Below, piece after piece: positions 1 through 64,000 of a DNA stretch of 64,000 nt (positions are counted from its first letter, which is position 1; each line of letters starts with the position of its first letter). The translations under genes were made by a program, and so were the position numbers. The notes below the pieces were generated by a model. It made no database searches and was not told the origin of the DNA. It was given only the letters and a program-made list of their open reading frames with translations. Source of the DNA: a virus; IMG/VR virus record IMGVR_UViG_3300022682_000042, positions 18,542-82,541 of that record; one strand, 5' to 3'.

Positions 1-110
1 CCGACAAGCAAACTCAGGAGGCCGATACAGACCGGGTGAAACCACGTTATGAACGGGATATGTTTAGATTTCCGGGGGTCCAGGACCCAACCGGAGGAAC
101 GGCCAGTTAG
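1..110 (+). CDS. C-terminal end of a truncated gene
   Basis: An open frame enters from the left edge (codons begin at base 3) and stops with TAG at 108-110. The visible 35 residues are hydrophilic and end in GGTAS. An AGGAGG-like ribosome site for the next gene follows at once. Its place before a virion protein suggests a head gene, but the fragment is too short to name. Confidence 0.6.
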   Translation, partial: DKQTQEADTDRVKPRYERDMFRFPGVQDPTGGTAS

Positions 111-119
111 GAGGTTATT

Positions 120-899
120 ATGACACAGTACAGAAGCTACAAAAAGCCAGAAGTGCCATTTGGTATTATGGTTTCCGGTGGGTCTATTCCAGGCTGGTCC
201 TATGTCCATAAATTCGGGCGAAATCCGGCTTGTGCTGCCGATACCAAAGAAATCATCTGGGACGGCTCCAGAGGAACCTATGAATGGCCTGACTCGGCCT
301 GTACCCTGTCTATTCAATCTACTTCTGCCTGTGATGTAGCCACTACCGGGGCCGGGGCGCAAACGGTTAAAATCTATGGCCATAATGCCAGCCGGTCAGA
401 AATATCTGAGACCGTATCTCTAAATGGGACAACGACCGTTAATTCGGCCTGCGCTTATAGTCGGGTATTTAGAATGGAGGTTACTCAGGCCGGGTCAGAT
501 ATGCACAATCACGGCATTATATCGGCTTGTGCAAATAGCTATGGATTGGCCTATATTTCGGCTTCATACAATCAGACCTTGATGGCCCTATATTCTATTC
601 CAGATGACCGGGAGGGATTTTTGGTTGATTGGTATGGGTCTGTCAATATTTCAAGTAAAATTGCCGCTGAACGAGAGGCTGACCTAACTCTATGGATTCG
701 TGGGGCCAGTTCAAATAATGCTTTTCAGATTAAGGACTTTATTGGCCTTAACTCTAATGGGGCCGGTCATGCTGAAATAGATTTTAACCCGAACCGTTAT
801 CTAGCTCCCGGTACAGACCTTTATATTTCAGCTTGCGCCCAGGATGCTGATACAGACATATCGGCCGGTTTTGACATTTACCTACATGATATAACGTAA
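120..899 (+). CDS. Virion structural protein (phage decoration or fibre-like)
   Basis: A 259-aa protein with no membrane segment. It resembles a family of phage structural proteins that begin with a KFGRNP-type segment, continue with a 'TLSI' beta strand region and 'TVKIYG' and 'VSLNGTT' strands, and end with 'DTDISAGFDIYL'. The role is probably a beta-rich head or tail-surface component; the family has no firm function known to me. ATG follows GGAGG at 111-115 with normal spacing. The protein contains the tripeptide Ser-Ala-Cys five times, which is unusual for a virion protein. Confidence 0.6.
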   Translation: MTQYRSYKKPEVPFGIMVSGGSIPGWSYVHKFGRNPACAADTKEIIWDGSRGTYEWPDSACTLSIQSTSACDVATTGAGAQTVKIYGHNASRSEISETVSLNGTTTVNSACAYSRVFRMEVTQAGSDMHNHGIISACANSYGLAYISASYNQTLMALYSIPDDREGFLVDWYGSVNISSKIAAEREADLTLWIRGASSNNAFQIKDFIGLNSNGAGHAEIDFNPNRYLAPGTDLYISACAQDADTDISAGFDIYLHDIT

Positions 900-903
900 C
901 CCC

Positions 904-932
904 TTGCAGTCTGCCTCAAAATGTTGTATAGT
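904..932 (+). promoter_or_regulatory. Sigma70-type promoter for the first glycosyltransferase
   Basis: TTGCAG at 904-909, 17-base spacer, TATAGT at 927-932. Transcription would start near 939, giving a leader of about 75 bases before the GTG at 1015. Confidence 0.6.
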
Positions 933-1014
933 ATTTTTACAGATTACAACAGTTTGATATGGGCCGGGGGTCCCTGGTCAGAAAAGGAAAACTACCTTGC
1001 AAAAGGAGAAGGAG

Positions 1015-1131
1015 GTGGGCCAGGGCAGTTCTATTCAAGCGTATAACGTTGTCTTCATTTATGCAGACAATCAGCATGAATGGAACTGCTCTAGTCCCAG
1101 TGGCGTAGTCTATCGCCATCAAGTGGTTTGA
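1015..1131 (+). pseudogene. N-terminal fragment of the glycosyltransferase, out of frame
   Basis: GTG at 1015 lies 8 bases after AAAGGAG and opens a 38-codon frame whose product contains NVVFIYADNQHEWNC and VVYRHQVV. This looks like the first Rossmann strand of the glycosyltransferase that continues in the next frame from 1128. The frame ends in TGA at 1129-1131, overlapping a TTG at 1128-1130. Joining needs a -1 shift. No classical slippery heptamer is present, so this is either a broken gene, a sequencing indel, or termination-reinitiation at the TTGA overlap. Confidence 0.5.
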
Positions 1132-2426
1132 ATCGGGCCGGCCAAGGCTGGTCTGGTAGACTCATTCACGTTTCCGGATTCACCGAGTTCCTCAACCCCG
1201 TCATTCAAGACATTCTGATGCCGGCCGATGTGATTATCGTCCAACGTAATGTCATCCATCCCAGGGTTTATGATGCTATGGCCTATTGGCAAGGGATGGG
1301 AAAACCGGTAGTGGTTGATCTGGATGACGCCTACCATTTTTTGCCCTGGTCCAATCCGGCCCGGCCTTTCTGGTTCCTGAAACCCCTGCCGGATGTAGAC
1401 GGGGTAGAACGGGAAGGGGCCGGTATTAGGTTGCTTGAGGAAGGTCTGGTTAGAGCTGACGGTCTGGTAGCCCCGAACAAGCTGTTGTTGGCCGATTGGG
1501 AGTATGCCAGCGGCAATAGTTATTTTATCCAGAATTATGCCGAGCCATCCTGGTGGGGAGTGCCACCCCCCGGCCCGTGGGTTCCATCCGGTCAACAACA
1601 TTGGACCTGTAAAGATGATGACCGGCTCTGGCCCGTTAAGTGGTGGCGAGACAGAAACAGAACGGTCAGGGGCCTACCCCCCCGGTCTATCCTCAAGAAA
1701 GGATTGGGGATAAAAGATAGAATAGTTATTGGGTGGGGTGGGTCGATGTCCCACTATGACAGTTTTTGGGGGAGTGGTCTAATGCAAGCCATCCCCAAAA
1801 TATCGGCCCGATACCCCGAAGTCCTGTGGATGATCTGTGGGGGCGAGAAACGGCTTTATGAACAGTTAGAGGTTCCGGCCCGACAAAAGTTCTGGCAACA
1901 CGGCGTTCCTCCCCAACAATGGCCCGAAATAGTCTGCCGGTTTGACGTGGGCCTGGCCCCCCTGTATGGGCCTTATGACCAGCGTCGGTCCTGGATAAAA
2001 GGAATTGAGTATGCTCTGGCCGGAACCCCGTGGGTTGCTACCAGGGGCGAGACTTACAAGGGCCTGATAGACTGGCCTGCCGGCCTACAAGGGCCGGAAA
2101 GCGCCGAATGGTGGGAAGATAGCTTAGAGGTTATTCTGTCTGACCTTGAGGGCTGGCAGGATAAGGCCGAGGCCCTGTTACCGGAGGCCCGAAAGCGGTT
2201 CATTATTGACAATAACCTGGACAAATACAGTCAGGCTATTAACCAGATGATAGCCGATAAACAACAGGCCGGGCAGGGTGAGGTGGTTCTGCCGAACGTG
2301 ATAAGGATACCAAAAAATGGCAAAAAGGAAAAGGAAGTCAGTCGGGACATCCCGACCGGAGAAATTATCAGTCTTGACGGCCCAGGCCCCAATGGGGTCA
2401 GAGAGGTTGAAATTAAAACCGGGTAA
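1128..2426 (+). CDS. Glycosyltransferase (GT-B fold), main part
   Basis: 432 residues from TTG at 1128, preceded by an open frame back to 1095. The N-terminal half contains ADVIIVQRNVIHPRVYDA and KPVVVDLDDAYH, typical of GT4-like transferases found in phage and capsule loci, where a host or phage surface polymer is glycosylated. A C-terminal nucleotide-sugar half follows (VIGWGGSMSHYDS near 185-200, CRFDVGLAPLYG near 265-280, KGIEYALAGTP). The usual first beta strand is encoded just upstream in another frame. Acceptor and donor cannot be read from the sequence. The gene sits inside the virion gene block, next to the integron-like array. Confidence 0.75.
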   Translation: MNRAGQGWSGRLIHVSGFTEFLNPVIQDILMPADVIIVQRNVIHPRVYDAMAYWQGMGKPVVVDLDDAYHFLPWSNPARPFWFLKPLPDVDGVEREGAGIRLLEEGLVRADGLVAPNKLLLADWEYASGNSYFIQNYAEPSWWGVPPPGPWVPSGQQHWTCKDDDRLWPVKWWRDRNRTVRGLPPRSILKKGLGIKDRIVIGWGGSMSHYDSFWGSGLMQAIPKISARYPEVLWMICGGEKRLYEQLEVPARQKFWQHGVPPQQWPEIVCRFDVGLAPLYGPYDQRRSWIKGIEYALAGTPWVATRGETYKGLIDWPAGLQGPESAEWWEDSLEVILSDLEGWQDKAEALLPEARKRFIIDNNLDKYSQAINQMIADKQQAGQGEVVLPNVIRIPKNGKKEKEVSRDIPTGEIISLDGPGPNGVREVEIKTG

Positions 2427-2538
2427 TGTGTTGATGTTGGCTGAGGAGGTTGGGGGTCAATTGCCGACTATTGCCGGGGTTGAGGTAGGACGGGCTTTGA
2501 CTTATGATTTGATACAATTTCTGAATAGGAATTGTTGA
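2317..2538 (+). CDS. Small ORF overlapping the end of the glycosyltransferase
   Basis: 73 codons starting inside the glycosyltransferase 3' end in another frame. The second half, beyond 2426, reads LPTIAGVEVGRALTYDLIQF and could be the true coding part. No clear ribosome site is seen and no family is recognised. It may be a spurious overlap. Confidence 0.25.
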   Translation: MAKRKRKSVGTSRPEKLSVLTAQAPMGSERLKLKPGNVLMLAEEVGGQLPTIAGVEVGRALTYDLIQFLNRNC

Positions 2539-2624
2539 CCGAAATAGGTTTGGTGATTATCCGAATCATAAATTTGTACCCTATACAGCCAATATTCTTC
2601 GTGTCAATCTCTGTTGCTTAAGCC

Positions 2625-2727
2625 ATATAACGCCCGCCAATAAGCCGCGCCAACGGGACTTGGTTTATAGTTGAGCCTTACAGCCAGAGGCACGTGTCTG
2701 GCGTCGGCTTTATTGGCTTTGTTAGGT
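2625..2727 (-). repeat. attC-like recombination site 1
   Basis: Read on the minus strand it begins with ACCTAAC (R'', consensus RYYYAAC, 2727-2721) and ends with GTTATAT (R', 2631-2625). Inside are imperfect inverted arms: GCCAATAAGCCG at about 2636-2647 faces CGGCTTTATTGGC at about 2705-2717, with an unpaired extra base as expected for attC folding. The stop codon of the cassette gene at 2722-2961 lies in R''. Length about 103 bp. Confidence 0.75.
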
Positions 2728-2961
2728 TGCGTCTTGGCTATCTTGCATTGCCAGATACAGCCCTAGCACAACTTTGTCCATTACCATTTCAAGATCGGTT
2801 TGCGACCAGATTGCAAACCCTTTTTGCTTGTCAAAAATAGCCTGATTTATTTTGCGACGTTTTAATGGCTTACCTGTTCGCTTATTTAGACCGTAGTCAA
2901 AATCTTCCGTAAGGCACTTTAATATTTTTTTCTTTGCTAACCGTATATCTGATTTGTTCAT
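2722..2961 (-). CDS. Integron cassette 4: small basic protein
   Basis: 79 aa, Lys/Arg-rich N-terminal half (LAKKKILKCLTEDF, KRTGKPLKRRKI) and a more hydrophobic C-terminus. No family recognised. ATG lies only 4 bases after the R' heptamer GTTAGGT (2972-2966), too close for a normal Shine-Dalgarno, as in many cassettes. TAA lies within attC site 1. Expression probably depends on the cassette promoter near 4090. Confidence 0.65.
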   Translation of the reverse strand: MNKSDIRLAKKKILKCLTEDFDYGLNKRTGKPLKRRKINQAIFDKQKGFAIWSQTDLEMVMDKVVLGLYLAMQDSQDAT

Positions 2962-2965
2962 AGCA

Positions 2966-3051
2966 ACCTAACGCCCGCCAATGAGCGGCGGGCTACTGTG
3001 ATTGTTTGTGATGGCCAGAATCAACCGTCCGCTCCATTGGCATTGTTGGGC
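2966..3051 (-). repeat. attC-like recombination site 2
   Basis: Minus strand: GCCCAAC (R'', 3051-3045) and GTTAGGT (R', 2972-2966) both match the RYYYAAC / GTTRRRY consensus exactly. Inner arms GCCAATGAGCGG and CCGCTCCATTGGC pair with one extra base. Length 86 bp. It is the best-formed of the four sites. Confidence 0.8.
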
Positions 3052-3199
3052 GGATGCATACCGGATAGCAATGCTTCTGGTATGATGCGCCCTGAGCGTT
3101 TGGTTGAAAAAAATACATTTTCTGGCCTGCCTCGATAACCGCACCGCATTTGTCACAGGTCGTTATGTAATCGTTGACAACTGGCTCAAAATTAAACAA
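2993..3199 (-). CDS. Integron cassette 3: small zinc-finger-like protein
   Basis: 68 aa from TTG at 3199, just after AGAGGTGG. It contains TTCDKCGAVIEAGQKMYFF followed by HCYPVC, a CxxC...HCxxxC arrangement that probably binds one zinc ion. The C-terminal 20 residues are read through attC site 2, so the frame ends inside the recombination site. No function can be assigned. Confidence 0.6.
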   Translation of the reverse strand: MFNFEPVVNDYITTCDKCGAVIEAGQKMYFFQPNAQGASYQKHCYPVCIRPTMPMERTVDSGHHKQSQ

Positions 3200-3219
3200 G
3201 TTCCACCTCTAAGCTATCC

Positions 3220-3345
3220 GCCTAACGATCTGAGTTGTGGCGATTGCGGGTTGGCTCCACAACTATGATTTACAGAATATTTGCAGCCCCAACCGACCAC
3301 AATTAAAAGCAAGATTAGCAATTCGCTACGAACGACTTGTTAGCT
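3220..3345 (-). repeat. attC-like recombination site 3
   Basis: Minus strand: AGCTAAC (R'', 3345-3339, one base off consensus) and GTTAGGC (R', 3226-3220, exact). Arms GTGGCGATTGC (about 3237) and GCAATTCGCTAC (about 3318) pair with an extra base. Length 126 bp. Site 4 carries almost the same arms. Confidence 0.75.
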
Positions 3346-3573
3346 ACCGTGACGGCTGGCATAGACACGCAAACACCGCTTGCAGGCATTGGCTAACGGT
3401 ACATTTATGGTCATCCGGTAGCCATTAGAATATTTTCCGCTGGTATCAAAACCACGTCCGCAAATTGGCGCACTAATATGTCCGGCTTCAATTAAATTTT
3501 GGCGGCTTTTACCTTCGCCAGCCTCATAAACCAAATGTAACTTTTGACCACCTTTGATTTGCATATAACGCAT
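3340..3573 (-). CDS. Integron cassette 2: hypothetical protein
   Basis: 77 aa from ATG at 3573, chosen because TGGAGG lies just upstream and the preceding attC R' ends at 3594. The protein begins MRYMQIKGGQKLHLV and has two or three cysteines (APICGRGF, ACKRCLRV). Its TAA stop at 3340-3342 lies inside the R'' heptamer of attC site 3. It could be a short zinc-binding protein; no family is recognised. Confidence 0.65.
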   Translation of the reverse strand: MRYMQIKGGQKLHLVYEAGEGKSRQNLIEAGHISAPICGRGFDTSGKYSNGYRMTINVPLANACKRCLRVYASRHGS

Positions 3574-3593
3574 TTTGGCCTCCAAAAGAAGGT

Positions 3594-3718
3594 AGCTAAC
3601 TATTGAGTTGTGGCGATTGCGGGCCAGCACCGAACCGCAACATAATTGATAGATACGCTGGCAAGACTATTTCAAAAATCGCTGTGGTAGCAATTCGCCC
3701 ACCAACGATTTGTTATTA
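3594..3718 (-). repeat. attC-like recombination site 4
   Basis: Minus strand: TAATAAC (R'', 3718-3712, AAC conserved only) and GTTAGCT (R', 3600-3594). Inner arms GTGGCGATTGC (about 3610) and GCAATTCGCCCAC (about 3690) match those of site 3. This is the weakest of the four in its outer heptamers, but length (125 bp), arms and position fit. Confidence 0.65.
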
Positions 3719-4005
3719 CGGGGTTGGATTACAAAGCCGTATTTCTCTTGCCTCACCCGTTCTTTTTCAACCCAAAGGGCGCGGACATTAGCCACTTTCT
3801 GGTTATCAATTTCACCATCTGTAAATAATATCCCTTCGGGGTCATCGCGGTAATCCCACACCCCGCCAAGTTTAACTTCGCCTGTTTCTCTATCAAAAAC
3901 AACTTCAAGGGCCAACCCTAACGGATGAAAGAACTGCCGGTTCGCCTCTTGCAAAAAACCCTTCTCTTGAAATTCTTTTATGTTTATACGTTTGATTTCT
4001 GGCAT
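3667..4005 (-). CDS. Integron cassette 1: hypothetical protein
   Basis: 112 aa from ATG at 4005 with GGAGG five bases upstream. It contains FHPLGLALEVVFD and GGVWDYRDDPEGI, a small conserved family that I recall from phages and mobile DNA without a function. The frame runs into attC site 4. As first cassette it is next to the Pc-like promoter and should be the best expressed. Confidence 0.7.
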   Translation of the reverse strand: MPEIKRINIKEFQEKGFLQEANRQFFHPLGLALEVVFDRETGEVKLGGVWDYRDDPEGILFTDGEIDNQKVANVRALWVEKERVRQEKYGFVIQPRNNKSLVGELLPQRFLK

Positions 4006-4029
4006 CTTGCCTCCGATCTTAAAACAAGT

Positions 4030-4036
4030 ACATAAC
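4030..4036 (-). promoter_or_regulatory. Candidate attI insertion point
   Basis: GTTATGT on the minus strand is the only GTTRRRY-like heptamer between the first cassette gene and the recombinase and would mark the 5' end of cassette 1. It is two steps from consensus, so this is tentative. Confidence 0.4.
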
Positions 4037-4059
4037 AATATTATAACATTACACCTTGC

Positions 4060-4088
4060 TTGATATTATACCCAACCTATGCTATAAT
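4060..4088 (+). promoter_or_regulatory. Promoter of the recombinase gene
   Basis: TTGATA (4060-4065), 17-base spacer, TATAAT (4083-4088). ATG at 4096 is 7 bases after the -10 box, so the mRNA is predicted to be leaderless. Confidence 0.75.
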
Positions 4089-4093
4089 GTCAA
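4065..4093 (-). promoter_or_regulatory. Pc-like cassette promoter (perfect consensus)
   Basis: Minus strand TTGACA (4093-4088), 17-base spacer, TATAAT (4070-4065). It fires into the cassettes. Its -10 box touches the -35 box of the opposite recombinase promoter and its -35 box abuts that promoter's -10, so the two should compete for polymerase. Confidence 0.8.
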
Positions 4094-4095
4094 AT

Positions 4096-4758
4096 ATGAA
4101 ACCATCAAATGAATTACAACAAAAATTGGACAGTGCCTTTGCCGGCCTGTCCAAGAATACCGTCCGGCTTTACTCTCACTGGATTATTGAGTTGGCCAAA
4201 TTCCACGCGCCGCTCAAACTATCCGAGCTTGAACAATGGTATATTGACCAGTTTTTGGCCTGGATGGTCCGGCCCGGTGAATACTCCCGATCTACTACCA
4301 ATCAGGCCAAAAGGGCGATCCGTCTGTTTTATGAGTCGCTCGGCAGGCCGGTCAATGTACAAATGGTATCGACCCGGCACAAATCCCGACCAGTCGATAC
4401 CATCAGCCGGGAGCAGGTCAAGGAGGTTTTGTCCCGGTTGCCACTGCTGTACCAGATGCTGGCTGGCGACATTTACCACAACCTGACCCGACCCGGCGAG
4501 GTCGTCAAGCAGTCGAGGTCCAGGGGTGGATATACCGCCGTCTCTACCCTAACCAATCACATCAAACAAGCCGGTAAGGAGGCCGGGATTATCAAGCCGG
4601 TAACAGCGATAACACTATATCAGTCCGGCATTGTTCATCGGCTTGAGGATAACGGACCGGTGGCAGTAATGGAACTAACAGGGCTAAAACCAAGTACAAT
4701 TCAGAGGTACTTGAGACAGACTAAAAATAGTGATATAATAAATAAAAAGGGGTTTTAA
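4096..4758 (+). CDS. Diverged tyrosine recombinase (integron integrase-like)
   Basis: 220 aa. Residues 5-85 form an N-terminal SAM-like core-binding domain (LSKNTVRLYSHWIIELAKFH, FLAWMV, TNQAKRAIRLFYESLG). Residues 100-210 align with a shortened catalytic domain: the first Arg is kept (TRPGE, R132) and the Tyr is kept (TIQRYLRQ, Y205), but the HxxR box reads ITLYQS (172-177), the LLGH box reads LTGLK, and the lysine hairpin is missing. IntI proteins are about 320-340 aa, so this is over 100 residues short. It is either inactive, a regulator, or a minimal recombinase. It reads away from the cassettes, as intI does. I chose ATG 4096 because the promoter's -10 box covers earlier starts. Confidence 0.6.
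   Translation: MKPSNELQQKLDSAFAGLSKNTVRLYSHWIIELAKFHAPLKLSELEQWYIDQFLAWMVRPGEYSRSTTNQAKRAIRLFYESLGRPVNVQMVSTRHKSRPVDTISREQVKEVLSRLPLLYQMLAGDIYHNLTRPGEVVKQSRSRGGYTAVSTLTNHIKQAGKEAGIIKPVTAITLYQSGIVHRLEDNGPVAVMELTGLKPSTIQRYLRQTKNSDIINKKGF
4711..4739 (+). promoter_or_regulatory. Promoter for the second glycosyltransferase
   Basis: TTGAGA (4711-4716), 17-base spacer, TATAAT (4734-4739), inside the 3' end of the recombinase gene and 18 bases before the ATG at 4758. Confidence 0.65.
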
Positions 4759-5927
4759 TGAAAACTATTGTAGTTAGCCATCAACCGACTTTTTTACCCA
4801 TTATCCGGCAATTGTCTCAATTAGGATGGACCATTATCACCCTGACCCAACCCTATGCCCAGGAATTGGGCAATCAGGGAATTGAGGCCAAACCTCTGGG
4901 GGCCTTTGGGGGCGAAGGACAAGACTCGGCCTTTGCCTGGGCCGGGGCCTGTATCTCGGCCCTGTCCGGCCTGGAACTGAACGGGGCCGGGCCGGGGCCG
5001 ATAGGTTGGCTCAGACAAAACTCAGTCCCCTTTTACTATCCCAGATTGGCCGACATGGGGATGATCGTTGTCTGTCTTGAAAATCTCAAGCCTGATTTGG
5101 TCTTGCTACATAATGATGTAGAACCGGCGACCAGGGCCGTAGCTCTGTGGGCCAAAACCAAGTCGGTTCCTTGTCTACACATCCCTCACGCTATTTACCA
5201 ACTGGTCAACCGGGGGCCTCTAGGGACCGATGTCCACGACTTGGTAACGGCCTCGAATATCGGGGTGGCCGGCCCTTTCCAGCGGGTCTGGTATGAGGCT
5301 TGTGGGGCTGAACCGGCTAATGTCAGGGAGACCGGCCTGCCTCAGTTCGATGGGTGGGCCACCCGGCAATCGGGGGACCAAAAGAAGGCCAAGAAATTGT
5401 TGGGCCTTGACCCAAACAGGCCGGTAGTAGCTTACGGGGGAACCTGGCCCCAGGGGACCAATGCCGGGGGCCTAAATGATGAATGGCAATTTGTCTACTT
5501 CTCTTTTCTTGAGGCAGCCAACCGGCTTGGCTTTCAGGCTGTAGTCAAATGTCATCCCAGGGGAGGAAAACAGAATTGGGACTGGCACGTGCAACAGGCA
5601 ACCGAGGCCGGCCTGGATGGAGTTGTAACCCCATCTCACCTGGAACAAGTGATAGATGCCTCTGACCTATTTCTGGCCCCCTACGGCTCTAATGTATTGC
5701 TTGAGGCGGCCCATAATCCGGCCTGTCGACTGGCTACGACCCACGGCTATAAGGGAGACAGGGCCGTGGAAAAAGTGCCGATAGACCCAGACGGGATGGC
5801 CGAGGCCCTGGGTAAATTATTGACCGAAGAACCCAGGCCAACCGGGACCTTGTTGGCCAAGTACCTGGGAGACCGGGATGGGTTAGCCTGGCAACGGGTA
5901 GTAGGGTATTGTGAGGAGTTGGCCTGA
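4758..5927 (+). CDS. Glycosyltransferase or glycerophosphotransferase-like (GT-B)
   Basis: 389 aa. A first Rossmann strand (TIVVSHQPTFLPIIRQL), a central IPHAIYQLV, and a C-terminal nucleotide-binding half with VVAYGGTWPQGTN, VVKCHPRGG and DLFLAPYGSNVLLEAA. This is the layout of CDP-glycerol transferases, polysialyltransferases and UDP-sugar transferases. It probably modifies a surface or virion glycan. ATG overlaps the recombinase stop (TAATG) and follows AAAAAGGGG. It pairs with the 1128-2426 transferase around the integron-like element. Confidence 0.7.
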   Translation: MKTIVVSHQPTFLPIIRQLSQLGWTIITLTQPYAQELGNQGIEAKPLGAFGGEGQDSAFAWAGACISALSGLELNGAGPGPIGWLRQNSVPFYYPRLADMGMIVVCLENLKPDLVLLHNDVEPATRAVALWAKTKSVPCLHIPHAIYQLVNRGPLGTDVHDLVTASNIGVAGPFQRVWYEACGAEPANVRETGLPQFDGWATRQSGDQKKAKKLLGLDPNRPVVAYGGTWPQGTNAGGLNDEWQFVYFSFLEAANRLGFQAVVKCHPRGGKQNWDWHVQQATEAGLDGVVTPSHLEQVIDASDLFLAPYGSNVLLEAAHNPACRLATTHGYKGDRAVEKVPIDPDGMAEALGKLLTEEPRPTGTLLAKYLGDRDGLAWQRVVGYCEELA

Positions 5928-6403
5928 TGCCCCCAATACGTTTGAAAATTGAGACCCACCCATCTTTAGAGCAAGTCTCTTTACCTTACCGGAAATTTAG
6001 AGAAAAGGATTTGGCCGGGTTTATGGAGACATTAGCCGGGATATTGCATCAAAATATCCAGGATGTTGCCCCAGTTCGAACCGGTGTTGGCCGAAAAAGT
6101 ATTGTTGCTCGAAAAAGAAAAGATTTGGAATGGGCAATCTTAATTGATAGACGGTTTCGGGGTGGGAAATATATGACCTGGCAACATGAAGGGGTTTCAC
6201 CTTCAAAAATAAATCCGATAGTTCCTAGAAAAAAACAGGCCCTTTGGTGGAGTGGGCTTCCTCATCCGATAGCTATTGTCAGAAATCATCCAGGCATTAA
6301 ACGGCTTGGATTTTTCGAGACTGGAATTGAAATGAGTAGAGGAGACCTTGATTCTGCCAGAGATTTGATAGGGGCTGAAATACAAAGAAAGTTTGAGGAA
6401 TAA
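5927..6403 (+). CDS. HK97-gp10-like neck / tail completion protein
   Basis: 158 aa. Residues near 45-60 read DVAPVRTGVGRKSI, the 'AP-x-TG-x-L-x-x-SI' signature of HK97 gp10-type proteins; WQHEGVSP, IVPRKKQALWW and HPGIKRLGFFETGI follow in the usual order. Such proteins join head and tail. ATG overlaps the stop of the glycosyltransferase (TGATG), so the two are translated together. Confidence 0.75.
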   Translation: MPPIRLKIETHPSLEQVSLPYRKFREKDLAGFMETLAGILHQNIQDVAPVRTGVGRKSIVARKRKDLEWAILIDRRFRGGKYMTWQHEGVSPSKINPIVPRKKQALWWSGLPHPIAIVRNHPGIKRLGFFETGIEMSRGDLDSARDLIGAEIQRKFEE

Positions 6404-6748
6404 TTATTCTAAGGGAAAAGATAACTGAGACCAGTTTCTCGGTCTAGTAATAACAATAGATTTTTGTTGGTTATCTGGTAAGTTTGTCAATAAAAAGCTT
6501 GACAGTTTGTTGTCAAGATATTTATTTAATTGTTGCGCTAAAAACAAGCTAATATTATCAACAGTATATGAAATTCTTATCAAAATAAAATCATATTTTT
6601 TAGCAAAGTTGTTTTTGATTTGGTCATTTTCTTGAGTTTTTTGTAGGCCATCTTTTCCCCCAAATTCTGCAACTGGTTCAAAGTGTTGCCGCCCATCATA
6701 TTCAATTAAGAACTGTAATTTCCCAATTCTGTAATTACAAAGGGCCAC
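6404..6748 (-). CDS. Truncated Vsr/EDxHD-like homing endonuclease
   Basis: 114 aa from GTG at 6748. FLIEYDGRQHF, FGGKDGL, DQIKNNFAKKYDFILIRISY follow the pattern of small Vsr-fold endonucleases in phages, where 'IEYDGxQHY' carries the metal-binding acid. The usual N-terminal zinc ribbons are missing and the frame is blocked by a stop 12 bases upstream, so it looks like a remnant. It is AT-rich, opposite to the flanking tail genes, and so probably an invader. Confidence 0.55.
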   Translation of the reverse strand: MALCNYRIGKLQFLIEYDGRQHFEPVAEFGGKDGLQKTQENDQIKNNFAKKYDFILIRISYTVDNISLFLAQQLNKYLDNKLSSFLLTNLPDNQQKSIVITRPRNWSQLSFPLE

Positions 6749-6889
6749 CCCTATGGTCTACCCGCAACAGTTTTTGTAAGAACTGACGGCATAGAGGCGG
6801 CCCTTTGTAAGCCAGTTGTCCAAATAAAAAACCGTTGCTTGCAGACAAGAATATTATACCACAATACTTGGACCGACACAAGTACCCCC

Positions 6890-6918
6890 TTGTCAACCTC
6901 CCCTAATTATGTTATACT
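6890..6918 (+). promoter_or_regulatory. Promoter with terminator-containing leader (tail genes)
   Basis: TTGTCA (6890-6895), 17-base spacer, TATACT (6913-6918). The leader carries a small hairpin (GGCCAG / CTGGCC) and then an intrinsic terminator before the gene at 7024. Confidence 0.65.
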
Positions 6919-6977
6919 ATTCCTAGAAATCCCAACGGCCAGCTAGCCCCTGGCCCACAACCTAAAGACAGTAATCA

Positions 6978-7010
6978 GGCCGAGAGGACCGGCATCCTCT
7001 CGGCCTTTTT
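6978..7010 (+). terminator. Intrinsic terminator inside the leader of the 7024 gene
   Basis: 11-bp stem GGCCGAGAGGA / TCCTCTCGGCC with a six-base loop, then five T. It ends 13 bases before the ATG at 7024, with GGAG between. Read-through would be needed for expression of the tail genes, which suggests antitermination control. Confidence 0.75.
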
Positions 7011-7023
7011 GTATTGGAGCAAA

Positions 7024-7452
7024 ATGTCAGCTTCAAATATTGCATCGGCCCTGGTCACTACTTTATCTAGTGCATCACGGTTTGGGCCAAAATGTGTTGG
7101 GCTTGATTTTGGGGTACTTGAGACAAGTTCGGCCTCTGGGATTGTAGTCTCCTGGGCCACAGTCGAGGCCATGCAGGGTCAGTTCGGGGACCGGCCCGAA
7201 AGTGACCGGGAATGGACTTTCCTGCTGGATACATTTAGTAAGGACACCGGTAACGTCAAATCGGTATTAGCCCGAACTTTGGCCTGTGTGGATGATGTGT
7301 TGGGGGCCATCGGGGATGACCCGACCTTGCAGGGAACGGTCGAAAGGGTATCGGCCATCCGAGGCCGGCGGAATGTTGACCTGGCTTATGAGGCCGGGGG
7401 CTTTACCTGGCTACGGATGCCGATAGAGGTAGATGTCGTTGAATGGCCTTAG
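7024..7452 (+). CDS. Tail component (tail terminator-like)
   Basis: 142 aa; the start follows GGAG at 7016-7019. The position, between a gp10-like neck protein and the tail tube, is that of a minor tail or tail-terminator protein. The sequence contains TLARTLACVDDVLGAIGDDP, GTVERVSAIRG and a hydrophobic end MPIEVDVVEWP, consistent with such proteins, but I cannot place it firmly in one family. Confidence 0.55.
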   Translation: MSASNIASALVTTLSSASRFGPKCVGLDFGVLETSSASGIVVSWATVEAMQGQFGDRPESDREWTFLLDTFSKDTGNVKSVLARTLACVDDVLGAIGDDPTLQGTVERVSAIRGRRNVDLAYEAGGFTWLRMPIEVDVVEWP

Positions 7453-7702
7453 TCATATTCAACTAAATTTCAACTTGTTTATTGTAAAGTTGAATCTAGT
7501 AATCACAAAGTGATATTTAATGTTATCCCCTAGCTTGTAGCATCGCCTCATGATTGAGGAATTACTGGGTCAAGTACGCCATAAAATTGTAGGTCATTTG
7601 CCTCAGTAATTAGAGTTGGATGTATGACTGCATCCATTGATTAAAATTATAACACAAGTTTAAAATATATAGAAATGGCCTTACGGGTAGAAAGGGGGCC
7701 TT
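7453..7702. other. AT-rich intergenic stretch
   Basis: About 250 bases without a gene. It holds short inverted repeats (CAACTT / AAGTTG near 7470-7492, ATTACTG / CAGTAAT near 7561-7611, GGATG / CATCC near 7618-7634). No promoter of the usual kind is seen on the plus strand. It could encode a small structured RNA or be a scar of a lost gene. Confidence 0.4.
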
Positions 7703-7927
7703 ATGTCCAAAAAGAAGAAACTGTATCGGATATTAGAGCCGGGGGGCCTAACCCTGGCCGGCAAACATTTTGTTGAGCATCAGGAATATGACCTGTTGGC
7801 TGAAGGGTGGGGGACCGGTGACATTGGCCCGGCCCTCCGGTCAAATATGATAGTTGAGGCCGGGGAGGTTGAGGAACCTGAACCGGCCAAAAAAGAACAG
7901 ATAACAAAGGAGAAAGACAATGACTAG
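7703..7927 (+). CDS. Small hypothetical tail-module protein
   Basis: 74 aa with a basic start (MSKKKKLYRILEPGG) and a very acidic/lysine-rich end (EVEEPEPAKKEQITKEK). It lies between the tail terminator-like gene and the tail tube gene, overlapping the latter by 8 bases, and has GGGGG near its start. Function unknown; probably part of the tail operon. Confidence 0.55.
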   Translation: MSKKKKLYRILEPGGLTLAGKHFVEHQEYDLLAEGWGTGDIGPALRSNMIVEAGEVEEPEPAKKEQITKEKDND

Positions 7928-8342
7928 AAAGTCGGCGCGTGACGCCTATATCGTTATTCTGGATGGTAATTCGGCCAGTCAGAATATCAGTGGCCGGTCC
8001 AATAGTTATACATTCAGCTTTACCTCGGAAGAGGTGGACGTGACTACCTTTGGGGCCTTATACCGGGAACGGGTGGCCGATGGTTTGCGGGATTGGTCTC
8101 TGGAATTGGGTGGTTTTTGGGACGGGGCAGCCTCCCAGATTGACGATATTTTTTCCAGTGTGTTTGCAGCCTGTACGTCGGTTTGTCTGTACCCGGCCGG
8201 TTCATCGGTCTCGACCTACTATTCCGGCTGTGCAATTTTGCAGGACTACACGGTCGAGGGGGCCGTTGAAGGAGTTGTCTCCTGGTCGGCCACCTTGATG
8301 GCGGCCAGTATCCTCAATTGGACTGATGGTGATGGTATTTAA
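7920..8342 (+). CDS. Major tail (tube) protein
   Basis: 140 aa. It reads SYTFSFTSEEVDVTTFGALY early and ends with EGVVSWSATLMAAS, the pattern of TP901-1-type tail tube proteins in which an inner beta barrel hexamerises. Length is short but normal for this class. The order tube - chaperones - tape measure supports the call. Four cysteines between 75 and 100 are unusual for this family. Confidence 0.75.
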   Translation: MTRKSARDAYIVILDGNSASQNISGRSNSYTFSFTSEEVDVTTFGALYRERVADGLRDWSLELGGFWDGAASQIDDIFSSVFAACTSVCLYPAGSSVSTYYSGCAILQDYTVEGAVEGVVSWSATLMAASILNWTDGDGI

Positions 8343-8770
8343 TGGCAACTAGGGAGGCCAATACAATGGCTAAAACTAAAATGGTGATGCCGGTCAGAAC
8401 CCGGCAAGTTGAACTTGATGGGGCCTGGGAGGGGTGGCAATTCGAGGGCCGGGTCAATCCCCCTATTGCTATTCTGGATAAGTTACAGTCTGACCGGTTC
8501 CACGATATTTGTGAGGCCCTGGGGTCTATTATCCTTGATTGGAATTTTGTAGATGAGGAAGGCCAACCCCTGGACTCTCCCCCCCAGGCCAAAGAGAAGG
8601 CCATCAAGCAATACCGGGCCAATTTGAACGGGGATAAACCTACCCTGACCGAGGAAAAGATCATAGGGATTGAGGCCGCTACTCAGGCGGCGGCAGCCCT
8701 GCCTTTTGACCTGGCTATTGCTGTTTCGGCGGCCCTGTCCCGGTCTATTGCTACACCGGACCCAAACTAA
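8342..8770 (+). CDS. Tail assembly chaperone (gpG analogue)
   Basis: 142 aa, between the tail tube and the tape measure. Its helical, acidic sequence and size fit tail assembly chaperones. The last codons form the heptamer CCCAAAC at 8761-8767, right before TAA. A -1 shift there joins this gene to the next one, as in lambda G/GT. Confidence 0.75.
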   Translation: MATREANTMAKTKMVMPVRTRQVELDGAWEGWQFEGRVNPPIAILDKLQSDRFHDICEALGSIILDWNFVDEEGQPLDSPPQAKEKAIKQYRANLNGDKPTLTEEKIIGIEAATQAAAALPFDLAIAVSAALSRSIATPDPN

Positions 8771-8991
8771 CGCTCAGGGTGATGGACGCCGGCAAGACTG
8801 GCGCTCCTCCACCCTGGGCCTTAGTCAAAGCCTGGTTGTGTCAGTTCTACGGCTGTACCCCCGGCCAACTGGCTCAGGAAGAGGCTGATGAAATTTTGCT
8901 ACTTTATAATTTGAGTGGAACCTATGAAGAGTGGCGCAAGAAAAGGCCCGGTTTTGGTGGCAATAAACCCAAAATCAGGAGGCTCGAATAG
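8342..8991 (+). CDS. Frameshifted tail chaperone fusion (gpGT analogue)
   Basis: Predicted product of -1 ribosomal slippage at CCCAAAC. After the proline and asparagine codons the ribosome continues in the -1 frame with LTLRV and enters the 8779-8991 frame without meeting a stop. Position and site match the conserved programmed frameshift of siphovirus tail chaperones. The fusion is about 216 aa. The fraction shifted cannot be read from the sequence. Confidence 0.7.
8761..8767 (+). promoter_or_regulatory. -1 ribosomal slippery site CCCAAAC
   Basis: In the zero frame it reads C CCA AAC followed by TAA, an X XXY YYZ heptamer. The downstream frame is open for the whole second chaperone part. 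Confidence 0.75.
8779..8991 (+). CDS. Second tail chaperone domain (T part)
   Basis: 70 aa reading frame, -1 relative to the upstream gene. It contains FYGCTPGQLAQEEADEIL and a basic tail (WRKKRPGF, KPKIRR). It is probably made mainly as the C-terminal part of the frameshift fusion and recruits the tape measure. A free start at GTG 8779 is possible but has no clear ribosome site. Confidence 0.6.
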   Translation: MMDAGKTGAPPPWALVKAWLCQFYGCTPGQLAQEEADEILLLYNLSGTYEEWRKKRPGFGGNKPKIRRLE

Positions 8992-11918
8992 TGGCCCGTA
9001 ATGTCACCATCAGGTTCATCGGTAAAGATGAACTATCCCCCGTTGCCCAAAAGATAGGTAACAATATGTCCGGCCTGGGCAAACAGCTTGGGTCGGCTTC
9101 TTCTGAGGCATCTTCATCGACCGGTATATTCTCTAAATTAGGGTCGGCCATTGGTGGTATGGCTACTGTGGCCGGGGGGATTATTGCGGCCAATATTTTT
9201 GGCAATCTCGTTACTGGCTTAAAGGATTTTGCGGCGGCCGGCCTTCAGGCTGTCGGTGAAACCCAGATGCTTGAGCAACGGCTTAACTCCCTCTTTGCAG
9301 CTAACCTAATGTACGAACAACAAACAGTCACCACTACTGAGGCCATAACTAAATCAGCCGAAGCTATTGCCAAAGAACGGGAGGAGATGGAACGGAATGT
9401 GGCCAAGCGCGATACTCTGGCTGCCAAGATACAGGAACAACGTCAACGGGTTATAGACTTGACGGCAGCCTGGGGGGAACAGGGGTTGGCTACCAAAACA
9501 GCCCAGGCCAAACTTGGGGAGATGGAAGTTCAGTTATCCCAACTAGATGCCGAAATAGCCAGGGGGGTATCATCAGTTGATGATTTTGTAACTATCACCC
9601 AAACTCAATGGGTTCCTACCGGTAAAGATTTGGCTCAGACCCAGGCCGAAGCCAGGGTTGAGGCTGAAAAACTCCTCAAGGGTATTGAGGCCCTGGTCAA
9701 AGTTTCTCCCTTCCCTACAACTGAAATTCAGACTATCGGGGCCTACGGGGTTCAGATGGGGATGACAGCCGATGAGGCCCTGGAATTTACTACCACGATG
9801 ACCAACTTGGGCCTGGCCCTGGGTCTACCAGCGCACGAAGTGGTCAGAATGTCTCAAAACCTGAAACAGATGCAGGGGATGAGTAAACTAACTACTATTG
9901 ATATGCGGGAGATGGAACGCCGGGGTTTTGATCTGGCCAAAGTCTTACAAATTGAAATGGGGATGTCGGTTGAGGAGTTTAATGCCGAACTTGCCCGGTC
10001 CCCGGAAAAGTTCAACGAGCTTATTTCAGCCATCAATACCTTTTCTCAAAACACATTCGGGGATGTTATTACCCAGATGAACCAAACCTTACCGGCCATG
10101 TATGGTCGGCTCAAGGATACGTTTGTTTTAGGGGCCAGAGACTTGTTACGGCCCATAGTCGAAGCTGTAACCCCGTTTGCCTCAGATTTTATAGATGAGT
10201 TCGATAGTCAAATGACTACCTTAATGCCTGCCATCGGGGAACAGATAGCCGGTTATCTGGTAACCGGCCTGCAACTAGGACAGACCGGTCAACTCGGACC
10301 AGCTATAGCTCAAATTCTATCTGACGGGTGGACTAACTATGTTTTGCCGGTCCTACAAACCTGGACAGAGACATTTTTTCAGTGGGTAGTGACAACGGTT
10401 CAGGAATTACCTACTCAATTATCAACTTTGGTATCCGGTATTACCGAATATTTTTCCGGGTCCGGGGCCGAACTGCAAACCTCGGTTCATACCTGGGTCC
10501 AGGCATTTTGGTCCTGGGTACAGGAGGCCGGAGCGCAGTTAGGTCAGGTCTTGGGGGCCTTGTTAGGTCAGATATTCAATTGGGCCTCAAGTGGGGAAAC
10601 CCAAACCCAACTTAACGAAATGGGCTTTGTTTTGGGACAACGGTTAGTAGATGGTTTGGCTCAATTAGTCGAGGACCAGGCGGCCCTAATTGATATTATG
10701 TCGAAATTGGTAGCCGGTTTGGGAATAGCAGTTGGGGCTATCGGTGGGGCCTTGATAATGGTTGGGGGCCAGATTGTGGCCGGTATCATCTCCGGTATTC
10801 TGGAAAAATTGGGGGTAGACCTCAAGCCGGCCTTAGTTAGTGACCTGGGAAATATTTTTTCCGGTATGGCCGAAAACATTAAAATCATTGCCAAAGTCAT
10901 CGGAACTAATATTGTCGAGGGCATCAAGACCGGGATAACCGATGCCAAAGACAAAGTAACTACGGCCATAACTGACATAGCTACCGGGGCCTTGGATACC
11001 ATCAAAGATGTTCTGGGTATTGGCAGTCCGGCCAAAGCCTTTATTGACATCGGCCTGAATATTATGGAGGGGCTGGCCGGGGGTATTACTGAGAATATAG
11101 GCAAGGTTCTGGGAGCGCTTGGGTCAGTCGGTAAGTCTCTTCTGGGGGGCCTATTCGGGGGGGATGATGAAGGGTCAAGCCTGGACCTGGGGGACCTGTT
11201 AATGAACTTGGTAACCGGTATCCCGGAGGCCATAGAGAACCTAAAGATCGGCTTTACCGAACTGTGGACGATATTGAATGAACAAGTAGTTGGCCTGGTA
11301 ATAGAACAGGCTCTTGTTCCCCTGGTAGCTTTATTAGTACAACTGTATACGGTCCATATTCCTACCCTACAAACAGTTTGGACGGCAGCCAACGAAGCCA
11401 TCACTTCATCGACGTTCCCGGTCCATGATGCCATCCGACTTATTATTACCTTATTGGGTCAAGCCTCACAAGCGGTCAAACAGTTGGCCCTGGATTTTAA
11501 GGCGGCTATGGATGACATTGCCGATTCGATGGAAGATGCCGCCGATGGTATTGGGGAATTAGTAGACCGGATAGATGAGGCCACTGAGGCATTTAGGAAA
11601 ATGGCCGAGGCAGCCAAGGAAGCGGCAGGGGCCTCGGAGGCTGCCGGGTCTACGGCCCCCGGTGGGGCCGGGTTCCAACACGGTACGGGCCTGTCAGGGT
11701 TCCGGGTTCCGGGGCCTGGGGGCCGGCCTTTCCCCTTGACGGTTCATGGCGGCGAGATGGTTGAGGTAATGCCGGCCGGGGCAGCCAGACAGGCCCGGCG
11801 GAGTGGGGATGGTGGGGGTAATACCTGGAATGTGACTATTAACGCTACGGAGTCGGTTGGGGGAGTTCAACATTCTTTGATGACGCTGATGGCGCTTGTT
11901 GGTTCCTCTTCTGGATGA
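8991..11918 (+). CDS. Tape measure protein
   Basis: 975 aa, the longest gene of the tail block; GTG overlaps the preceding stop by one base and follows AGGAGG. It sets tail length and is ejected into the cell. Residues about 105-190 are coiled coil. Residues 225-345 resemble the phage tape-measure N-terminal domain (TTTMTNLGLALGL, LKQMQGMSKL, EMERRGFDLAKVL). Several hydrophobic helices at about 540-600 and 740-780 may cross the host membrane. The end is Gly/Pro-rich (GFQHGTGLSGFRVPGPGG) and then reads TVHGGEMVEVMPAG. Confidence 0.9.
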   Translation: MARNVTIRFIGKDELSPVAQKIGNNMSGLGKQLGSASSEASSSTGIFSKLGSAIGGMATVAGGIIAANIFGNLVTGLKDFAAAGLQAVGETQMLEQRLNSLFAANLMYEQQTVTTTEAITKSAEAIAKEREEMERNVAKRDTLAAKIQEQRQRVIDLTAAWGEQGLATKTAQAKLGEMEVQLSQLDAEIARGVSSVDDFVTITQTQWVPTGKDLAQTQAEARVEAEKLLKGIEALVKVSPFPTTEIQTIGAYGVQMGMTADEALEFTTTMTNLGLALGLPAHEVVRMSQNLKQMQGMSKLTTIDMREMERRGFDLAKVLQIEMGMSVEEFNAELARSPEKFNELISAINTFSQNTFGDVITQMNQTLPAMYGRLKDTFVLGARDLLRPIVEAVTPFASDFIDEFDSQMTTLMPAIGEQIAGYLVTGLQLGQTGQLGPAIAQILSDGWTNYVLPVLQTWTETFFQWVVTTVQELPTQLSTLVSGITEYFSGSGAELQTSVHTWVQAFWSWVQEAGAQLGQVLGALLGQIFNWASSGETQTQLNEMGFVLGQRLVDGLAQLVEDQAALIDIMSKLVAGLGIAVGAIGGALIMVGGQIVAGIISGILEKLGVDLKPALVSDLGNIFSGMAENIKIIAKVIGTNIVEGIKTGITDAKDKVTTAITDIATGALDTIKDVLGIGSPAKAFIDIGLNIMEGLAGGITENIGKVLGALGSVGKSLLGGLFGGDDEGSSLDLGDLLMNLVTGIPEAIENLKIGFTELWTILNEQVVGLVIEQALVPLVALLVQLYTVHIPTLQTVWTAANEAITSSTFPVHDAIRLIITLLGQASQAVKQLALDFKAAMDDIADSMEDAADGIGELVDRIDEATEAFRKMAEAAKEAAGASEAAGSTAPGGAGFQHGTGLSGFRVPGPGGRPFPLTVHGGEMVEVMPAGAARQARRSGDGGGNTWNVTINATESVGGVQHSLMTLMALVGSSSG

Positions 11919-11940
11919 TTTGAATATCCCATAGGTAATC

Positions 11941-11969
11941 TTGCTTAGTATGGTAAAGTATGGTATAAT
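11941..11969 (+). promoter_or_regulatory. Promoter of the GIY-YIG gene
   Basis: TTGCTT (11941-11946), 17-base spacer, TATAAT (11964-11969). It is surrounded by the inverted motifs GTATGGTAA and TTACCTTACTATAC, which may form an operator. AAAGGAG precedes the ATG at 12005. Confidence 0.65.
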
Positions 11970-12004
11970 TACCTTACTATACTATAACACTAAAGGAGAT
12001 TACC

Positions 12005-12529
12005 ATGAGTGATTATATTTTGTTAAGTGCTTTAGCCGATGAATTGGGGATGTGGAAAAGTAACTTAAGAAAATACATTTTATCAAACGGAATTTCATTT
12101 CAAAAAATAAGAACCCCAGAAACAAGAAATCAATTAGCCTTAGCCTTAACTGAGAATGATGCCAATTTAGTCCGGCAACTAAGAGAACAAGGTGGATTTG
12201 GCACGAAAAAACCTATTCCTTCTGATAAAAACGGGGATGGGTTTTTTTATATCATCCAAATTGTTCCAGACCTTGACCCATTACGGGTAAAGCTTGGCTT
12301 TTCATCTAACGTTGAGGGACGTTTACAGGCCCATCGAACTGCGGCCCCTACTGCCAAATTGGCTAAGTCTTGGCCCTGTCGTCGTAGTTGGGAAATAGCA
12401 GCTATGGCAAGTATAACTAAAGACGGCTGTGAGTTGATTGCCAATGAGGTTTATATATGTAAGGATGTTGACAAACTCACAAGTAACGGTGATAAGTTCT
12501 TTGAAATTATGCCAGAAGTTAATTTTTAA
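12005..12529 (+). CDS. GIY-YIG-like nuclease with N-terminal HTH
   Basis: 174 aa. The first 50 residues look like a DNA-binding helix-turn-helix (LADELGMWKSNLRKYI). Residues about 80-150 form a GIY-YIG / T5orf172-type domain: FFYIIQIVPD, VKLGFSSNVEGRLQAHR, then an acidic NEVYIC. It is probably a homing endonuclease. It has its own promoter, is AT-rich and splits the tail operon between tape measure and distal tail protein, all signs of a mobile insert. Confidence 0.7.
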   Translation: MSDYILLSALADELGMWKSNLRKYILSNGISFQKIRTPETRNQLALALTENDANLVRQLREQGGFGTKKPIPSDKNGDGFFYIIQIVPDLDPLRVKLGFSSNVEGRLQAHRTAAPTAKLAKSWPCRRSWEIAAMASITKDGCELIANEVYICKDVDKLTSNGDKFFEIMPEVNF

Positions 12530-12534
12530 GGCTA

Positions 12535-12563
12535 TTGTACTGTTCTCTATTTTGTGATAAAAT
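12535..12563 (+). promoter_or_regulatory. Promoter with terminator-containing leader (distal tail genes)
   Basis: TTGTAC (12535-12540), 17-base spacer, TAAAAT (12558-12563). It restarts transcription after the GIY-YIG gene. A terminator at 12600-12633 lies between it and the next ATG. Confidence 0.6.
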
Positions 12564-12599
12564 GAGGTTACAGGCAATCAAAAAATAATAATTTGAAAA

Positions 12600-12633
12600 A
12601 GCGGTGGGACCGCCCAGGCCCTACCGCTTTTTT
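12600..12633 (+). terminator. Intrinsic terminator just before the distal tail gene
   Basis: Stem AGCGGTGGG / CCCTACCGCT with one GU pair, then six T. It could end the GIY-YIG transcript, but it also sits downstream of the 12535 promoter and only 12 bases before the next ATG, so it resembles the leader terminators at 6978 and 43538. Confidence 0.7.
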
Positions 12634-12645
12634 ATTGGAGTAACT

Positions 12646-14571
12646 ATGGGTGATTGGAAAGTTATCCAAAATGGAAGTCAGCTTGATTTTGCTGACAATT
12701 TTGGCTTTAGAATATCGCAGGCCCCTGGAACCGGCTTTAGTCCGGTTGAAAATATTTATGTCGATTACGGCCTACTTGACGGGGGCCTCTTCCAGCGTAC
12801 CCGGACCGGGGTCAAGTCATTTAGCCTGGTAGGGACTATCTCCGGTTCAAGCGTGGCCGGCCTGTTGGGGAATCGGCGGGCCTTAATTGATGCCGTCAAG
12901 CCTGACCGGACCAGCCCTCAAGAGCCGGTGGTTATCCAATATACCGGGGGGGCCTCAACCTTGCAGGCCAGCGCCTATTATGATGGGGGCCTTGAATTAG
13001 GTAATGTGGAAAGTTTTCACGAGCCCAGGGTGGCTCTGAACTTTTTGCAATTTGATCCGTATTGGGAGGTGGCGGCTAGTGATGGGGCGGTAGTTAACAA
13101 TACAACTTCATTGGGCAACCAGGAAATAGTTACAGCTTCGTATTTTTTAGAAAGGCAAATAACGGGTCAATGGACAGTACCTGGCTCTATCGGTTGGTCT
13201 GGGGTTCCTGGTACTACGTCCAAGACATTATACGACCCTAGTGGGCGATTATATTTGGGCGCACCAGATGATGTTTTCGGTGGGTCAAATACTGGACCGA
13301 TTGTATATCTTGAAAATAACCAATGGACAGCAATCTCAGCGTGTACCGGAGGAATTTTCTCAGATATGGCTTTGGGGCCTAATAGACTTTATGCCTTGAA
13401 CATTAGAGACCATGCAGACCAGACTCAAAATGTCTGCTCCTGGATATTTGGGTCAGCCAGTATTTTTACGGTAGGAGCCAGTAGCGGACAAACATGGACA
13501 AATACGCCTAGGAATATACTTGTCGAAAAAAATAACAGCATTTTTATGACAGGTAATTTAACCGCTGTTGGTAGTAATACGGCTTGTGGTATTGCCTGGT
13601 TTGATGGAACCGAATGGTGGGGAGATACTGAATTTGATGGGGGAGCAAGTTTGGCGCAAACATATCCATTAGAGGATATAAAAAAAGGGGGGGATGGTAG
13701 ATATTATGTAATTTTACCAGAAAATATAGATGCTGTTGGGTCTGCCGTTGAAGTGTCTGCCTGTGGGTTAGCAGCCTGGGACCGGTCTGCCAGTCGTTGG
13801 TATGGGGTTTCATCCTCCCCGACCGAATGGATTGGGGGAGGACTGGAAAGTATTGCAGTTGGCCTGGATGGTACAATGTATTTTGCCGGGGCCTGTGGTT
13901 TTGTTGGGTTAGGAAGTGGCTGTACCGCTGTTGCTTATGACTATGAAAATGTTAGATTAGTCGGAGGTGGCCTGGGAGGTGGAAATAGCCAGGTTAATGC
14001 CCTGAAGGTCGATGCAAATAATAATCTACATGCTGTAGGTCAAGGGAATATTTTACCGGTAGGTTATTCGGCCTCAAACCAATATTGGGTCTGGAATGGG
14101 TATAGTTGGAATGTTGGGGGAGGGGCTATTCTTTTTAATGACAATCTTTATGATATTGACATATACAATGATAACAACGACAAAAGAACAGCTATCGTAG
14201 GTAACTTTACATCGGCTAGTTGTTGTTCTTATACAAAAATCACAAATAACGGTACGTCTAATGCTTACCCCGTCATTACTGCCAGTGGACCAGGAAAATG
14301 GTACTCAATTGAGAATCATACTACAAATCAAACTATCTTAATAGATTATACATTGGCAACTGGTGAGACTGCATCGTTAGACCTTAGACCAGGACAGAAA
14401 ACATTTATCAGTGATTTTAATGGTAATATATTGTCTAATATTCGGCCTGAATCAGATATATCTAATTTTTATTTGGCCCCCGGAGACAACAATATTACTA
14501 TTTTTATAAATGATGAATCCGCCAGTTCTAACATTGAGTGGGTAACTCGCTCCTGGTCAATAGATTTATAA
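12646..14571 (+). CDS. Distal tail protein with inserted beta-propeller
   Basis: 641 aa from ATG 12646 (TTGGAG upstream). Residues 1-150 resemble a Dit N-domain (TRTGVKSFSLVGTISG, RRALIDAVKPDR, FDPYWEV). The last 100 residues resemble the Dit C-domain (KWYSIENHTTNQTI, LRPGQKTFI, FYLAPGDNNITIFI). Between them about 350 residues carry repeated propeller-like strands (LYDPSGRLYLG, IAWFDGTEWWG, VGLDGTMYFAG, WVWNGYSWNVGGG). This would be a baseplate hub ring with an outward propeller, perhaps binding host glycans. The middle part is lower in GGCC, so it may have been swapped in. Confidence 0.75.
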   Translation: MGDWKVIQNGSQLDFADNFGFRISQAPGTGFSPVENIYVDYGLLDGGLFQRTRTGVKSFSLVGTISGSSVAGLLGNRRALIDAVKPDRTSPQEPVVIQYTGGASTLQASAYYDGGLELGNVESFHEPRVALNFLQFDPYWEVAASDGAVVNNTTSLGNQEIVTASYFLERQITGQWTVPGSIGWSGVPGTTSKTLYDPSGRLYLGAPDDVFGGSNTGPIVYLENNQWTAISACTGGIFSDMALGPNRLYALNIRDHADQTQNVCSWIFGSASIFTVGASSGQTWTNTPRNILVEKNNSIFMTGNLTAVGSNTACGIAWFDGTEWWGDTEFDGGASLAQTYPLEDIKKGGDGRYYVILPENIDAVGSAVEVSACGLAAWDRSASRWYGVSSSPTEWIGGGLESIAVGLDGTMYFAGACGFVGLGSGCTAVAYDYENVRLVGGGLGGGNSQVNALKVDANNNLHAVGQGNILPVGYSASNQYWVWNGYSWNVGGGAILFNDNLYDIDIYNDNNDKRTAIVGNFTSASCCSYTKITNNGTSNAYPVITASGPGKWYSIENHTTNQTILIDYTLATGETASLDLRPGQKTFISDFNGNILSNIRPESDISNFYLAPGDNNITIFINDESASSNIEWVTRSWSIDL

Positions 14572-14572
14572 A

Positions 14573-15688
14573 ATGCCTGTCAATTATTCTGTCTCCTTAC
14601 TCAACCCAATAGGCGAACAGCTTGACCTATTAGATGACTGGCTTACCCTGTCTTATACCCGGTCTGTCAACGATGTTGGGGTGCTGGAGCTGGTCCTGGA
14701 TGGTAACTATTCCCCTTTTGCTAACCTCAAACTTGATGGCCGGTTAGTGGTTTGGCGTAATGCCGGAGGCCGGTCTTATGCCGACACTGATACAGTATTT
14801 CTTATCCGACAAATAGAACGGACCTTATCCAGTTCAGGCCAACGAACGATAACAGTAGTGGGCCTGTCGGCCGTTGAACTACTTAGGCGACGCATTGTAG
14901 CCTATGACGCCGGGTCCTCTCAGGCCAGTAAGTCAGATTTGGCCGATGACTTGCTGAAAGAGATTGTAGCCGAAAACCTGGGTAGCTCGGCCACAGATAG
15001 CAACCGGGATATCTCAACCTATCTGGATATTGAGGCCGATGTCAGTTTGGGGCCAACGGTCACGACTGACTTTGCTAGAGACAATGTTTTGTCTGTCTGT
15101 CAGGAAATAAGTCAGTCTACAATTCAGGCCGGTAGTCCGGTTTATTTTGATGTAGTGGCCCCTACTCAATCCACCCTTGAGTTCAGGACGTTCCGGGGCC
15201 AACGAGGGCTTGACCACACGTTTCCAAGCGGAACAAACCCGGTGGTATTATCCCCGGACCGGGGAAACCTGGTCAATGTTAGACGAACCTATGATTGGTC
15301 TGATGAGGTTACTTTTGCCTATGTTGGAGGGCAGGGGTTAGAGAGTGACCGGGATGTGCAGTCGGCCTCAAGCGGGGACCGGATAGCCAACAGTCCTTTA
15401 AACCGGCGGGAACGATTTGTGAGTTATTCTCAGGCTACCAGTGGGTCAGCGGCTTTGGTCAATCAGGCTGAGGCAGCTTTACGGGAAGGCCGACCCAAAC
15501 GGTCCTTTGTAGGAGAATTGGTCAACGTACCGGGGGCTACTGAATACGGGGTTCATTGGAAGTTCGGGGATTTGGTAACGGCCCAATTCGAGGGGGAAAG
15601 TGTTGACTGTATGGTTGAGGCTGTTCAGGTGAGCTTTGTCCGGGGCCGGGAAAGCATCAATGCCAAATTACGGGTAGTGGAGGACTGA
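14573..15688 (+). CDS. ReqiPepy6 Gp37-like tail protein
   Basis: 371 aa. It follows the distal tail gene and matches the Gp37-like / tail-hub family in its order of motifs: YSVSLLNPIGEQLDLLDDW at the start, FLIRQIERTLSSSGQRTITV, LLRRRIVAYDAGSSQA near 100-120, and FGDLVTAQFEG near the end. Such proteins form the hub that receives the tail tip. Overlaps the next start by one base. Confidence 0.75.
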   Translation: MPVNYSVSLLNPIGEQLDLLDDWLTLSYTRSVNDVGVLELVLDGNYSPFANLKLDGRLVVWRNAGGRSYADTDTVFLIRQIERTLSSSGQRTITVVGLSAVELLRRRIVAYDAGSSQASKSDLADDLLKEIVAENLGSSATDSNRDISTYLDIEADVSLGPTVTTDFARDNVLSVCQEISQSTIQAGSPVYFDVVAPTQSTLEFRTFRGQRGLDHTFPSGTNPVVLSPDRGNLVNVRRTYDWSDEVTFAYVGGQGLESDRDVQSASSGDRIANSPLNRRERFVSYSQATSGSAALVNQAEAALREGRPKRSFVGELVNVPGATEYGVHWKFGDLVTAQFEGESVDCMVEAVQVSFVRGRESINAKLRVVED

Positions 15689-16302
15689 TGAGCTTTGAGC
15701 AGGAAGTAGCCGAGGTTTTGGTCAATCTAAGGCGACGGGTTGAACGGCTGGAAATTCAAGAAAGTAGTGGGTCTGGGGCAATACAACTCATTGCCGAAAC
15801 AGAACTAACAGCTGATACTGCTATTGTATCATTAACATCTATCCCTGATAGTTACCGTGGATTGATTGTGACTGGACAATTCAGAACTACTCGTTCTAAT
15901 GATAATGACACTATTGATTTCCGTTTCAATGGTTCGTCAGCTACTAATTATGATTATTTTTCCACAGCGTTTCGAGGTGATTCGGCCACAGTTTATAACT
16001 CAGGTTCTGGAGTCACAGAAATATCGACAGTATTTAACTGTGAAGGTGGAACGGCGTGTGATTCAAATTTTACTCCGGCTTTGGGATATATTTTAGGATA
16101 TGCAGAAACAAATAGGCAAAAACAAATTTTCTCTGTTTTTTCTGGTAGGTTTGGGGATACTACCAGCAATACAGATTTTTTGTATAGGCAAACAATGGGT
16201 CGATGGAGATCGTCAGATGCTATTACCCAAATTGATATGTTCTCAACCAATGGTTGCAATATTGCAGCCTCATCTATTGTTCAGCTATATGGGATACTTT
16301 GA
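15688..16302 (+). CDS. Tail fibre-type receptor-binding protein
   Basis: 204 aa. A short coiled coil (VLVNLRRRVERLEIQ) is followed by a beta-sandwich pattern seen in many phage tip proteins: IVSLTSIPDSYRGLIVTGQ, DFRFNGSSATNYDYF, and a final SSIVQLYGIL. It probably forms a trimer at the tail tip that recognises the host. Lower GGCC density than the hub gene points to recent exchange, as is usual for such proteins. Confidence 0.65.
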   Translation: MSFEQEVAEVLVNLRRRVERLEIQESSGSGAIQLIAETELTADTAIVSLTSIPDSYRGLIVTGQFRTTRSNDNDTIDFRFNGSSATNYDYFSTAFRGDSATVYNSGSGVTEISTVFNCEGGTACDSNFTPALGYILGYAETNRQKQIFSVFSGRFGDTTSNTDFLYRQTMGRWRSSDAITQIDMFSTNGCNIAASSIVQLYGIL

Positions 16303-16619
16303 TGGCTGACAAAGTGATAATTGTTGGAAAAAACATAACAAGAGTTCCATTGTCTGCTGACGAAGAGCAAATCATTGCTGACCGCGCCATTAATGTACCA
16401 CAAGCCGAAGCTGACCGTCTTGCAATATTAAACGCCTGGAAAGTCTGGCTAGGTAATCACCCCGCAGTTCTAAATGTTTTACGAATGACCCCCGATGAAA
16501 TTGAGGCAGAACTGGCCACCTACGATATAACCCAACTCCGGGCTGTTATTACCGCCCAGGCCGTTATTTTGGCCGGTCTGACCAGGGCTGTATTGGCCGA
16601 TATCCAAGATAATTCTTGA
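16302..16619 (+). CDS. Hypothetical protein after the tail fibre
   Basis: 105 aa from ATG 16302, which overlaps the fibre stop. MADKVIIVGKNITRVPLSAD is followed by mostly helix (EEQIIADRAINV, DEIEAELATYD, TRAVLADIQDN). Position suggests a fibre accessory or assembly protein; not recognised as a family. The stop overlaps the -35 box of the next promoter. Confidence 0.55.
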   Translation: MADKVIIVGKNITRVPLSADEEQIIADRAINVPQAEADRLAILNAWKVWLGNHPAVLNVLRMTPDEIEAELATYDITQLRAVITAQAVILAGLTRAVLADIQDNS

Positions 16620-16644
16620 CAAGTATTTTAGGTTGTAGTATAAT
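16616..16644 (+). promoter_or_regulatory. Consensus promoter of the replication module
   Basis: TTGACA (16616-16621), 17-base spacer, TATAAT (16639-16644): a perfect consensus. The spacer holds CAAGTATTTTA, a motif shared with other promoters of this genome. Confidence 0.85.
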
Positions 16645-16694
16645 ATCCTTGTCTATGTTAATCGTTTTAATTAACAGTCAAGGAGAATAGAAAA

Positions 16695-17522
16695 ATGTCT
16701 GACAGTTTTTTCGATCAAGATTTTGGTTATGTGCCGGAGGACCAGGCCGAGGCCGTTCTACCTCCCCTTATTCAGTGGCGGCGGGGAGACCTGCAAAACG
16801 AGGATGAGCGACTCAAGGCCGGTTGTTTTCAATTGCCGGTCGAGCGGTATGGCCTCGATGATGTTGACCCGGTAGATGTTCTTCACGGGTCAAAGACCAT
16901 CCCCAGTTATCTTTTTAAGGGCCTTCACGTGGCTGTCATCGGTTGGCGTAAGGACTGGTTTACCGGCCGGGGTGAGGATATGCGCCGGGTAACGACCTAT
17001 GACCCCAACGTACGGGCCTGGAGCCGGACTCAAGCCTGGGTCCTGGTCAAGCAGTTGGGCAATGCTCAGTTTATGCTGACTTTCAGCCGGTCAAACTCAA
17101 TGGGTTTTGAAGACGCCCTGAACCAATTCCGGCAAACGGTTATCGGCCCGGCCAGCCAGAAGGCCCGACGAGCTTTCCCGGTCTATTCCTTCTGGATGCC
17201 GGTTGGGGTTGGTGATGTCCGGGAATTCAAAGAACAAGGGACCTATGCCACCCCGCCGAAACTCTACTTGACCCCGCCGGTCAAAGAAGAGACCCTCAAG
17301 GATTTGTACATCGGTCCTGATTTGGTAGGGGTTTGCAAAGAGCTTTATCCCCAAGTTAAGGTCTGGGCCGAACGGAAATATGGCAAAGATGAGGTTACCG
17401 GTGACGATGAGGCCGAGTTCGATGATAACGGCCACAACCAGGCCGGGCCACCCCCGCCCCCGGAACCGCCGGCCAATGATGTAGCCCCGGTTTATGCCGG
17501 AGATGGCGAAATCCCGTTCTAA
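16695..17522 (+). CDS. Single-strand DNA-binding-like protein with SSB-type tail
   Basis: 275 aa starting after AAGGAG. The ordered part (1-230) has no clear family name. The end is a disordered acidic/proline linker (EAEFDDNG, GPPPPPEPP) finishing in DGEIPF, almost the DDDIPF tip with which SSB proteins recruit replication enzymes. Its own strong promoter, the terminator behind it, and the following exonuclease, RusA and primase genes support a role as ssDNA-binding protein. Confidence 0.65.
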   Translation: MSDSFFDQDFGYVPEDQAEAVLPPLIQWRRGDLQNEDERLKAGCFQLPVERYGLDDVDPVDVLHGSKTIPSYLFKGLHVAVIGWRKDWFTGRGEDMRRVTTYDPNVRAWSRTQAWVLVKQLGNAQFMLTFSRSNSMGFEDALNQFRQTVIGPASQKARRAFPVYSFWMPVGVGDVREFKEQGTYATPPKLYLTPPVKEETLKDLYIGPDLVGVCKELYPQVKVWAERKYGKDEVTGDDEAEFDDNGHNQAGPPPPPEPPANDVAPVYAGDGEIPF

Positions 17523-17534
17523 ACTGAATAACCG

Positions 17535-17566
17535 GGGGGAGGGTTGAGGCCCTCCCCCATTTTTTA
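17535..17566 (+). terminator. Intrinsic terminator after the SSB-like gene
   Basis: GGGGGAGGG / CCCTCCCCC stem with a six-base loop and six T. It separates the abundant SSB-like transcript from the exonuclease gene at 17585, so downstream expression should be lower. Confidence 0.85.
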
Positions 17567-17584
17567 TCTTAAGGAGTCCATACA

Positions 17585-18373
17585 ATGACTGTACTATTTT
17601 TTGACATCGAAACGATAATCAGGCCCGAAGTCGAGGATGATGCCTGGGACTGGGCAGCCCAACGAACCCAACGGTTCGATACGGCTGTGGCCCTCGGTAA
17701 CAAAGAAGAAGAGGAAGCCGTCAAGCAGTTGGCCGGAACTACCCCGGAGTGGATACAGGTAGTGGGCCTGTCTGTAGCCCGTGATGAAGAGATGCCCCGA
17801 TCAGCCTGGGTGGGAGAACTACTGGAAGATGGCCGGGAAGTGACTGAACAATTCTTACTAGAATCCTTTTGGCAATTGTCCAGGGGACACAATAGCCGGC
17901 CTCCAACGTTGGTCAGCTTTAACGGGTCAGCCTTTGATCTTGATGTTATCCGGCTCCGGTCTGCCCTACTTGGGGTCAAGCCGGGCCGGGACCTGTCAGA
18001 CATTAAACCCTGGGACCGTGAAAGTCATATAGATACATTTAGCTTGAGATGGCCCAAGGCGACACGGGCCAGGATGGGCCTCAAGGATTTGGGGAAACGG
18101 CTGAACCTACCTTTGCCGCAATTTTTGCCAATTGGGATATCACAATTAGAAGGCGATTCAGTAAATACATTATATCAGGAAGCTTTAGAGACTAGGGATT
18201 TTAGTCTTTGTAAGGATTACGGCTTTCTGGACATCTACCTGACCCGTGAGTTCTACCGGGTAGGCCAGGGCTTTTGGTGGCCTCAACAGTTGAGCCGGTG
18301 GAGTGAGGCCGGGTTCCCCTATGACTATGAGGCCGGTAAGTGGGTTGAGGAAGTGCCGCCGGGGTGGGAATGA
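17585..18373 (+). CDS. DnaQ/PolB-like 3'-5' exonuclease
   Basis: 262 aa. Exo I motif LFFDIETI (residues 4-11), Exo II region VSFNGSAFDLDVIRL (about 110-125), and a late DYGFLDIYLTREFY with the third acid. This is the DEDD fold of PolB-type proofreading exonucleases without a polymerase domain. It probably trims 3' ends in phage replication or recombination; RusA follows immediately with overlapping stop and start. Confidence 0.75.
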   Translation: MTVLFFDIETIIRPEVEDDAWDWAAQRTQRFDTAVALGNKEEEEAVKQLAGTTPEWIQVVGLSVARDEEMPRSAWVGELLEDGREVTEQFLLESFWQLSRGHNSRPPTLVSFNGSAFDLDVIRLRSALLGVKPGRDLSDIKPWDRESHIDTFSLRWPKATRARMGLKDLGKRLNLPLPQFLPIGISQLEGDSVNTLYQEALETRDFSLCKDYGFLDIYLTREFYRVGQGFWWPQQLSRWSEAGFPYDYEAGKWVEEVPPGWE

Positions 18374-18747
18374 TGCAGGCTGTTATTGAAATCCCCGGCC
18401 AAGCAATGAGCCTTAAAAACTCAAAACAAATTATCAAGGCCGGAAAGTCCTGGCGACTTGTCCCATCAAAACCATACCGGCAATGGGCCGAGGCTGTTTT
18501 GTGGCAACTCAAGGTCAACGAGAATGTGAGCCGACAGTGGCGGTATCCTCTTCGGGTTAGCTTCCATTTTTACCGAAGAACCAGGCACCGGTTTGACTAT
18601 ATCAATTTAGCCCAGGGTCCTCTTGATTTGTTGGTAGAAGCTGGTATTATAGAGGATGATGATATGAGACACATCGTCCCCGGTGATTTCTCATGGTCAT
18701 TAGATAAGAATAACCCCCGCACTATTATCAAATTGGAGGAATTATGA
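18370..18747 (+). CDS. rusA: RusA-family Holliday junction resolvase
   Basis: 125 aa from ATG 18370, overlapping the exonuclease stop (ATGA). IPGQAMSLKNSKQI at the start and DYINLAQGPLDLLVEAGIIE with DDDMRHI later fit the RusA fold, in which dimers cleave four-way junctions with acidic residues D, D and D. It acts in recombination-dependent replication or in cleaning junctions before packaging. Overlaps the next start by four bases. Confidence 0.8.
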   Translation: MMQAVIEIPGQAMSLKNSKQIIKAGKSWRLVPSKPYRQWAEAVLWQLKVNENVSRQWRYPLRVSFHFYRRTRHRFDYINLAQGPLDLLVEAGIIEDDDMRHIVPGDFSWSLDKNNPRTIIKLEEL

Positions 18748-19580
18748 CCGAAACAAGAGAGACCTATACTATTGGCAATTTGACCCTGGTCGAGACGAAA
18801 AGTCGGGATATCCCAACCGATCAATTACTTGAAGAATGGTTCCGGCTAACAGAGACCGGCCTTATCCAACTTCGACAAGATACCCCACCCCAAGATATCC
18901 TGGAATTGCTTGGCTACCGGCTGGCCTCAGACCTGGACGAACTACGATGGCAGATAGGGGACTGGGCTGTATTGATGGCCTCTCATTATGGCCTGGAAGC
19001 TTACGAGAGGCTGGTGGTGGTTTGTGGCCTGAACCATAAGGCCACAGCCGTGGAGGATTGGGCCTATATCTGTCGGGGAGTGTCTCAACCGGTCCGTTGC
19101 CCTGACCTATCTATCTACTACCACCGGCTAGTTGTTCCCCTGAGAGACCCGGCCAAACAGGGGGAATGGCTAGGCCGGTGTGTCGAAGAGGGCTGGTCCA
19201 TCAGCCGGTTTGAGGCCGAACTGAGGAAGGCCGGGGAGAAAGAGCCGGAGGCCGAAAAACCGTATTACCCTTCTGACCGGGAATACGAATTGATGCTTGA
19301 GGCTGAGGCCGAACGTAAGGCCCGGTATGAGGCCCAGGACCGGTTGGCCGAAGTGGAGAATGAACTGTCTGAGGCCCGATCAAAACTTGACCAGTATGCC
19401 GATGGCTTACCGGCCCCGGAAGTGGCCAGGGGGCAGGTTAGGGAAGTTGTCCGGGTTCTACGGGAATTTGCCTCTACCCTGGAACTGGTTGAGATAGTCA
19501 AAGACCCGGCCAAGTGGGTCAGGACTGTTCGGGCCTTATTGGAGTCGGTGGCCACTGACTTGGAGGAACTTGAGGCTTGA
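18744..19580 (+). CDS. ParB/KorB-like DNA-binding protein with coiled coil
   Basis: 278 aa. Residues about 60-150 resemble the HTH part of plasmid ParB-like regulators: YERLVVVCGLNHKATAVEDW then PDLSIYYHRLVVPLRDP and EEGWSISRFEAELR. Residues 180-225 are a strong coiled coil (EAERKARYEAQDRLAEVENE). The N-terminal ParB nuclease fold is not seen. Likely a replication or partition regulator. The stop overlaps the -35 of the promoter that follows. Confidence 0.6.
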   Translation: MTETRETYTIGNLTLVETKSRDIPTDQLLEEWFRLTETGLIQLRQDTPPQDILELLGYRLASDLDELRWQIGDWAVLMASHYGLEAYERLVVVCGLNHKATAVEDWAYICRGVSQPVRCPDLSIYYHRLVVPLRDPAKQGEWLGRCVEEGWSISRFEAELRKAGEKEPEAEKPYYPSDREYELMLEAEAERKARYEAQDRLAEVENELSEARSKLDQYADGLPAPEVARGQVREVVRVLREFASTLELVEIVKDPAKWVRTVRALLESVATDLEELEA

Positions 19581-19605
19581 CAAAAATACTTGACTGTAGT
19601 ATAAT
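19577..19605 (+). promoter_or_regulatory. Consensus promoter of leader RNA 1
   Basis: TTGACA (19577-19582), 17-base spacer, TATAAT (19600-19605). The spacer contains AAAATACTTG, shared with other promoters here. Confidence 0.85.
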
Positions 19606-19611
19606 GCCTAT

Positions 19612-19864
19612 GTAGAGTTTTTTGAGATTAACCCGGCGGGGTGGGATGGCAACTACCCCAGGAAGGGCCGGGAACTTAGAAAAATAAGGGACATCGGAGA
19701 AAACAGTGAAACGTACATTTCACAGTTTAATACACTTTACTATAGCTAAAAACGCTTTTATCTCTGGCCGGCCCCCGTCCCTATGGGGGCCAGCCAAGCC
19801 CCCGGCCAACGGCAGCGATGCCACTGTTTTCTCCGGGGCCGGTCAGAGGTAAAGGTGTTTTTTT
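19612..19864 (+). ncRNA. Structured leader RNA 1 (interleaved helices plus terminator)
   Basis: About 250 bases from the promoter to a T-run. First a hairpin with CCCGGC (19632-19637) and GGGGT paired to ACCCC and GCCGGG (19667-19672). Then AAATAAGGGAC (19682-19692). Helix A: CGGAGAAAACAGTG (19695-19708) is the exact complement of 19822-19835 (14 bp). Helix C: 19751-19771 pairs with 19839-19859 over 21 bp with four GU pairs and is followed by seven T (19858-19864), a terminator. Because the order is A, C, A', C', both together would make a pseudoknot. The primase gene starts about 80 bases later. Confidence 0.75.
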
Positions 19865-19870
19865 ATTTGG

Positions 19871-19890
19871 TGAGATTGGTTGAATGTGAC
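19871..19890 (+). repeat. 20-base motif repeated at 43479
   Basis: TGAGATTGGTTGAATGTGAC differs at a single base from 43479-43498. Here it lies just after the leader terminator and before the primase; there it lies at the predicted transcript start of the portal leader. It may be a regulatory site acting in RNA or DNA. Confidence 0.5.
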
Positions 19891-19942
19891 GAAAGCCTGG
19901 TGATGGAACAAGCCGGGGCGCAAAGACTGCCGGGGTTCTAAA

Positions 19943-20968
19943 ATGATGGACCTAACCTCCCTCAAGCTATCTGTCAGCCTGGCAGAATTAGTAGAACGTC
20001 GGTTAGGCCCTCCCACCGGCAAAACAAACCCGATGTGGCCCTGTCCTTTCCACGACGATAGAGATCCATCTTTTGGGATCTTTGTAGACCAGGCCGGGGC
20101 CGAACGGTACAAATGTTTTGGCTGTGGGGCCACCGGGGATGTATTCGACTGGTTAGAGGCTACCGGCCAGGCCCACAACTTAACTGAGGCCATAGAACTG
20201 CTTAACGGCAAACCCGGCAAACCGATCAAACTATCCCCGGAAGCCCAGGCCAGAGTCGAACAAATAAGACAAGAGAGGCTGACCGAAAAGCAACGAAAGG
20301 CCCAGGAAGCCCTGTCTACCCTGGATAGGTTGTCCGACAAGGTGGAAGTCTATCATCGACAGGTGGGGGAGATATTAGGCCATTGGGAGACTGAGGGGAT
20401 ACAGGCTGAGGCCGTAGGCCGGTGGAAGTTGGGATATTGCCCTTCATTTCCTGTGGCCGGTCGGTCGGAACCAACGGCCGTTATCCCCTATTTCGAGGGG
20501 GGCCGGTTAGTCAATTTGAGACATCGGCTACTGTACCCCAATGGTCACGGCAAGTACCGGCCCGAATTTGCCGGTATCCCCAACCGGCCTTTCAACCTGG
20601 ATGTGTTGAGGCCCAACGATATCCCCTTTTGGCTGCTGGAACCGGGTGAATATGTACTGGTTGAGGGAGAGAAGAAGGCTATCGTCTTGACCGAGTGGGG
20701 CCTGCCGGCCATTGGCCTACCAGGGGTCTCTTCCTGGCAATCTGAGTGGGCCAAAGAGTTTACCGGGGCCGGAACTGTCTTTGTGGCCCTGGATGACCAG
20801 CAGCCCCAGACATTAGCCCAGGCAGGCCGGATAGGGACTGACCTGGTGGGGGCCAGGGTTAACGTAAGAGTGGCATCTATGCCCTGCAAGCCGGATGACT
20901 TCTTTGTCCGGTATGGGGGAAGGGCGGATGATTTTATAGGGATATTGAAGCAAGGGAGGAATCTATGA
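19943..20968 (+). CDS. DNA primase (CHC2 zinc finger plus TOPRIM)
   Basis: 341 aa. Zinc finger CPFHDDRDPSFG with H37 and C34, then YKCFGCGATGDVFDWL (C58, C61) is the classic DnaG CHC2 motif. A TOPRIM domain follows: VLVEGEKKAIVLTEWG with the glutamate, and FVALDDQQP with the aspartates. A separate RNA-polymerase core between them seems reduced, so it may be a short phage primase. Expression depends on passing the terminator of leader RNA 1. Overlaps the next gene (ATGA). Confidence 0.85.
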   Translation: MMDLTSLKLSVSLAELVERRLGPPTGKTNPMWPCPFHDDRDPSFGIFVDQAGAERYKCFGCGATGDVFDWLEATGQAHNLTEAIELLNGKPGKPIKLSPEAQARVEQIRQERLTEKQRKAQEALSTLDRLSDKVEVYHRQVGEILGHWETEGIQAEAVGRWKLGYCPSFPVAGRSEPTAVIPYFEGGRLVNLRHRLLYPNGHGKYRPEFAGIPNRPFNLDVLRPNDIPFWLLEPGEYVLVEGEKKAIVLTEWGLPAIGLPGVSSWQSEWAKEFTGAGTVFVALDDQQPQTLAQAGRIGTDLVGARVNVRVASMPCKPDDFFVRYGGRADDFIGILKQGRNL

Positions 20969-21297
20969 CAACAGAATATACCGGAACAATTTGGGCAAAA
21001 AGCAATGACAGGCAGGCTTTAGAAAATATAGGGATTATTCTTGGGAGTCATAATGGATATGAATTTACAAATTGTATAGTCTCTGAAGAAGCTATGGAAA
21101 AACTGGATAAACTTTGGGGCCGATATTATTGGAAATTAGAGGATAAAGAATGGGTCACAGTTGGATGTAGTAGTGGAAACTGTCGAGGCCGAAGAAACGG
21201 GAAAAGGGGCTTCCCGGTAACTATTAAAGCATCAAAATTAGAAGATTATAACTCTGGCAAATATAGACCAGTATGTAATGAGTGCTTTAGTAAATAG
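20965..21297 (+). CDS. Hypothetical protein in the replication operon
   Basis: 110 aa. It carries two cysteine pairs (VGCSSGNCRGRRNGKRG and PVCNECFSK), which could bind zinc. Translationally coupled to the primase by overlap. AT-rich compared with its neighbours. No family recognised. Confidence 0.55.
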   Translation: MTTEYTGTIWAKSNDRQALENIGIILGSHNGYEFTNCIVSEEAMEKLDKLWGRYYWKLEDKEWVTVGCSSGNCRGRRNGKRGFPVTIKASKLEDYNSGKYRPVCNECFSK

Positions 21298-21306
21298 GAG
21301 AAAGCT

Positions 21307-21492
21307 ATGACCCAAGAATTTACACCCGACCAATTATTGGAATGGCTCGAAGAGGCCAAAGAACTCGAGGAATATTACCGGAAGAACCTTATCCAGTGGA
21401 AACGGGTCCGAGAGAACCTTGAGGCCCGGCTGAACCTGGTTATCGATCAGCAGTTGGCAGTTATGGAAGTCGAAAAATGGCTGGATCAATAG
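21307..21492 (+). CDS. Small helical hypothetical protein
   Basis: 61 aa behind AGGAGAAAG. Nearly all helix (LLEWLEEAKELEEYYRKN, LEARLNLVIDQQ), possibly a coiled coil. Overlaps the next gene by 16 bases. Function unknown. Confidence 0.6.
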   Translation: MTQEFTPDQLLEWLEEAKELEEYYRKNLIQWKRVRENLEARLNLVIDQQLAVMEVEKWLDQ

Positions 21493-21704
21493 ACTGTGAC
21501 TGTGGCAAGGTCAACGTATTTCCTACCCTGGAACTGGCCGAACAGGCCGTAAACCACTATAACCGGGATAGATGCACCCCTAACGGAGTGAGGCAGTACC
21601 CGGTTCGTTGTACTCGCTGTGGCCAATATTGCCTGACCAGCCATAAGTATGGCGAGTGGAGGCCGGGGGTGGCAGTGGAAGAGATGGTGGAGGCTGAGGT
21701 TTGA
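21477..21704 (+). CDS. Small zinc-ribbon-like hypothetical protein
   Basis: 75 aa. Cysteines in CDCGKVNVF and VRCTRCGQYCLTSHKYGEW suggest a zinc ribbon; such proteins recur in phage operons. Its stop overlaps the -35 box of the next promoter. Confidence 0.6.
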   Translation: MAGSIDCDCGKVNVFPTLELAEQAVNHYNRDRCTPNGVRQYPVRCTRCGQYCLTSHKYGEWRPGVAVEEMVEAEV

Positions 21705-21729
21705 CTACAAAATACTTTGGGGGTATAAT
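21701..21729 (+). promoter_or_regulatory. Promoter of leader RNA 2
   Basis: TTGACT (21701-21706), 17-base spacer, TATAAT (21724-21729). Confidence 0.8.
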
Positions 21730-21735
21730 ATCTGT

Positions 21736-21907
21736 ACAATTGAATGGTAGTTCATTCCCTTTGGCCGGGGAATGGCTGCCGGTAAGTAAGACAAGCCCAT
21801 AGTCACGGTGACTCCTGTTTTTTCGGGGCCGCTGGATAGCTATCTATCATTGACTATGGGGGTAGATGGCAGGCCAGCCAGCGGTGCCGAAAGGATGGGA
21901 GTTTTTT
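21736..21907 (+). ncRNA. Structured leader RNA 2 (interleaved helices plus terminator)
   Basis: A 5' hairpin CATTCCC / GGGAATG (about 21753-21773). Helix A: CCCATAGTCA (21796-21805) pairs exactly with TGACTATGGG (21851-21860). Helix C: 21811-21835 pairs with 21878-21902, 25 positions with one G-G mismatch, then six T (21902-21907). The order A, C, A', C' is the same as in leader RNA 1. The ATG of the HNH gene is four bases after the T-run and its only ribosome site (GGGAG) lies inside helix C, so the helix can block both transcription and translation. Confidence 0.75.
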
Positions 21908-21910
21908 ATT

Positions 21911-22732
21911 ATGGCAAAACGGAAAAGTATAAGCAAGAAAACAAGATTTGAAGTATTTAAGCGTGATAGTTTTACTTGCCAGTATTGTGGTAGGTCTGCC
22001 CCTGATGTGCTTCTCCAAATAGATCATATTGAGCCATATTCAAAAACAGAAGATAATGACATTCTTAATCTAGTTACAAGCTGTTCGGACTGTAACTTGG
22101 GAAAAGGAGCCAAGTCTTTACAAGATGATACTGTAATCAAGAAAAAGAAACAACAATTAAATGAATTACAGGAAAGACGAGAGCAGCTTGAAATGATGAT
22201 GGCTTGGCATCGGTCTTTACTTGATTTGGAAGAACAGGCAGTTACCGAGTTATCTGACTTTTGGTCTGAATTGACAGAATATAACTTAAATGAATATGGA
22301 CTAAAAAACATTAAGCGATGGGTAAAACGATTTGGTCTTCAAGAAGTTATTGAAGTTATGAAAATATCAACATCTCAATATCTAAAATATGAATATACCG
22401 AGGAAAATCCTACTTCACCTACCCACGAATCTGTTGAAAAAAGTTTCAACTATATTCCAAAAATTTGTGCATCACGTCGAAAAACAAAAGATAAGCCCTA
22501 TTTGAAAGACCTGTATTATATCAGGGGTATTATTAGAAATCGTCTGTCTTATATCAACGAGTGGCAATCAATCCAAATTATGGAAGAGGCTTTTTTAGTA
22601 GGTGTATCTATTGACACCTTAAAAAATATCGCTCTGGCAGTAGACTCCTGGAAAGAGTTTAAGGTAACAGTTGATTACTGCAAGGATTATAAAGAAAGGG
22701 AAAGTGGCGAAAATGGGCAAGAAACTTTATGA
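21911..22732 (+). CDS. HNH endonuclease
   Basis: 273 aa. Residues 8-65 form an HNH fold with zinc pairs: TRFEVFKRDSFTCQYCG (C23, C26), IDHIEPYSK (H39), LVTSCSDCNLGKG (C58, C61). Residues 80-130 are helical; the C-terminal part is not recognised. Probably a free-standing homing or packaging-type nuclease. AT-rich relative to flanks. I chose ATG 21911 rather than an earlier ATG at 21866, because the latter would translate through the terminator helix. Confidence 0.8.
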   Translation: MAKRKSISKKTRFEVFKRDSFTCQYCGRSAPDVLLQIDHIEPYSKTEDNDILNLVTSCSDCNLGKGAKSLQDDTVIKKKKQQLNELQERREQLEMMMAWHRSLLDLEEQAVTELSDFWSELTEYNLNEYGLKNIKRWVKRFGLQEVIEVMKISTSQYLKYEYTEENPTSPTHESVEKSFNYIPKICASRRKTKDKPYLKDLYYIRGIIRNRLSYINEWQSIQIMEEAFLVGVSIDTLKNIALAVDSWKEFKVTVDYCKDYKERESGENGQETL

Positions 22733-23741
22733 AAAATCTCAGTCTGGTAATTTTAGATTTAAGACCACCAGAAAAATAGGAGATGTCCGAATACCTAATT
22801 ATGTTTATGACTTATGGATGCCACTTGTCGGAGCCACAGCTATAGGCGTATATGGAACATACTGCCGACTGGAAAGAGAAGGTTCTGTCAAGGCTATTAC
22901 AATGGCAGACCTTGCAAAAGCCTGCCGAATAGGGACCGATAAGTTACGAACAATCAATGAAACATTAGAGGAGTGTGGTTTTGTTTCTATTACCAAACCA
23001 GAGGGGGCGGCCCGGCTCATGCATTTTACAACAGAAATCACTACTCATAATCCACCATTTGTTATTCCCAAAAAGTTAATTGAAAAACTGGCTATTACCA
23101 GTGGTTATGAGGTTTTAAGCAAGTGGTTAGTTGAAGAAAATGACCAAGAAGATGAAGACCAAACTCCATCTTCGGAAAACCTAGATGGGTTTTCCGAAGA
23201 GCCTAACCAGGCCCTTGACGAAGACCTATCTGGGTCTCCCAAGGTTGTAGCCCTTGGTTTGCAACCCTTGGAGGTTGCAGAAAGTGAACCTTCTTTTTCT
23301 GGAAAAAACGGCCAACCCTCTGACCCGACAGACTTCTTTTTTGCTGGAAAAGAAGTAAACGAGTTAACCGGTCCTAATCCAACCGACCAACACTTTCGAT
23401 ACGGACAGGAGGTAGAACGGGCCTTTGACGAATTAGCCGGCGGATGGGGTAAGACGGCCCAACAACGATTGGTTCAGCGAGACTTGCTCAGGGGTGGTGT
23501 AGTTGAACGTGAAAAGCGGGGCGAGAAATTTGATTTGGCTCAGTGGGAGCAGTCTATCCGGGAGAGTATAGGCCGGGGGGTTGGGGCTGGTAACATTGCC
23601 CGGTTCTGGGAGGTCTATGACTGCGGGGGAAGTTATGAAGAGTATCTCAGGCAGGCTTACCCGAAAGAGAACAAGTCTGCACAATCCCGTTATGGCATAC
23701 AGGAAAGGGAAGACGGTAAGACCGTCCTGGTGATAGATTGA
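22713..23741 (+). CDS. Replication initiator-like protein
   Basis: 342 aa from ATG 22713, overlapping the end of the HNH gene. The first 130 residues look like a winged helix of the DnaD / replication protein O type: IPNYVYDLWMPLVGATAIGV, YCRLERE, ITMADLAKACRIGTDKLRTI, LEECGFV. The middle is disordered and acidic. The last 110 residues have a helical end (YDCGGSYEEYLRQAY). It lies directly before the helicase, the usual place for an initiator and helicase loader. Confidence 0.65.
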   Translation: MGKKLYEKSQSGNFRFKTTRKIGDVRIPNYVYDLWMPLVGATAIGVYGTYCRLEREGSVKAITMADLAKACRIGTDKLRTINETLEECGFVSITKPEGAARLMHFTTEITTHNPPFVIPKKLIEKLAITSGYEVLSKWLVEENDQEDEDQTPSSENLDGFSEEPNQALDEDLSGSPKVVALGLQPLEVAESEPSFSGKNGQPSDPTDFFFAGKEVNELTGPNPTDQHFRYGQEVERAFDELAGGWGKTAQQRLVQRDLLRGGVVEREKRGEKFDLAQWEQSIRESIGRGVGAGNIARFWEVYDCGGSYEEYLRQAYPKENKSAQSRYGIQEREDGKTVLVID

Positions 23742-24760
23742 TGACAAACAACGGCAGCCAGCCAGCAATGGACAGGGTTAAAGAGGCCGGCAAGATGTTT
23801 TTGTTCACGCCGGCCGAAAGCACGGCCAGCTACACGGCCTATGTCGAGGAACAGTTACAGGCCCCCCAGGTCAATTGGGGCTGCAAGACCCTGGATAACA
23901 GTATTACCCCGATGAAACCGGGTCAGGTAACGATGGTGGTGGCCAGGCCGGGCAATGGCAAGACTTCATTTATGGTCTATCTGGCCCGAAAGACAGCCTT
24001 GGATTTACGGGCTAGGGGAGAAGATAAGGACAAGTGTGTAGTCTATATCAGTTGGGAAGAGCCGGTTGAGTCGATTGAGATGTCTATTCAGTCCGGGGAA
24101 CGGTACAGTAGTGAGGATGTGGCCTGGAATCGGGTCAACCTGGACCAGGTAGTGGGGGCCAGCCTGTCCCGGCCCTCTCTTCCCATCTGGCTTATTGGCC
24201 GGTCATTGGTTAGAGACCGGGATAAGCGTAAGCCCCCTTTGACTGTGGATAAGGTCATTGATACGATCAAAGCGATGTTCTATGAGTTTGGTAAGAAACC
24301 GGTCCTGATATGTGGTGACTATCTACAAAAGGTTCCGGTCTCTGTCCGGGGTCGGTCAAGGATGGATGAAGTCACCGAGGCCATGTTTAGCCTGACTGAG
24401 CTTTCTATTGACACCAATTGTCCGGTCCTGTTTGGGGCGCAGGCTACCAGGGATGTCGATGACCAGGGCCTACCAATTCCTACCCTGTCCGGGGCGCAGT
24501 GGACATCAGCCATAGAACAAGAAGCTTTCAGGATGTTGGCCCTACTCAGGCCGACAACGGTATTCAAGAAAGGGGGTGGGGGAATGGAGTATATCGAGGT
24601 TGGGGGCCGGGAATACAAGGTGGATGAGAATTTGCTTTTAGTCCGGCTCTTGAAGCAGCGTCAATATTTTCCATCGAATAATACCTATGCAGTCCGGTTT
24701 GACCCAAGACGGTTTGAGATGCAAGATTTTTCTTATGTCGGGGTTGGTAATGAAATATAG
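23738..24760 (+). CDS. DnaB-like replicative helicase (RecA fold)
   Basis: 340 aa. Walker A VARPGNGKTSF (about 68-78), Walker B KPVLICGDYLQKV (about 188-200), then ATRDVDDQG and a final arginine-rich segment LKQRQYFPSNN. There is no N-terminal DnaB domain, as in other short phage helicases (T7/SPP1-like ATPase part). Primase, initiator and helicase are together, which makes a full replisome-loading set. The start overlaps the initiator stop (ATGA). Confidence 0.8.
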   Translation: MMTNNGSQPAMDRVKEAGKMFLFTPAESTASYTAYVEEQLQAPQVNWGCKTLDNSITPMKPGQVTMVVARPGNGKTSFMVYLARKTALDLRARGEDKDKCVVYISWEEPVESIEMSIQSGERYSSEDVAWNRVNLDQVVGASLSRPSLPIWLIGRSLVRDRDKRKPPLTVDKVIDTIKAMFYEFGKKPVLICGDYLQKVPVSVRGRSRMDEVTEAMFSLTELSIDTNCPVLFGAQATRDVDDQGLPIPTLSGAQWTSAIEQEAFRMLALLRPTTVFKKGGGGMEYIEVGGREYKVDENLLLVRLLKQRQYFPSNNTYAVRFDPRRFEMQDFSYVGVGNEI

Positions 24761-24860
24761 TGACCTCCCCCGCCTGTACGTTTATCATTGCCTGTTGGCC
24801 CGGAATAGTTTTGGGCCTGAACGGGCTATGTGGTGGCTAAAATACTCTGTACTAAATTGA
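24750..24860 (+). CDS. Micro-ORF overlapping the helicase end
   Basis: 36 codons, ATG inside the last helicase codons. It reads MKYSDLPRLYVYHCLLARN, then FGPERAMWW. The composition looks like protein and codon use is phage-like (GGCC), so it may be real. No family known. Confidence 0.4.
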   Translation: MKYSDLPRLYVYHCLLARNSFGPERAMWWLKYSVLN

Positions 24861-24868
24861 ATATTGAT

Positions 24869-24964
24869 ATGGGACAGGTGATGGCCGACAATATCGAGAA
24901 ATTGCTTGTCAGGTATCCTAATGGCTACTCTTCAGATGATAGTCAAAACAGAATTGACGTTAAA
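24869..24964 (+). CDS. Micro-ORF before the DUF5131 gene
   Basis: 31 codons: MGQVMADNIEKLLVRYPNGY followed by a short polar end. The 'KYPNGF'-like run recalls the start or end of phage MazG-type or DNA metabolism proteins, so this may be a remnant. Weak evidence. Confidence 0.3.
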
Positions 24965-24978
24965 AAGGAGAAAGTGTA

Positions 24979-25707
24979 ATGGGGAAAAACAGTTCTATCG
25001 AGTGGACCGATTCAACTGTAAATTTTTGGCAAGGCTGCCAGAAGGTTAGCCCCGGCTGCAAAAACTGTTATATGTACCGGGACAAGAAACGGTATGGCCA
25101 AGACCCGGCCACAGTAGTCAGGTCTAGCCCGGCCACATTCAATAAACCGAAGAAGTGGAAAGACCCGGCCCTGGTCTTTACCTGTTCCTGGTCGGACTTT
25201 TTCATCGAACAGGCTGACCCCTGGCGGGATGAAGCCTGGGACATTATCAGGCAGACTCCTCATTTGACTTACCAGATTTTGACAAAGCGGCCCGAACTGG
25301 TCAAGGACCGGTTGCCCGATGATTGGGGCGAGGGGTGGCCCAATGTCTGGCTTGGGGTTAGTATTGAGACTGAGGATTATTACTGGCGGATTATGGCTAT
25401 CGAGGATATTCCGGCAATGGTTAAATTTGTCAGCGCTGAACCCCTGTTAGGGCCATTATCCAACCTGTACAGTTATTTCCCGGTTATTGATTGGGTAATT
25501 ACCGGGGGGGAAAGCGGGCCAAAGTACAGGCCGGCCAACCTGGATTGGTTCCGGGAAATTCGGGATGATTGCCAGAAGTGGGGAGTTCCGTTCTTCCATA
25601 AGCAACATGGAGGGAACCGGAAGGTCGATGGAGTCTGGGGAGGCCGGATGTTGGACGGGCGGGCCTGGGATGAGATGCCGGAAGTTAGAAGTCTTAAAAA
25701 TACTTGA
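24979..25707 (+). CDS. DUF5131 (phage Gp37/Gp68) protein
   Basis: 242 aa after AAGGAG. SIEWTDSTVNFWQGCQKVSP and GCKNCYMYRDKKRYG at the start, SWSDFFIEQADPWRDEAWD in the middle, and WVITGGESGPKYRP near 175-190 are diagnostic for DUF5131. The family resembles radical-SAM-like barrels with a Cys triad, but its reaction is unknown to me. Common in phages near replication genes. The stop overlaps the -35 of the next promoter. Confidence 0.85.
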   Translation: MGKNSSIEWTDSTVNFWQGCQKVSPGCKNCYMYRDKKRYGQDPATVVRSSPATFNKPKKWKDPALVFTCSWSDFFIEQADPWRDEAWDIIRQTPHLTYQILTKRPELVKDRLPDDWGEGWPNVWLGVSIETEDYYWRIMAIEDIPAMVKFVSAEPLLGPLSNLYSYFPVIDWVITGGESGPKYRPANLDWFREIRDDCQKWGVPFFHKQHGGNRKVDGVWGGRMLDGRAWDEMPEVRSLKNT

Positions 25708-25732
25708 CTTGTCGGGCCAACGGTGGTACAAT
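25704..25732 (+). promoter_or_regulatory. Promoter upstream of the 25756 gene
   Basis: TTGACT (25704-25709), 17-base spacer, TACAAT (25727-25732), with AAAATACTTG overlapping the -35 box. It could drive the rightward run through the holin candidate and sugar genes. Confidence 0.75.
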
Positions 25733-25755
25733 GGATGGTAGGAGGATTACTGAGT

Positions 25756-26163
25756 ATGACAAATAGACTTACTATAGGCCGGGCCACAGAATTGTACCGG
25801 AAGGGCCTACTCAAAATAGCTCCCCCCCAGTATCGGGGCCGATCTGCCGTATTTATGCCAGTTGTCGATACAGAAACTGGCCAACCGGTCAACCTGAACC
25901 CCCAGTCTTTTCGGGTCAACGGCTCATTTATTCCGGCCCGACAATACCTGCTTGAGAAAGACGTTATTCTGTCCGATGCCCAGAGGTTTGGTCTGGCCCT
26001 GATAGCCTGGCTCAAGGGCTACGAAGGCCCTGACAAATGGGCTTTGGTCGAGGATATTGTTCAATTCCTGGGGGAACCGGACGATAACGGAAATATTACT
26101 TTAACAATCAATGTGGGGCCTCATCTTGCCGAACGAGAACAAGACCCCAACGGGACCGGGTAA
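25756..26163 (+). CDS. Hypothetical protein
   Basis: 135 aa; GGAGG at 25741 is somewhat far from the ATG. It has a globular look (FMPVVDTETGQPVNLNP, FIPARQYLLEKD, AQRFGLALIAWLKGYEG) and an ending rich in Asp/Asn. No family recognised. It overlaps the next frame by about 50 bases. Confidence 0.55.
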   Translation: MTNRLTIGRATELYRKGLLKIAPPQYRGRSAVFMPVVDTETGQPVNLNPQSFRVNGSFIPARQYLLEKDVILSDAQRFGLALIAWLKGYEGPDKWALVEDIVQFLGEPDDNGNITLTINVGPHLAEREQDPNGTG

Positions 26164-26593
26164 CGGCCCGGATACCGAAAACCTGACCGGGGAACAGGTT
26201 GGCCTTCTCAGGATGTTGGGTCGGCTTGAGGCTAAACTTGACGGCCTGGCCCAGATAATCCGGGAAGGGCAGGAAGAACTGGCAGACTCAATAGACCACC
26301 TGGTTGAGTGTCAGAACCGGGTTAGAGATGCCCTGGCTTATCTACTAAGCCACCGAGAGGGGCCGGAAGCCCGGAAGTTCCAGGAAGCCATAGAAAAATA
26401 TCCGGGCCACCCAGAGGATAGGACCGAGTATGAAAGTTTGCTGGTACAGGTCCGAGAGAAACAAAGATACCTGAATCTGTTAAGGGAAGAGGGGGCCAGG
26501 GCGGGACATCCCGACCCGGCTCGACAAATTGAGATAGAAGATTTGCAGGACGAAATCAACGAGTTACATATTAAAATTAGGAGAATGTCATGA
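26111..26593 (+). CDS. Coiled-coil hypothetical protein before the holin
   Basis: Up to 160 aa; the exact start is uncertain because it overlaps the previous gene and lacks a clear ribosome site. Residues 35-85 and 105-160 are long helices (RLEAKLDGLAQIIREGQEEL, EIEDLQDEINELHIKIRRM). It may be a spanin- or antiholin-like partner, judging only by its overlap with the holin candidate. Confidence 0.55.
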   Translation: MWGLILPNENKTPTGPGNGPDTENLTGEQVGLLRMLGRLEAKLDGLAQIIREGQEELADSIDHLVECQNRVRDALAYLLSHREGPEARKFQEAIEKYPGHPEDRTEYESLLVQVREKQRYLNLLREEGARAGHPDPARQIEIEDLQDEINELHIKIRRMS

Positions 26594-27000
26594 AAACTTT
26601 GACCATTGTTATTTTAGCTTTACTGTTGTTTGTAGCCCTGGCAGTACCGGCCCTGGCTCAAGACAATACCGGCCAATTGCCTGATACGGCCGTTGGCTTC
26701 CTGACCCTGCTGACCGGCCTGGCTACGGCCTGGATAGGGGGTGGGGCTATCGGTTCGTTTCTAACCAACCTACTCAAGACCTTGACCTTTATCCCAGAAG
26801 AGGATAGATCAAGGATAACCGGAACAGGAGCCGAGTTTGTGGCGGCAGTTCTGACTACGGCTGTAGGGGTTCTGGTCCAATACTCTTTACCTTTATTCCA
26901 ATACCTTGATACAGCCGGAATATGGCCTATTATCCTGGCGATTGTAGCGGCAACACCGGCGGCCTTCTTTGGTAAGCTAACTTACAAACTGTCGAAATAA
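26590..27000 (+). CDS. Membrane protein, candidate holin
   Basis: 136 aa. A signal-peptide-like start (TIVILALLLFVALAVPALAQ, likely cleavage after ALA), a Gly-rich membrane segment (VGFLTLLTGLATAW, residues about 35-65) and two more at about 85-105 and 112-130. Holin-like size and topology, and position at the end of the replication block, make it a candidate for host membrane permeabilisation. Other small membrane proteins are possible. Confidence 0.55.
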   Translation: MKTLTIVILALLLFVALAVPALAQDNTGQLPDTAVGFLTLLTGLATAWIGGGAIGSFLTNLLKTLTFIPEEDRSRITGTGAEFVAAVLTTAVGVLVQYSLPLFQYLDTAGIWPIILAIVAATPAAFFGKLTYKLSK

Positions 27001-27024
27001 CAGGCAGGCGGGAGGGGACCCCGA

Positions 27025-27984
27025 ATGTTGCCACTTAAGCAGTACCGTATTTTAATTACCGGTGGAACCGGCTCCCTCGGTTCTACTCTGGCCCGACAGT
27101 GGGCCGGCGATGGTCACCAACTGACCATTATCAGCCGGAATGACCACCGGCAGGCCGAACTTATGGCCGACCTTCCCCAGGTAGCTTTCTATTCTCTGGA
27201 CCTGGGAGACCGGAAACATTTACCTCGGCTTGAACGAATATGCCGGGGACAAGACCTCTGTATCCACACAGCGGCCCAAAAAGTTGTATCAATGGGCCAG
27301 TATCAACCCTCCGCTTATATCTCTACCAACATTCAAGGAACCCAAAATATTTGTGATGCCTGGGCCGCGGCCCACGGCAATTGTCGGCGGTTGTTAGCCA
27401 TCTCGACTGATAAAGCACCACAAAGTTTGAATCTATACGGGGCTACCAAAAAGGTTGGAGAGGCCCTTGTCCGGGACTATGACGGGTCTTGCCTCCGGTA
27501 TGGCAATGTAGTTACCTCAAAAGGTTCCTTTATTCAGGTCTGGAAAGAGGCAGCCAAACAGGGCCACCCCCTGGTTTTACGGTCCGGGGCAACCCTGGAT
27601 GAAAAATTGACCTGGGAATTTCCGACCCGGTTTTATCTGTCAATGGCCCAGGCCGTGGGGTTGGTTGAGGAAGCCCTGGGCTTGGTTCTGATAGGCCAGC
27701 AAGGGATATTCGTCCCTAACCACGTTTGGGCCTTTGATATGAAAGATGTAGCTGAGGCCACCGGCCTTCCCTACGAAATCAGGCCCATCACCGGGTATGA
27801 GAAACTTCACGAAATCTTACTGGCCCCCGGTGAAGGGTGGCAAGGGATGGGCCGGTATTTGGGCCGGGTAGTTGTTCCTCATTGGCCTGATGAGGACCTG
27901 GGGTATTATGATACATTCAGGAGTGATAAGGCCCGAAGGCTGTCAGGCCTTCGGGTATTAGAGTTAGCGGGATGGTGGAAATGA
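27025..27984 (+). CDS. pseB: PseB-like UDP-GlcNAc 4,6-dehydratase (SDR)
   Basis: 319 aa. Rossmann motif ITGGTGSLG (11-19), HTAAQKVVSMGQYQPSAY, AISTDKAPQSLNLYGATK with the Tyr-x-x-x-Lys pair, and RYGNVVTSKGSFI fit the FlaA1/PseB branch of extended SDRs, which make a 4-keto-6-deoxy sugar from UDP-GlcNAc as the first step of pseudaminic-acid-like sugars. It opens the sugar cluster. Usual length about 330. Confidence 0.8.
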   Translation: MLPLKQYRILITGGTGSLGSTLARQWAGDGHQLTIISRNDHRQAELMADLPQVAFYSLDLGDRKHLPRLERICRGQDLCIHTAAQKVVSMGQYQPSAYISTNIQGTQNICDAWAAAHGNCRRLLAISTDKAPQSLNLYGATKKVGEALVRDYDGSCLRYGNVVTSKGSFIQVWKEAAKQGHPLVLRSGATLDEKLTWEFPTRFYLSMAQAVGLVEEALGLVLIGQQGIFVPNHVWAFDMKDVAEATGLPYEIRPITGYEKLHEILLAPGEGWQGMGRYLGRVVVPHWPDEDLGYYDTFRSDKARRLSGLRVLELAGWWK

Positions 27985-28253
27985 CCGAAGAAGAAAAACG
28001 AGAAGAGTTTGAGAAAGCATTTTTTATTCGACAGGTAATTGAGGCCGTTATGAATCGTCATCAAGCCTGGTGGTACTCAGGTGGGGCCTGCCTGTCAGCC
28101 GGGGCCTGTCTGTTTCTGGCCCTACTGTTGATCGGTTGGTTGGCCGGCTGGTGGCCTGGGGGGTGGCAGTTAGGGGTAACGGTTATTGTTACCGGAATTC
28201 TGGCGATTAGCGGGGCGGGACAATATTCAAGGAGCAAGAAAGATGCCAGTTGA
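27981..28253 (+). CDS. Small membrane protein in the sugar cluster
   Basis: 90 aa from ATG 27981, overlapping the dehydratase stop (ATGA). Charged N-terminus (TEEEKREEFEKAFF) and two membrane segments (about 35-60 and 62-82, rich in Trp and Gly). It resembles phage membrane helpers rather than sugar enzymes. Function unknown; it overlaps the synthase start by a few bases. Confidence 0.6.
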   Translation: MTEEEKREEFEKAFFIRQVIEAVMNRHQAWWYSGGACLSAGACLFLALLLIGWLAGWWPGGWQLGVTVIVTGILAISGAGQYSRSKKDAS

Positions 28254-29067
28254 ATTTATTGCCGAAGTCGGCTCTAATCACAATCATGACCTGGACCGGG
28301 CGGAAGCAATTATAGGACAGTCAGCCCAGGCCGGGTTTAATGCCGTTAAGTTCCAGTTCCAACAGATTGACAAAATGTTCCGGCCCGAAGTTTTTGCAAA
28401 GCGACCCGACCTCAGAGACCGGCGACAGTATGATTTTGACCCAGCTTGGTTATTGACGTTAAGAGAGATTTGCCAGGAATACCGGGTCAAGTTTTATATT
28501 ACTTGTTACCGGGCTGAACAGATAAAACAAACTGATTATGTGGACGGCCTCAAAATATCATCTTATGACCTATTGAATCGGCCCTTACTTGAGGCTATCA
28601 GCTATATCAACATCCCGGTACTGATGTCAACCGGAATGGCCTCAATAAATGAAATTGAGGCAGCTATTGAGGCCCTCGATGGCAATGTATCTACCCTATT
28701 ACATTGTGTAAGCCAATATCCGGCCCGAATCGAACAGGCCGATTTGTGGCGGATAGCAGATTTATCGGCCTTTGGTTTACCGGTGGGTTACTCTGACCAC
28801 ACGGCCAACTTTGGGGTGGTTCAGAGGGCAATTCACAAGTGGGGGGCCTCAGTGGTCGAGCTTCACGTTGACCTTGATGACCGGCAAGGGGTTGAAACTG
28901 CCGGGGGCCACTGTTGGACTATGACATCGGCAGCGATGTTGATAGGCAGTATCAGGGACGGGGAACAGGCTGACGGGAGCGAGGGCCTTACCAGGACTGA
29001 CTTATCAGAACGAGACTGGCGGGCCGATACGGACGGATTAAGGCCACTCAAGGGGGTACAGGTATGA
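28243..29067 (+). CDS. neuB: NeuB-family nonulosonic acid synthase, short form
   Basis: 274 aa. FIAEVGSNHNHDLDRAE, AGFNAVKFQFQQID, MSTGMASINEIE, HCVSQYP and GLPVGYSDHT are the NeuB barrel signatures; the enzyme condenses phosphoenolpyruvate with a hexosamine (ManNAc or diacetamido sugar). The usual C-terminal antifreeze-like SAF domain (about 60 residues) is absent. Chosen start ATG 28243 follows AAGGAG. Confidence 0.85.
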   Translation: MPVEFIAEVGSNHNHDLDRAEAIIGQSAQAGFNAVKFQFQQIDKMFRPEVFAKRPDLRDRRQYDFDPAWLLTLREICQEYRVKFYITCYRAEQIKQTDYVDGLKISSYDLLNRPLLEAISYINIPVLMSTGMASINEIEAAIEALDGNVSTLLHCVSQYPARIEQADLWRIADLSAFGLPVGYSDHTANFGVVQRAIHKWGASVVELHVDLDDRQGVETAGGHCWTMTSAAMLIGSIRDGEQADGSEGLTRTDLSERDWRADTDGLRPLKGVQV

Positions 29068-30305
29068 CCTTACCGGCAGCAGCTACATTTAGCAAAGACG
29101 GCCTGGCCTGGGGTTTGCCTCACTTAACCCCGGTCAAAAAGGTTGACGGCCCATCGGTTTTATGTGCTGATGACCGATGGAGAATAGACTGGACAAGTAG
29201 CCTGGGCCAGTGGTTATTCGGCCAAACTCAGGCTTTCAGAAATCATCTCCATTGGGCCTTAGATGAGTATGGGGGCCTATCGGCTACCCTGGCCCACGAA
29301 CTGGAATACCGGGTAGCTGACCGGCTATCCTCGATGTTGGGGGCCAATGTGCCGGGATGGGAAGGCCGGGATATCGGGGTCAGGTTCCTCAAGTCTGGTT
29401 CCGATGCGACTCTGGCTGCTATCAGACTGGCCAGGGCGGTCACAGGCCGGGACACTATAGTAACCCTCAAAGGCCACTACCACGGGTGGGGGGATCAATT
29501 TATAGCCCGGACCGACCCGGCCCTGGGTATCCCCGATGTGGTCAAATACAAGGTAGTTGAGGCCGAATGGGGCAATGAGCTATCGGTCAACCATCTTCCC
29601 AATTATTTGCCGGCCGCCGTGATATTTGAGCATCCCCCGGAACAACCCCCGGACGGTTGGCCCGAATGGTTACGGGCCTGGTGTGACCGGAATGGAGCTT
29701 TACTTATTGCTGATGAAGTTGTAACCGGCCTCAGATATGGCCTGGGTGGGGCCTGTGGCCTGTGGGGGTATCAACCGGACTTGGTTTGTATGGGTAAGGC
29801 CTTGGGTAATGGGGCGGCAGTATCGGCCCTGGTAGGGCCAATGGAGACCGGTCTGTACGGAGAGGTTAAGCCATTGATGGGCCGATTTGGTGACAATTGT
29901 CCCCCATTTGTCAGTACCACGACCGGGGGGAATATCTTGGATTTGGCTGCGGTCGATTGGGTATTAACCAACTGGAACCAGGATAAAGTAGATGAGTTAT
30001 GGCGAAATGGGGTCAGTATTCTTGAGGTAATAAAGTGGGCCGGCCTGGATGTTTACGGCCACGCTCCCCGGTCTGTTATCCGGTGGGAGTCTGAGATAGA
30101 ACGGGGCTATTTTATTAAGGCAATGGCCGACCGGGGTCATCTAATTAACCGGCCTCAGTTCCCTAACCTGGCTCAGACGGTCGAGGACCGGGAAAGTCTG
30201 GGTAATGCCTTACAGGAAGTTATGGCCGAAATGGAGGGGATGGACCAGGCCGAGATGTACCGGAAGGCCGGGCCATTGCCGAGAGTGTTGTTTAGTAATA
30301 GATAG
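29064..30305 (+). CDS. Class III aminotransferase (GSA-aminotransferase-like)
   Basis: 413 aa. VRFLKSGSDATLAAIRLARA, LKGHYHGWGDQ, LIADEVVTGLRYG (PLP aspartate) and CMGKALGNGAAVSALVG (PLP lysine) follow the HemL-type fold I pattern. HemL-like proteins occur in nonulosonic acid and spore-coat sugar clusters, where they probably aminate a keto-sugar; PseC itself belongs to a different family. Overlaps the synthase stop (ATGA). Confidence 0.75.
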   Translation: MTLPAAATFSKDGLAWGLPHLTPVKKVDGPSVLCADDRWRIDWTSSLGQWLFGQTQAFRNHLHWALDEYGGLSATLAHELEYRVADRLSSMLGANVPGWEGRDIGVRFLKSGSDATLAAIRLARAVTGRDTIVTLKGHYHGWGDQFIARTDPALGIPDVVKYKVVEAEWGNELSVNHLPNYLPAAVIFEHPPEQPPDGWPEWLRAWCDRNGALLIADEVVTGLRYGLGGACGLWGYQPDLVCMGKALGNGAAVSALVGPMETGLYGEVKPLMGRFGDNCPPFVSTTTGGNILDLAAVDWVLTNWNQDKVDELWRNGVSILEVIKWAGLDVYGHAPRSVIRWESEIERGYFIKAMADRGHLINRPQFPNLAQTVEDRESLGNALQEVMAEMEGMDQAEMYRKAGPLPRVLFSNR

Positions 30306-30320
30306 AAAGGTTTTGGTTGT

Positions 30321-30470
30321 ATGAATAATAATAATTTTGATAAAGACTTCAATCGTATGCGAATAGCTATTTTTATTGTCTGGATTATTTCCATGGTGGT
30401 TGGCCTGAGTTTATTTGGATTCCTTGTTTGGGTTGTAATTATGTTGTTGCGCTTTTTCGGTGTGATATGA
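30321..30470 (+). CDS. 49-aa membrane peptide
   Basis: Starts after AGAAAGG with a polar head (MNNNNFDKDFNRMR) and then a single or double membrane helix (IAIFIVWIISMVVGLSLFGF, then more hydrophobic residues). The stop overlaps the next ATG (ATGA). AT-rich. It resembles small membrane proteins of phages. Confidence 0.55.
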   Translation: MNNNNFDKDFNRMRIAIFIVWIISMVVGLSLFGFLVWVVIMLLRFFGVI

Positions 30471-31303
30471 ATATTCTCATTGTCGGCTACGGCCGGGCCG
30501 GTAAACGCCACGCCAAGATTGTAGAAAAACTAGGACATTTTTGGTTAGCTGTTGACCCGTCTATACAGGCTACAAAGGTTTTTAATACTCTTGATAGCGC
30601 CTTAGCCTATAAGTTAATTGATGAAAAATATGGCTCGTTTGATCTGGCCGTGATATGCACCCCCCCCGGCCTTCACATTTCCCAGGCCCAAACCTGTCTT
30701 GACGCCGGCCTCCACGTTTTGATAGAAAAACCCTTGTGTGGGCGGGGCCAACTGGATAAGGCCGAAAAGTTGCTATATCACCCCCGGCAAGACCGGGTGA
30801 TGATGGCCCTAAATTACAGGTGGCATCCGGCCATCAAAGGATTGAGACAAACCAGGGGGATAGACTGGAATGAAGATTGGGCCGGACAATGGCAGGCCCA
30901 TAGCGAACAACACCGGCAGACTATACCGGAATGGGGAATATTGCTTGACCACGCAGCCCATACCATTGACATTATCCGGCATCTGTCCGGGTATGAACTA
31001 CAACCCTCTTTTACCAGTCAGGACAATGACCGGCGGTTCGGAATATCTGGCCGGTTGTCTCACCCATCGGCCACATTCCTGATGTCAGATTGGGCCGACA
31101 GACCGGGGCAGAAGGTGGCCTACATCAAGGGGCCGTTTGGCCGAGTCGATATCCCGACCTTACCCTGGGAACTTGACCAGATGTTCGGGGGGATGTGGGG
31201 GGATGTGTTGGCCTGGGTCCGGGGAGAGATAGATAACCCTTGTCCGTTGGCTGATGGGTATTTGGCTCAGGTGGTGCTGGAAAGGGCAAGGAAATTATTA
31301 TGA
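30467..31303 (+). CDS. Gfo/Idh/MocA-type oxidoreductase
   Basis: 278 aa. Rossmann start ILIVGYGRAGKRHAKIV, LAVICTPPGLHISQAQTCLD, HVLIEKPLCG, NYRWHPAIKG, and WGILLDHAAHTIDIIRHLSG with the conserved His. NAD(P)-dependent redox change of a sugar. Oxidoreductases of this type sit beside HemL-like and NeuB-like genes in several surface-sugar loci. Length slightly short of the usual 330-350. Confidence 0.75.
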   Translation: MNILIVGYGRAGKRHAKIVEKLGHFWLAVDPSIQATKVFNTLDSALAYKLIDEKYGSFDLAVICTPPGLHISQAQTCLDAGLHVLIEKPLCGRGQLDKAEKLLYHPRQDRVMMALNYRWHPAIKGLRQTRGIDWNEDWAGQWQAHSEQHRQTIPEWGILLDHAAHTIDIIRHLSGYELQPSFTSQDNDRRFGISGRLSHPSATFLMSDWADRPGQKVAYIKGPFGRVDIPTLPWELDQMFGGMWGDVLAWVRGEIDNPCPLADGYLAQVVLERARKLL

Positions 31304-32130
31304 CCCACTACGGCCCTCCCATAGCCAAAAAAGGCAAGTTAATAGTCATCAACTGTCGAGAGTGCAAATATGCCCATCTTTACCCTTTACCGGACCCAAT
31401 AGCCACAGCCCGGCATTATGCCGAGTATGACGCCGAATATTCTACCCCGGATGGGGCGGCCTGGCTAGACAAAGAAAAGGCCGAACACGAGGACGGTCTG
31501 TGGAACTCGGCCTACAGGTGGCAGGCGTCTCTACTCAATGAGGGGGCCTTGCTTGACGTGGGGGCCGGGGCCGGTTGGTTTGTTAGATGGTGGGATAAGA
31601 ATGTTTGTCCGGCGGCCTACGGGGTAGAGCCTTCCAAAATTTGCCGGGATATTGGCCCTTCAATGCTGTCAACATTCGAGCAGGCTCAAAATGTTTTGGC
31701 CGATGTTCCTCTGGCTAATATACGCCTATCCCTGGTCCTGGAACACATTTTAGACCCGGAAACATTGCTCAGGCAGTATGTAGAGTTATTGAGGCCCGGA
31801 GGCCGGGTTATGGTCATAGTCCCCAATGAGTTCAACCCGTTACAAATGAGGGCAGCCCGGAAACGGGGAGACTGGTTTGTTAGCCGGAAACATATCAACT
31901 ATTTTACCGGCCCCACTCTGGCTAAACTGTTCAACCGAGTTGGCCTGAGAGTCCGTTATCTTGGGGCGACCTGTCCGACAGAGTTTTGGCCTGTCCGGAG
32001 GGGGTCTCAGTTTCATCGGGGGCGGTTACGGTTTGAGAAGTTGGTGGGGCCGGTGGCTTTCAGGTGGTATACAAGACTATACCACTCAAGGGGATGGGGC
32101 CGGGAAATTGTGATAGTCGGGGAAAAATGA
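31300..32130 (+). CDS. SAM-dependent methyltransferase
   Basis: 276 aa. A short N-terminal segment with CRECKYAHLYP, then LLDVGAGAGWFVRWWDK (SAM-binding motif I), LVLEHILDPETLLRQYVELL, RPGGRVMVIVPNEFNP. This is the family that methylates sugars or nucleotide-linked sugars in capsule clusters. ATG overlaps the upstream stop. Confidence 0.7.
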   Translation: MTHYGPPIAKKGKLIVINCRECKYAHLYPLPDPIATARHYAEYDAEYSTPDGAAWLDKEKAEHEDGLWNSAYRWQASLLNEGALLDVGAGAGWFVRWWDKNVCPAAYGVEPSKICRDIGPSMLSTFEQAQNVLADVPLANIRLSLVLEHILDPETLLRQYVELLRPGGRVMVIVPNEFNPLQMRAARKRGDWFVSRKHINYFTGPTLAKLFNRVGLRVRYLGATCPTEFWPVRRGSQFHRGRLRFEKLVGPVAFRWYTRLYHSRGWGREIVIVGEK

Positions 32131-32777
32131 TATCTACTTTTAAACAATATATTCAACGTGAATTTAATCTTGTGGCAAAGAATTCCCCTGAATTTATTCC
32201 TGTGTATATTGATTATCTTGAAAAGATGAAAGCGGGATTTTTCAAAAATCTTTCTGTTTTCGGGCAACATTTCCGGGGTTTTGACTTGGTAGATGCAATG
32301 ATTTTTTCTAGATTACATACAAGAATGTGTAATGGGGAAATTCTCTCGGCTGAAATAGAAGTAGGCCATGAACCTGTTGCAGATAGATATGAAAAGGAAA
32401 ATAACGAATTTTTGAAATCATTACCATATCCATTTTCGGCAAAGTTTTTGAATGGCCCTGGTGGTTATTGTGATGGATGGTTTTATTGGGAAAAACCTGT
32501 ATTTGTAGGTGTGAAAAAGCCCGATGATGACAAGATAATAGAAGAACAGTTGATGCCTAGATATTGTCAATTGGAGGTTGGTTACACACAATTAAGCCGA
32601 ACTTTTTTCCATCTTTTCGAGGAGGGTTGTTTAGCCAGATGGCCGTACCATAGCAATATTATTACTTTACTTTATCACAATACACAAACAGAAAAAAAAG
32701 AAAAATTGAGATATATGCCAGATGATAAATTTATGCAGTTAAGTTTTCGTCAACCTTTATTTTTCAATCTAGAATAA
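32127..32777 (+). CDS. Hypothetical protein in the sugar cluster
   Basis: 216 aa with an AT-rich composition unlike neighbours, hence probably inserted later. IQREFNLVAKNSPEFIPVYI and a late cluster FFHLFEEGCLARWPYHSN. No motif I know. ATG overlaps the preceding stop. Confidence 0.5.
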   Translation: MISTFKQYIQREFNLVAKNSPEFIPVYIDYLEKMKAGFFKNLSVFGQHFRGFDLVDAMIFSRLHTRMCNGEILSAEIEVGHEPVADRYEKENNEFLKSLPYPFSAKFLNGPGGYCDGWFYWEKPVFVGVKKPDDDKIIEEQLMPRYCQLEVGYTQLSRTFFHLFEEGCLARWPYHSNIITLLYHNTQTEKKEKLRYMPDDKFMQLSFRQPLFFNLE

Positions 32778-32778
32778 T

Positions 32779-33201
32779 ATGAGATACTGGAAACTGACCG
32801 ACCCCGCCTACACCTGGCCTACCCGCCTATCCCTGGCTTTAGGCCAATGGGAAAGCCCGATGGAGGCCCTGTTCTGGCAGGAGGCCCGGAAGTGGGAGAT
32901 ATTCCCTGTCAGGCGGCGATTGCCCGGTTTAAGGCGGCAAGTTCTTTGTGGTGAGTACCGGCTTGACTTTGCTATAGTCCGGTGGCGATTTGGTAAACCG
33001 GCCATAAAGTTAGCTATCGAAATCGATGGCTGGCTCTATCATTCTACTCCTGAACAAAAGGCCAGAGACCGGCAACGACAGACTTATTGTGAGGCCAGAG
33101 GATGGCAGTTTATCAGATTTACCGGGTCAGAGGTTTATAGAGACACAACGGGGTGTATTAATGAAGTCCAGAATCAACTTCGTATTTTTGGCCTACGGTA
33201 A
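32779..33201 (+). CDS. DUF559 / Vsr-like endonuclease
   Basis: 140 aa. SPMEALFWQEARKWEIFPV, EYRLDFAIVRW, KLAIEIDGWLYHSTPEQKAR, ARGWQFIRFTGSEVYRD match the Vsr-fold DUF559 group; the EIDG acid and later Glu/Arg form the active site. Probably a selfish or repair nuclease, not a sugar enzyme. Overlaps the next gene by about 40 bases. Confidence 0.75.
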   Translation: MRYWKLTDPAYTWPTRLSLALGQWESPMEALFWQEARKWEIFPVRRRLPGLRRQVLCGEYRLDFAIVRWRFGKPAIKLAIEIDGWLYHSTPEQKARDRQRQTYCEARGWQFIRFTGSEVYRDTTGCINEVQNQLRIFGLR

Positions 33202-34042
33202 TGAACAGGTTGGCCTGGGCCATTACTACCGGACCATGGCCCTGGCTCAAGAGGCCAGTTGCCGGGGCCACCGGGTAACGTTTCTATCAGACAGGCCAAC
33301 CCATCAACCTGGGGTCAGGTGGGAACAGGTAGTCTATAATGATCCGGCCTCATTCCTGGGGTGGATAAGACCATTACGGCCCGATTGGGTAATCGTTGAT
33401 TTGCCGGAAAAGGCCCCGGATTGGGTCAGAGGCAATTGTAAATTGATGCTGCTTGACCCGGTCAATCCCTGGGAACAGGATTGTGATTTAGCTATCTCTC
33501 AGGGGTTCCGGGGCCACTATACAGCCCCGGAATATCTCATTTTGGCCCCGGAACTAAGGGCCATTCACCGGCCAACAGAACGGGACCGGTGTTGGTTTGT
33601 CTGGGGTGGGGCCTCTGATAATTTGGGCCTGTTGGAGCTATTTGCCCGGAATGTCCCTCAAACAGCCTTGCTTGCTTCGGCCAATGGGGTAACGCCAGAA
33701 GTCCAGTCCTGGAACCCTAAGCACTGGCAGGGGCGGGCCACAAACCGGTCAGAGTTTTTCCGGTGGATGGCTGAATGTGACCGGGCTGTTATCCAGATGG
33801 GTCATACAGCCTGGGAATGTCTCTATTTTGGTTTGCCTTTATGGTTGATTGCCCATTCTGATCGGGGCTATAAAACGGCCCTACAGATGGAAAAGCGAGG
33901 GTGGGCCAAAGTCTGGCCTCAAGTTGGCTCACCTCCGGGCCGGTCAATTAGACGATGGCTGGCTGAGAAATGGAGGCCGGAACCCTGCCCGATAGACGGT
34001 AAGGGGACTGAACGAATTATCAAGCTAATGGAGGCCGGGTGA
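33161..34042 (+). CDS. pseG: PseG-like UDP-sugar hydrolase
   Basis: 293 aa from ATG 33161. FVFLAYGNEQVGLGHYYRTM (residues 7-26) carries the G-x-GH-x-x-R motif with the catalytic His of PseG; WVIVDLPEKAP and CDRAVIQMGHTAWECLYFG follow the GT-B hydrolase. It would free the sugar from UDP before the NeuB step. The start lies inside the DUF559 gene. Confidence 0.65.
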   Translation: MKSRINFVFLAYGNEQVGLGHYYRTMALAQEASCRGHRVTFLSDRPTHQPGVRWEQVVYNDPASFLGWIRPLRPDWVIVDLPEKAPDWVRGNCKLMLLDPVNPWEQDCDLAISQGFRGHYTAPEYLILAPELRAIHRPTERDRCWFVWGGASDNLGLLELFARNVPQTALLASANGVTPEVQSWNPKHWQGRATNRSEFFRWMAECDRAVIQMGHTAWECLYFGLPLWLIAHSDRGYKTALQMEKRGWAKVWPQVGSPPGRSIRRWLAEKWRPEPCPIDGKGTERIIKLMEAG

Positions 34043-34317
34043 GACGGGATAACCGAGCTATCATATCGGCCAGTCGGACCGGGGTGGCCGGGGATGAACT
34101 ACCGGAAAAACGGGCCAGAATATACCTTTACAAACGGGGTGAACCGATACCGGGGCGGGACCCCTGGCAGCATTATTGTGAGGAATGTCCATTTGATGAC
34201 TGTATTAGAACAGAGGGAGATATGTCACCATTAGGAATGTGGGGGCGAGAATACCCTGGCTGTCCGATTTATGATGAGGCATTGAGGCAAAAAGGGGAAG
34301 AGGAGAGGGCGGCCTGA
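34039..34317 (+). CDS. Small cysteine-cluster protein
   Basis: 92 aa from GTG overlapping the PseG-like stop. HYCEECPFDDCIRTEGDM and REYPGCPIYDEALRQKG suggest a zinc- or iron-binding knot. A similar C-x-n-C pattern with a basic tail occurs in the 50072 frame. Function unknown. Confidence 0.55.
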   Translation: MRRDNRAIISASRTGVAGDELPEKRARIYLYKRGEPIPGRDPWQHYCEECPFDDCIRTEGDMSPLGMWGREYPGCPIYDEALRQKGEEERAA

Positions 34318-34364
34318 TGCAATTGACAATAACTTGGCCTTTAGTTTTAGTGGTCTTCATTTGA
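34317..34364 (+). CDS. Possible 15-aa membrane peptide
   Basis: ATG overlaps the stop before it (TGATG). MQLTITWPLVLVVFI is hydrophobic, and could be the broken start of a longer membrane peptide. The rest of the gap up to 34430 holds nothing recognisable. Confidence 0.2.
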   Translation: MQLTITWPLVLVVFI

Positions 34365-34430
34365 TAAGAATACCATATACATGCAAAGATATCGCAATGA
34401 CTTTAGTTAGTGAAATAAATAGGATATTGG

Positions 34431-35258
34431 GTGAAAAATACGAGAATTGCTTTTGTAGTTAGTTCTGGAAGATCAGGGACAGCCCTCCTCGGCCAAAAGT
34501 TGCTACCGGCCCTCAATACCGATGGCCTGCAAGTTGAGGCCACTCACGAGTATCATTGTACTCAAGTTCAGGAGTGGGCCGTCCGGTATCACTCCGGGGT
34601 AATGAGTCGGCAAGAGGTTCAACCCTTGTTATGGCGGCTATATGAGTCGGCCCGGTATCATTCTGAGGCTCCCTTATTCGTTGACGTGTCAAATAAGTTA
34701 TCCTGGCACATTACGGCCCTAACTGAACTATGGCCTGATGCTAAGTTCGTCCATATTATCCGGGGCGGGCCACAAACCTGTCTCAGTTTCTATCACAAGC
34801 TCAAGGCCGAGTGCTATACTGACCGGGGGGTCAAGGCCCTACATCACTGGCTGGCCCGGTCAAGTGGGGTTATCCCCCCTCAAGAAAAAGAGTGGTGGTG
34901 GCCGATGCCTCACCTTGACAGCCCGTTTCTTGGTGACTTCATTTGGTCCTGGGGCCGGTGGCAACGAATTTGTTGGTATTGGGCCGAAGTCAACCGGGTT
35001 ATCGGTAAAAGCCTGGAAAACTATGTGAGGCCCAAAAACAGGATGACAGTCAGGCTTGAGGATTTGGTGGGGGATAGTGGAGCCACCTGGCTTGAGTTGG
35101 TAACCTTCCTGGGCCTCAATTGGGTTGATGTTGATAGCCTGTTAGCCCGGCCTCATAATGTGGGGTGGTTGGCCGAATATGAGATGACCGATAGCCAAGA
35201 GGGACAGTTCTGGAAGTTGTGTGGGAAAGTACAGGAGAAGTATTATAGCGGGGTTTAG
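34431..35258 (+). CDS. P-loop sulfotransferase 1
   Basis: 275 aa from GTG. FVVSSGRSGTALLGQKLL (PAPS-binding P-loop, about 9-26) and DAKFVHIIRGGPQTCLSFYH (3'-phosphate-binding Arg/Ser region, about 105-125) fit sulfotransferases. It would transfer sulfate to a glycan or lipid. Its presence in the cluster suggests a sulfated surface sugar. A second one is at 41587. Confidence 0.7.
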   Translation: MKNTRIAFVVSSGRSGTALLGQKLLPALNTDGLQVEATHEYHCTQVQEWAVRYHSGVMSRQEVQPLLWRLYESARYHSEAPLFVDVSNKLSWHITALTELWPDAKFVHIIRGGPQTCLSFYHKLKAECYTDRGVKALHHWLARSSGVIPPQEKEWWWPMPHLDSPFLGDFIWSWGRWQRICWYWAEVNRVIGKSLENYVRPKNRMTVRLEDLVGDSGATWLELVTFLGLNWVDVDSLLARPHNVGWLAEYEMTDSQEGQFWKLCGKVQEKYYSGV

Positions 35259-35318
35259 CCGGCCTCGGCCATTCTATCAATCGTAATTAGTAGCGAAATG
35301 AAAGGAGGGAAGCCCCCA

Positions 35319-35486
35319 ATGGCCAGGAAATTTGGGGAAAAACCTAGTGGATATGTCAATGTGTCTGAGGCCGAGGCCGGCAGCCAAAAATTCGATTGGT
35401 GGCCCTGGGTGGCCGGGGCAATTATTATTCTATCCTGGTTATTGGCCGGCTATATGGCTGTCCAGTTGGTTAGGGGGGCGATATGA
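35319..35486 (+). CDS. Small single-pass membrane protein
   Basis: 55 aa from ATG 35319 with AAAGGAGG ahead. Polar 30-residue head and a membrane helix at about 30-52 (VAGAIIILSWLLAGYMAVQL). Ending overlaps the next ATG. Confidence 0.55.
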   Translation: MARKFGEKPSGYVNVSEAEAGSQKFDWWPWVAGAIIILSWLLAGYMAVQLVRGAI

Positions 35487-35971
35487 AAAAACATTTTAGA
35501 TATTTCTGGTATGTTCTGAGACATAAGTGGTTTGTTCTTCAGGAGGGATTAAAACTTGGTTTGCCGTTATGGGTGCTTATTATTCATGATTGGCAAAAGT
35601 TTACACCGACAGAATGGCGACCATACGTATTATCATTTTATGGTCCGTGGTCTTATAAAGAACGTCCAAAATGGCTAGTTGATAATTTCAACCAAGCTTG
35701 GTTACACCATATCCATTATGGTCCACATCATTGGCAGTATTGGCTATTGGTGTATGATGATGACAAAGAGGATGTTGAACGAATTGAAATGTCAGACAGG
35801 TATCGTCGGGAAATGCTGGCAGATTGGCGTGGCGCGGGCCGTGCAATTACGGGTAAAGATAATACGAGGGATTGGTATATACAACGGCATGACCGTTTCA
35901 AAAAAATGTTACATCCGAATACTAGACAATGGATTGAATTAAAATTAGGTATTATGGGTGATATTGAATGA
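35483..35971 (+). CDS. DUF5662 family protein
   Basis: 162 aa. YFWYVLRHKWFVLQEGLKLG, LIIHDWQKFTPTEW, WLHHIHYGPHHWQYW and MLADWRGAGRAITG are characteristic of DUF5662, found in phages and bacteria. The many conserved His/Asp suggest a metal-binding hydrolase; activity not known to me. AT-rich, so a later acquisition is likely. Confidence 0.75.
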   Translation: MKKHFRYFWYVLRHKWFVLQEGLKLGLPLWVLIIHDWQKFTPTEWRPYVLSFYGPWSYKERPKWLVDNFNQAWLHHIHYGPHHWQYWLLVYDDDKEDVERIEMSDRYRREMLADWRGAGRAITGKDNTRDWYIQRHDRFKKMLHPNTRQWIELKLGIMGDIE

Positions 35972-37065
35972 GGTGTCTACTATGTAACGCTGACAAACCG
36001 GAACTGTCTCCGGCCTACAGGCCCGAAGGAACCCTACGAGATGTAACAGTCTGGCTTTGTAAACGGTGCGGGTTCCTGTTTAGCCAGGGCCAACCCCACG
36101 GTGATAGTCAACCCCGACCTACCCCCGATGCCTCATTCGGCAATTTGAGGCAGGGTAAGGCGGACCGGGTAGAACCCCATTTGGAATTTTTGTTAGATTA
36201 TCACCCGGCCTTTACCCCGGCCAATATTCTTGATGTCGGGGCCAACCGGGGCCATTTTGTAAGGGCGGCCCTGGACCAATGGCCTGGATGTACGATAGTC
36301 GGAATAGAGCCAGACGACAGTTTGGGCCGGGTGGTCGATGACCGGGTGGCCTGGTTGACAGGTAGACTTGAGGACTTTGAAGGGCCTAAACAAGCCTATG
36401 ACCTTATTTATCTATCTCATACCCTGGAACATTTAGCCAATCCAAGGCAAGCCCTAAAACGATTGGCCGATTGGACTTATCCAACCCTTGGCCTTCTGCT
36501 GGTTGAAGTTCCTAATATGGCCTTTATCCAACGGGAGGATGTTCTGGAAGAGTGGTTTATTGATAAGCATGTTTCCCATTTCTCAGACCGGACTTTGAAA
36601 GCAATACTTGAGTTTGCCGGTTGGCGGGTAATGACCCTAGAAAAGTCAGACCATTATTTAACCGCTGTAGCTTCCCGTAGTATTCCCCTGGCTATTAGGA
36701 CCTACAACGAACCGGCCATAGCCCTGGGTCGGCTCAAGTGGTATCAGGAGACCAGGGAGCGAAACCAGATGGCCTTAGTTGGTTACGTAGAAGCCTGGAA
36801 CAAGGTAGCCCAGAACAACCGGGTAGCTGTCTGGGGAGAAGGCCGGATATTTCAGGCAATGAGAAGAACTGGCCTTGATATGGGCCGGGTAGTGGTCGTT
36901 GACCGGAATGGCCCTAGCAGGCCGGCAGACTTGTTACCGGCTTACGGGCCTGATTATATCTTGGTCTGTAGCCGGGAATATTTTGAGGAAATTGAGACTG
37001 AGGCCGAACAGTTGGGGTTGATGGCTGATGTGAGACGGTGGGACAGGCCACCGGGGAGAGAATAA
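35968..37065 (+). CDS. Zinc-ribbon SAM methyltransferase (C-methyltransferase type)
   Basis: 365 aa in three parts: zinc ribbon CLLCNADKPEL and WLCKRCGFLFSQG (3-45), SAM domain ILDVGANRGHFVRAALD and SHTLEHLANPRQALKRL (about 85-200), and a C-terminal domain VAVWGEGRIFQAMRRTG. This order is that of sugar C-methyltransferases. It would add a methyl branch to a keto-sugar. ATG overlaps the DUF5662 stop. Confidence 0.75.
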   Translation: MRCLLCNADKPELSPAYRPEGTLRDVTVWLCKRCGFLFSQGQPHGDSQPRPTPDASFGNLRQGKADRVEPHLEFLLDYHPAFTPANILDVGANRGHFVRAALDQWPGCTIVGIEPDDSLGRVVDDRVAWLTGRLEDFEGPKQAYDLIYLSHTLEHLANPRQALKRLADWTYPTLGLLLVEVPNMAFIQREDVLEEWFIDKHVSHFSDRTLKAILEFAGWRVMTLEKSDHYLTAVASRSIPLAIRTYNEPAIALGRLKWYQETRERNQMALVGYVEAWNKVAQNNRVAVWGEGRIFQAMRRTGLDMGRVVVVDRNGPSRPADLLPAYGPDYILVCSREYFEEIETEAEQLGLMADVRRWDRPPGRE

Positions 37066-37066
37066 T

Positions 37067-37930
37067 TTGAGAACCAACGATGATTTGAAACGGCTGGCCC
37101 GTGAGGTTCGGAAACGGGCTATCCGGTATATTCACGCAAGTTCCGGTGCTCATCCGGGTGGGTCGCTATCAGTGGCCGATATCTTGACGGCCCTATATTT
37201 CAAGGTGGCCGAACCTCAACCCGTATATCAACCCGACCACCCAAACCGGGATATTATAATTCTCAGTAAAGGCCATTCATTTCCTGCATTAATGGCAACC
37301 TGGGAACTACTTATCGAGGAAAGCCATAACTACCTTGACTCAGACTTTATCAGCTTACCCCCCTGGTGGGACGGGGGACCTATCACTCTCAGGCAAATCA
37401 ACTCACCATTCCAGGGTCATCCATCCTTAACCCATACCCCCTGGTGTGAGACCAGTACCGGCTCGCTCGGCCAAGGCTTTGCTGTAGCCGTGGGAATGGC
37501 CTACGGCCTCAAGCAGAAGGGCCAGGATAGGCGAGTTTACGTTGTCTTGGGGGATGGGGAATTACAAGAGGGGATAGTAGCCGAGGTAGCCAGGGCTGCG
37601 GCCTGGTTGGGCCTTGATAACCTGACTGCTATTGTTGATTTTAACGGGTTGGCCTCAGACAGGTATAGTCGGACGATAGATGACCCCGTTAAGGAGTTTA
37701 GGGCCTGGGGGTGGCATAGTTTTGATTGTAACGGTCATCGTTTTGGGGCTTTATATGATAGCTTGGTAAATGGCCCAAAGCGAGGAAATGGCAAACCCAC
37801 TTGTATCATAGCTCATACAATTAAAGGTAAGGGAGTTCCAGCTTTCGAGAATGATCCAGACGGTTGTCACGGGGCGGTCACCTTGTCTGATGAGGATTTA
37901 CAGATGACATTGGAGGCTTTAGATGGTTAA
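37067..37930 (+). CDS. Transketolase, N-terminal subunit
   Basis: 287 aa, TTG start. RYIHASSGAHPGGSLSVADI, LSKGHSFPALM, TSTGSLGQGFAVAVGMAYGL and VLGDGELQEGI (thiamine diphosphate motif) match the TktN half. The C half is separate at 38573. Split transketolases are common in secondary and sugar pathways; here it may move a two-carbon unit onto the sugar or supply a precursor. Confidence 0.85.
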   Translation: MRTNDDLKRLAREVRKRAIRYIHASSGAHPGGSLSVADILTALYFKVAEPQPVYQPDHPNRDIIILSKGHSFPALMATWELLIEESHNYLDSDFISLPPWWDGGPITLRQINSPFQGHPSLTHTPWCETSTGSLGQGFAVAVGMAYGLKQKGQDRRVYVVLGDGELQEGIVAEVARAAAWLGLDNLTAIVDFNGLASDRYSRTIDDPVKEFRAWGWHSFDCNGHRFGALYDSLVNGPKRGNGKPTCIIAHTIKGKGVPAFENDPDGCHGAVTLSDEDLQMTLEALDG

Positions 37931-38117
37931 GACAGTATTTGTTAGTGTAAAATTTGAAGTTAACTGGTTTGATATTGATTTTGGGAATAATTGGCCTGAC
38001 AATGAGTCTCTTAAAAATTCCTCGGTTGATACTGTAATAGCAAATTATTTAACTAAAGATGGTACAAATCAGGCCCCAGAGATATTAGTTAAGTTAATGG
38101 AGGAACTGGATGACTGA
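37923..38117 (+). CDS. Small acidic hypothetical protein
   Basis: 64 aa, ATG 8 bases before the transketolase stop. MVKTVFVSVKFEVNWFDID is followed by an acidic helix. AT-rich; one of three phage-like genes lodged between transketolase halves. No family recognised. Confidence 0.5.
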   Translation: MVKTVFVSVKFEVNWFDIDFGNNWPDNESLKNSSVDTVIANYLTKDGTNQAPEILVKLMEELDD

Positions 38118-38349
38118 ACTAATAATGGTCCCGGTCAACTCGACTAACCTGTTGGCCGTGGGATATGAGTCAGAGACCTTAACCCTTTACGTCCAGTTTA
38201 AGAATGGTCGGACTTACAAATACCACCGGGTTCCCGAACAGGTTTATCTTGACATATTGGCCTTCAATCAGTCACCAAACCTGAGTATAGGCCAGTATTT
38301 TGAGAAGGCTGTCAAGGGGGGTCAGTACAAATATACGGAGGTGACATAG
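38110..38349 (+). CDS. KTSC domain protein
   Basis: 79 aa. VNSTNLLAVGYESETLTLYV, YKYHRVPEQVYLDIL and IGQYFEKAVKGGQYKY fit the KTSC domain, a small RNA-binding-like fold seen as a single-domain protein in phages. Translationally coupled to the previous gene by overlap. Confidence 0.75.
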   Translation: MTELIMVPVNSTNLLAVGYESETLTLYVQFKNGRTYKYHRVPEQVYLDILAFNQSPNLSIGQYFEKAVKGGQYKYTEVT

Positions 38350-38571
38350 ATGGCAATGGCTACAATGGCTAACCGGAGAAAAGATAGTAAGCCCAGAGTT
38401 TTATGGGTAGGAAAAGATGGGGAACAGGCTATACCAATAGCTACTCCATCTGGCAAATTCATTGAAATAAATTGGAGGATATTAAGACGGTGGCTTATTA
38501 TAACTCTGGTTGTCATTGGTATTTTTTCTTGTGGGTTTGTATCCGGGGCTACCTGGATGTGGGGAGGATAA
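38350..38571 (+). CDS. Small single-pass membrane protein
   Basis: 73 aa, starts next to the KTSC stop. Basic head (NRRKDSKPRVLWVG), then a membrane helix at about 48-68 (LIITLVVIGIFSCGFVSGAT). Its tail GGGAGG region provides the ribosome site for the transketolase C half. Function unknown. Confidence 0.5.
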   Translation: MAMATMANRRKDSKPRVLWVGKDGEQAIPIATPSGKFIEINWRILRRWLIITLVVIGIFSCGFVSGATWMWGG

Positions 38572-38572
38572 G

Positions 38573-39517
38573 ATGGCCCAAAGTATTGTGAGTAATGATA
38601 GTCTCCGGGTGGCCTTTGGCAATGCCCTACTTGACCTGGCCCTCCTATCTGACTTTCAAATTTTTGACGCCGACATAGCTGGAGGTTGCGGCCTTTCTCA
38701 GTTTCGGGAAACCTACCCGGACCGACTGACAAATGTGGGGATAGCTGAGGCCGGAATGGTCGGGATAGCAGCCGGTTACAGTCGGGCTACCGGTAGGAAG
38801 GCCATTGCAAGCACGTTTGCAATGTTTGGCTGGAGGGCCGCCGAAATTTTCTCCCTATCTGTGGCCTATAACCGATTTGATGTGACCTTGGCCCTTTCAC
38901 ACGCCGGACTCGGAACGGGCCCGGATGGGGCCAGTTGTCAGCCTATGAATGTTATTTCAACTTGGGCCTCTATCCCTAATACGGTGGTATTATGGCCCTC
39001 TACCCCGACCTTGATGCGACAGGCCGTAACCTGGCTATTGGGAGAGTATGAGGGGCCGGCAGTCCTGATAACGGGCCGGTCCCCGGTCACCTTTGATTTG
39101 CCGGAGGCCCATCGGTTCCATTTTGGCAAGGTTCAACCGGCCTGGGGGACCGACATCCCGGAGGTAGTTATTTGCGGGGTTGGGCCTGGGGTGGGGGTGG
39201 CTGTTGAGGCAGCCCAAATATTATCAAGTCGGGATATCCCAACTGTGGCCCTGGACTGCCATACTTTGGCCCCATTCGATGAGGCCGGGGTTAGAGGCTT
39301 TTGTAGTCCGGCCAAAGTGGTGGTTACGGTTGAGGATGGGGGACCGAGTGGCCTGTATAGTTTGGTTTGTCGAGCATTGGCTCAGGCCGAACGAAGGCCC
39401 CCGGTGGCCCCGGTTTGTGTCTGGGGGTGGGGAGAAAGCGGGGAGGCCCCGGAACTCTACGAGAAACACGGTATAACGGCTGAGGGGGTAATTAAGGCTG
39501 TGGAGAGGTGGTTATGA
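38573..39517 (+). CDS. Transketolase, C-terminal subunit
   Basis: 314 aa from ATG 38573 after GGGAGG. NVGIAEAGMVGIAAGYSRAT (catalytic Glu of the TktC half), FAMFGWRAAEIF, ALSHAGLGTGPDGASCQ and VICGVGPGVGVAVEAAQ are typical. Pairs with 37067-37930 to form the enzyme. Stop overlaps the SDR start. Confidence 0.85.
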   Translation: MAQSIVSNDSLRVAFGNALLDLALLSDFQIFDADIAGGCGLSQFRETYPDRLTNVGIAEAGMVGIAAGYSRATGRKAIASTFAMFGWRAAEIFSLSVAYNRFDVTLALSHAGLGTGPDGASCQPMNVISTWASIPNTVVLWPSTPTLMRQAVTWLLGEYEGPAVLITGRSPVTFDLPEAHRFHFGKVQPAWGTDIPEVVICGVGPGVGVAVEAAQILSSRDIPTVALDCHTLAPFDEAGVRGFCSPAKVVVTVEDGGPSGLYSLVCRALAQAERRPPVAPVCVWGWGESGEAPELYEKHGITAEGVIKAVERWL

Positions 39518-40266
39518 TAGATTTATCAGGCCGAAATTATCTTGTCATTGGCGGCTCCGGCCTTCTCGGTCGGGCCATTGCCCTGGCTATTGCTGAGGCC
39601 GGGGGCCGGGTAGCTATTACCTTTGATGAAAACTTGGACGGGGCCAAAGCCACGGTCAGGCTATTGGGAGGCAAGGCCCTACCAGGCCCATACCGGTTAG
39701 ATGTCGTTGACCAGGACAGCCTTGAGGCTTTTGTAGATGACCTGAAACGAGAGGGGGTTCGGTTCGATGGCCTGGTCTACGGGGCCGGGGTCAACTCACC
39801 CGGTAGTATAAATCAGGTTAAGCCAGAGGTAGCCCGGTGGGTTATTGAGACAAATGTTATAGGGGCCTGGAATGTAGCCCAACAGATAACCCCGTTCGTT
39901 GACCCGGAAGGGTCGGTGGTTTTTATCGGGTCATCTTGTGCTTATACTGGGGGCAGAAAGTCAGTTCACTATTCAATGTCAAAGTCGGCCTTGAGTGGCC
40001 TTGTCCTGGGCCTGGCCTGGCAATTGGGGGACTCGCATAAGTTCGATGGGTGGTCCATCCGGGTAAACGTCGTTCATCCCGGTTATGTTGAAAGTCCGAT
40101 GGCTGACAAGGCCGGTTCAACAACCAATGAGGCCGTGGAACGCTCGGTCCTGAAACGACTGGCCAGGGCGGAAGAGATAGCCGGCCCGGTTTTGTGGCTA
40201 TTGTCCGATTTGAGTAGTTATGTGACCGGGCAAGAAATACGGATAGATGGGGGGTTGTTGCCGTGA
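39514..40266 (+). CDS. Short-chain dehydrogenase/reductase
   Basis: 250 aa. YLVIGGSGLLGRAIALAIAE (NAD(P) motif), GLVYGAGVNSPG (NAG-like), ETNVIGAWNVAQQ, FIGSSCAY and HYSMSKSALSGL (catalytic Tyr and Lys), IRIDGG at the end: a classical SDR. Probably a ketone reduction in the sugar pathway. Coupled to both neighbours by overlap. Confidence 0.85.
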   Translation: MIDLSGRNYLVIGGSGLLGRAIALAIAEAGGRVAITFDENLDGAKATVRLLGGKALPGPYRLDVVDQDSLEAFVDDLKREGVRFDGLVYGAGVNSPGSINQVKPEVARWVIETNVIGAWNVAQQITPFVDPEGSVVFIGSSCAYTGGRKSVHYSMSKSALSGLVLGLAWQLGDSHKFDGWSIRVNVVHPGYVESPMADKAGSTTNEAVERSVLKRLARAEEIAGPVLWLLSDLSSYVTGQEIRIDGGLLP

Positions 40267-41402
40267 CCCAACTAACCGGTAAGAATATCCTCTTTGTTGG
40301 CGGTCCCACTGAGGCAATCCCCGGTTTTGCTCAGGCCAAAGCCCTGGGGGTCAACGTCTATGTATCCGATGGAAACCCTGACAGTTTGGGGTTAAGATGG
40401 GCCAAAAAATACGGGGCCGGATGGGGAGTGGCCTCAACTTATGATACCGAACAGACTATTGACATAGCCTGGCGGTTGGCCGGGGGAAACCTTGACGGGA
40501 TTGTGGCCCTGTCTTGCGATGTAGGGCCGGTAGTAGCTCGAACGGCCCAAGCCCTGGGTTTACCCCACATCGACCCGGAAACAGCCGATCTATCCTGGGA
40601 TAAGCAAGCCTTAAGGGTCAAACTACAACGGGCTATGGTTCCGGTGGCTGACGGCTGGTTACATCCGGTAGATCGGGAATTATGGATGATACCGTCTGAG
40701 ACCTGGGTTATCAAACCTATTGGAGGCCGGGGTGGGCGTGGGGTCAGGCTAGCCCGAACAGCCGGAGAAATGAGACAGGCTATCAAAGAGGCCGGGCAAG
40801 TGGCCCGGTTGGTAGTCATTGAGCAATTTGTACCGGGGCCTCAAGTCAGTACAGAGACGATAATCTGGGGAGGCCAACCCGTCTTTACCGGCATTACAGA
40901 TCGGGATTATCGTTTTGACCAGACATTTCCATTCGTCACAGAATTTGGGGGGTGGGGTAGATCAAAGTACGACTCCAAACCTGTCCGGTATGGGATACGG
41001 GAAACGGTGGGAAAAGTAGTTAAGGCCCTGGGTATTGAGGCCGGAACGATAAAATGTGACATCGTTTTGGATGAAAGGCGGGGCCTTTTACCGACTATCA
41101 TAGAAACGGCTGTGGGTCGGCTGAGTGGGGGGTACAGTGCTACCCACTACTGGCCTATATGCTACGGGGTAGACTTTATCGGAGCAGCCCTCTCGGTAGC
41201 CTGTGGCCTTGACCCGGCTCCATTCCTGATACCATCCGGCAGGCCGTTGTATTGCCGGGGGATATACCGGGATGCGGTCAAAGCCCATTGTGGACCTGAG
41301 AGGGGCCGGTTCTTTTTGGCCCTGGGTAAAAGCCGGGAAGAGGCTGAATTGAAGGCAGAAAGAAAGGTAGAACAGTGGAAAAAACACACCAACAACTATT
41401 AA
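40263..41402 (+). CDS. ATP-grasp ligase
   Basis: 379 aa from GTG. ILFVGGPTEAIPGFAQAKAL and SCDVGPVVARTAQALGLP (preATP-grasp), then WVIKPIGGRGGRGVRLART and VVIEQFVPGPQVSTE (ATP-binding), and IIETAVGRLSGGYSATHYW (metal site). These enzymes join a carboxylate to an amine or similar. In a nonulosonic pathway it could attach an acyl or amino-acid group, which is notable because I find no acetyltransferase. Confidence 0.8.
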   Translation: MTQLTGKNILFVGGPTEAIPGFAQAKALGVNVYVSDGNPDSLGLRWAKKYGAGWGVASTYDTEQTIDIAWRLAGGNLDGIVALSCDVGPVVARTAQALGLPHIDPETADLSWDKQALRVKLQRAMVPVADGWLHPVDRELWMIPSETWVIKPIGGRGGRGVRLARTAGEMRQAIKEAGQVARLVVIEQFVPGPQVSTETIIWGGQPVFTGITDRDYRFDQTFPFVTEFGGWGRSKYDSKPVRYGIRETVGKVVKALGIEAGTIKCDIVLDERRGLLPTIIETAVGRLSGGYSATHYWPICYGVDFIGAALSVACGLDPAPFLIPSGRPLYCRGIYRDAVKAHCGPERGRFFLALGKSREEAELKAERKVEQWKKHTNNY

Positions 41403-41590
41403 AAGACTTCCTGATGGAAGTCAAAATATCAGGCCGGATTATTGTCGGTAAACAGGCAGCCCTGGAAGCCTTTGCCAGATGGCTAGATAACCGGCAGGCC
41501 AATAAGGTGAGAAGGCAACAAGAGAAATCGGATAGTTATACAGTGCCGGTTCAGGCAGCCAAAATTATAGCTTCACGGGATGAAAAATGA
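41375..41590 (+). CDS. Small helical hypothetical protein
   Basis: 71 aa from GTG overlapping the ATP-grasp end. LLKDFLMEVKISGRIIVG and FARWLDNRQANKVRRQQEK. It may be a DNA-binding or regulatory peptide; not recognised. Overlaps the next ATG. Confidence 0.5.
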   Translation: MEKTHQQLLKDFLMEVKISGRIIVGKQAALEAFARWLDNRQANKVRRQQEKSDSYTVPVQAAKIIASRDEK

Positions 41591-42402
41591 TACAAATGGT
41601 CGGGGACGAAAAACTGGATAAATTTTTGTCAGACCATAATATTATTGTAGATACCCTGGATAACGGGTTGACGTTATCCAGTAATCTTAATGATGACCAG
41701 GTTTTTCTGTCTCTTGAGCAATCCCCGGTAGTAGTCAGAGAACAACCCCGGCCTATTTGTGTGATGGTAGCTGGCGTCCCCCGGTCTGGTACATCCTGTT
41801 TGGCCGGGGTATTACACAGGTTAGGGGTCAGAATGGGGCCGTTTATCAATACAGATTCTGAGGCCAACCGAATGGGATATCATGAACATCTAGGGCTGGT
41901 TACATTTCATAGTAATTGGACCGGCCAAAATGTTCGGGAAGAATGGGACCCGGCCAACATTACAAGGTTGGTAAAAATGGATGAAGAAACCAGAGAAGCC
42001 TATCAGGATGTGATTAAAGAGAGTGAGGAATGGGTTGGGCCTGGGAGCTTATGGGGGTTTAAGGATTTACGGATTTATCATTTTATCAACGAGTTTGTTA
42101 AATTAACCAGGTCTGAACTGATGGTGGTTGATGTTATCAGAAACACGGAAGCTACAATAGCTTCTATTGCTAATTACCCCGGCTTTAAAGGAGACCCCAA
42201 AAAAACATTTGAAGCGTGGCACATGATGAAACAGATTGCGTTAAATGTTTTAACCAACTATGGTGCGCCCCGGTTAGTTATAGCTTATGAGGCCCTGCTA
42301 TCAAACCCGGGCCGGCAAGTTCAATATATTGCTAATTTTTTAGGGGTTAAGATGAATGAGGCGGCCATTGAATTTATTGATCCAACTTTGAATAGGCATT
42401 GA
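41587..42402 (+). CDS. P-loop sulfotransferase 2
   Basis: 271 aa. VMVAGVPRSGTSCLAGVLHR (P-loop, about 59-78), GYHEHLGLVTFHS, LMVVDVIRNTEATIASIAN (about 178-195), and ANFLGVKMNEAAIEF at the end: sulfotransferase-like. Likely the partner of the gene at 34431, giving two sulfation steps. Confidence 0.65.
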   Translation: MIQMVGDEKLDKFLSDHNIIVDTLDNGLTLSSNLNDDQVFLSLEQSPVVVREQPRPICVMVAGVPRSGTSCLAGVLHRLGVRMGPFINTDSEANRMGYHEHLGLVTFHSNWTGQNVREEWDPANITRLVKMDEETREAYQDVIKESEEWVGPGSLWGFKDLRIYHFINEFVKLTRSELMVVDVIRNTEATIASIANYPGFKGDPKKTFEAWHMMKQIALNVLTNYGAPRLVIAYEALLSNPGRQVQYIANFLGVKMNEAAIEFIDPTLNRH

Positions 42403-42403
42403 T

Positions 42404-43417
42404 ATGACTGACCTACTAACTGTTCTCTGCGCCCGGACCTCCTCAGAACGGCTCCCCGGCAAGGTCCTGGCCCCAATCTGTGGCTCTCCTTTGTTGGCCT
42501 GGATAATACGCCGGTTGTCTCACCCTACCACCGGGGTCGGGGGCAAGGTAGTAGTAGGGACAACCACCCTGCCGGAAGATGACGAGATAGAGCAGGTAGC
42601 TCGGCAGGAAGGAGTTGACTGTTACCGGCATCCAGACCCGGATGATGTAACCGGTCGGGTCTATGAATGTGCCAAACGATGGCCTTCCCGGTTTATCCTC
42701 AGAGCCTTATGTGACTGTCCCTGGTTGGCCACCGATTTGGTCCGCCGGTCAGTTCACGTTATGAGGCGGTCTGAGGGTGATCTGTTCCTGTGGTATGGTC
42801 AGAATACAAGTTTAGTCTACGGGGCCAGTGAGTTCCCTTGGTCCCATCGGGTTTGGGCCTATACCCAGGAAAATGGCAAAGGAGACGAACGGGAACACCC
42901 CTCCCTATATGTTCACCGGAACCGGGGCCTGTGGGCAACCTCAACCTGTTACCACGACCCTCCCCCGGCAGTTTATTACCGGCATCCCCACCGGCTACGA
43001 CTTGAGGTAGACTGGCCTGAAGATTTGGCCCTGGTCCGGGCTGTGTCTGAGAAAGGCCCTGGGATGTTGGCCCCCTTAGATGAGGTTGTCAGGTGGCTGG
43101 ATAAACACGATGAGATAGCAGCCCTAAACCGTCACAGGGTCGAACGGACCGGGAACATTGCCAGTTATCCCCCCGACCTTCATCGGGAATGGTATAAATT
43201 GATGAAGGATAGCCCGGTCTGGACGTGGGACAATAAGTTGGTTGAGTCTCCGGTTGGCCGAAAGGGGTCTCCGGTCTGTTGTGATAATTGCGGCTTGTTA
43301 TTGGGGTGGGGACTGGATGGCCGGTTCGTGGAACGTAAGACCGGGGGAATATGGGATGAGGGGCGACTTCCCTGTATTAACTGTGGGGAGGTTCGGGTTT
43401 GGGCGAGGAGTAAGTAA
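42404..43417 (+). CDS. SpsF/NeuA-type cytidylyltransferase with zinc-ribbon tail
   Basis: 337 aa. LLTVLCARTSSERLPGKVLA (residues 4-23) is the CMP-sugar synthetase motif; FILRALCDCPWLATDLV and HRLRLEVDWPEDLALVRAV follow SpsF/KdsB proteins. The last 70 residues add CCDNCGLLLGWG and LPCINCGEV, an unusual zinc ribbon. It would activate the final acid sugar with CMP. Closes the cluster; a terminator follows. Confidence 0.8.
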   Translation: MTDLLTVLCARTSSERLPGKVLAPICGSPLLAWIIRRLSHPTTGVGGKVVVGTTTLPEDDEIEQVARQEGVDCYRHPDPDDVTGRVYECAKRWPSRFILRALCDCPWLATDLVRRSVHVMRRSEGDLFLWYGQNTSLVYGASEFPWSHRVWAYTQENGKGDEREHPSLYVHRNRGLWATSTCYHDPPPAVYYRHPHRLRLEVDWPEDLALVRAVSEKGPGMLAPLDEVVRWLDKHDEIAALNRHRVERTGNIASYPPDLHREWYKLMKDSPVWTWDNKLVESPVGRKGSPVCCDNCGLLLGWGLDGRFVERKTGGIWDEGRLPCINCGEVRVWARSK

Positions 43418-43420
43418 AAG

Positions 43421-43444
43421 AAGCCCTAACCAGGGCTTTTTTTT
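43421..43444 (+). terminator. Terminator of the sugar cluster
   Basis: AAGCCCTAACCAGGGCTT hairpin and eight T. The next promoter starts within its T-run. Confidence 0.85.
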
Positions 43445-43471
43445 GATTTAATTCAAGTATTGTGTTATAAT
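43443..43471 (+). promoter_or_regulatory. Promoter of the portal operon
   Basis: TTGATT (43443-43448), 17-base spacer, TATAAT (43466-43471). The leader opens with the 20-base motif shared with 19871. Confidence 0.8.
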
Positions 43472-43478
43472 ATATTTT

Positions 43479-43498
43479 GAGATTGGTTGATTGTGACA
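43479..43498 (+). repeat. 20-base motif shared with 19871
   Basis: TGAGATTGGTTGATTGTGAC, 19 of 20 bases identical to 19871-19890. It begins at the predicted start of the portal transcript. Confidence 0.5.
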
Positions 43499-43537
43499 TT
43501 GTAAAAAGTGTTGTAATGTGTTAAACTGTAGCAAAGC

Positions 43538-43576
43538 AAGGCCGGGAGATGACCCCAGGGTTATCCCGGCCTTTTT
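43538..43576 (+). terminator. Intrinsic terminator in the portal leader
   Basis: AAGGCCGGGA / TCCCGGCCTT stem with a 16-base loop and five T, 16 bases before the ATG at 43592. Like those at 6978 and 12600, it lies between promoter and gene. Confidence 0.75.
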
Positions 43577-43591
43577 CTTTGTGAGGACAAA

Positions 43592-46078
43592 ATGACAGAA
43601 TATTTGACGGCCAAAGAAGTCAAAGAGCGATACGGTTTTGATAGGTCCAGTCTACTCCGATGGGAGGATGCCGGCCAACTACAGGTTGACCGGACCCCAT
43701 CGGGGGGCCAAAGACGTTACCGGCCGGAGGCCATTGAAAAAGCGATGATTGGGGGTGGTCGGGATATCCCGACTGCCAAACAAGATGACAGGCCAACCAG
43801 ACAACGGCCCAGGGGGGCTATGTTTGCCGAACTGGGAGCACCGGGCCTGACTCGTTTTGGTGGCTCGGTTTTAGAGGAACGTTTATCTGAACTACAGGGT
43901 CATAAGGGGTGGCGGCGATACAGAGAAATGAGGAGCAACGATGCGGTTATTGCCGCCGTCTTCTTCGGCCTGGTCAACGCTCTCAAGCAGCCCTCAGTCA
44001 GGGTCAAACCGGCCTCAGACAAAGACCCTGACAAACGGGTGGCCGAGTTCGTGCAGTCCTGCCTGGATGATATGTCGTTTACCTGGAACGATACGATGGA
44101 CCTGATTCTCAACCCGGTCTTTGAACAAGGTTTTGCAGTGCCGGAAATAGTCTATAAACGCCGGTTGGGGCCGGACGATGAGACCCCATCCCGGTATAAT
44201 GATGGCCTGATAGGGTGGCGCAAGTGGGCGCCGAGGCCAGCCGAAAGTTTGGCCGACGGCAACGAATGGATATTCGATGCCAATGGGGGGGTCCGGGGCA
44301 TTAACCAACAATTCGATTATGACATCACCCCCTCGACCCCGATAGTCCCTAAAGAGGTTCCGGGCCTCAACCCCAATGAGACCCAACCAGCCCTGGCCTC
44401 TATTCCCATTGAAAAGTTACTTCACTTTCGGACTACCCTACATCCGGCCAATACACCGGAGGGGATGTCAATATTACGGCCAATGTGGCAAAGTTACTGG
44501 ATGTCTCAAAATATGATGGAGATTGAAGGTATCGGGGTCGAACGGGACTTGGGTGGTATCCCGGTCATCTATCTGGGGCAGGGGACAACGTTAGGCGATG
44601 ACCCGAATAGCGACTGGTCAATTTCCAAAGACATTGTGACCAATATCCGGGTAGACGAACAACACGGGGTAGTCATCCCCCACCCCAAATTGGGGACAGT
44701 TGGTAATACCGGCCAGGGAGTGTTATTGGAGCTATTGTCAACCGGCGGCCGGCGGCAGTGGGATGTAGGAAATATCATTGATCGGTATGATAAACGGAAA
44801 GCCCTGTCAGCTCTGGCCCAATTCATTATGTTGGGGATGCAACAGGTGGGGAGTTATGCCCTATCCAGCCACCAGGGAGATTTATTTGTACTGGCAGCCC
44901 AGGCCCATTTGCAAGCCGTGGCCGGGGTCATCAATCGGCACGGAGTCAGACGGTTAGTTGAGCTAAACCCCTTCCCCGGTATGACCGGCCTGCCCGAAGT
45001 GGCCTTTTCCCCGGTTGGGGTTCCCAAGTTGGAAGAATTGTCTGAATTCGTGAATAAGCTAGTTGAACGGGAAGTGTTGACCCCGGATCAAGAGTTGGAG
45101 CGACATCTCAGGCAGGTAGCCGGGTTGCCTCAGAAGCCTATCCAGGTTATGGATGATACAATAACCGAAACGGACCGGGTGGAACGGGACGCCGAACGAA
45201 CGGCCCTGTTACTCCGCCGGATAAGTCTGGCCGTGGACCCGTTAGAAGAGTTGGGGGCCATCAATCCGGGAGAGGGAGCAGAACTATTGAGGCCCCTGGT
45301 TGAGGAACTAAAAGATAGCCTGCGGGGTGACCCAACTTTACCCGGTATCGGGGAGGACCAGTACAGTGATATGGTGCAGGCGGCCAAACTCCGGCTCAAG
45401 TACGACCGGGCAGCCGGGGTCAAGTTAGAGAAAGCGGCCCGGCAGTACGTTGATCGGTTAAAAAAAAAGTCGGAGTTGGACCCGGTAGCCAAGCAAGGGG
45501 GGCCGGGGTTGGCTATCGTGGAGGCAGCTGAGAGACGGGCCTTGGAACTGTGGCAGGAACTCGAAGAGAGATTGGCCGGGGATGAAATACCGGCCCTGGC
45601 TGTTCAGGAATGGCGACAGGACCTTGAGGCCGAGTTAGCGGCAGCCATAGAAACGGCCTGGTATGCCGGCCGGCAGTCAATGGGAGAAGACCCGGACGAA
45701 CTGGATGAGGGGGGCTTGGTTGGGGGCCTGGTCCTGGATATGTCAGGATACTTGAGCCGAATGGCCGATGAGATGACCGGGGCTTTTAGCCTGATGCCAA
45801 CCAGGGATGAAATATTGGTGGGCCTGGGGGCTTACTATGGCCGGATGTTGATGTATCCTGGGGAGGCGTGGGCAGCTTACAATGAGGCCAGAGTTTATAA
45901 CCAACCACCGGATAGCCTATGGGAATGGTCAGGGCCGGACGATGACCGAACATGTGTTACTTGTTCCAGAGAGGTTAGGGCCGGACCGAGGCCATTGTCT
46001 GAAATAACGGTTTTGCCGGGTAGAGATACGGAATGTCGGACCAATTGCCGACATTTGATAGTTCCGGTCAGGAGATAA
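43592..46078 (+). CDS. Portal protein fused to MerR-type HTH and Mu-F-like domain
   Basis: 828 aa in three parts. Residues 1-55: MerR/excisionase HTH (YLTAKEVKERYGFDRSSLLR, PSGGQRRYRPEAIEKAM). Residues about 85-500: Mu gp29-like (DUF935) portal, with RSNDAVIAAVFFGLVNAL, FEQGFAVPEIVYKR and LLHFRTTLHPANTPEG. Residues about 600-828: head morphogenesis, ending in DDDRTCVTCSREV and CRTNCRHLIVPVRR. Portal and F-like proteins are usually separate. The HTH suggests contact with packaged DNA or terminase. Confidence 0.8.
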   Translation: MTEYLTAKEVKERYGFDRSSLLRWEDAGQLQVDRTPSGGQRRYRPEAIEKAMIGGGRDIPTAKQDDRPTRQRPRGAMFAELGAPGLTRFGGSVLEERLSELQGHKGWRRYREMRSNDAVIAAVFFGLVNALKQPSVRVKPASDKDPDKRVAEFVQSCLDDMSFTWNDTMDLILNPVFEQGFAVPEIVYKRRLGPDDETPSRYNDGLIGWRKWAPRPAESLADGNEWIFDANGGVRGINQQFDYDITPSTPIVPKEVPGLNPNETQPALASIPIEKLLHFRTTLHPANTPEGMSILRPMWQSYWMSQNMMEIEGIGVERDLGGIPVIYLGQGTTLGDDPNSDWSISKDIVTNIRVDEQHGVVIPHPKLGTVGNTGQGVLLELLSTGGRRQWDVGNIIDRYDKRKALSALAQFIMLGMQQVGSYALSSHQGDLFVLAAQAHLQAVAGVINRHGVRRLVELNPFPGMTGLPEVAFSPVGVPKLEELSEFVNKLVEREVLTPDQELERHLRQVAGLPQKPIQVMDDTITETDRVERDAERTALLLRRISLAVDPLEELGAINPGEGAELLRPLVEELKDSLRGDPTLPGIGEDQYSDMVQAAKLRLKYDRAAGVKLEKAARQYVDRLKKKSELDPVAKQGGPGLAIVEAAERRALELWQELEERLAGDEIPALAVQEWRQDLEAELAAAIETAWYAGRQSMGEDPDELDEGGLVGGLVLDMSGYLSRMADEMTGAFSLMPTRDEILVGLGAYYGRMLMYPGEAWAAYNEARVYNQPPDSLWEWSGPDDDRTCVTCSREVRAGPRPLSEITVLPGRDTECRTNCRHLIVPVRR

Positions 46079-46434
46079 TGAGTTTATCAGTGATAACGTT
46101 AGCCTGGCTGTTATCGACCAGTGTAACGGTTTTAGGCCCTGGCACGTTGGCCCCGGCTGACCCTGGGATACTGGAAGAGGTAGCCAACCGGCGGGCCATC
46201 TACGGCTGGACCGATACCGGGGATTGGCAAGAGTACGATGTCCTGGTAGCTCCGGCCAACTGTGATTATCTGGGCCGGGCCGGGTGGTTATATCTCAGGG
46301 GAAAACGGTACACGGCCCTGGTCGTGGACTGTGAGGCCCGACATCACCGGGGCCAAATGGAGCACCGGAATATTCTGGCCGATGTAAACCGGCCCGGCCT
46401 GGGCCACAAGAAAGGGTGGTTAGTTTTAAGATGA
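46078..46434 (+). CDS. RlpA/DPBB-like small protein
   Basis: 118 aa, start overlapping the portal stop. Hydrophobic lead (LSVITLAWLLSTSVTVLG), then ILEEVANRRAIYGW, VLVAPANCDYLGRAGWLYL, VVDCEARHHRGQMEHRN. This matches phage double-psi-barrel proteins with a conserved Asp-Cys near the end. It may bind or cut glycan strands, so is a possible lysis or injection factor. Confidence 0.6.
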   Translation: MSLSVITLAWLLSTSVTVLGPGTLAPADPGILEEVANRRAIYGWTDTGDWQEYDVLVAPANCDYLGRAGWLYLRGKRYTALVVDCEARHHRGQMEHRNILADVNRPGLGHKKGWLVLR

Positions 46435-46619
46435 CCGATATTACCTTGACCGATACCGAGGCCCGGTTATCCTTCCTGGCCGACATTCTGGCCGAGCAGG
46501 GGGCCGGGGCTGCGGTTTCGTGGTATAATATTTGTAGGCGACACGATTTGACGCCGTTGGGGGTAGTATTGGATATTCAACAACAAGACAGGCAGGCCGA
46601 TGGACCAGATAAAAAATAG
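46431..46619 (+). CDS. Small hypothetical protein
   Basis: 62 aa from ATG overlapping the previous stop. Helical start (ITLTDTEARLSFLADILAEQ) and VSWYNICRRHDLTPLG. Overlaps the methylase start by 20 bases. Function unknown. Confidence 0.5.
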   Translation: MTDITLTDTEARLSFLADILAEQGAGAAVSWYNICRRHDLTPLGVVLDIQQQDRQADGPDKK

Positions 46620-47793
46620 AGTTATCAAACGAGGTCGGGCAAAGGTTTCTGACTTCAAAGTCAATAGACACAACCCCAAGAAACATCCCCGCCAGCAGCT
46701 TCAACGGCTTGAGTCTGTCCTGGATAAATTTGGGCAGGTGGGGGAGTTGTATGTCTATCGGTCAGATAGAAATAACGGGGAATGGACTTTGTTTGATGGC
46801 CATGCCCGGCAACGACTTGACCCTAAACAAGAGTGGGATATTGCCTATACTGACCTGACTGACAAGGATGTGGACGAGCTTGTTTTGTACTATGACCCCC
46901 TGGCTATGTTGGCTGAAAATCTGGCCGATGAACAAATGAGTTTGATGGCTGACTTGTCCGATGTGGGAGGTATCCTGGGGGATTATCTGGATGAGTTGGC
47001 CGAGATAAGTGGGTTTAGTCGGAATGGGCATAACTCGGATGAGGGTAAGGATACAGAGCCACAAATTGATCGGGCCGAGGAATTAAGGGAAAAATGGCAG
47101 GTGGAGTTAGGACAGCTTTGGGCCTGCGGTGACCACCGAATTATCTGTGGTGATTGTACGGATAGGGCAGTAGTTGAACGGGTGATGGGGGGGGAAATAG
47201 CAAATATTCAGATTCAAGACCCTCCTTATGGTATAGAATTAGATGTGGATTTTACAAAAATGGCAAAGAAAGGTAACAAGTATGTTGCTGTTTTTGGTGA
47301 TGAAAAACCATATTTGTATGGAGAATTTCCAGTAAAGACAAAAGAAGAGTTTTGGTTTGGGGCTGATTACTATTGTCAGACTTTACCAATTGGTGGAAGT
47401 TGGTTTGTTTGGGATAAATTTCCAACAGATGAAGGTGAAGGAGAAAGATTTGGTAATTTGTTTGAAATGGTGTGGAGCAAAGCTAAACATAAAAAAAGGA
47501 TTTTTAGGATAAAGGCTATAAACGTTAGCTGGCAGACTGTAAAAGAAAAACAACCACATCCAACACAAAAACCGGTTAAGTTGATAGAAACTATACTTAG
47601 TGATTATTCAAAAAATGGCGATTTTTGTTTAGATGGATACTGTGGCTCCGGCACAACCTTAATTGCCTGCCAAAATCTATCCCGACAATGCCGGGGTATT
47701 GAAATAGAACCAAAGTATATCGCCGTAACACTTGAAAGATTTTATCAACATACCGGCATTGAACCGGTCTTACTTAGCTCTGGGGGGCCTTGA
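46600..47793 (+). CDS. ParB-domain DNA methyltransferase (N4/N6 type)
   Basis: 397 aa. Residues 5-110: ParB-like nuclease fold (NRHNPKKHPRQQLQRLESV, WTLFDGHARQRLDP). Residues about 160-390: beta-class DNA methyltransferase with IQDPPYGIEL (motif IV), HPTQKPVKLIETIL and CLDGYCGSGTTLIACQ (motif I). It modifies adenine or cytosine in phage DNA, probably against host restriction. The middle of the MTase part is AT-rich, as if replaced. Stop overlaps the next -35 box. Confidence 0.85.
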   Translation: MDQIKNRVIKRGRAKVSDFKVNRHNPKKHPRQQLQRLESVLDKFGQVGELYVYRSDRNNGEWTLFDGHARQRLDPKQEWDIAYTDLTDKDVDELVLYYDPLAMLAENLADEQMSLMADLSDVGGILGDYLDELAEISGFSRNGHNSDEGKDTEPQIDRAEELREKWQVELGQLWACGDHRIICGDCTDRAVVERVMGGEIANIQIQDPPYGIELDVDFTKMAKKGNKYVAVFGDEKPYLYGEFPVKTKEEFWFGADYYCQTLPIGGSWFVWDKFPTDEGEGERFGNLFEMVWSKAKHKKRIFRIKAINVSWQTVKEKQPHPTQKPVKLIETILSDYSKNGDFCLDGYCGSGTTLIACQNLSRQCRGIEIEPKYIAVTLERFYQHTGIEPVLLSSGGP

Positions 47794-47818
47794 ACAGATG
47801 TTCAACCTATGATATAAT
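47790..47818 (+). promoter_or_regulatory. Promoter of leader RNA 3
   Basis: TTGAAC (47790-47795), 17-base spacer, TATAAT (47813-47818). Confidence 0.8.
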
Positions 47819-47824
47819 AAAGCC

Positions 47825-47943
47825 AAATAAGGGACGCCAAGATGACAGCACTCGCAAAATACTATATAATGTTATCAAACCCCTTCGGGCCGTGTTGTCA
47901 GATTGGCGTCTCCGACACGAACTAGCCTGACGGGGTTTTTTTA
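47825..47943 (+). ncRNA. Structured leader RNA 3 (interleaved helices plus terminator)
   Basis: Starts with AAATAAGGGAC (47825-47835), identical to leader RNA 1. Helix A: 47831-47851 pairs with 47892-47912, 19 pairs broken by two facing GA mismatches. Helix C: 47877-47890 pairs with 47925-47938 (one mismatch), then a T-run to 47942. A' (TTGGCGTCTCC, 47903-47913) is also the exact complement of the ribosome-site region GGAGACGCCAA (47954-47964), so it can pair with either side. A 27-codon frame (ATG 47842, TAG before helix C') is also present. Confidence 0.75.
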
Positions 47944-47965
47944 TCTGACAAAAGGAGACGCCAAA

Positions 47966-48349
47966 ATGAGAAGGTCATTGACTCCGGTCCAAAAAGAGAG
48001 AATTTTGGAAAGGGATGATTATGTTTGTGCTTATTGTTTAGGAAATGCTACTGAGGTTGAACACGTTGTTCCGTTTAGTTATAGTGGATGTGATGATGAA
48101 GATAACTTGGTGGCCTCTTGCAAAGAATGCAATCGGATAGCCAGTAATTTTGTGTTCGATAATTTTGATGAAAAGTGTGAGTTTATCAGAACTAGAAGAG
48201 CGGGCCGGAAGTGGACCAAAAGATTAAGACGGATGGGGCCTCCTATTTGTACCGATTGCAAGAGGACTTTTATTGAATGTAATGATGGGGCTACAATGTT
48301 TTTGTGTCCAGAATGTGCTAATTTGGAATATGCCCCTGAGAGGGCCTAG
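47966..48349 (+). CDS. HNH endonuclease (small)
   Basis: 127 aa. YVCAYCLGNATEVEHVVPFS (C21, C24, H33) and LVASCKECNRIASNFVF (C52, C55) form an HNH fold; a second zinc pair PPICTDCKRTF and FLCPECANLEY closes the protein. Its ribosome site lies in a segment that can pair with leader RNA 3. Probably a homing or packaging nuclease. Confidence 0.8.
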   Translation: MRRSLTPVQKERILERDDYVCAYCLGNATEVEHVVPFSYSGCDDEDNLVASCKECNRIASNFVFDNFDEKCEFIRTRRAGRKWTKRLRRMGPPICTDCKRTFIECNDGATMFLCPECANLEYAPERA

Positions 48350-48428
48350 AGTGGCCTCTAAACGATTTTGTGTTTAGGTGTTTCCTCCACTACAGGGGTA
48401 AATAAAAACTGAAATTTGGTGTATTTTT

Positions 48429-48887
48429 GTGGCTTACAGTCGTATTACAGGTTTCAGTTTAGGAATGAGTTGTATCTTGAACCAAAAAAGGCCAGAAAAA
48501 CGGCTTAGAAACGGAATTTCAGAATTTGGCCCGGTCGAGACATCCCCACTAACCCGCCGTCAATTCCTGACCTTAACCCCCCTTGTCCCCCCTGCCCTTC
48601 TCTCCCAACTACAGGCCGATAACCCGGTTATCGTTACCGGATTTGTTTCAACCTTGACCGGCCCGGATGGATTCCCTACAGCTTACCAGTGGATAGAAAG
48701 TGACAGCCTGGCCGATGTAACCGAATTGGGGCAGCCCGGTTATGTGGCCATTTACCCGGAGGGGGTAAGCCGGGAATGGCTAGATCAATTTCGGGCCAGT
48801 TTACAAGATTTATTCCCGGAGGCGGAGAGGTATTATCTTCCGTTGATATTCAAGTCAACTACCACCGGTAGAACCGGTGGCTTGTAA
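48429..48887 (+). CDS. Hypothetical protein next to the tnpB element
   Basis: Up to 152 aa from GTG; the true start may be later, near LTRRQFLTLTPLVPPA. Middle part VIVTGFVSTLTGPDGFPTAY and YVAIYPEGVSREWLDQFRA. Its last residues (TTTGRTGGL) are encoded by the hairpin at the end of the insertion element, so the original C-terminus may have been cut off. Not recognised. Confidence 0.45.
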   Translation: MAYSRITGFSLGMSCILNQKRPEKRLRNGISEFGPVETSPLTRRQFLTLTPLVPPALLSQLQADNPVIVTGFVSTLTGPDGFPTAYQWIESDSLADVTELGQPGYVAIYPEGVSREWLDQFRASLQDLFPEAERYYLPLIFKSTTTGRTGGL

Positions 48888-48990
48888 GTCAGGCCGCTAG
48901 AAGCGGCTCGCCTACGTTCGCCCGGTTGATAGCGGGCCTACTCGCAATTACGCGAGCAGCGTTTACGTCAGCATTTGCAGAATGTCCACA
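48862..48990 (-). ncRNA. Possible omega (guide) RNA of TnpB
   Basis: Overlaps the 3' end of tnpB and carries two hairpins: GCCGCT / AGCGGC at 48893-48907 and CCACCGGT / ACCGGTGG at 48862-48880. In related elements the guide follows the second hairpin directly; here it would be the sequence leftward of about 48861. Boundaries are a guess. Confidence 0.4.
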
Positions 48991-49977
48991 GCTTTTACAG
49001 AGGAATGTTTCTTGATTAGGTCGATTTCCTTTATCAATATAACCGCATATCGAACATTCCCGGCTGGTATTACGAGGGTCTATCAAGATTACCTGTACCC
49101 CCGCCAGAACAGCCTTGTACTTGATTTTCTGTATAAGATCATAAAATGCCCAACTATGGTGTATCCTACGTTGGCCTTTTCTAACTGTTATCCGGCTACG
49201 AATGCCGCTCAAATCCTCAAGGGCAATTCCGCGTCCGGTGTCTTTGGCCTTGCTGACAAGATGCTTACTGATTACGTGATTAGTATTATTGGCAAAGTTT
49301 GCCTCCTTTTTGCTACGTTTTTTGAGCAAACGTCTAGCAGAGTCGGTTTGTTTGCTTTGCAATTTGCTTCTAAGGTTGGAATATCTGGCCCTGATGTTAT
49401 TCAAATGGCTACCAGAATATATTTCCCCATCCGAGTCAACAGCAATGTTTTTGATACCCAAGTCTATACCGAGAAATTCAGATACTTCTTCGAGCGGTGG
49501 TTCATCAACATCACAAGTGGCAAACAAATAAAACTCGTTACCAATAAGACACAAGTCGCTTTCGCCCCGTCTCGTTTTGAGAAGTTCAAACTGGCGATTA
49601 CCTGTTATAAACGGTATTTTCAACCGACCTTCAATGGTCCAAATACTGACAATTTGCTTGTCGAGTTTCCAAGACAAAATGCGGTCATCATAAGAAATTG
49701 CGCCTTTCAAACTAAATGTTCGCTTGGTCTTTTTGTCGAGCTTGTAAGCATCAGCGACTTTGGCAATCTGCCTCACGGTCATCTGGGCCGACAAGGAAAA
49801 TATGGTGCGAATATCCTTGTAAACCAACCGGTGAATGTCAAATTGCTTAAACGTCTTGGCTTCCCAGGCTCTATTACTAATTTCATTGCAGACTTGGTTG
49901 GCAATGTTGAGGGTTTGACCAAGAGCACATCTCTGTTGATTATCGGGAGTAAGTTTAACTTTGGCTATCAATTTCAT
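48889..49977 (-). CDS. tnpB: RNA-guided nuclease TnpB (IS605 OrfB family)
   Basis: 362 aa from ATG 49977. FLGIDLGIKNIAVDSDGEIY holds the first RuvC Asp, GIALEDLSGIRSRITVRKGQ the Glu, CSICGYIDKGNRPNQETFLC with CKSCGHSANADVNAARVI the zinc finger and last Asp. All catalytic residues are present. TnpB cuts DNA next to a short TAM with a guide from its own 3' end and keeps the element in place. Promoter TTGCAT/TATAAT lies 9 bases before the start. Confidence 0.9.
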   Translation of the reverse strand: MKLIAKVKLTPDNQQRCALGQTLNIANQVCNEISNRAWEAKTFKQFDIHRLVYKDIRTIFSLSAQMTVRQIAKVADAYKLDKKTKRTFSLKGAISYDDRILSWKLDKQIVSIWTIEGRLKIPFITGNRQFELLKTRRGESDLCLIGNEFYLFATCDVDEPPLEEVSEFLGIDLGIKNIAVDSDGEIYSGSHLNNIRARYSNLRSKLQSKQTDSARRLLKKRSKKEANFANNTNHVISKHLVSKAKDTGRGIALEDLSGIRSRITVRKGQRRIHHSWAFYDLIQKIKYKAVLAGVQVILIDPRNTSRECSICGYIDKGNRPNQETFLCKSCGHSANADVNAARVIASRPAINRANVGEPLLAA

Positions 49978-49986
49978 AATATGAGT

Positions 49987-50015
49987 ATTATAACACAAAC
50001 ATTCTAAATATGCAA
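49987..50015 (-). promoter_or_regulatory. Promoter of tnpB
   Basis: Minus strand TTGCAT (50015-50010), 17-base spacer, TATAAT (49992-49987); ATG 9 bases downstream, so the transcript is nearly leaderless. Confidence 0.65.
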
Positions 50016-50071
50016 AAGGAGGTAAGGCCCTCCTCCCCCACCGGAGGTGGGGGTTTCCGGGCCGAATACGA

Positions 50072-50317
50072 ATGAAAAAGGCCCCGGACGTAGAGTGTCC
50101 TGCTATCAGGGGTAGGCCGGCCGTTTGTCGGGCCTGTGTCTGGCAGGAGGGCGGGCCGGGGCCACATTGTATTGACATAGCAAGAAAGGCGAGGAAGAAC
50201 AATGGCAACCGAAAACCCGGAGGTATGGGACTTTCGAGACCCGGAGGTAGACCAGTCGATATCGATTATCAAATATCAACCGACCTGGGAAGAGTTGACG
50301 GCCTTGGTAGGGATTGA
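50072..50317 (+). CDS. Small cysteine-cluster protein
   Basis: The first 45 residues look real: VECPAIRGRPAVCRACVW and GPHCIDIARKARKNN hold four Cys and a His. The second half overlaps the 50202 gene in another frame, so a shorter protein or a shift is possible. Similar in type to the 34039 gene. Confidence 0.4.
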   Translation: MKKAPDVECPAIRGRPAVCRACVWQEGGPGPHCIDIARKARKNNGNRKPGGMGLSRPGGRPVDIDYQISTDLGRVDGLGRD

Positions 50318-51014
50318 GGTTTGGCGGGACAAGGGATGGGATGCAGCCCCGGTCGGGGCAAAGGTATTAAAACTTAAGGCCGTCTATATTCGGGAAGGGG
50401 CCAGGAATTATTTTATGCGGGTCTATAAAGAGAATGGGGACCCGTGGCCTGGGGTTAGAATGGCCCGGACCTGGCCCAATGCTCCGACTGCGGCCGGTGG
50501 GGAAAAGTTCATCCCGGACTATGCTCTGGTAGCCCGGCAAAAAGGTTATCCCGATTATGACTCTCATACCGGGGTGGGGGCCTGGACGAAATTGGTTACC
50601 GGTCAGGCTGAAGAATTTGCTGAAGCTGATTGGGTCTGGTCTGGCGATTCAGTCTGTACTGTTACCGGTGGTTTTGGGGTAGATATTTTCTGGCCTTTAA
50701 TTCCATCTGACCCGAATGTGTCCCCTCAATATGTCGATGCCCTGGCCGGCTGTTGTTGGGTTGGGGGAACTAACCACTTGACTGTAGCCAATGGGGTTTG
50801 GCAGATGGTAACCAAGACGGATAATAATGGCGGAACAATTCCTCCCCCAACCCCGACCGGCAAAGGTTCCCTGGTTATCAAGCTGGCCGATGGGACAAAG
50901 CTATTTCATGTCCCACTCGTTGACGGCCCACCCGGTAATTATGACGCCGTTGTTTTCGAGGTTGACGGCCAGGAAATAGCTCACGTGAGAGGAATACCGG
51001 GAGGCCCTGCATGA
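50202..51014 (+). CDS. Virion- or lysis-associated protein, beta-rich
   Basis: 270 aa behind AGGAAG. WDFRDPEVDQSISIIKYQPT, YFMRVYKENGDPWPGVRMAR, GYPDYDSHTGVGAWTKLV, a linker GTIPPPTPTGKGS, and a final small domain (LVIKLADGTKLFHVPL). It looks like one or two carbohydrate-binding-type beta domains with a proline linker; a catalytic lysin site is not seen. Likely part of lysis or tail machinery. Confidence 0.5.
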   Translation: MATENPEVWDFRDPEVDQSISIIKYQPTWEELTALVGIEVWRDKGWDAAPVGAKVLKLKAVYIREGARNYFMRVYKENGDPWPGVRMARTWPNAPTAAGGEKFIPDYALVARQKGYPDYDSHTGVGAWTKLVTGQAEEFAEADWVWSGDSVCTVTGGFGVDIFWPLIPSDPNVSPQYVDALAGCCWVGGTNHLTVANGVWQMVTKTDNNGGTIPPPTPTGKGSLVIKLADGTKLFHVPLVDGPPGNYDAVVFEVDGQEIAHVRGIPGGPA

Positions 51015-51703
51015 CCGATGAAGTTGTAACCGTTTTACCTGAGACCAATGGCCTGGAATACAATGACCCTCCTCGGCTGGTCTGGGTTCCGGTCAGGGAG
51101 GCAGTTGGATTATTGTGGGCCGGGAATCCTAAACTCCACTCGATTGGAGATTTAGTTCAGTCCATTGAACGATATGGCCTGCAAGAATTACCTAAATTTG
51201 ACGCCAACCTGGAAAACAGGGGTGGGGGCCGGGGAGCGATTGTAGCTGGCAATGGCCGGGTCGAGGCTTTAGCCTGGATGGAACAGGATGGCCGGGATTT
51301 ACCCAGGGGAATAGCCAAAGGACCGGATGGGGCCTGGGCCTTGCCGGTCCTGGCCGGGGTAGATCAACCTTCGGAGGAGATGGCGGCGGCCTACGCGGTG
51401 GACTCCAATAACCTGACTTTGGCCGGGGGTGGTTTTGATGCTTTCGACATGGCCCGACTGTGGGATGAAGAGGCTTATGTGGCCCTGGTAGAGTCGTTGG
51501 GGGATATGAGGCCGGTCACGGTAGACGGGGAGGCTTTGGATGCCTTGATAGGAATGAATGGAAATCAAAACAAAAAAACAGAACCGATAGATATACTACC
51601 AGAATACGCTATTTTGATTGAGTGTGACAGTGAACAGGCACAGGTTGTTGCATTGGAAGAATTAGTGGGGTTGGGCTATCAATGCCGAGCTTTAATATCA
51701 TAA
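51011..51703 (+). CDS. ParB/sulfiredoxin-fold protein
   Basis: 230 aa. LVWVPVREAVGLLWAGNP, SIERYGLQELPKFDANLEN and IVAGNGRVEALAWMEQDG are the ParB nuclease-fold motif (GNGR in place of GExR). Such proteins accompany DNA-modification enzymes in phages. Overlaps the next gene by 22 bases, so a joint function with the ATPase-GNAT protein is likely. Confidence 0.7.
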   Translation: MTDEVVTVLPETNGLEYNDPPRLVWVPVREAVGLLWAGNPKLHSIGDLVQSIERYGLQELPKFDANLENRGGGRGAIVAGNGRVEALAWMEQDGRDLPRGIAKGPDGAWALPVLAGVDQPSEEMAAAYAVDSNNLTLAGGGFDAFDMARLWDEEAYVALVESLGDMRPVTVDGEALDALIGMNGNQNKKTEPIDILPEYAILIECDSEQAQVVALEELVGLGYQCRALIS

Positions 51704-52836
51704 GACAAGTTGACATAGAGCGGACGCCGCGAGTAATGCAACTGGAAGGCATCTTTGACGTTGCGCCGTCACAACGAAGTGAAGAGCGATGGCAAGGCGA
51801 GATTGACTTGCCAGACGATTGGAATATTGGCGTTATCGTTGGTCCGTCTGGCTCCGGCAAAACGACATTGGCACATGAGCTATTCCCTGATTTCATTGTC
51901 AATTGCTACGATTGGCCGGATAGCAAGAGTATTGTTGACGCCTTCCCAGATGGCTTGAGTATCAAAGATATTACCGGCTATCTGTCATCTGTCGGGTTTT
52001 CTTCCCCGCCGTCGTGGTTGCGTCCGTTTCGGGTATTGTCGAATGGTGAGCAATTCCGGGCGACGCTGGCCAGGGCTTTGGCCGATGAGCGAGAGTTGAT
52101 TGTCATAGATGAATTTACCAGTGTCGTTGATAGGACTGTGGCTCAGATTGGTAGTGCGGCATTATCCAAAGCAATCAGGCGTAAGGGCAAAAAGTTTATT
52201 GCCGTTTCTGTGCATTATGACATTCTGGATTGGCTTGAGCCGGATTGGGTGTATCAGCCTCACACAGGCGAATATTACACCGGGAGGTATCTTCACCGGA
52301 GACCGGAGATTAAGCTCAAAGTTAAACGGGTTCATCACTCCGCTTGGCGAATATTCCGGCAGTATCATTATTTAGACACCGGCCTGAATACGGCAGCGGT
52401 TTGCTTTTGCGCTTTTTACGATGGGAGGCCGGTGGCGTTTACGGCAGCGTTGCACTTCCCGCACCCAAAGGCAAAGAATATCAAACGGGAACATCGGACG
52501 GTTTGCTTGCCGGACTTTCAAGGTGTGGGAATTGGGAACGCTCTGAGTGATTATGTTGGAGCGATGTTTAAGACGGTTGGGTATCGGTGGCAGTCTCAAA
52601 CGAGCAATCCAGCAATGATACACGCTAGAAATAGGTCGAAAAATTGGGCGATGATTGCGAGGCCAAATAGAAAATCTAAAACTATGCCTAAGCAATCATT
52701 TTCTGGAAAAAGAAAGGGTACGTCTGGCCCAGGGGCCGGACGTACCGGAGGATTAACAAAACGATTGCGAGCCACATTTGAATATGTTGGTTCGGCACTT
52801 GATAAACAAGAGGCAATAAAAATTATGAGTGATTAA
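51682..52836 (+). CDS. ABC ATPase-GNAT fusion (Mom-like DNA modification)
   Basis: 384 aa. Residues 45-200: ABC ATPase with GPSGSGKTT (54-62), signature LSNGEQ (119-124) and LIVIDEF (139-145). Residues 210-340: GNAT-like domain with WRIFRQYHYLDTGLNTAAVC, GRPVAFTAALHFPH and LPDFQGVGIGNALSDYVGA (acyl-CoA loop). This resembles the Mu Mom protein family, which acylates adenine in DNA. Low GGCC and different codon style show it came from elsewhere. Confidence 0.65.
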   Translation: MPSFNIIRQVDIERTPRVMQLEGIFDVAPSQRSEERWQGEIDLPDDWNIGVIVGPSGSGKTTLAHELFPDFIVNCYDWPDSKSIVDAFPDGLSIKDITGYLSSVGFSSPPSWLRPFRVLSNGEQFRATLARALADERELIVIDEFTSVVDRTVAQIGSAALSKAIRRKGKKFIAVSVHYDILDWLEPDWVYQPHTGEYYTGRYLHRRPEIKLKVKRVHHSAWRIFRQYHYLDTGLNTAAVCFCAFYDGRPVAFTAALHFPHPKAKNIKREHRTVCLPDFQGVGIGNALSDYVGAMFKTVGYRWQSQTSNPAMIHARNRSKNWAMIARPNRKSKTMPKQSFSGKRKGTSGPGAGRTGGLTKRLRATFEYVGSALDKQEAIKIMSD

Positions 52837-53039
52837 CTTTTAATCACCTCCCCCACCGCCCTAACCTGCCCCTCATCCCACTCAGAGACCCACCTAAACA
52901 GTTCGGACAGGTTCCCCCGTCCCCCATAGGTAAACCCCAGGGCCATCGCCACTTTTTCCCCGTTCTCCCGCTGTTCCGGTGACAATTTAACCGGGGTCAC
53001 GGGCCAGTTGCTTTTCTTTGATCTATTGTTGTTAGTCAT
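52833..53039 (-). CDS. Small hypothetical protein (leftward operon end)
   Basis: 68 aa. Basic head (MTNNNRSKKSNWPVTPVKLS) and VAMALGFTYGGRGNLSELFR, which looks like a ribbon-helix or HTH-like binding part. Last gene of the leftward early-type run; its start overlaps the upstream stop (ATGA). Confidence 0.55.
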   Translation of the reverse strand: MTNNNRSKKSNWPVTPVKLSPEQRENGEKVAMALGFTYGGRGNLSELFRWVSEWDEGQVRAVGEVIKS

Positions 53040-53715
53040 TAGGTTCCTCCTTGATTTCTACCAGGTCATAACCCGGTAGGGTATCGAACATGATAGGGCC
53101 AAAGGGAACCGACCTGGCCCCACATTGGGGACATTGGCCTGGATATTTGCCCTTGATAAGGGCCGGTAGTTCATCCATTTCGGCCTCATTTCCTTCCCAC
53201 CCACAGTTCTTACACTTACGTCGATCAACCCGTTTCCAACGGGGAGAGATTCCGGTTAATGTCTCTGGAATTTCTCCCTTTTTATCTTTCAGGATTTCTT
53301 TAAGGGTTGGTAGAATTTCCTTGAAACAGTCAGAGCAACAACCCACCGAGACAGACCCGGTGATACGAATAAACCGGTGGGCCAACTCAATGGCCGGAAA
53401 AGACAAAGGTTTGTTGTAGTTCTTTTCTCCCTTTTGATGATACTGGCTGGTTCGTTTATAGGTAGCATATCCGGCCCGTTTGTCACAGACATCACAGTGA
53501 CGAATTCTTTCGTAACGATGAACCAAGCGGCCTTCATTTTCCAGTTCGGTCAAGACACGGGCCACAAAGTCTTTGAACTTTTCCGGGACTTCCGGCAAGA
53601 CATTTTCAAGCCGTTTTTTAGCTTTGTCTACGTCTACCTGAATTTTATTCCGGCATTGGCCGTCGAGTAAGACCAGTTCATTGTCTGTTAGATGAACCAT
53701 AGTTGTAAAAGTCAT
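53032..53715 (-). CDS. Zinc-ribbon hypothetical protein
   Basis: 227 aa. Two metal sites: HCDVCDKRAGYATYKR with GCCSDCF, and KCKNCGWEGNEAEMDE with CPQCGARSVPFG. Mostly helix in the first 80 residues. It could be a nucleic-acid-binding early protein. Confidence 0.6.
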   Translation of the reverse strand: MTFTTMVHLTDNELVLLDGQCRNKIQVDVDKAKKRLENVLPEVPEKFKDFVARVLTELENEGRLVHRYERIRHCDVCDKRAGYATYKRTSQYHQKGEKNYNKPLSFPAIELAHRFIRITGSVSVGCCSDCFKEILPTLKEILKDKKGEIPETLTGISPRWKRVDRRKCKNCGWEGNEAEMDELPALIKGKYPGQCPQCGARSVPFGPIMFDTLPGYDLVEIKEEPND

Positions 53716-53747
53716 TTGTCTTTCCTTTCCGGTCGGGATGTCCCAAC

Positions 53748-53966
53748 CTAATTACTAATTACAACAATCCAGGCCCAATTATGCTGAAAAGTCATTTCGG
53801 TAACAGTACCTTTGAGGGGGCTAACCGGTTTGACTCTGGTCAAGTTACCCTGATGTTCGATAACTTCATACACTGCCAGATTCCCGGTCTTTTCAGGGCC
53901 AGGGTTTTCTTCCTCTACTACAAACTGTTGGCCCGGTTGAACCTTTGATAACGTGATGTGTTGCAT
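53748..53966 (-). CDS. Small hypothetical protein
   Basis: 72 aa, beta-rich (ITLSKVQPGQQFVVEEENPG, VTEMTFQHNWAWIVVIS). Start after AAAGGA. Not recognised; part of the leftward early-type run. Confidence 0.5.
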   Translation of the reverse strand: MQHITLSKVQPGQQFVVEEENPGPEKTGNLAVYEVIEHQGNLTRVKPVSPLKGTVTEMTFQHNWAWIVVISN

Positions 53967-53978
53967 TTTTAGTCCTTT

Positions 53979-54614
53979 CTAATATTTATCTTCGTCTAAT
54001 ATTGGGTAAGTCATAGCCCCCACAGTCAGATAATCGTGAAGGCCATACCATTGAGGGATGTCCAGTTCAAACCAGTTGGCCTTAGACCGAAAAGGCTGAA
54101 ACATTCGATAGAACCGGTCATTGGCATTACAACCCCCTTCCGGTTCCCCGATATAGATGACCGGTCGGCCATAATTCCAGGCCCACAGGGTTTTGGCGGC
54201 CACATCTTCGTTATAGGGAGGCCAGGACATTAACAGAATGTCCCGATCAATAGTTCCGGCGGCCTCGATGGCATCCATCTTTTTGACCGGGTAGACCGGC
54301 TCCCCTCCTCCGTTTTTCCAGGAGAAATCATCGGTCGCCAGGATGTCAACCCCGGCCTCGGCCAGAGCTTTGGCCAGCCAACCCCGGCCGGCCATTACTT
54401 CCAAAACTTGCCGGTTCCCAATCCATTCGGCCAATTGGTCGGTCCAGGACCGGCAAACGACGGCCCACATTCCGTGTTTGATAGCAATGTCTCTGGCCCT
54501 CATTGCATCCCCGGCCTTTTCAAACCAGGGGTCATAGGTTGGGGCCAGAATGTCAGGGGAAGTTGGGGGGATTTCTCCCCGGTTCAGGTAATCAAAGAAT
54601 TCTTCAGTTTTCAT
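53979..54614 (-). CDS. SAM methyltransferase-like protein
   Basis: 211 aa. VLEVMAGRGWLAKALAEAGV (SAM motif I, about residue 70-90), ILATDDFSWKNGG, and DILLMSWPPYNEDVAAKT, where SWPPY could be the catalytic (N/D/S)PPY loop of a DNA or small-molecule methylase. Overlaps its upstream gene (ATGA). Confidence 0.6.
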   Translation of the reverse strand: MKTEEFFDYLNRGEIPPTSPDILAPTYDPWFEKAGDAMRARDIAIKHGMWAVVCRSWTDQLAEWIGNRQVLEVMAGRGWLAKALAEAGVDILATDDFSWKNGGGEPVYPVKKMDAIEAAGTIDRDILLMSWPPYNEDVAAKTLWAWNYGRPVIYIGEPEGGCNANDRFYRMFQPFRSKANWFELDIPQWYGLHDYLTVGAMTYPILDEDKY

Positions 54615-54946
54615 ATTGCGTTCCTCCGGCTCAAAACTTCCTCAGTATAATTTCTGGTTTTTTTGTTATAGGCCCCCAACTCTTTGGCCGTTTTACCTTT
54701 GGCCCTCTTAGGCTTCCTGGTCCGGGGACAAGGCATCTGGGGCTGTTGTTCCGGCTTACCCTGGGCCAGTTCTTTTCTGGCCTCATCCAGTACCGACCAG
54801 TAAAGGTCAGTCAGTCGCCGGTATTCGTCTAAGCCCTGTTCGGCCTGGACCTGGGCCATTATTTGGCTCAAACGTTGTTGGGCATTGATGTCACCGGCGG
54901 CCTCAGCTTTGGTCAAGTGGGTCACAATTTCTGTTAGTTTGTTCAT
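54611..54946 (-). CDS. Helical early protein
   Basis: 111 aa. Helix-rich (LTEIVTHLTKAEAAGDINAQ) with a basic C-terminal half (CPRTRKPKRAKGKTAKELG), consistent with DNA binding. No family recognised. Confidence 0.5.
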   Translation of the reverse strand: MNKLTEIVTHLTKAEAAGDINAQQRLSQIMAQVQAEQGLDEYRRLTDLYWSVLDEARKELAQGKPEQQPQMPCPRTRKPKRAKGKTAKELGAYNKKTRNYTEEVLSRRNAI

Positions 54947-54997
54947 TTTAGGGCCTTTCTGCCGGTTACGAGGCCACCGGCGGGGCGCTTGGGGTTG

Positions 54998-55249
54998 TTA
55001 GTTATTATTTAACCAGTTTTTCTTTTGTCGTTTCTGACTTTCAAAGTTTCCTTCAAAGGTTGGTATCAGGTCTGAGGCAAAAACCCAGTGGGCATCGGTT
55101 TGTTGGCAGTGGGGACAGGTACAAAAATCGTGTATACGGGCGGCCTGTTGGCCGTGGAACCCGTCCCGGTCCATTTCTTTCGGGGCCTCAAAAGCCTCAT
55201 TACATCGATTGCAGTGGATGGTATCTTGGGAGTTTACTTTCTGGCTCAT
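54998..55249 (-). CDS. Zinc-ribbon early protein
   Basis: 83 aa from ATG 55249, after TTGGAG. IHCNRCNEAFEAPKEMD and FCTCPHCQQTDAHWVF form a treble-clef or ribbon-like zinc site. First gene behind promoter copy 1. Confidence 0.6.
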   Translation of the reverse strand: MSQKVNSQDTIHCNRCNEAFEAPKEMDRDGFHGQQAARIHDFCTCPHCQQTDAHWVFASDLIPTFEGNFESQKRQKKNWLNNN

Positions 55250-55257
55250 TTTATTCT

Positions 55258-55362
55258 CCAAAACTCACTTAATTTAATTACTTAACTATGAATATTATAC
55301 TATATTATATACTTCTTGTCAAGTATTTTATAGGTCAATTTCAGACATTTAACCTTAAAAAA
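55258..55362 (-). repeat. Leftward promoter repeat, copy 1
   Basis: One of three related segments of about 100 bp (others at 56628-56740 and 60733-60845). They share AATTTAATTACTTAACT, the -10 region, CAAGTATTTTATAG and ACCTTAAAA. Confidence 0.75.
55294..55322 (-). promoter_or_regulatory. Leftward promoter 1
   Basis: Minus strand TTGACA (55322-55317), 17-base spacer, TATAAT (55299-55294), inside promoter repeat copy 1. Confidence 0.8.
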
Positions 55363-55408
55363 ATAAGGCCCGGTTGGGATGTCCCGACCGGGTCAAAGAT
55401 GGTTACAA

Positions 55409-55615
55409 CTATAACACTTTTTCGGCGTCCTGTTGGGCTTGAGGATGACAACTATAACTCTTGATAGCCTGGGCCAGTTCCGGGCCGGTCATAATTGAAT
55501 TAGGCTTGACCAAAAACCCCCAGGTTTGGGTCAGGTGGGTAACTTCTTCTTTACTCAATTTAGTCGAGTCAAATGTTACAAAAAAGTGGTCTCCGACAGT
55601 TCTTCTAATAACCAT
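55409..55615 (-). CDS. Small early protein
   Basis: 68 aa from ATG 55615 (GGGAGG upstream). VIRRTVGDHFFVTFDSTKLS and LAQAIKSYSCHPQAQQDA. It follows ardC directly and overlaps its stop, so is probably co-translated. Unknown family. Confidence 0.55.
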   Translation of the reverse strand: MVIRRTVGDHFFVTFDSTKLSKEEVTHLTQTWGFLVKPNSIMTGPELAQAIKSYSCHPQAQQDAEKVL

Positions 55616-55616
55616 T

Positions 55617-56402
55617 TTATACCTCCCCACCGGCTAGCCCGGTGATTTTATCCAGGACCAACCCCACAGTCTTGGTAGCTTCCATAATAGCCTTTAACGG
55701 GTCATCGGCCATCCGGCTGATATAGTTCCAGCAGTTGCCGGTCCGGTCACCCAGGCCGTAGAGGTCCATCAGGACGGTGGCGCTAACTTCGGCTACAGCC
55801 TCTTGATACTCGGTCTGCTTGCCGACTAACTCCTCAAACGTGGCGTGGGTAGCGTGGGCCAATTCGTGAAACCAGGTTTTGGCGTCATCGGTTCCGACTC
55901 TGACCTTCTTACCATCTTTGGAGCACCATCCCAGGCAACCGTCATACGTTGGCCCAAAGGCCCAGTCGATTCCCAGGGCATCGGCCACATCGGTCAGAGG
56001 AGGCAATTCGGCCGGCTCGTAGTTGACAACCTGGGGGCTGTCCGGGTCTATAGGTTCGGTCTGGTTATAACCGAACACAGCAGCAGTTCCAAAGCCGATA
56101 AGTTGGTAATACTCTGACCCGTCATCTTTTTCTTTCTTGATGGTCCGGGGGGTGAAGATGAACCCGGCTGACTGGCCTTTCTTAACTTGCCGGCCTGCTT
56201 CTTTCCACTGGTTGTAAGTCCGGTTATCCAGGTCGCCGGTCTGGGCATAGGCCAGGACTTTGTTTGAGAAAGACCACCGGTAAGCCGGGGCATCATCGGC
56301 CACTTTGGTCTTGACCACGGCCACCAGGGGGGAGAGGTCCCCGGTTTGGAACCGGTCAATCATTTCATTCATTCGGGCTTGGGCTTTAGCTGATAGTTTC
56401 AT
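55617..56402 (-). CDS. ardC: ArdC-like antirestriction / zincin protein
   Basis: 261 aa. Residues 1-110: ArdC N-terminal ssDNA-binding fold (YRWSFSNKVLAYAQTGDLDN, WKEAGRQVKKGQ, FIFTPRTIKKE). Residues 130-225: metallopeptidase with TWFHELAHATHATF (HExxH, 179-183) and EYQEAVAEVSATVLM (third zinc Glu). ArdC proteins protect incoming ssDNA from restriction. In this phage it sits in the early-type leftward run, fitting a role right after entry. Confidence 0.85.
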   Translation of the reverse strand: MKLSAKAQARMNEMIDRFQTGDLSPLVAVVKTKVADDAPAYRWSFSNKVLAYAQTGDLDNRTYNQWKEAGRQVKKGQSAGFIFTPRTIKKEKDDGSEYYQLIGFGTAAVFGYNQTEPIDPDSPQVVNYEPAELPPLTDVADALGIDWAFGPTYDGCLGWCSKDGKKVRVGTDDAKTWFHELAHATHATFEELVGKQTEYQEAVAEVSATVLMDLYGLGDRTGNCWNYISRMADDPLKAIMEATKTVGLVLDKITGLAGGEV

Positions 56403-56619
56403 TTTTTAGCTCCTTTTTTACAAGAAATTTTTCTGGCCCAATTTGTCCGTTAAAGAAATTTTGTCGAGCCGTTTGTTTATCATCAGAATAAAGATAATGC
56501 CATCTTTTTGGATTCCCATTTGAACCGTACCAGCCACCGTTTTTGTGTTTCATCCATTTTATCGGTGGGAAACAGAAGTCATTTTCAATTGATACTATAT
56601 CATCTTCAAAAATATACAT
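56386..56619 (-). CDS. Hypothetical protein before ardC
   Basis: 77 aa, ATG 56619 after TTGGAG, overlapping the ardC start. MYIFEDDIVSIENDF and WMKHKNGGWYGSNGNPKRW; aromatic- and Asn-rich, AT-rich. No family recognised. First gene after promoter copy 2. Confidence 0.55.
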   Translation of the reverse strand: MYIFEDDIVSIENDFCFPPIKWMKHKNGGWYGSNGNPKRWHYLYSDDKQTARQNFFNGQIGPEKFLVKKELKNETIS

Positions 56620-56627
56620 TGGTTACT

Positions 56628-56740
56628 CCAAAACTCACTTAATTTAATTACTTAACTCTATAACCTATTATATTATATAACATACTTCCTGTCAAGTATT
56701 TTATAGACCAATTTCAGCCTATTTACCTTAAAATTCCAGT
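56628..56740. repeat. Leftward promoter repeat, copy 2
   Basis: Same segment as at 55258 and 60733, placed between divergent genes (56619 leftward, 56779 rightward). Confidence 0.75.
56667..56695 (-). promoter_or_regulatory. Leftward promoter 2
   Basis: Minus strand TTGACA (56695-56690), 17-base spacer, TATAAT (56672-56667). Confidence 0.75.
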
Positions 56741-56743
56741 CTG

Positions 56744-56772
56744 TTGAACCTACCCCAAAACTATGGTAAAAT
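56744..56772 (+). promoter_or_regulatory. Rightward promoter of the TerS-like gene
   Basis: TTGAAC (56744-56749), 17-base spacer, TAAAAT (56767-56772), six bases before ATG 56779: leaderless. Nearly the same sequence stands before terL. Confidence 0.75.
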
Positions 56773-56778
56773 ACTCTT

Positions 56779-57942
56779 ATGTCTCCTAAAATCACCGAAT
56801 TACAATATCACAAACGAATTCACCGGAAACCGGAGGTATACGAGAAACTGCCGGAGACTGAGACAGTCCAGGTTATCGAGACTGAGGACGGCCGAAAAAT
56901 TTATCTGGACGGGGCCAAACGGCTCCACCCCGACTTTCCCAACGGCCCCCCAACCGGCTGGCCCGGTGTCCCGGTTCCCCCCAAGTACCGGAAGGATGGG
57001 GACCTGAAACGGACACAATGCGGCTGGTGGGGAGGTTTGACAAAAGCCTGTTCCCTGGCCAGGGGGGGATGTGGGTACAGGTTCCCGGAGGGCCGGCCTG
57101 ACATTGAGTATTGTCCCTGGTGTGGTCTTGACCGGTGGTGTCGGGCCAATGTGATGAAAGGCCAGAAAAAATGCCGGTCACACGGAGGAGATAAAAAACT
57201 GGGTCAGAAACCAGGTCAAAATAAGGGGAGGTTTAAGTTGACCATAGACAGGAAGTTTAACAGCGATCCGGCCGATGCGTATTTATACGCCAAGCTGGAC
57301 CCGGAAATGTTGAAACTTGAGAAACATATTGCCGTGTTAGATTCCCGGTTGGAGCAGTTATTTGACCGGCTTAAGACCCCGGACAGTTTAGACCTATGGG
57401 AAGCCCTATCCAGTCTGGCCCGGTCAGCCCAGGCTCACCGGCAGAAGGTCGAGGATGTCTATCAGGCTTTCATTCAGGCATTGGCCCAGAAGGACCAGGA
57501 GATGATGAAAAAAAGGCTGGATGAATTGGGGCAGTTGGTCCGGGACCATTATCTGGATGACCTTATTGGGGTTATTCACGATGGCCGGTCTGACTGGTCC
57601 AACTGGACCGATATTCACCGGACTATCGAGGCTCGCCGTAAAGTCACAGTTAGCCAGACAGACCAACTAACCAAAATGCACCAAATGATGCGGGTTGAGG
57701 ACGTTTTAAGTCAGGTCGAAAAGGTTTATATGACCGTCGAGGATGTCCTGAAGGACTCCAGGATTAACACCCCGGAAAAACAGTTAGCGGCCATCGGCTA
57801 TCGGCTTAAGCGACAGTTTAGCGATATGTCACCGGTAGTCCATACCGGGTCCGGTAGTTATTGGCGGTCTGATGTGTTAGAAGGTCGGGCCGGGCCGGTA
57901 GAAAATGAATTGGACGAATTGGGGGCCGGGGATGAGGAATAA
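56779..57942 (+). CDS. TerS-like zinc-knuckle protein
   Basis: 387 aa. Residues 80-140 carry CGWWGGLTKACSLARGGCGY, YCPWCGLDRWCRANVMKG and KKCRSHGGDKKLG; the C-x-n-HGG knuckle is found in phage small-terminase-like proteins. Residues 190-310 are long helices (LKLEKHIAVLDSRLEQLFDR, LARSAQAHRQKVEDVYQ). It has its own promoter of the same type as terL, so I read it as a terminase small subunit or packaging partner; function not proven. Confidence 0.55.
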   Translation: MSPKITELQYHKRIHRKPEVYEKLPETETVQVIETEDGRKIYLDGAKRLHPDFPNGPPTGWPGVPVPPKYRKDGDLKRTQCGWWGGLTKACSLARGGCGYRFPEGRPDIEYCPWCGLDRWCRANVMKGQKKCRSHGGDKKLGQKPGQNKGRFKLTIDRKFNSDPADAYLYAKLDPEMLKLEKHIAVLDSRLEQLFDRLKTPDSLDLWEALSSLARSAQAHRQKVEDVYQAFIQALAQKDQEMMKKRLDELGQLVRDHYLDDLIGVIHDGRSDWSNWTDIHRTIEARRKVTVSQTDQLTKMHQMMRVEDVLSQVEKVYMTVEDVLKDSRINTPEKQLAAIGYRLKRQFSDMSPVVHTGSGSYWRSDVLEGRAGPVENELDELGAGDEE

Positions 57943-57963
57943 TTTTTCGACGGACTCAGGATG

Positions 57964-57997
57964 AAAAAAAGCGGTCGGAACGTTCCGACCGCTTTTT
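57964..57997. terminator. Bidirectional terminator
   Basis: A perfect 22-base palindrome at 57971-57992 flanked by seven A and five T, between the convergent TerS-like gene and the leftward repeat-protein gene. Confidence 0.9.
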
Positions 57998-58006
57998 GTA
58001 GGTGTT

Positions 58007-58711
58007 TTATCTGATTACCTTATGTTTCAGGCCCTCGGACAGGCTGGTAATTTGAGTGCCTCTCAGGTAAAGAGACCCTTCGACCGACAGGCCCTCGGGC
58101 AGGCTGGTAATTTGAGTGCCTCTCAGGTCAAGAGACCCTTCGACCAACAGGCCCTCGGGCAGGCTGGTAATTTGAGTGCCTCTCAGGTCAAGAGACCCCC
58201 CGACCGACAGGCCCTCGGGCAGGCTGGTAATTTGAGTGCCTCTCAGGTAAAGAGACCCCCCGACCGACAGGCCCTCGGGCAGGCTGGTAATTTGAGTGCC
58301 TCTCAGGTCAAGAGACCCTCCGACCGACAGGCCCTCGGGTAGGCTGGTAATTTGAGTGCCTTCCAGGTCAAGAGACCCTCCGACCGACAGGCCCTCGGGT
58401 AGGCTATTCCGTAATAAGACCATTGCTTTCTCAACCTTGATTTTATTACCATTAATATCAACTATATTGTTTCCAATTAGGCAAAAATCAAGGTCTTTAC
58501 CAACAGTCCAATAGCCGGATGATTCTGGCCCGTTTCCGTGAAGGCCACCTCCGCAAGTCGGAGAAGGGTTCCAATCCGGGGCTTCAGTCCATTCTCCGAT
58601 AGGTGACCATAGAAAGTCGTTGTAAGATTTGCCGTTATTTGACCGGCGTAACATCCATTTACCGGTCTTAACAGCTTCTTTTACCAATTGGTCAATTTGT
58701 TCTTTTTCCAT
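58007..58711 (-). CDS. Leucine-rich-repeat-like protein with 20-residue repeats
   Basis: 234 aa from ATG 58711 (AAGGAG upstream). Residues 1-100: polar head domain (IDQLVKEAVKTGKWMLRR, YNDFLWSPIGEWTEAPDWNP). Residues 105-228: six to seven near-identical units of LPEGLSVGGSLDLRGTQITS, a beta-solenoid or LRR-like coil. The DNA unit is 60 bp and nearly identical between copies, so copy number should vary by recombination. Protein-protein or glycan-binding role possible. Confidence 0.75.
   Translation of the reverse strand: MEKEQIDQLVKEAVKTGKWMLRRSNNGKSYNDFLWSPIGEWTEAPDWNPSPTCGGGLHGNGPESSGYWTVGKDLDFCLIGNNIVDINGNKIKVEKAMVLLRNSLPEGLSVGGSLDLEGTQITSLPEGLSVGGSLDLRGTQITSLPEGLSVGGSLYLRGTQITSLPEGLSVGGSLDLRGTQITSLPEGLLVEGSLDLRGTQITSLPEGLSVEGSLYLRGTQITSLSEGLKHKVIR
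58028..58406 (-). repeat. 60-bp tandem repeats (six full, one partial)
   Basis: Units start at 58028, 58088, 58148, 58208, 58268, 58328 and a part at 58388. Differences are single bases at few positions (CCTTC/CCCCC/CCCTC and A/C). High identity points to recent expansion or gene conversion. Confidence 0.9.
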
Positions 58712-58725
58712 GTTATTCTCCTTTT

Positions 58726-58923
58726 TTAGTGAGGCCAGGCCGACAGGTATTTTTCCCGTTCTTCCGGGCTGGCATGTTTGAAACAATGGTCAATATGATC
58801 TTCTCCCCCTAGCCACTCTACTTTTTTCCGGCAGCCAGGGTGAGCGCAGGTGGGTAACTTTCTTCGATCAATATCTTTCGGGCCAGTTTGGGCGGCCCAG
58901 GTCAGACGACTTAAGTTTTTCAT
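58726..58923 (-). CDS. Small zinc-finger early protein
   Basis: 65 aa from ATG 58923 (GGGAGAGGG upstream). LPTCAHPGCRKKVEWLGGED and DHCFKHASPEEREKYLSAW: CxxxxC...HxxxCxxH-like metal site. Unknown function. Confidence 0.55.
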   Translation of the reverse strand: MKNLSRLTWAAQTGPKDIDRRKLPTCAHPGCRKKVEWLGGEDHIDHCFKHASPEEREKYLSAWPH

Positions 58924-59009
58924 TCCCTCTCCCATTTCTCCCATTTTTTCAGGTCCACCCCAAACTCCCGGTCAAGACAGGAGGCTAACTTGTTGACCGA
59001 CTTCCCCAG

Positions 59010-59243
59010 TCAGGTATCATACTTGACCTGGGTCCAAACAGTCTCACTTGGTTGGTACAGGGTAGACTGGATAGTATTCCCCCTAACTTCCCGGCTGGCC
59101 TCAGCGTGTAGGCCGAAGGAATTCCAGGTCAGGTCTATTTCAGTATAGTGCATATCCCGATAACCACAGGCAATCAGGGTCATCTGTTTGGCCTCAATCA
59201 GTTCCAGGGCCAGGTCTACCAGGGCTTGGTCAGTCCGTTTCAT
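59010..59243 (-). CDS. Small early protein
   Basis: 77 aa. LVDLALELIEAKQMTLIACG and LTWNSFGLHAEASREVRG. Start overlaps the gene upstream. No family known. Confidence 0.5.
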   Translation of the reverse strand: MKRTDQALVDLALELIEAKQMTLIACGYRDMHYTEIDLTWNSFGLHAEASREVRGNTIQSTLYQPSETVWTQVKYDT

Positions 59244-59502
59244 TTTTATCCTCCAGGATAGCTACCAGGTAAGGCCCGATAGTGCCTCCAGTTACGGCCC
59301 GGCCATCGATGGTATTGGCCTCAAAGTCAACCAGGCCGGTCTGACAGGAAAACTTGGTATCGGTCAGGATACCCTCCACGAAGGCAAAGCCCCATCCAAT
59401 TTCGTGGGCTTCCTCCGGGGTATCGGCCAGCAGGTCAGGTTGTAGGAAAGCTACCTGGTGGCCTTCTTTCTCGAAAATAGGGGTATATTTATTTTTGGTC
59501 AT
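59230..59502 (-). CDS. Small early protein
   Basis: 90 aa. YTPIFEKEGHQVAFLQPDLL, EEAHEIGWGFAFVEGILTDT. Acidic; translationally linked to both neighbours. Not recognised. Confidence 0.5.
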   Translation of the reverse strand: MTKNKYTPIFEKEGHQVAFLQPDLLADTPEEAHEIGWGFAFVEGILTDTKFSCQTGLVDFEANTIDGRAVTGGTIGPYLVAILEDKNETD

Positions 59503-59724
59503 TTATTCCTCCAATATTTTCATAATTTCATCAATGGTTTTCAGTTCCCGGTCCGATGGTTCATAACCACCCATCCGGGCCAACCAGAGGTCCCGGCAGG
59601 TGGGACAGGAGGCCGGCATCCATTTCCCATCGTGGGTATGCTCAAACGGTTGGTGACATAGCTCACAGGTCAGGGTTTCGACCGTTCCGGCTGGTTTGAC
59701 TTGGTGGCAGGTTAGGGCTGGCAT
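59503..59724 (-). CDS. Zinc-ribbon early protein
   Basis: 73 aa. LTCELCHQPFEHTHDGKWMP and ASCPTCRDLWLARMGGYEPS give two CxxC pairs and a zinc ribbon, then an acidic helix. Overlaps the upstream stop by one base. Confidence 0.55.
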   Translation of the reverse strand: MPALTCHQVKPAGTVETLTCELCHQPFEHTHDGKWMPASCPTCRDLWLARMGGYEPSDRELKTIDEIMKILEE

Positions 59725-60353
59725 TAGTTAGCCTCCATCAGTTCTGAGTAAGTGTTCAATAGTTCCCGAACCCGGTCTCCGTTTTTGTTGGCCCACCGGG
59801 TGATAGCTCCGTTGGGGCTGGCCCACTTACCATCGGCCTCAACGGTCTTGGTAATCTTACTGAGCCATTGCCAATCCTTGACTTGAGGTTGGGCTGATGT
59901 TAGTACCCATCTCCACTCATACCGGCCATAACCTATATAGGTCCGGCGGGTATATTTCTTCCAGATAGCTTTCTTGAGAGTTACGGCCTGCCGGAGCAGG
60001 TCGCGGTTCATTTCCCAAACCTGTTCTTTGGCCAGGGCCTTGCCCGACTTCTCTTCAAAGTGGGTCACGCACTCGGACCCGACCAGCATGGTCCATTTCT
60101 TACTGTCATTCTGGATATAATAGGCAAACTTAATCGGGTGGGCGCATAGCTCACAGCACATCTCACCGGCCCCATTGTTCCGGTAGAGGGAAGGGGCCGG
60201 GTTGTAACCTTTGGGGAGGTCAAATTCAGGCATTGAAACGGTTTGGTCACCGGCTTTAACCTGGGTCATTCCCTTGACCGGGACGGCCTGCCACTGGTGG
60301 GCCGGGGTTCCTAAATGTTCCAGGTTAGCTTTGACTATTTGATCGTAGGCCAT
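59724..60353 (-). CDS. Early protein with central zinc site
   Basis: 209 aa from ATG 60353. MCCELCAHPIKFAYYIQND followed by MLVGSECVTHFEEKSG is a conserved zinc-binding phage motif (CxxC...GxxCxxH). The C-terminal part is Trp-rich (YEWRWVLTSAQPQVKDWQW). Resembles early phage proteins of unknown function. Confidence 0.6.
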   Translation of the reverse strand: MAYDQIVKANLEHLGTPAHQWQAVPVKGMTQVKAGDQTVSMPEFDLPKGYNPAPSLYRNNGAGEMCCELCAHPIKFAYYIQNDSKKWTMLVGSECVTHFEEKSGKALAKEQVWEMNRDLLRQAVTLKKAIWKKYTRRTYIGYGRYEWRWVLTSAQPQVKDWQWLSKITKTVEADGKWASPNGAITRWANKNGDRVRELLNTYSELMEAN

Positions 60354-60354
60354 T

Positions 60355-60732
60355 TTACATCCATCTTTCCCCGGCATTCCACCGGCTTACTAATTCCCTA
60401 ACTTGCTCTTGAATTTCAACCGGGGTCTCCAGCCAGAAGTTGGTATCTTCAACGGTCTCAAGATATCCCTGGCTACCGGTCTCTTTGCTGTAACCGGTCT
60501 TAATAAACCGGGTGTAAGCCCCGACCCCACATTTGGGCCAGATAGCTTGCCGGTCTGACAATTCCCATTTGTAAGGAGCAATTTCTTGCTTACGGGGTTT
60601 ATTCTGTCCGGCAGTTTTGGCCCGGCTATTCTGGCCTTTTTCGGTAGTTTCGCTGGAAGGAAGGAACTGGCCCCCTTCGTACCACTCACCGTTTTTCCCT
60701 ACTTGGCCGCCTGCTTTTGCTCTGGGTTCCAT
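60355..60732 (-). CDS. First gene of the leftward run
   Basis: 125 aa. Basic, disordered start (AKTAGQNKPRKQEIAPYKWE) and AIWPKCGVGAYTRFIKTGYS. Directly behind promoter copy 3. Unknown. Confidence 0.5.
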   Translation of the reverse strand: MEPRAKAGGQVGKNGEWYEGGQFLPSSETTEKGQNSRAKTAGQNKPRKQEIAPYKWELSDRQAIWPKCGVGAYTRFIKTGYSKETGSQGYLETVEDTNFWLETPVEIQEQVRELVSRWNAGERWM

Positions 60733-60845
60733 TTCATTTTCCTTAACTTAATTACTTAACTATGAATATTATACTATATAACATACTTTGTGTCAAGTAT
60801 TTTATAGGCCGATTTATGATATCCAACCTTAAAATTCATACCTAT
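60733..60845. repeat. Leftward promoter repeat, copy 3
   Basis: Third copy of the segment at 55258 and 56628, between divergent genes (60732 leftward, terL rightward). Confidence 0.75.
60768..60796 (-). promoter_or_regulatory. Leftward promoter 3
   Basis: Minus strand TTGACA (60796-60791), 17-base spacer, TATAAT (60773-60768). Confidence 0.8.
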
Positions 60846-60873
60846 TGAACCAACCCTTTACTTGTGGTAAAAT
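60845..60873 (+). promoter_or_regulatory. Promoter of terL
   Basis: TTGAAC (60845-60850), 17-base spacer, TAAAAT (60868-60873), six bases before ATG 60880: leaderless. Confidence 0.75.
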
Positions 60874-60879
60874 GTCTTT

Positions 60880-63528
60880 ATGCCCAATGAAGCCTTATTT
60901 CTAACAGAGATAGCGGACCGGTTTGAGCGGGGGGCCAAACCTCCGTTGCCATTGCACGACCCACCGGCCCTCCTCCGGGCTTTGGGCCTGACCCCCTGGT
61001 CAGATGTCGAAGATTTCAGGGGTGAGGATAAAGTCTCAACCATTGCCAACCTGGTCTTGTCCCCCACTCCCCCCAACCGGTTCACGGTAGTTGAGTCCGG
61101 TAACGGGGTAGGTAAGTCGGTCACAGCGGCGGCCATTGCTTCAGCCTGGATGGCTCAGGGAGACCCGGCGGCCATTGTCACCATAGCGCCCTGTTATGAT
61201 GACCAAACCGAAGTTTTAACAAATGTAGGTTGGAAAAAGTTTATTGATCTTGATGATCAAGACCAGGTAGCTTGCCTGGATAAGTCAGGCCGAGTCCATT
61301 ATGAGGTTCCTCAAGAAAGATTTGTATTTCAATATCAGGGTGAGATGATTGGATACCAGAACCAACTGGTTGATTTCTTGGTTACTCCCAATCATCGGGT
61401 TTTTATGGACACGTTTATTAACCGTAAACCAGAAGATTTCAAGGGTAAGGTTATTCCGGCCAGTGAAGCCTTTGACCGAAATGGTCGGTTCCGAAAAATA
61501 GCTGATTGGGATGAAGGGGAAGAGTCAATATCCCCTGATTGGGCAGAGTTTTTAGGGTTTTGGTTTGCCGAAGGGTGGGCTGAGTTTAATCCAAAAGCCA
61601 GAAAATACCGAATAACTCTGACTAACTCAGATGACAAATATGTAGAGTGCCTTTTAAGGCGAGTTGGGTTATGGGATATAACGAAAGTTTATCCTAAACA
61701 CAAAAAGCCACACGTTAAAGATTATACAATTCATCGCAAAGAATTGGCTGCTATATTTGTCAAGTATGGTAAGGCTCATACTAAACGAATACCTGATTCA
61801 ATCAGAAATGGGTCAAAGAAAATTATTAGAGCTTTTCTCAAAGGGTTCTGGGTAGGTGATGGAACAACAGATAATAATGGTAGTACCAGTTTGGCTACAG
61901 CCGGTTATGGTTTAGCCGGAGACTTGCAGGAGCTATATCTCAGGGTAGGAGTTATCGCTTCTGTTCTGACGTGTATCAGTCAAGTCGGCAATGAGTATTA
62001 CACAGTTAATGTTTGGAAAAGTCGGGGTAAATTTCCTCATGTTCACAAGCGGGAATATCAGAAAAAACATTTTCGGTCTGATGACTATAACGGTTGGTAT
62101 AAAAAATACTATGATGGACCAGTTTATTCGGTACAGGTATCAGATTATAACAAAGGGGATGGTAAGGGGGGAATAATTCTGGTCCGGCGTAATGGCAAGT
62201 ATGTTTGGAGTGGAAATACCCACAGTCAGGTCAATAATGTTCTATGGCGATATATCCGGTCGATGAAAAATGAGGTATCGGCCATTCCCGGCACAGTTTT
62301 TGAGACCCCCCGGTGGGACTGTTCCCCCACCCATTACGGCGTGGGCCTCTCTCCCAAACGGGCCAGTGCCGAGGACCTGCAAGCCCTTTACGGTTACCAT
62401 AATCCCCGTCTCCTGGTTATCCTTGATGAGGCCCCCGGCCTGCCCCGGTTACTCTGGGAAGCCGTTCAACGGCTGGTCACCGCCCCCGGCAACCGTATAT
62501 TGGCCCTGGGTAATCCACTCCAACAGGCCGGGCCTTTCTGGGAAGCCTGTAACCGGCCTGACTTGTGGAACTACGTTCACATCAGTTGTCTTGACCATCC
62601 CAACGTAGCCCTAAAAAGAGAGGCCATTCCCGGCGCTACCGGAGTCGAATGGGTCCGGGAACGAATAAAGGACCACTGCACCAGGGCCGCCCCCGATGAC
62701 CCCAACTCCTTCGAGTTCGAGGGCCAACACTACCAACCCGATGCCGTTTTTCAAAGTATGGTCCTGGGCAAAGCCCCGACCGAGGCCACCGACCAGCTTA
62801 TCAGTCTGGCCTGGGTCGATGGGGCAATGAGTTGGACAGCTGACCCTGACCCATCTGAACCGGTGGTATTATCCCTTGACCCGTCCAGGGTAGCCCACGG
62901 AGACCCGGCGGCCCTTATTTGCCGGCAAGGGGGCCTGGTCCGGTGGGTTCGCCGCCGCCGCCCCTCCACCCCAAACCCGACCGATGAACTGGCCGGCTGG
63001 CTCTACTCAGAACATCACTCCTCCGGCTCTTCCCGGGTGTTTATTGAGGAGACCGGTATCGGGGCCGGCGTGGTCGATAGGGCCAGGTCCCTCGGCCTCC
63101 CCGTTATTCCCGTCTCCCCTTCCTCCGGGGCCTCTAAACGCAATCTGGCCAACAAACGAGCCGAATGTTGGTGGAACCTCAGAAATGCCCTACAAACCGG
63201 CTCTATCTCCCTTCCCCAGGATGACTTGCTAATGGCCGACCTTATCACCCCCAAATATTATTTCGACGGTCAGGCCAGAGTTATCATTGAGCCTAAAAAC
63301 AAAATAAGGGACCGGTTGGGCCGGTCCCCCGATTCTGGCGATGCTCTGGCTATCTCCTTCGCTCTCCCTACCCGTATTCCTCCCCCTGACCAATCAAACG
63401 TTGGCCTGGCTGCCCCTTCCCGCTGGGCCTCAGTCGCCAGCCCCACCCAGGAAACAGGTCAGAAAATGTCAGGGCCTTCTCGGTGGCACGCCGGGGGAGT
63501 TCGGAATAAGGGCCGATTCAGGAGATAA
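60880..63528 (+). CDS. terL: Terminase large subunit with intein
   Basis: 882 aa before splicing. Extein: Walker A SGNGVGKS (73-80), then after the intein THSQVNNVLWRYIRSM, Walker B LLVILDEAPGL, and nuclease motifs VVLSLDPSRVAHGDPAALI, FIEETGIGAGVV and DSGDALAISFALP. It packages DNA into the head. Residues 105-446 are the intein. The joined extein reads IVTIAPTHSQV, the normal ATPase motif of terminases, so splicing restores the protein. Spliced length 540 aa. Confidence 0.9.
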   Translation: MPNEALFLTEIADRFERGAKPPLPLHDPPALLRALGLTPWSDVEDFRGEDKVSTIANLVLSPTPPNRFTVVESGNGVGKSVTAAAIASAWMAQGDPAAIVTIAPCYDDQTEVLTNVGWKKFIDLDDQDQVACLDKSGRVHYEVPQERFVFQYQGEMIGYQNQLVDFLVTPNHRVFMDTFINRKPEDFKGKVIPASEAFDRNGRFRKIADWDEGEESISPDWAEFLGFWFAEGWAEFNPKARKYRITLTNSDDKYVECLLRRVGLWDITKVYPKHKKPHVKDYTIHRKELAAIFVKYGKAHTKRIPDSIRNGSKKIIRAFLKGFWVGDGTTDNNGSTSLATAGYGLAGDLQELYLRVGVIASVLTCISQVGNEYYTVNVWKSRGKFPHVHKREYQKKHFRSDDYNGWYKKYYDGPVYSVQVSDYNKGDGKGGIILVRRNGKYVWSGNTHSQVNNVLWRYIRSMKNEVSAIPGTVFETPRWDCSPTHYGVGLSPKRASAEDLQALYGYHNPRLLVILDEAPGLPRLLWEAVQRLVTAPGNRILALGNPLQQAGPFWEACNRPDLWNYVHISCLDHPNVALKREAIPGATGVEWVRERIKDHCTRAAPDDPNSFEFEGQHYQPDAVFQSMVLGKAPTEATDQLISLAWVDGAMSWTADPDPSEPVVLSLDPSRVAHGDPAALICRQGGLVRWVRRRRPSTPNPTDELAGWLYSEHHSSGSSRVFIEETGIGAGVVDRARSLGLPVIPVSPSSGASKRNLANKRAECWWNLRNALQTGSISLPQDDLLMADLITPKYYFDGQARVIIEPKNKIRDRLGRSPDSGDALAISFALPTRIPPPDQSNVGLAAPSRWASVASPTQETGQKMSGPSRWHAGGVRNKGRFRR
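61192..62217 (+). other. Intein with LAGLIDADG homing endonuclease in TerL
   Basis: 342 codons, Cys1 (CYDDQTEVLTNVGWKKF) to SGN before Thr. Block B LVTPNHRVF is present. Homing motifs FLGFWFAEGWAE and FLKGFWVGDGTTDN are both intact, with Asp/Glu at the expected ends. The penultimate residue is Gly, not His, an accepted but less common variant. AT-rich versus exteins, showing separate origin. Confidence 0.9.
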
Positions 63529-63532
63529 AAAA

Positions 63533-63555
63533 GCCCCCGCCGGGGGCCGGGTGAG
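63533..63555 (-). terminator. Terminator after the 63577 gene
   Basis: Minus strand GGCCCCCGGCGGGGGCTTTTTT-type hairpin with T-run toward terL. It could serve both convergent genes. Confidence 0.7.
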
Positions 63556-63576
63556 CTACGTGCCCGAATTGGTTTA

Positions 63577-63792
63577 TCAGTTGTTTATAACCACCCTCGT
63601 CTTTCCCCCGTGACCATGCACAGCCTGTACCTTTGCTAAGCCCCCAGGCCCCCCATACACATTCAGGCCGTTAGGCTCCACTAACCATCTCATTACTACC
63701 GTTCCATCCCCAAACTCTACCCCCTCGGCTACTTTCCCTACCCCACTGACCCCGCTTTCATCCTCATCCCGTTGTAAGTAAAATGTCCTCAT
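63577..63792 (-). CDS. Conserved small phage protein
   Basis: 71 aa. FYLQRDEDESGVSGVGKVAE, EFGDGTVVMRWL and HGHGGKTRVV match a small family repeated in actinophages and others, with unknown role. Ribosome site GAAAGGA upstream; inverted repeat ACACTA / TAGTGT lies just before it and may be an operator. Confidence 0.65.
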   Translation of the reverse strand: MRTFYLQRDEDESGVSGVGKVAEGVEFGDGTVVMRWLVEPNGLNVYGGPGGLAKVQAVHGHGGKTRVVINN

Positions 63793-64000
63793 TATCTTTT
63801 TGTCCTTTCTACACTATCTGACTTAGTGTAACTTTTACATAATTTGAAAGGTCTAAAGTACAAAATGAGCTATAGGTCACTCCTTTTACTTGTCATAATC
63901 ATAATGTTTTTAGACTGTCTAAGGCCGTAAAATGCAGAAAAGGGCTATCTAAGGCCGGTTAGAACCGTAAGGAAGACCGCTTAAGGCCGGGGTGGGCCGG
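63793..64000. other. Intergenic region with short repeats
   Basis: No gene seen. Three copies of TAAGGCCG-like words (about 63930, 63950, 63983) lie within 60 bases at the right edge. They could be a packaging or regulatory site, as terL is near, or just GGCC bias. Confidence 0.35.

Follow-up and report, generated by a model that had tools for sequence, protein, structure and literature searches.

Integrons are viewed as bacterial devices that are occasionally carried by phages. In the closest described systems, reported by Qi et al. in 2023 (PMC9892861), attC-bounded cassettes, among them DNA methyltransferase cassettes, occur in the genomes of virulent and temperate phages, and some temperate phages carry complete integrons. 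Because integrons and CALINs in phages have already been reported (PMC9892861), carriage by a phage is not novel in itself. The integrase of those elements is either full-length (in temperate phages) or absent (in CALINs), whereas the locus examined here contains a conserved, shortened relative of the integron integrase IntI (mini-IntI), accompanied by an attI and promoters of its own, in records without a canonical tyrosine recombinase. Measured against the open-access literature and the collections that we searched, what is new is a conserved mini-IntI, devoid of the canonical catalytic residues, as part of a phage platform.

The locus lies in a 64,000-nucleotide stretch of DNA (the window) corresponding to positions 18542-82541 of the 82,541-base IMG/VR record IMGVR_UViG_3300022682_000042. 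Genes of this record include those for a portal (phrog_113), an S78-type protease, tail proteins, and a terminase, and its major head protein (phrog_1005) is kin to those of Yua-like siphophages. As in a class 1 integron, the intI-derived gene and the array point in opposite directions, the promoters Pc and Pint are close together, attI adjoins the first cassette, and each cassette consists of an ORF and an attC (Table 1). Unlike in a class 1 integron, the promoters overlap outside the coding region, the mini-IntI start lies almost on its own -10, and canonical IntI is missing. The record shares with CALINs the lack of a full-length integrase, but an attI-like site, a Pc, and an IntI-derived gene adjoin the array, and the locus does not qualify as a CALIN.

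Table 1. Features of the integron-like locus, in window positions
Feature	Position	Strand	Description
Whole insert	2537..4757 (limits approximate)		From small ORF 2317-2538 to glycosyltransferase 2 (GT2, 4758-5927)
attC S1 (array end)	2625..2727	-	R1 27.7 bits, R2 29.9 bits
Cassette 4	2631..2971	-	ORF 2722-2961, no function assigned
attC S2	2966..3051	-	R1 31.3 bits, R2 33.5 bits
Cassette 3	2972..3225	-	ORF 2993-3199, CxxC-type small protein, no function assigned
attC S3	3220..3345	-	R2 30.6 bits, E 4.6e-5; missed by R1
Cassette 2	3226..3599	-	ORF 3340-3573, no function assigned
attC S4	3594..3718	-	R'' TAATAAC; no R1 or R2 match; full-length alignment with S3
Cassette 1	3600..4035	-	ORF 3667-4005, phrog_3954-like phage protein
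attI-like site	4030..4062	-	Crossover G|TT between 4036 and 4035
Pint-like promoter of mini-IntI	4060..4088	+	TTGATA-17-TATAAT, consensus match 11/12, near-leaderless
Pc-like promoter into cassettes	4065..4093	-	TTGACA-17-TATAAT, consensus match 12/12
mini-IntI	4096..4758 (start 4087 also possible)	+	220 aa; TIGR02249, PF13495, and 2a3v matches

An earlier note, made from the letters of this DNA alone, had described an integron-like element flanked by two glycosyltransferase genes within the block of virion genes, through which a phage could carry or exchange cassettes. The location was borne out, and the integron interpretation is supported by covariance-model matches and by relatives that lack the insert or carry other cassettes. 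Used alone as queries, mini-IntI, GT2, and the protein encoded at 120-899 retrieved no phage relatives; these were obtained by alignments of the MCP and of the neighboring glycosyltransferase (GT1). In 14 related phage contigs collected via GT1 (including L003, L005, and L006), GT1, a small ORF, and GT2 are contiguous without the insert; in the GT1 contigs, GT2 follows within a few hundred bases of GT1, usually with an ORF of 61-81 aa in between. The small ORF of the window has a shortened C-terminus and is followed by 2.2 kb until GT2. To judge from this comparison, the 2.2-kb element is an insertion. At the same GT1/GT2 junction, another contig (L033:4859-5146, plus strand) encodes a homologue of the cassette 1 protein (64% identity) without an attC and outside any cassette. 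The homologue ends at the point where the cassette 1 ORF continues into its attC; a phage gene seems to have turned into a cassette gene, or a cassette gene into a phage gene.

We searched for attC sites with two covariance models. The first (R1) was built from 48 arm pairs of attC sites that lay upstream of intI genes in integrons of bacteria, plasmids, and phages and did not come from the window; the second (R2) comprised 150 sites and permitted long loops. Over the 64 kb, the sole R1 matches at E ≤ 10 were S2 and S1, both on the minus strand, which is the orientation required by the cassettes. Over the window and the remaining 18.6 kb of the record, R2 matched S2, S3, and S1 and nothing else at E ≤ 10, and at E ≤ 1 it had no match in 312 kb of insert-free related phages. 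R1 scores of known sites range from approximately 25 to 73 bits, so that the sites of the window sit at the low end, and with filters off, S2 reached just 10.6 bits, as a shorter match, versus 31.3 bits with default filters. Rfam gave no credible match for these sites, and the S1/S2 arm pattern had no match in IMG/VR.

Of the four attC-like sites originally proposed, S1, S2, and S3 are therefore recognized by the covariance models, all on the same strand, where a complete integron has at least two; S4 is recognized by neither model. The proposed RYYYAAC / GTTRRRY ends likewise fail at S4, where R'' departs from RYYYAAC. From its alignment, S4 appears to be a degenerate sister of S3, and S4-like DNA is found in the contig G002 (85% and 82% matches). 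The description of inner arms with extra bases was accurate: S1, S2, and S3 each have two unpaired bases, six apart, on the R'' side, as known attC sites do. Single-strand folding was clearly better than that of shuffled sequences for S1 and S2 only, and at these two sites the bottom strand folded better than the top strand. The cassette array itself runs along the minus strand as the earlier note had it (2625-4035), but its stop codons fall inside R'' in only two of the four cassettes (ORFs 2722-2961 and 3340-3573), and in the other two the ORF reads through R'' and stops in the loop. Judged by codon-position GC, the cassettes have a lower GC content than mini-IntI and the phage genes. A search of plasmids gave no match for cassette 1, and PADLOC found nothing in the cassettes of the window.

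An IMG/VR search with an 18-base sequence, the core of the S3/S4 arm, matched four other contigs. G004 (70 kb) and G001 (83 kb) encode mini-IntI proteins that are 75% and 36% identical to that of the window, in each case divergent from an array (seven and three model-supported attC sites, respectively) and accompanied by overlapping divergent promoters and an attI-like sequence. Attention had been drawn to the possibility of related phages with different cassettes, and such phages exist: G004 and G001 carry the platform with other cassettes, and other relatives lack the insert. Past the G|TT, the arrays of the window, G004, and G001 all differ. A complete 422-bp cassette is nonetheless common to G004 (second position) and G001 (last position), with 86% DNA identity that starts and stops at G|TT cores, although the mini-IntI proteins of the window and G004 are each just one-third identical, approximately, to that of G001. 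The gene within this cassette (dN = 0.07, dS = 0.62) is under purifying selection. Exchange of cassettes as units is seen in this common cassette and not in the window's own cassettes. A Mom-like DNA modification protein (PF25680, 1.3e-11) is the product of the first G001 cassette, and two DNA methyltransferases lie between the attC sites of G003, in agreement with the counter-restriction cassettes described earlier for phages (PMC9892861). G002 and G003 (L235-L240) have attC arrays of the same type, and mini-IntI was not found in these two contigs. On the strength of these comparisons, we consider it highly probable that the platform is conserved in three viral contigs, with arrays that vary and cassettes that lie between G|TT cores.

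The consensus promoter reading into the cassettes, also predicted earlier, was recovered, and the Pc-like and Pint-like promoters are divergent and overlap. The Pc-like sequence TTGACATTATAGCA...TATAAT is common to the window, G004, and G001, with a spacing to TATAAT of 16 in G004 and G001. On the Pint-like strand, TATAATGTCAA(A/G)TATGAAAC likewise occurs in G004 and G001. All three contigs have TATAATGTCAA(A/G)TATG, whose position would place the mini-IntI start approximately at the expected transcription start. The promoter into the array that characterizes a complete integron is represented here by a predicted Pc that matches the consensus at all 12 positions and is conserved. DNA similarity among the three contigs runs to ATATTG|TTA and then ends; this is the G|TT at which crossover takes place in a GTTRRRY core, and the sequence beyond is cassette specific (TTATGT, TTAGAT, and TTAGGC). 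It is by comparison alone, as a block conserved in three contigs that ends at G|TT, that the attI of a complete integron is identified here.

The tyrosine recombinase gene said to read away from the array is only partly what was claimed: a recombinase-like ORF is present on the plus strand, but the canonical catalytic residues are missing. The best NCBIfam match of mini-IntI was TIGR02249, at 51 bits and hence below the curated cut-off of 265; its PF13495 match had an E value of 3.6e-14, and the integron integrase 2a3v was its best PDB match by sequence. With an AlphaFold model of the protein (mean pLDDT 79.6), Foldseek also returned 2a3v as the best match (E = 1.3e-7), with XerA, lambda Int, and Cre ranking lower. 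Like IntI (TIGR02249; 2a3v), mini-IntI has an N-terminal core-binding domain, followed by a C-terminal remnant. Unlike IntI, it is approximately 90 residues shorter; in an alignment with four IntI proteins, the gap falls in the region of the lysine hairpin and of the IntI-specific insertion (the ALxxKYPxA...W region), the latter being deleted. Within the catalytic set R-K-H-R-H-Y, just the tyrosine is conserved across mini-IntI members, offset by one; R135 is retained in the window and G004 only, the K160 region is deleted, and H292 is replaced by L. The HxLRH motif has become I/M/S-x-L/I/L-Y/Y/R-Q in the family (HTLRHS to ITLYQS in the window). In place of an integron integrase with a canonical active site, then, we found a protein that lacks the canonical catalytic residues and has no match to PF00589, the canonical tyrosine recombinase family, of which no member was found in any of the five records, the window's included (metagenomic and possibly incomplete). 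We infer that mini-IntI is probably an integron-integrase-derived protein without the canonical catalytic residues, with a possible recombinase role.

Mini-IntI varies least in its C-terminal half, which formerly contained the catalytic residues and which includes a block that is invariant in all three proteins (QSGIVH..LE..GP..V...TGL...TI.RY.R); this invariance could equally mean unorthodox catalysis. In a phylogenetic tree, the three mini-IntI proteins formed their own clade (SH-aLRT = 100) on the IntI side of the Xer outgroups (support of 80, with long branches); an earlier tree with a single member gave a branch length of 10 and was uninformative. Comparison of the window with G004 gave dN = 0.18, dS = 1.21, and dN/dS of approximately 0.15, a rough ratio because dS exceeds 1. 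Mini-IntI is thus under purifying selection and is not a decaying copy. The codon-position GC of the gene (0.52/0.39/0.58) resembles that of phage genes, and in the window, G001, and G004 the gene is co-oriented with the phage genes, the array being antisense. In the window and G001, its stop codon overlaps the start of the phage gene that follows. The family comprises three members, one of them very divergent; searches of 50,697 phage records and 72,556 plasmids returned no member. Neither mini-IntI nor the attC type of the window was found in 400 Chloroflexota genomes, a group picked as a host guess just because some IntI relatives lie there.

How cassettes enter the array is less certain than its anatomy. 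We lean slightly toward exchange in trans by another IntI, with mini-IntI as a regulator or accessory protein, because IntI1 is reported to have recombined phage attC sites in five of six cases tested (PMC9892861) and because the arginines and histidines of the active site are gone or not conserved in mini-IntI. Pc would express the first cassettes during infection, and the cassettes would supply small accessory and counter-defence proteins. Mini-IntI may bind the attI/promoter region and either regulate the overlapping promoters or assist; the strand exchange that loads cassettes might be the work of a full-length IntI encoded by the host or by a co-infecting element. Taken whole, with this mechanism included, the interpretation of the element as a phage-borne integron platform is somewhat more probable than even. 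Alternatively, mini-IntI may itself be the recombinase, a miniaturised IntI whose active site has been rebuilt from R143, K138 or K167, H181, R204, and Y205 and that recombines attI with attC in the phage. The gene always adjoins an attI-like site and an attC array, and cassette exchange is evident, yet the records contain no other tyrosine recombinase. It is this last point, together with the conservation of the C-terminal half, tyrosine included, beyond that of any other part, that keeps the proposal alive as an unlikely but serious possibility despite the lack or nonconservation of both defining catalytic arginines and histidines and the loss of approximately 90 residues, among them those of the lysine hairpin and of the insertion specific to IntI. 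The wider proposal, that phages act as independent cassette exchangers through a family of viral integrons whose miniaturised integrase recombines attI with attC by means of an active site invented anew, is a shade more doubtful.

Our first view was that the element is a passive CALIN with an IntI remnant, taken from a host integron and with no function kept. The lost catalytic residues, the decayed S4, and the CALINs that phages do carry (PMC9892861) agree with this view, but it was dropped once relatives were found and dN/dS was obtained: the frame is open with dN/dS near 0.15, codon-position GC is phage-like, the promoter-attI block is conserved in three contigs, and the arrays differ while one cassette is cleanly common to two of them. 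We now regard it as improbable. Just as improbable is that mini-IntI serves as a competitor or inhibitor that occupies attI or attC and blocks or biases host IntI, for example to keep the array stable; a kept core-binding domain, lost catalytic residues, and coupling to attI would suit such a protein, but the arrays nonetheless differ among contigs. An assembly chimera of a phage and a bacterial integron contig could be suspected from the metagenomic origin of the record and from the lack of the insert in related contigs. The same platform in two further contigs with phage contexts, and the overlap of mini-IntI with the beginning of the adjoining phage gene in the window and G001, make this extremely unlikely.

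A platform with a selectively maintained mini-IntI, varied arrays in dissimilar phages, and a cassette passed between two of these suggests that phages run a cassette pool of their own, counter-defence genes included. It also poses the question of whether an integron integrase that lacks the classic active site of tyrosine recombinases can still function or at least be of use.

Several further observations were made in these contigs. At least 272 IMG/VR viral contigs (loci L131-L210), counted without screening for host contamination, encode a full-length IntI relative, and many of them have attC arrays by model. G001 contains a lone S3-type attC, 84% identical to S3, at approximately 66,940-67,058 (L222:2970-3088), far from its array. 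Two genes of the window's record (43520-44248 and 70223-71377; window 24979-25707 and 51682-52836) are 76% and 94% identical to genes of G004, and the structural genes common to the two are near 23 to 31% identity; the gene pair probably reflects recent gene exchange in a shared host. A 31% GC ORF at window 6404-6748 (minus strand), flanked by virion genes, has 71% DNA similarity to Lactococcus phage genes annotated as hypothetical protein or HNH endonuclease and is probably a homing-type intruder. An IS605 OrfB/TnpB-like protein adjoins the head genes in another contig (L002:6646-7965, minus strand). Finally, the terminase ORF (window 60880-63528) has a LAGLIDADG domain in the middle of the protein, which suggests an intein.
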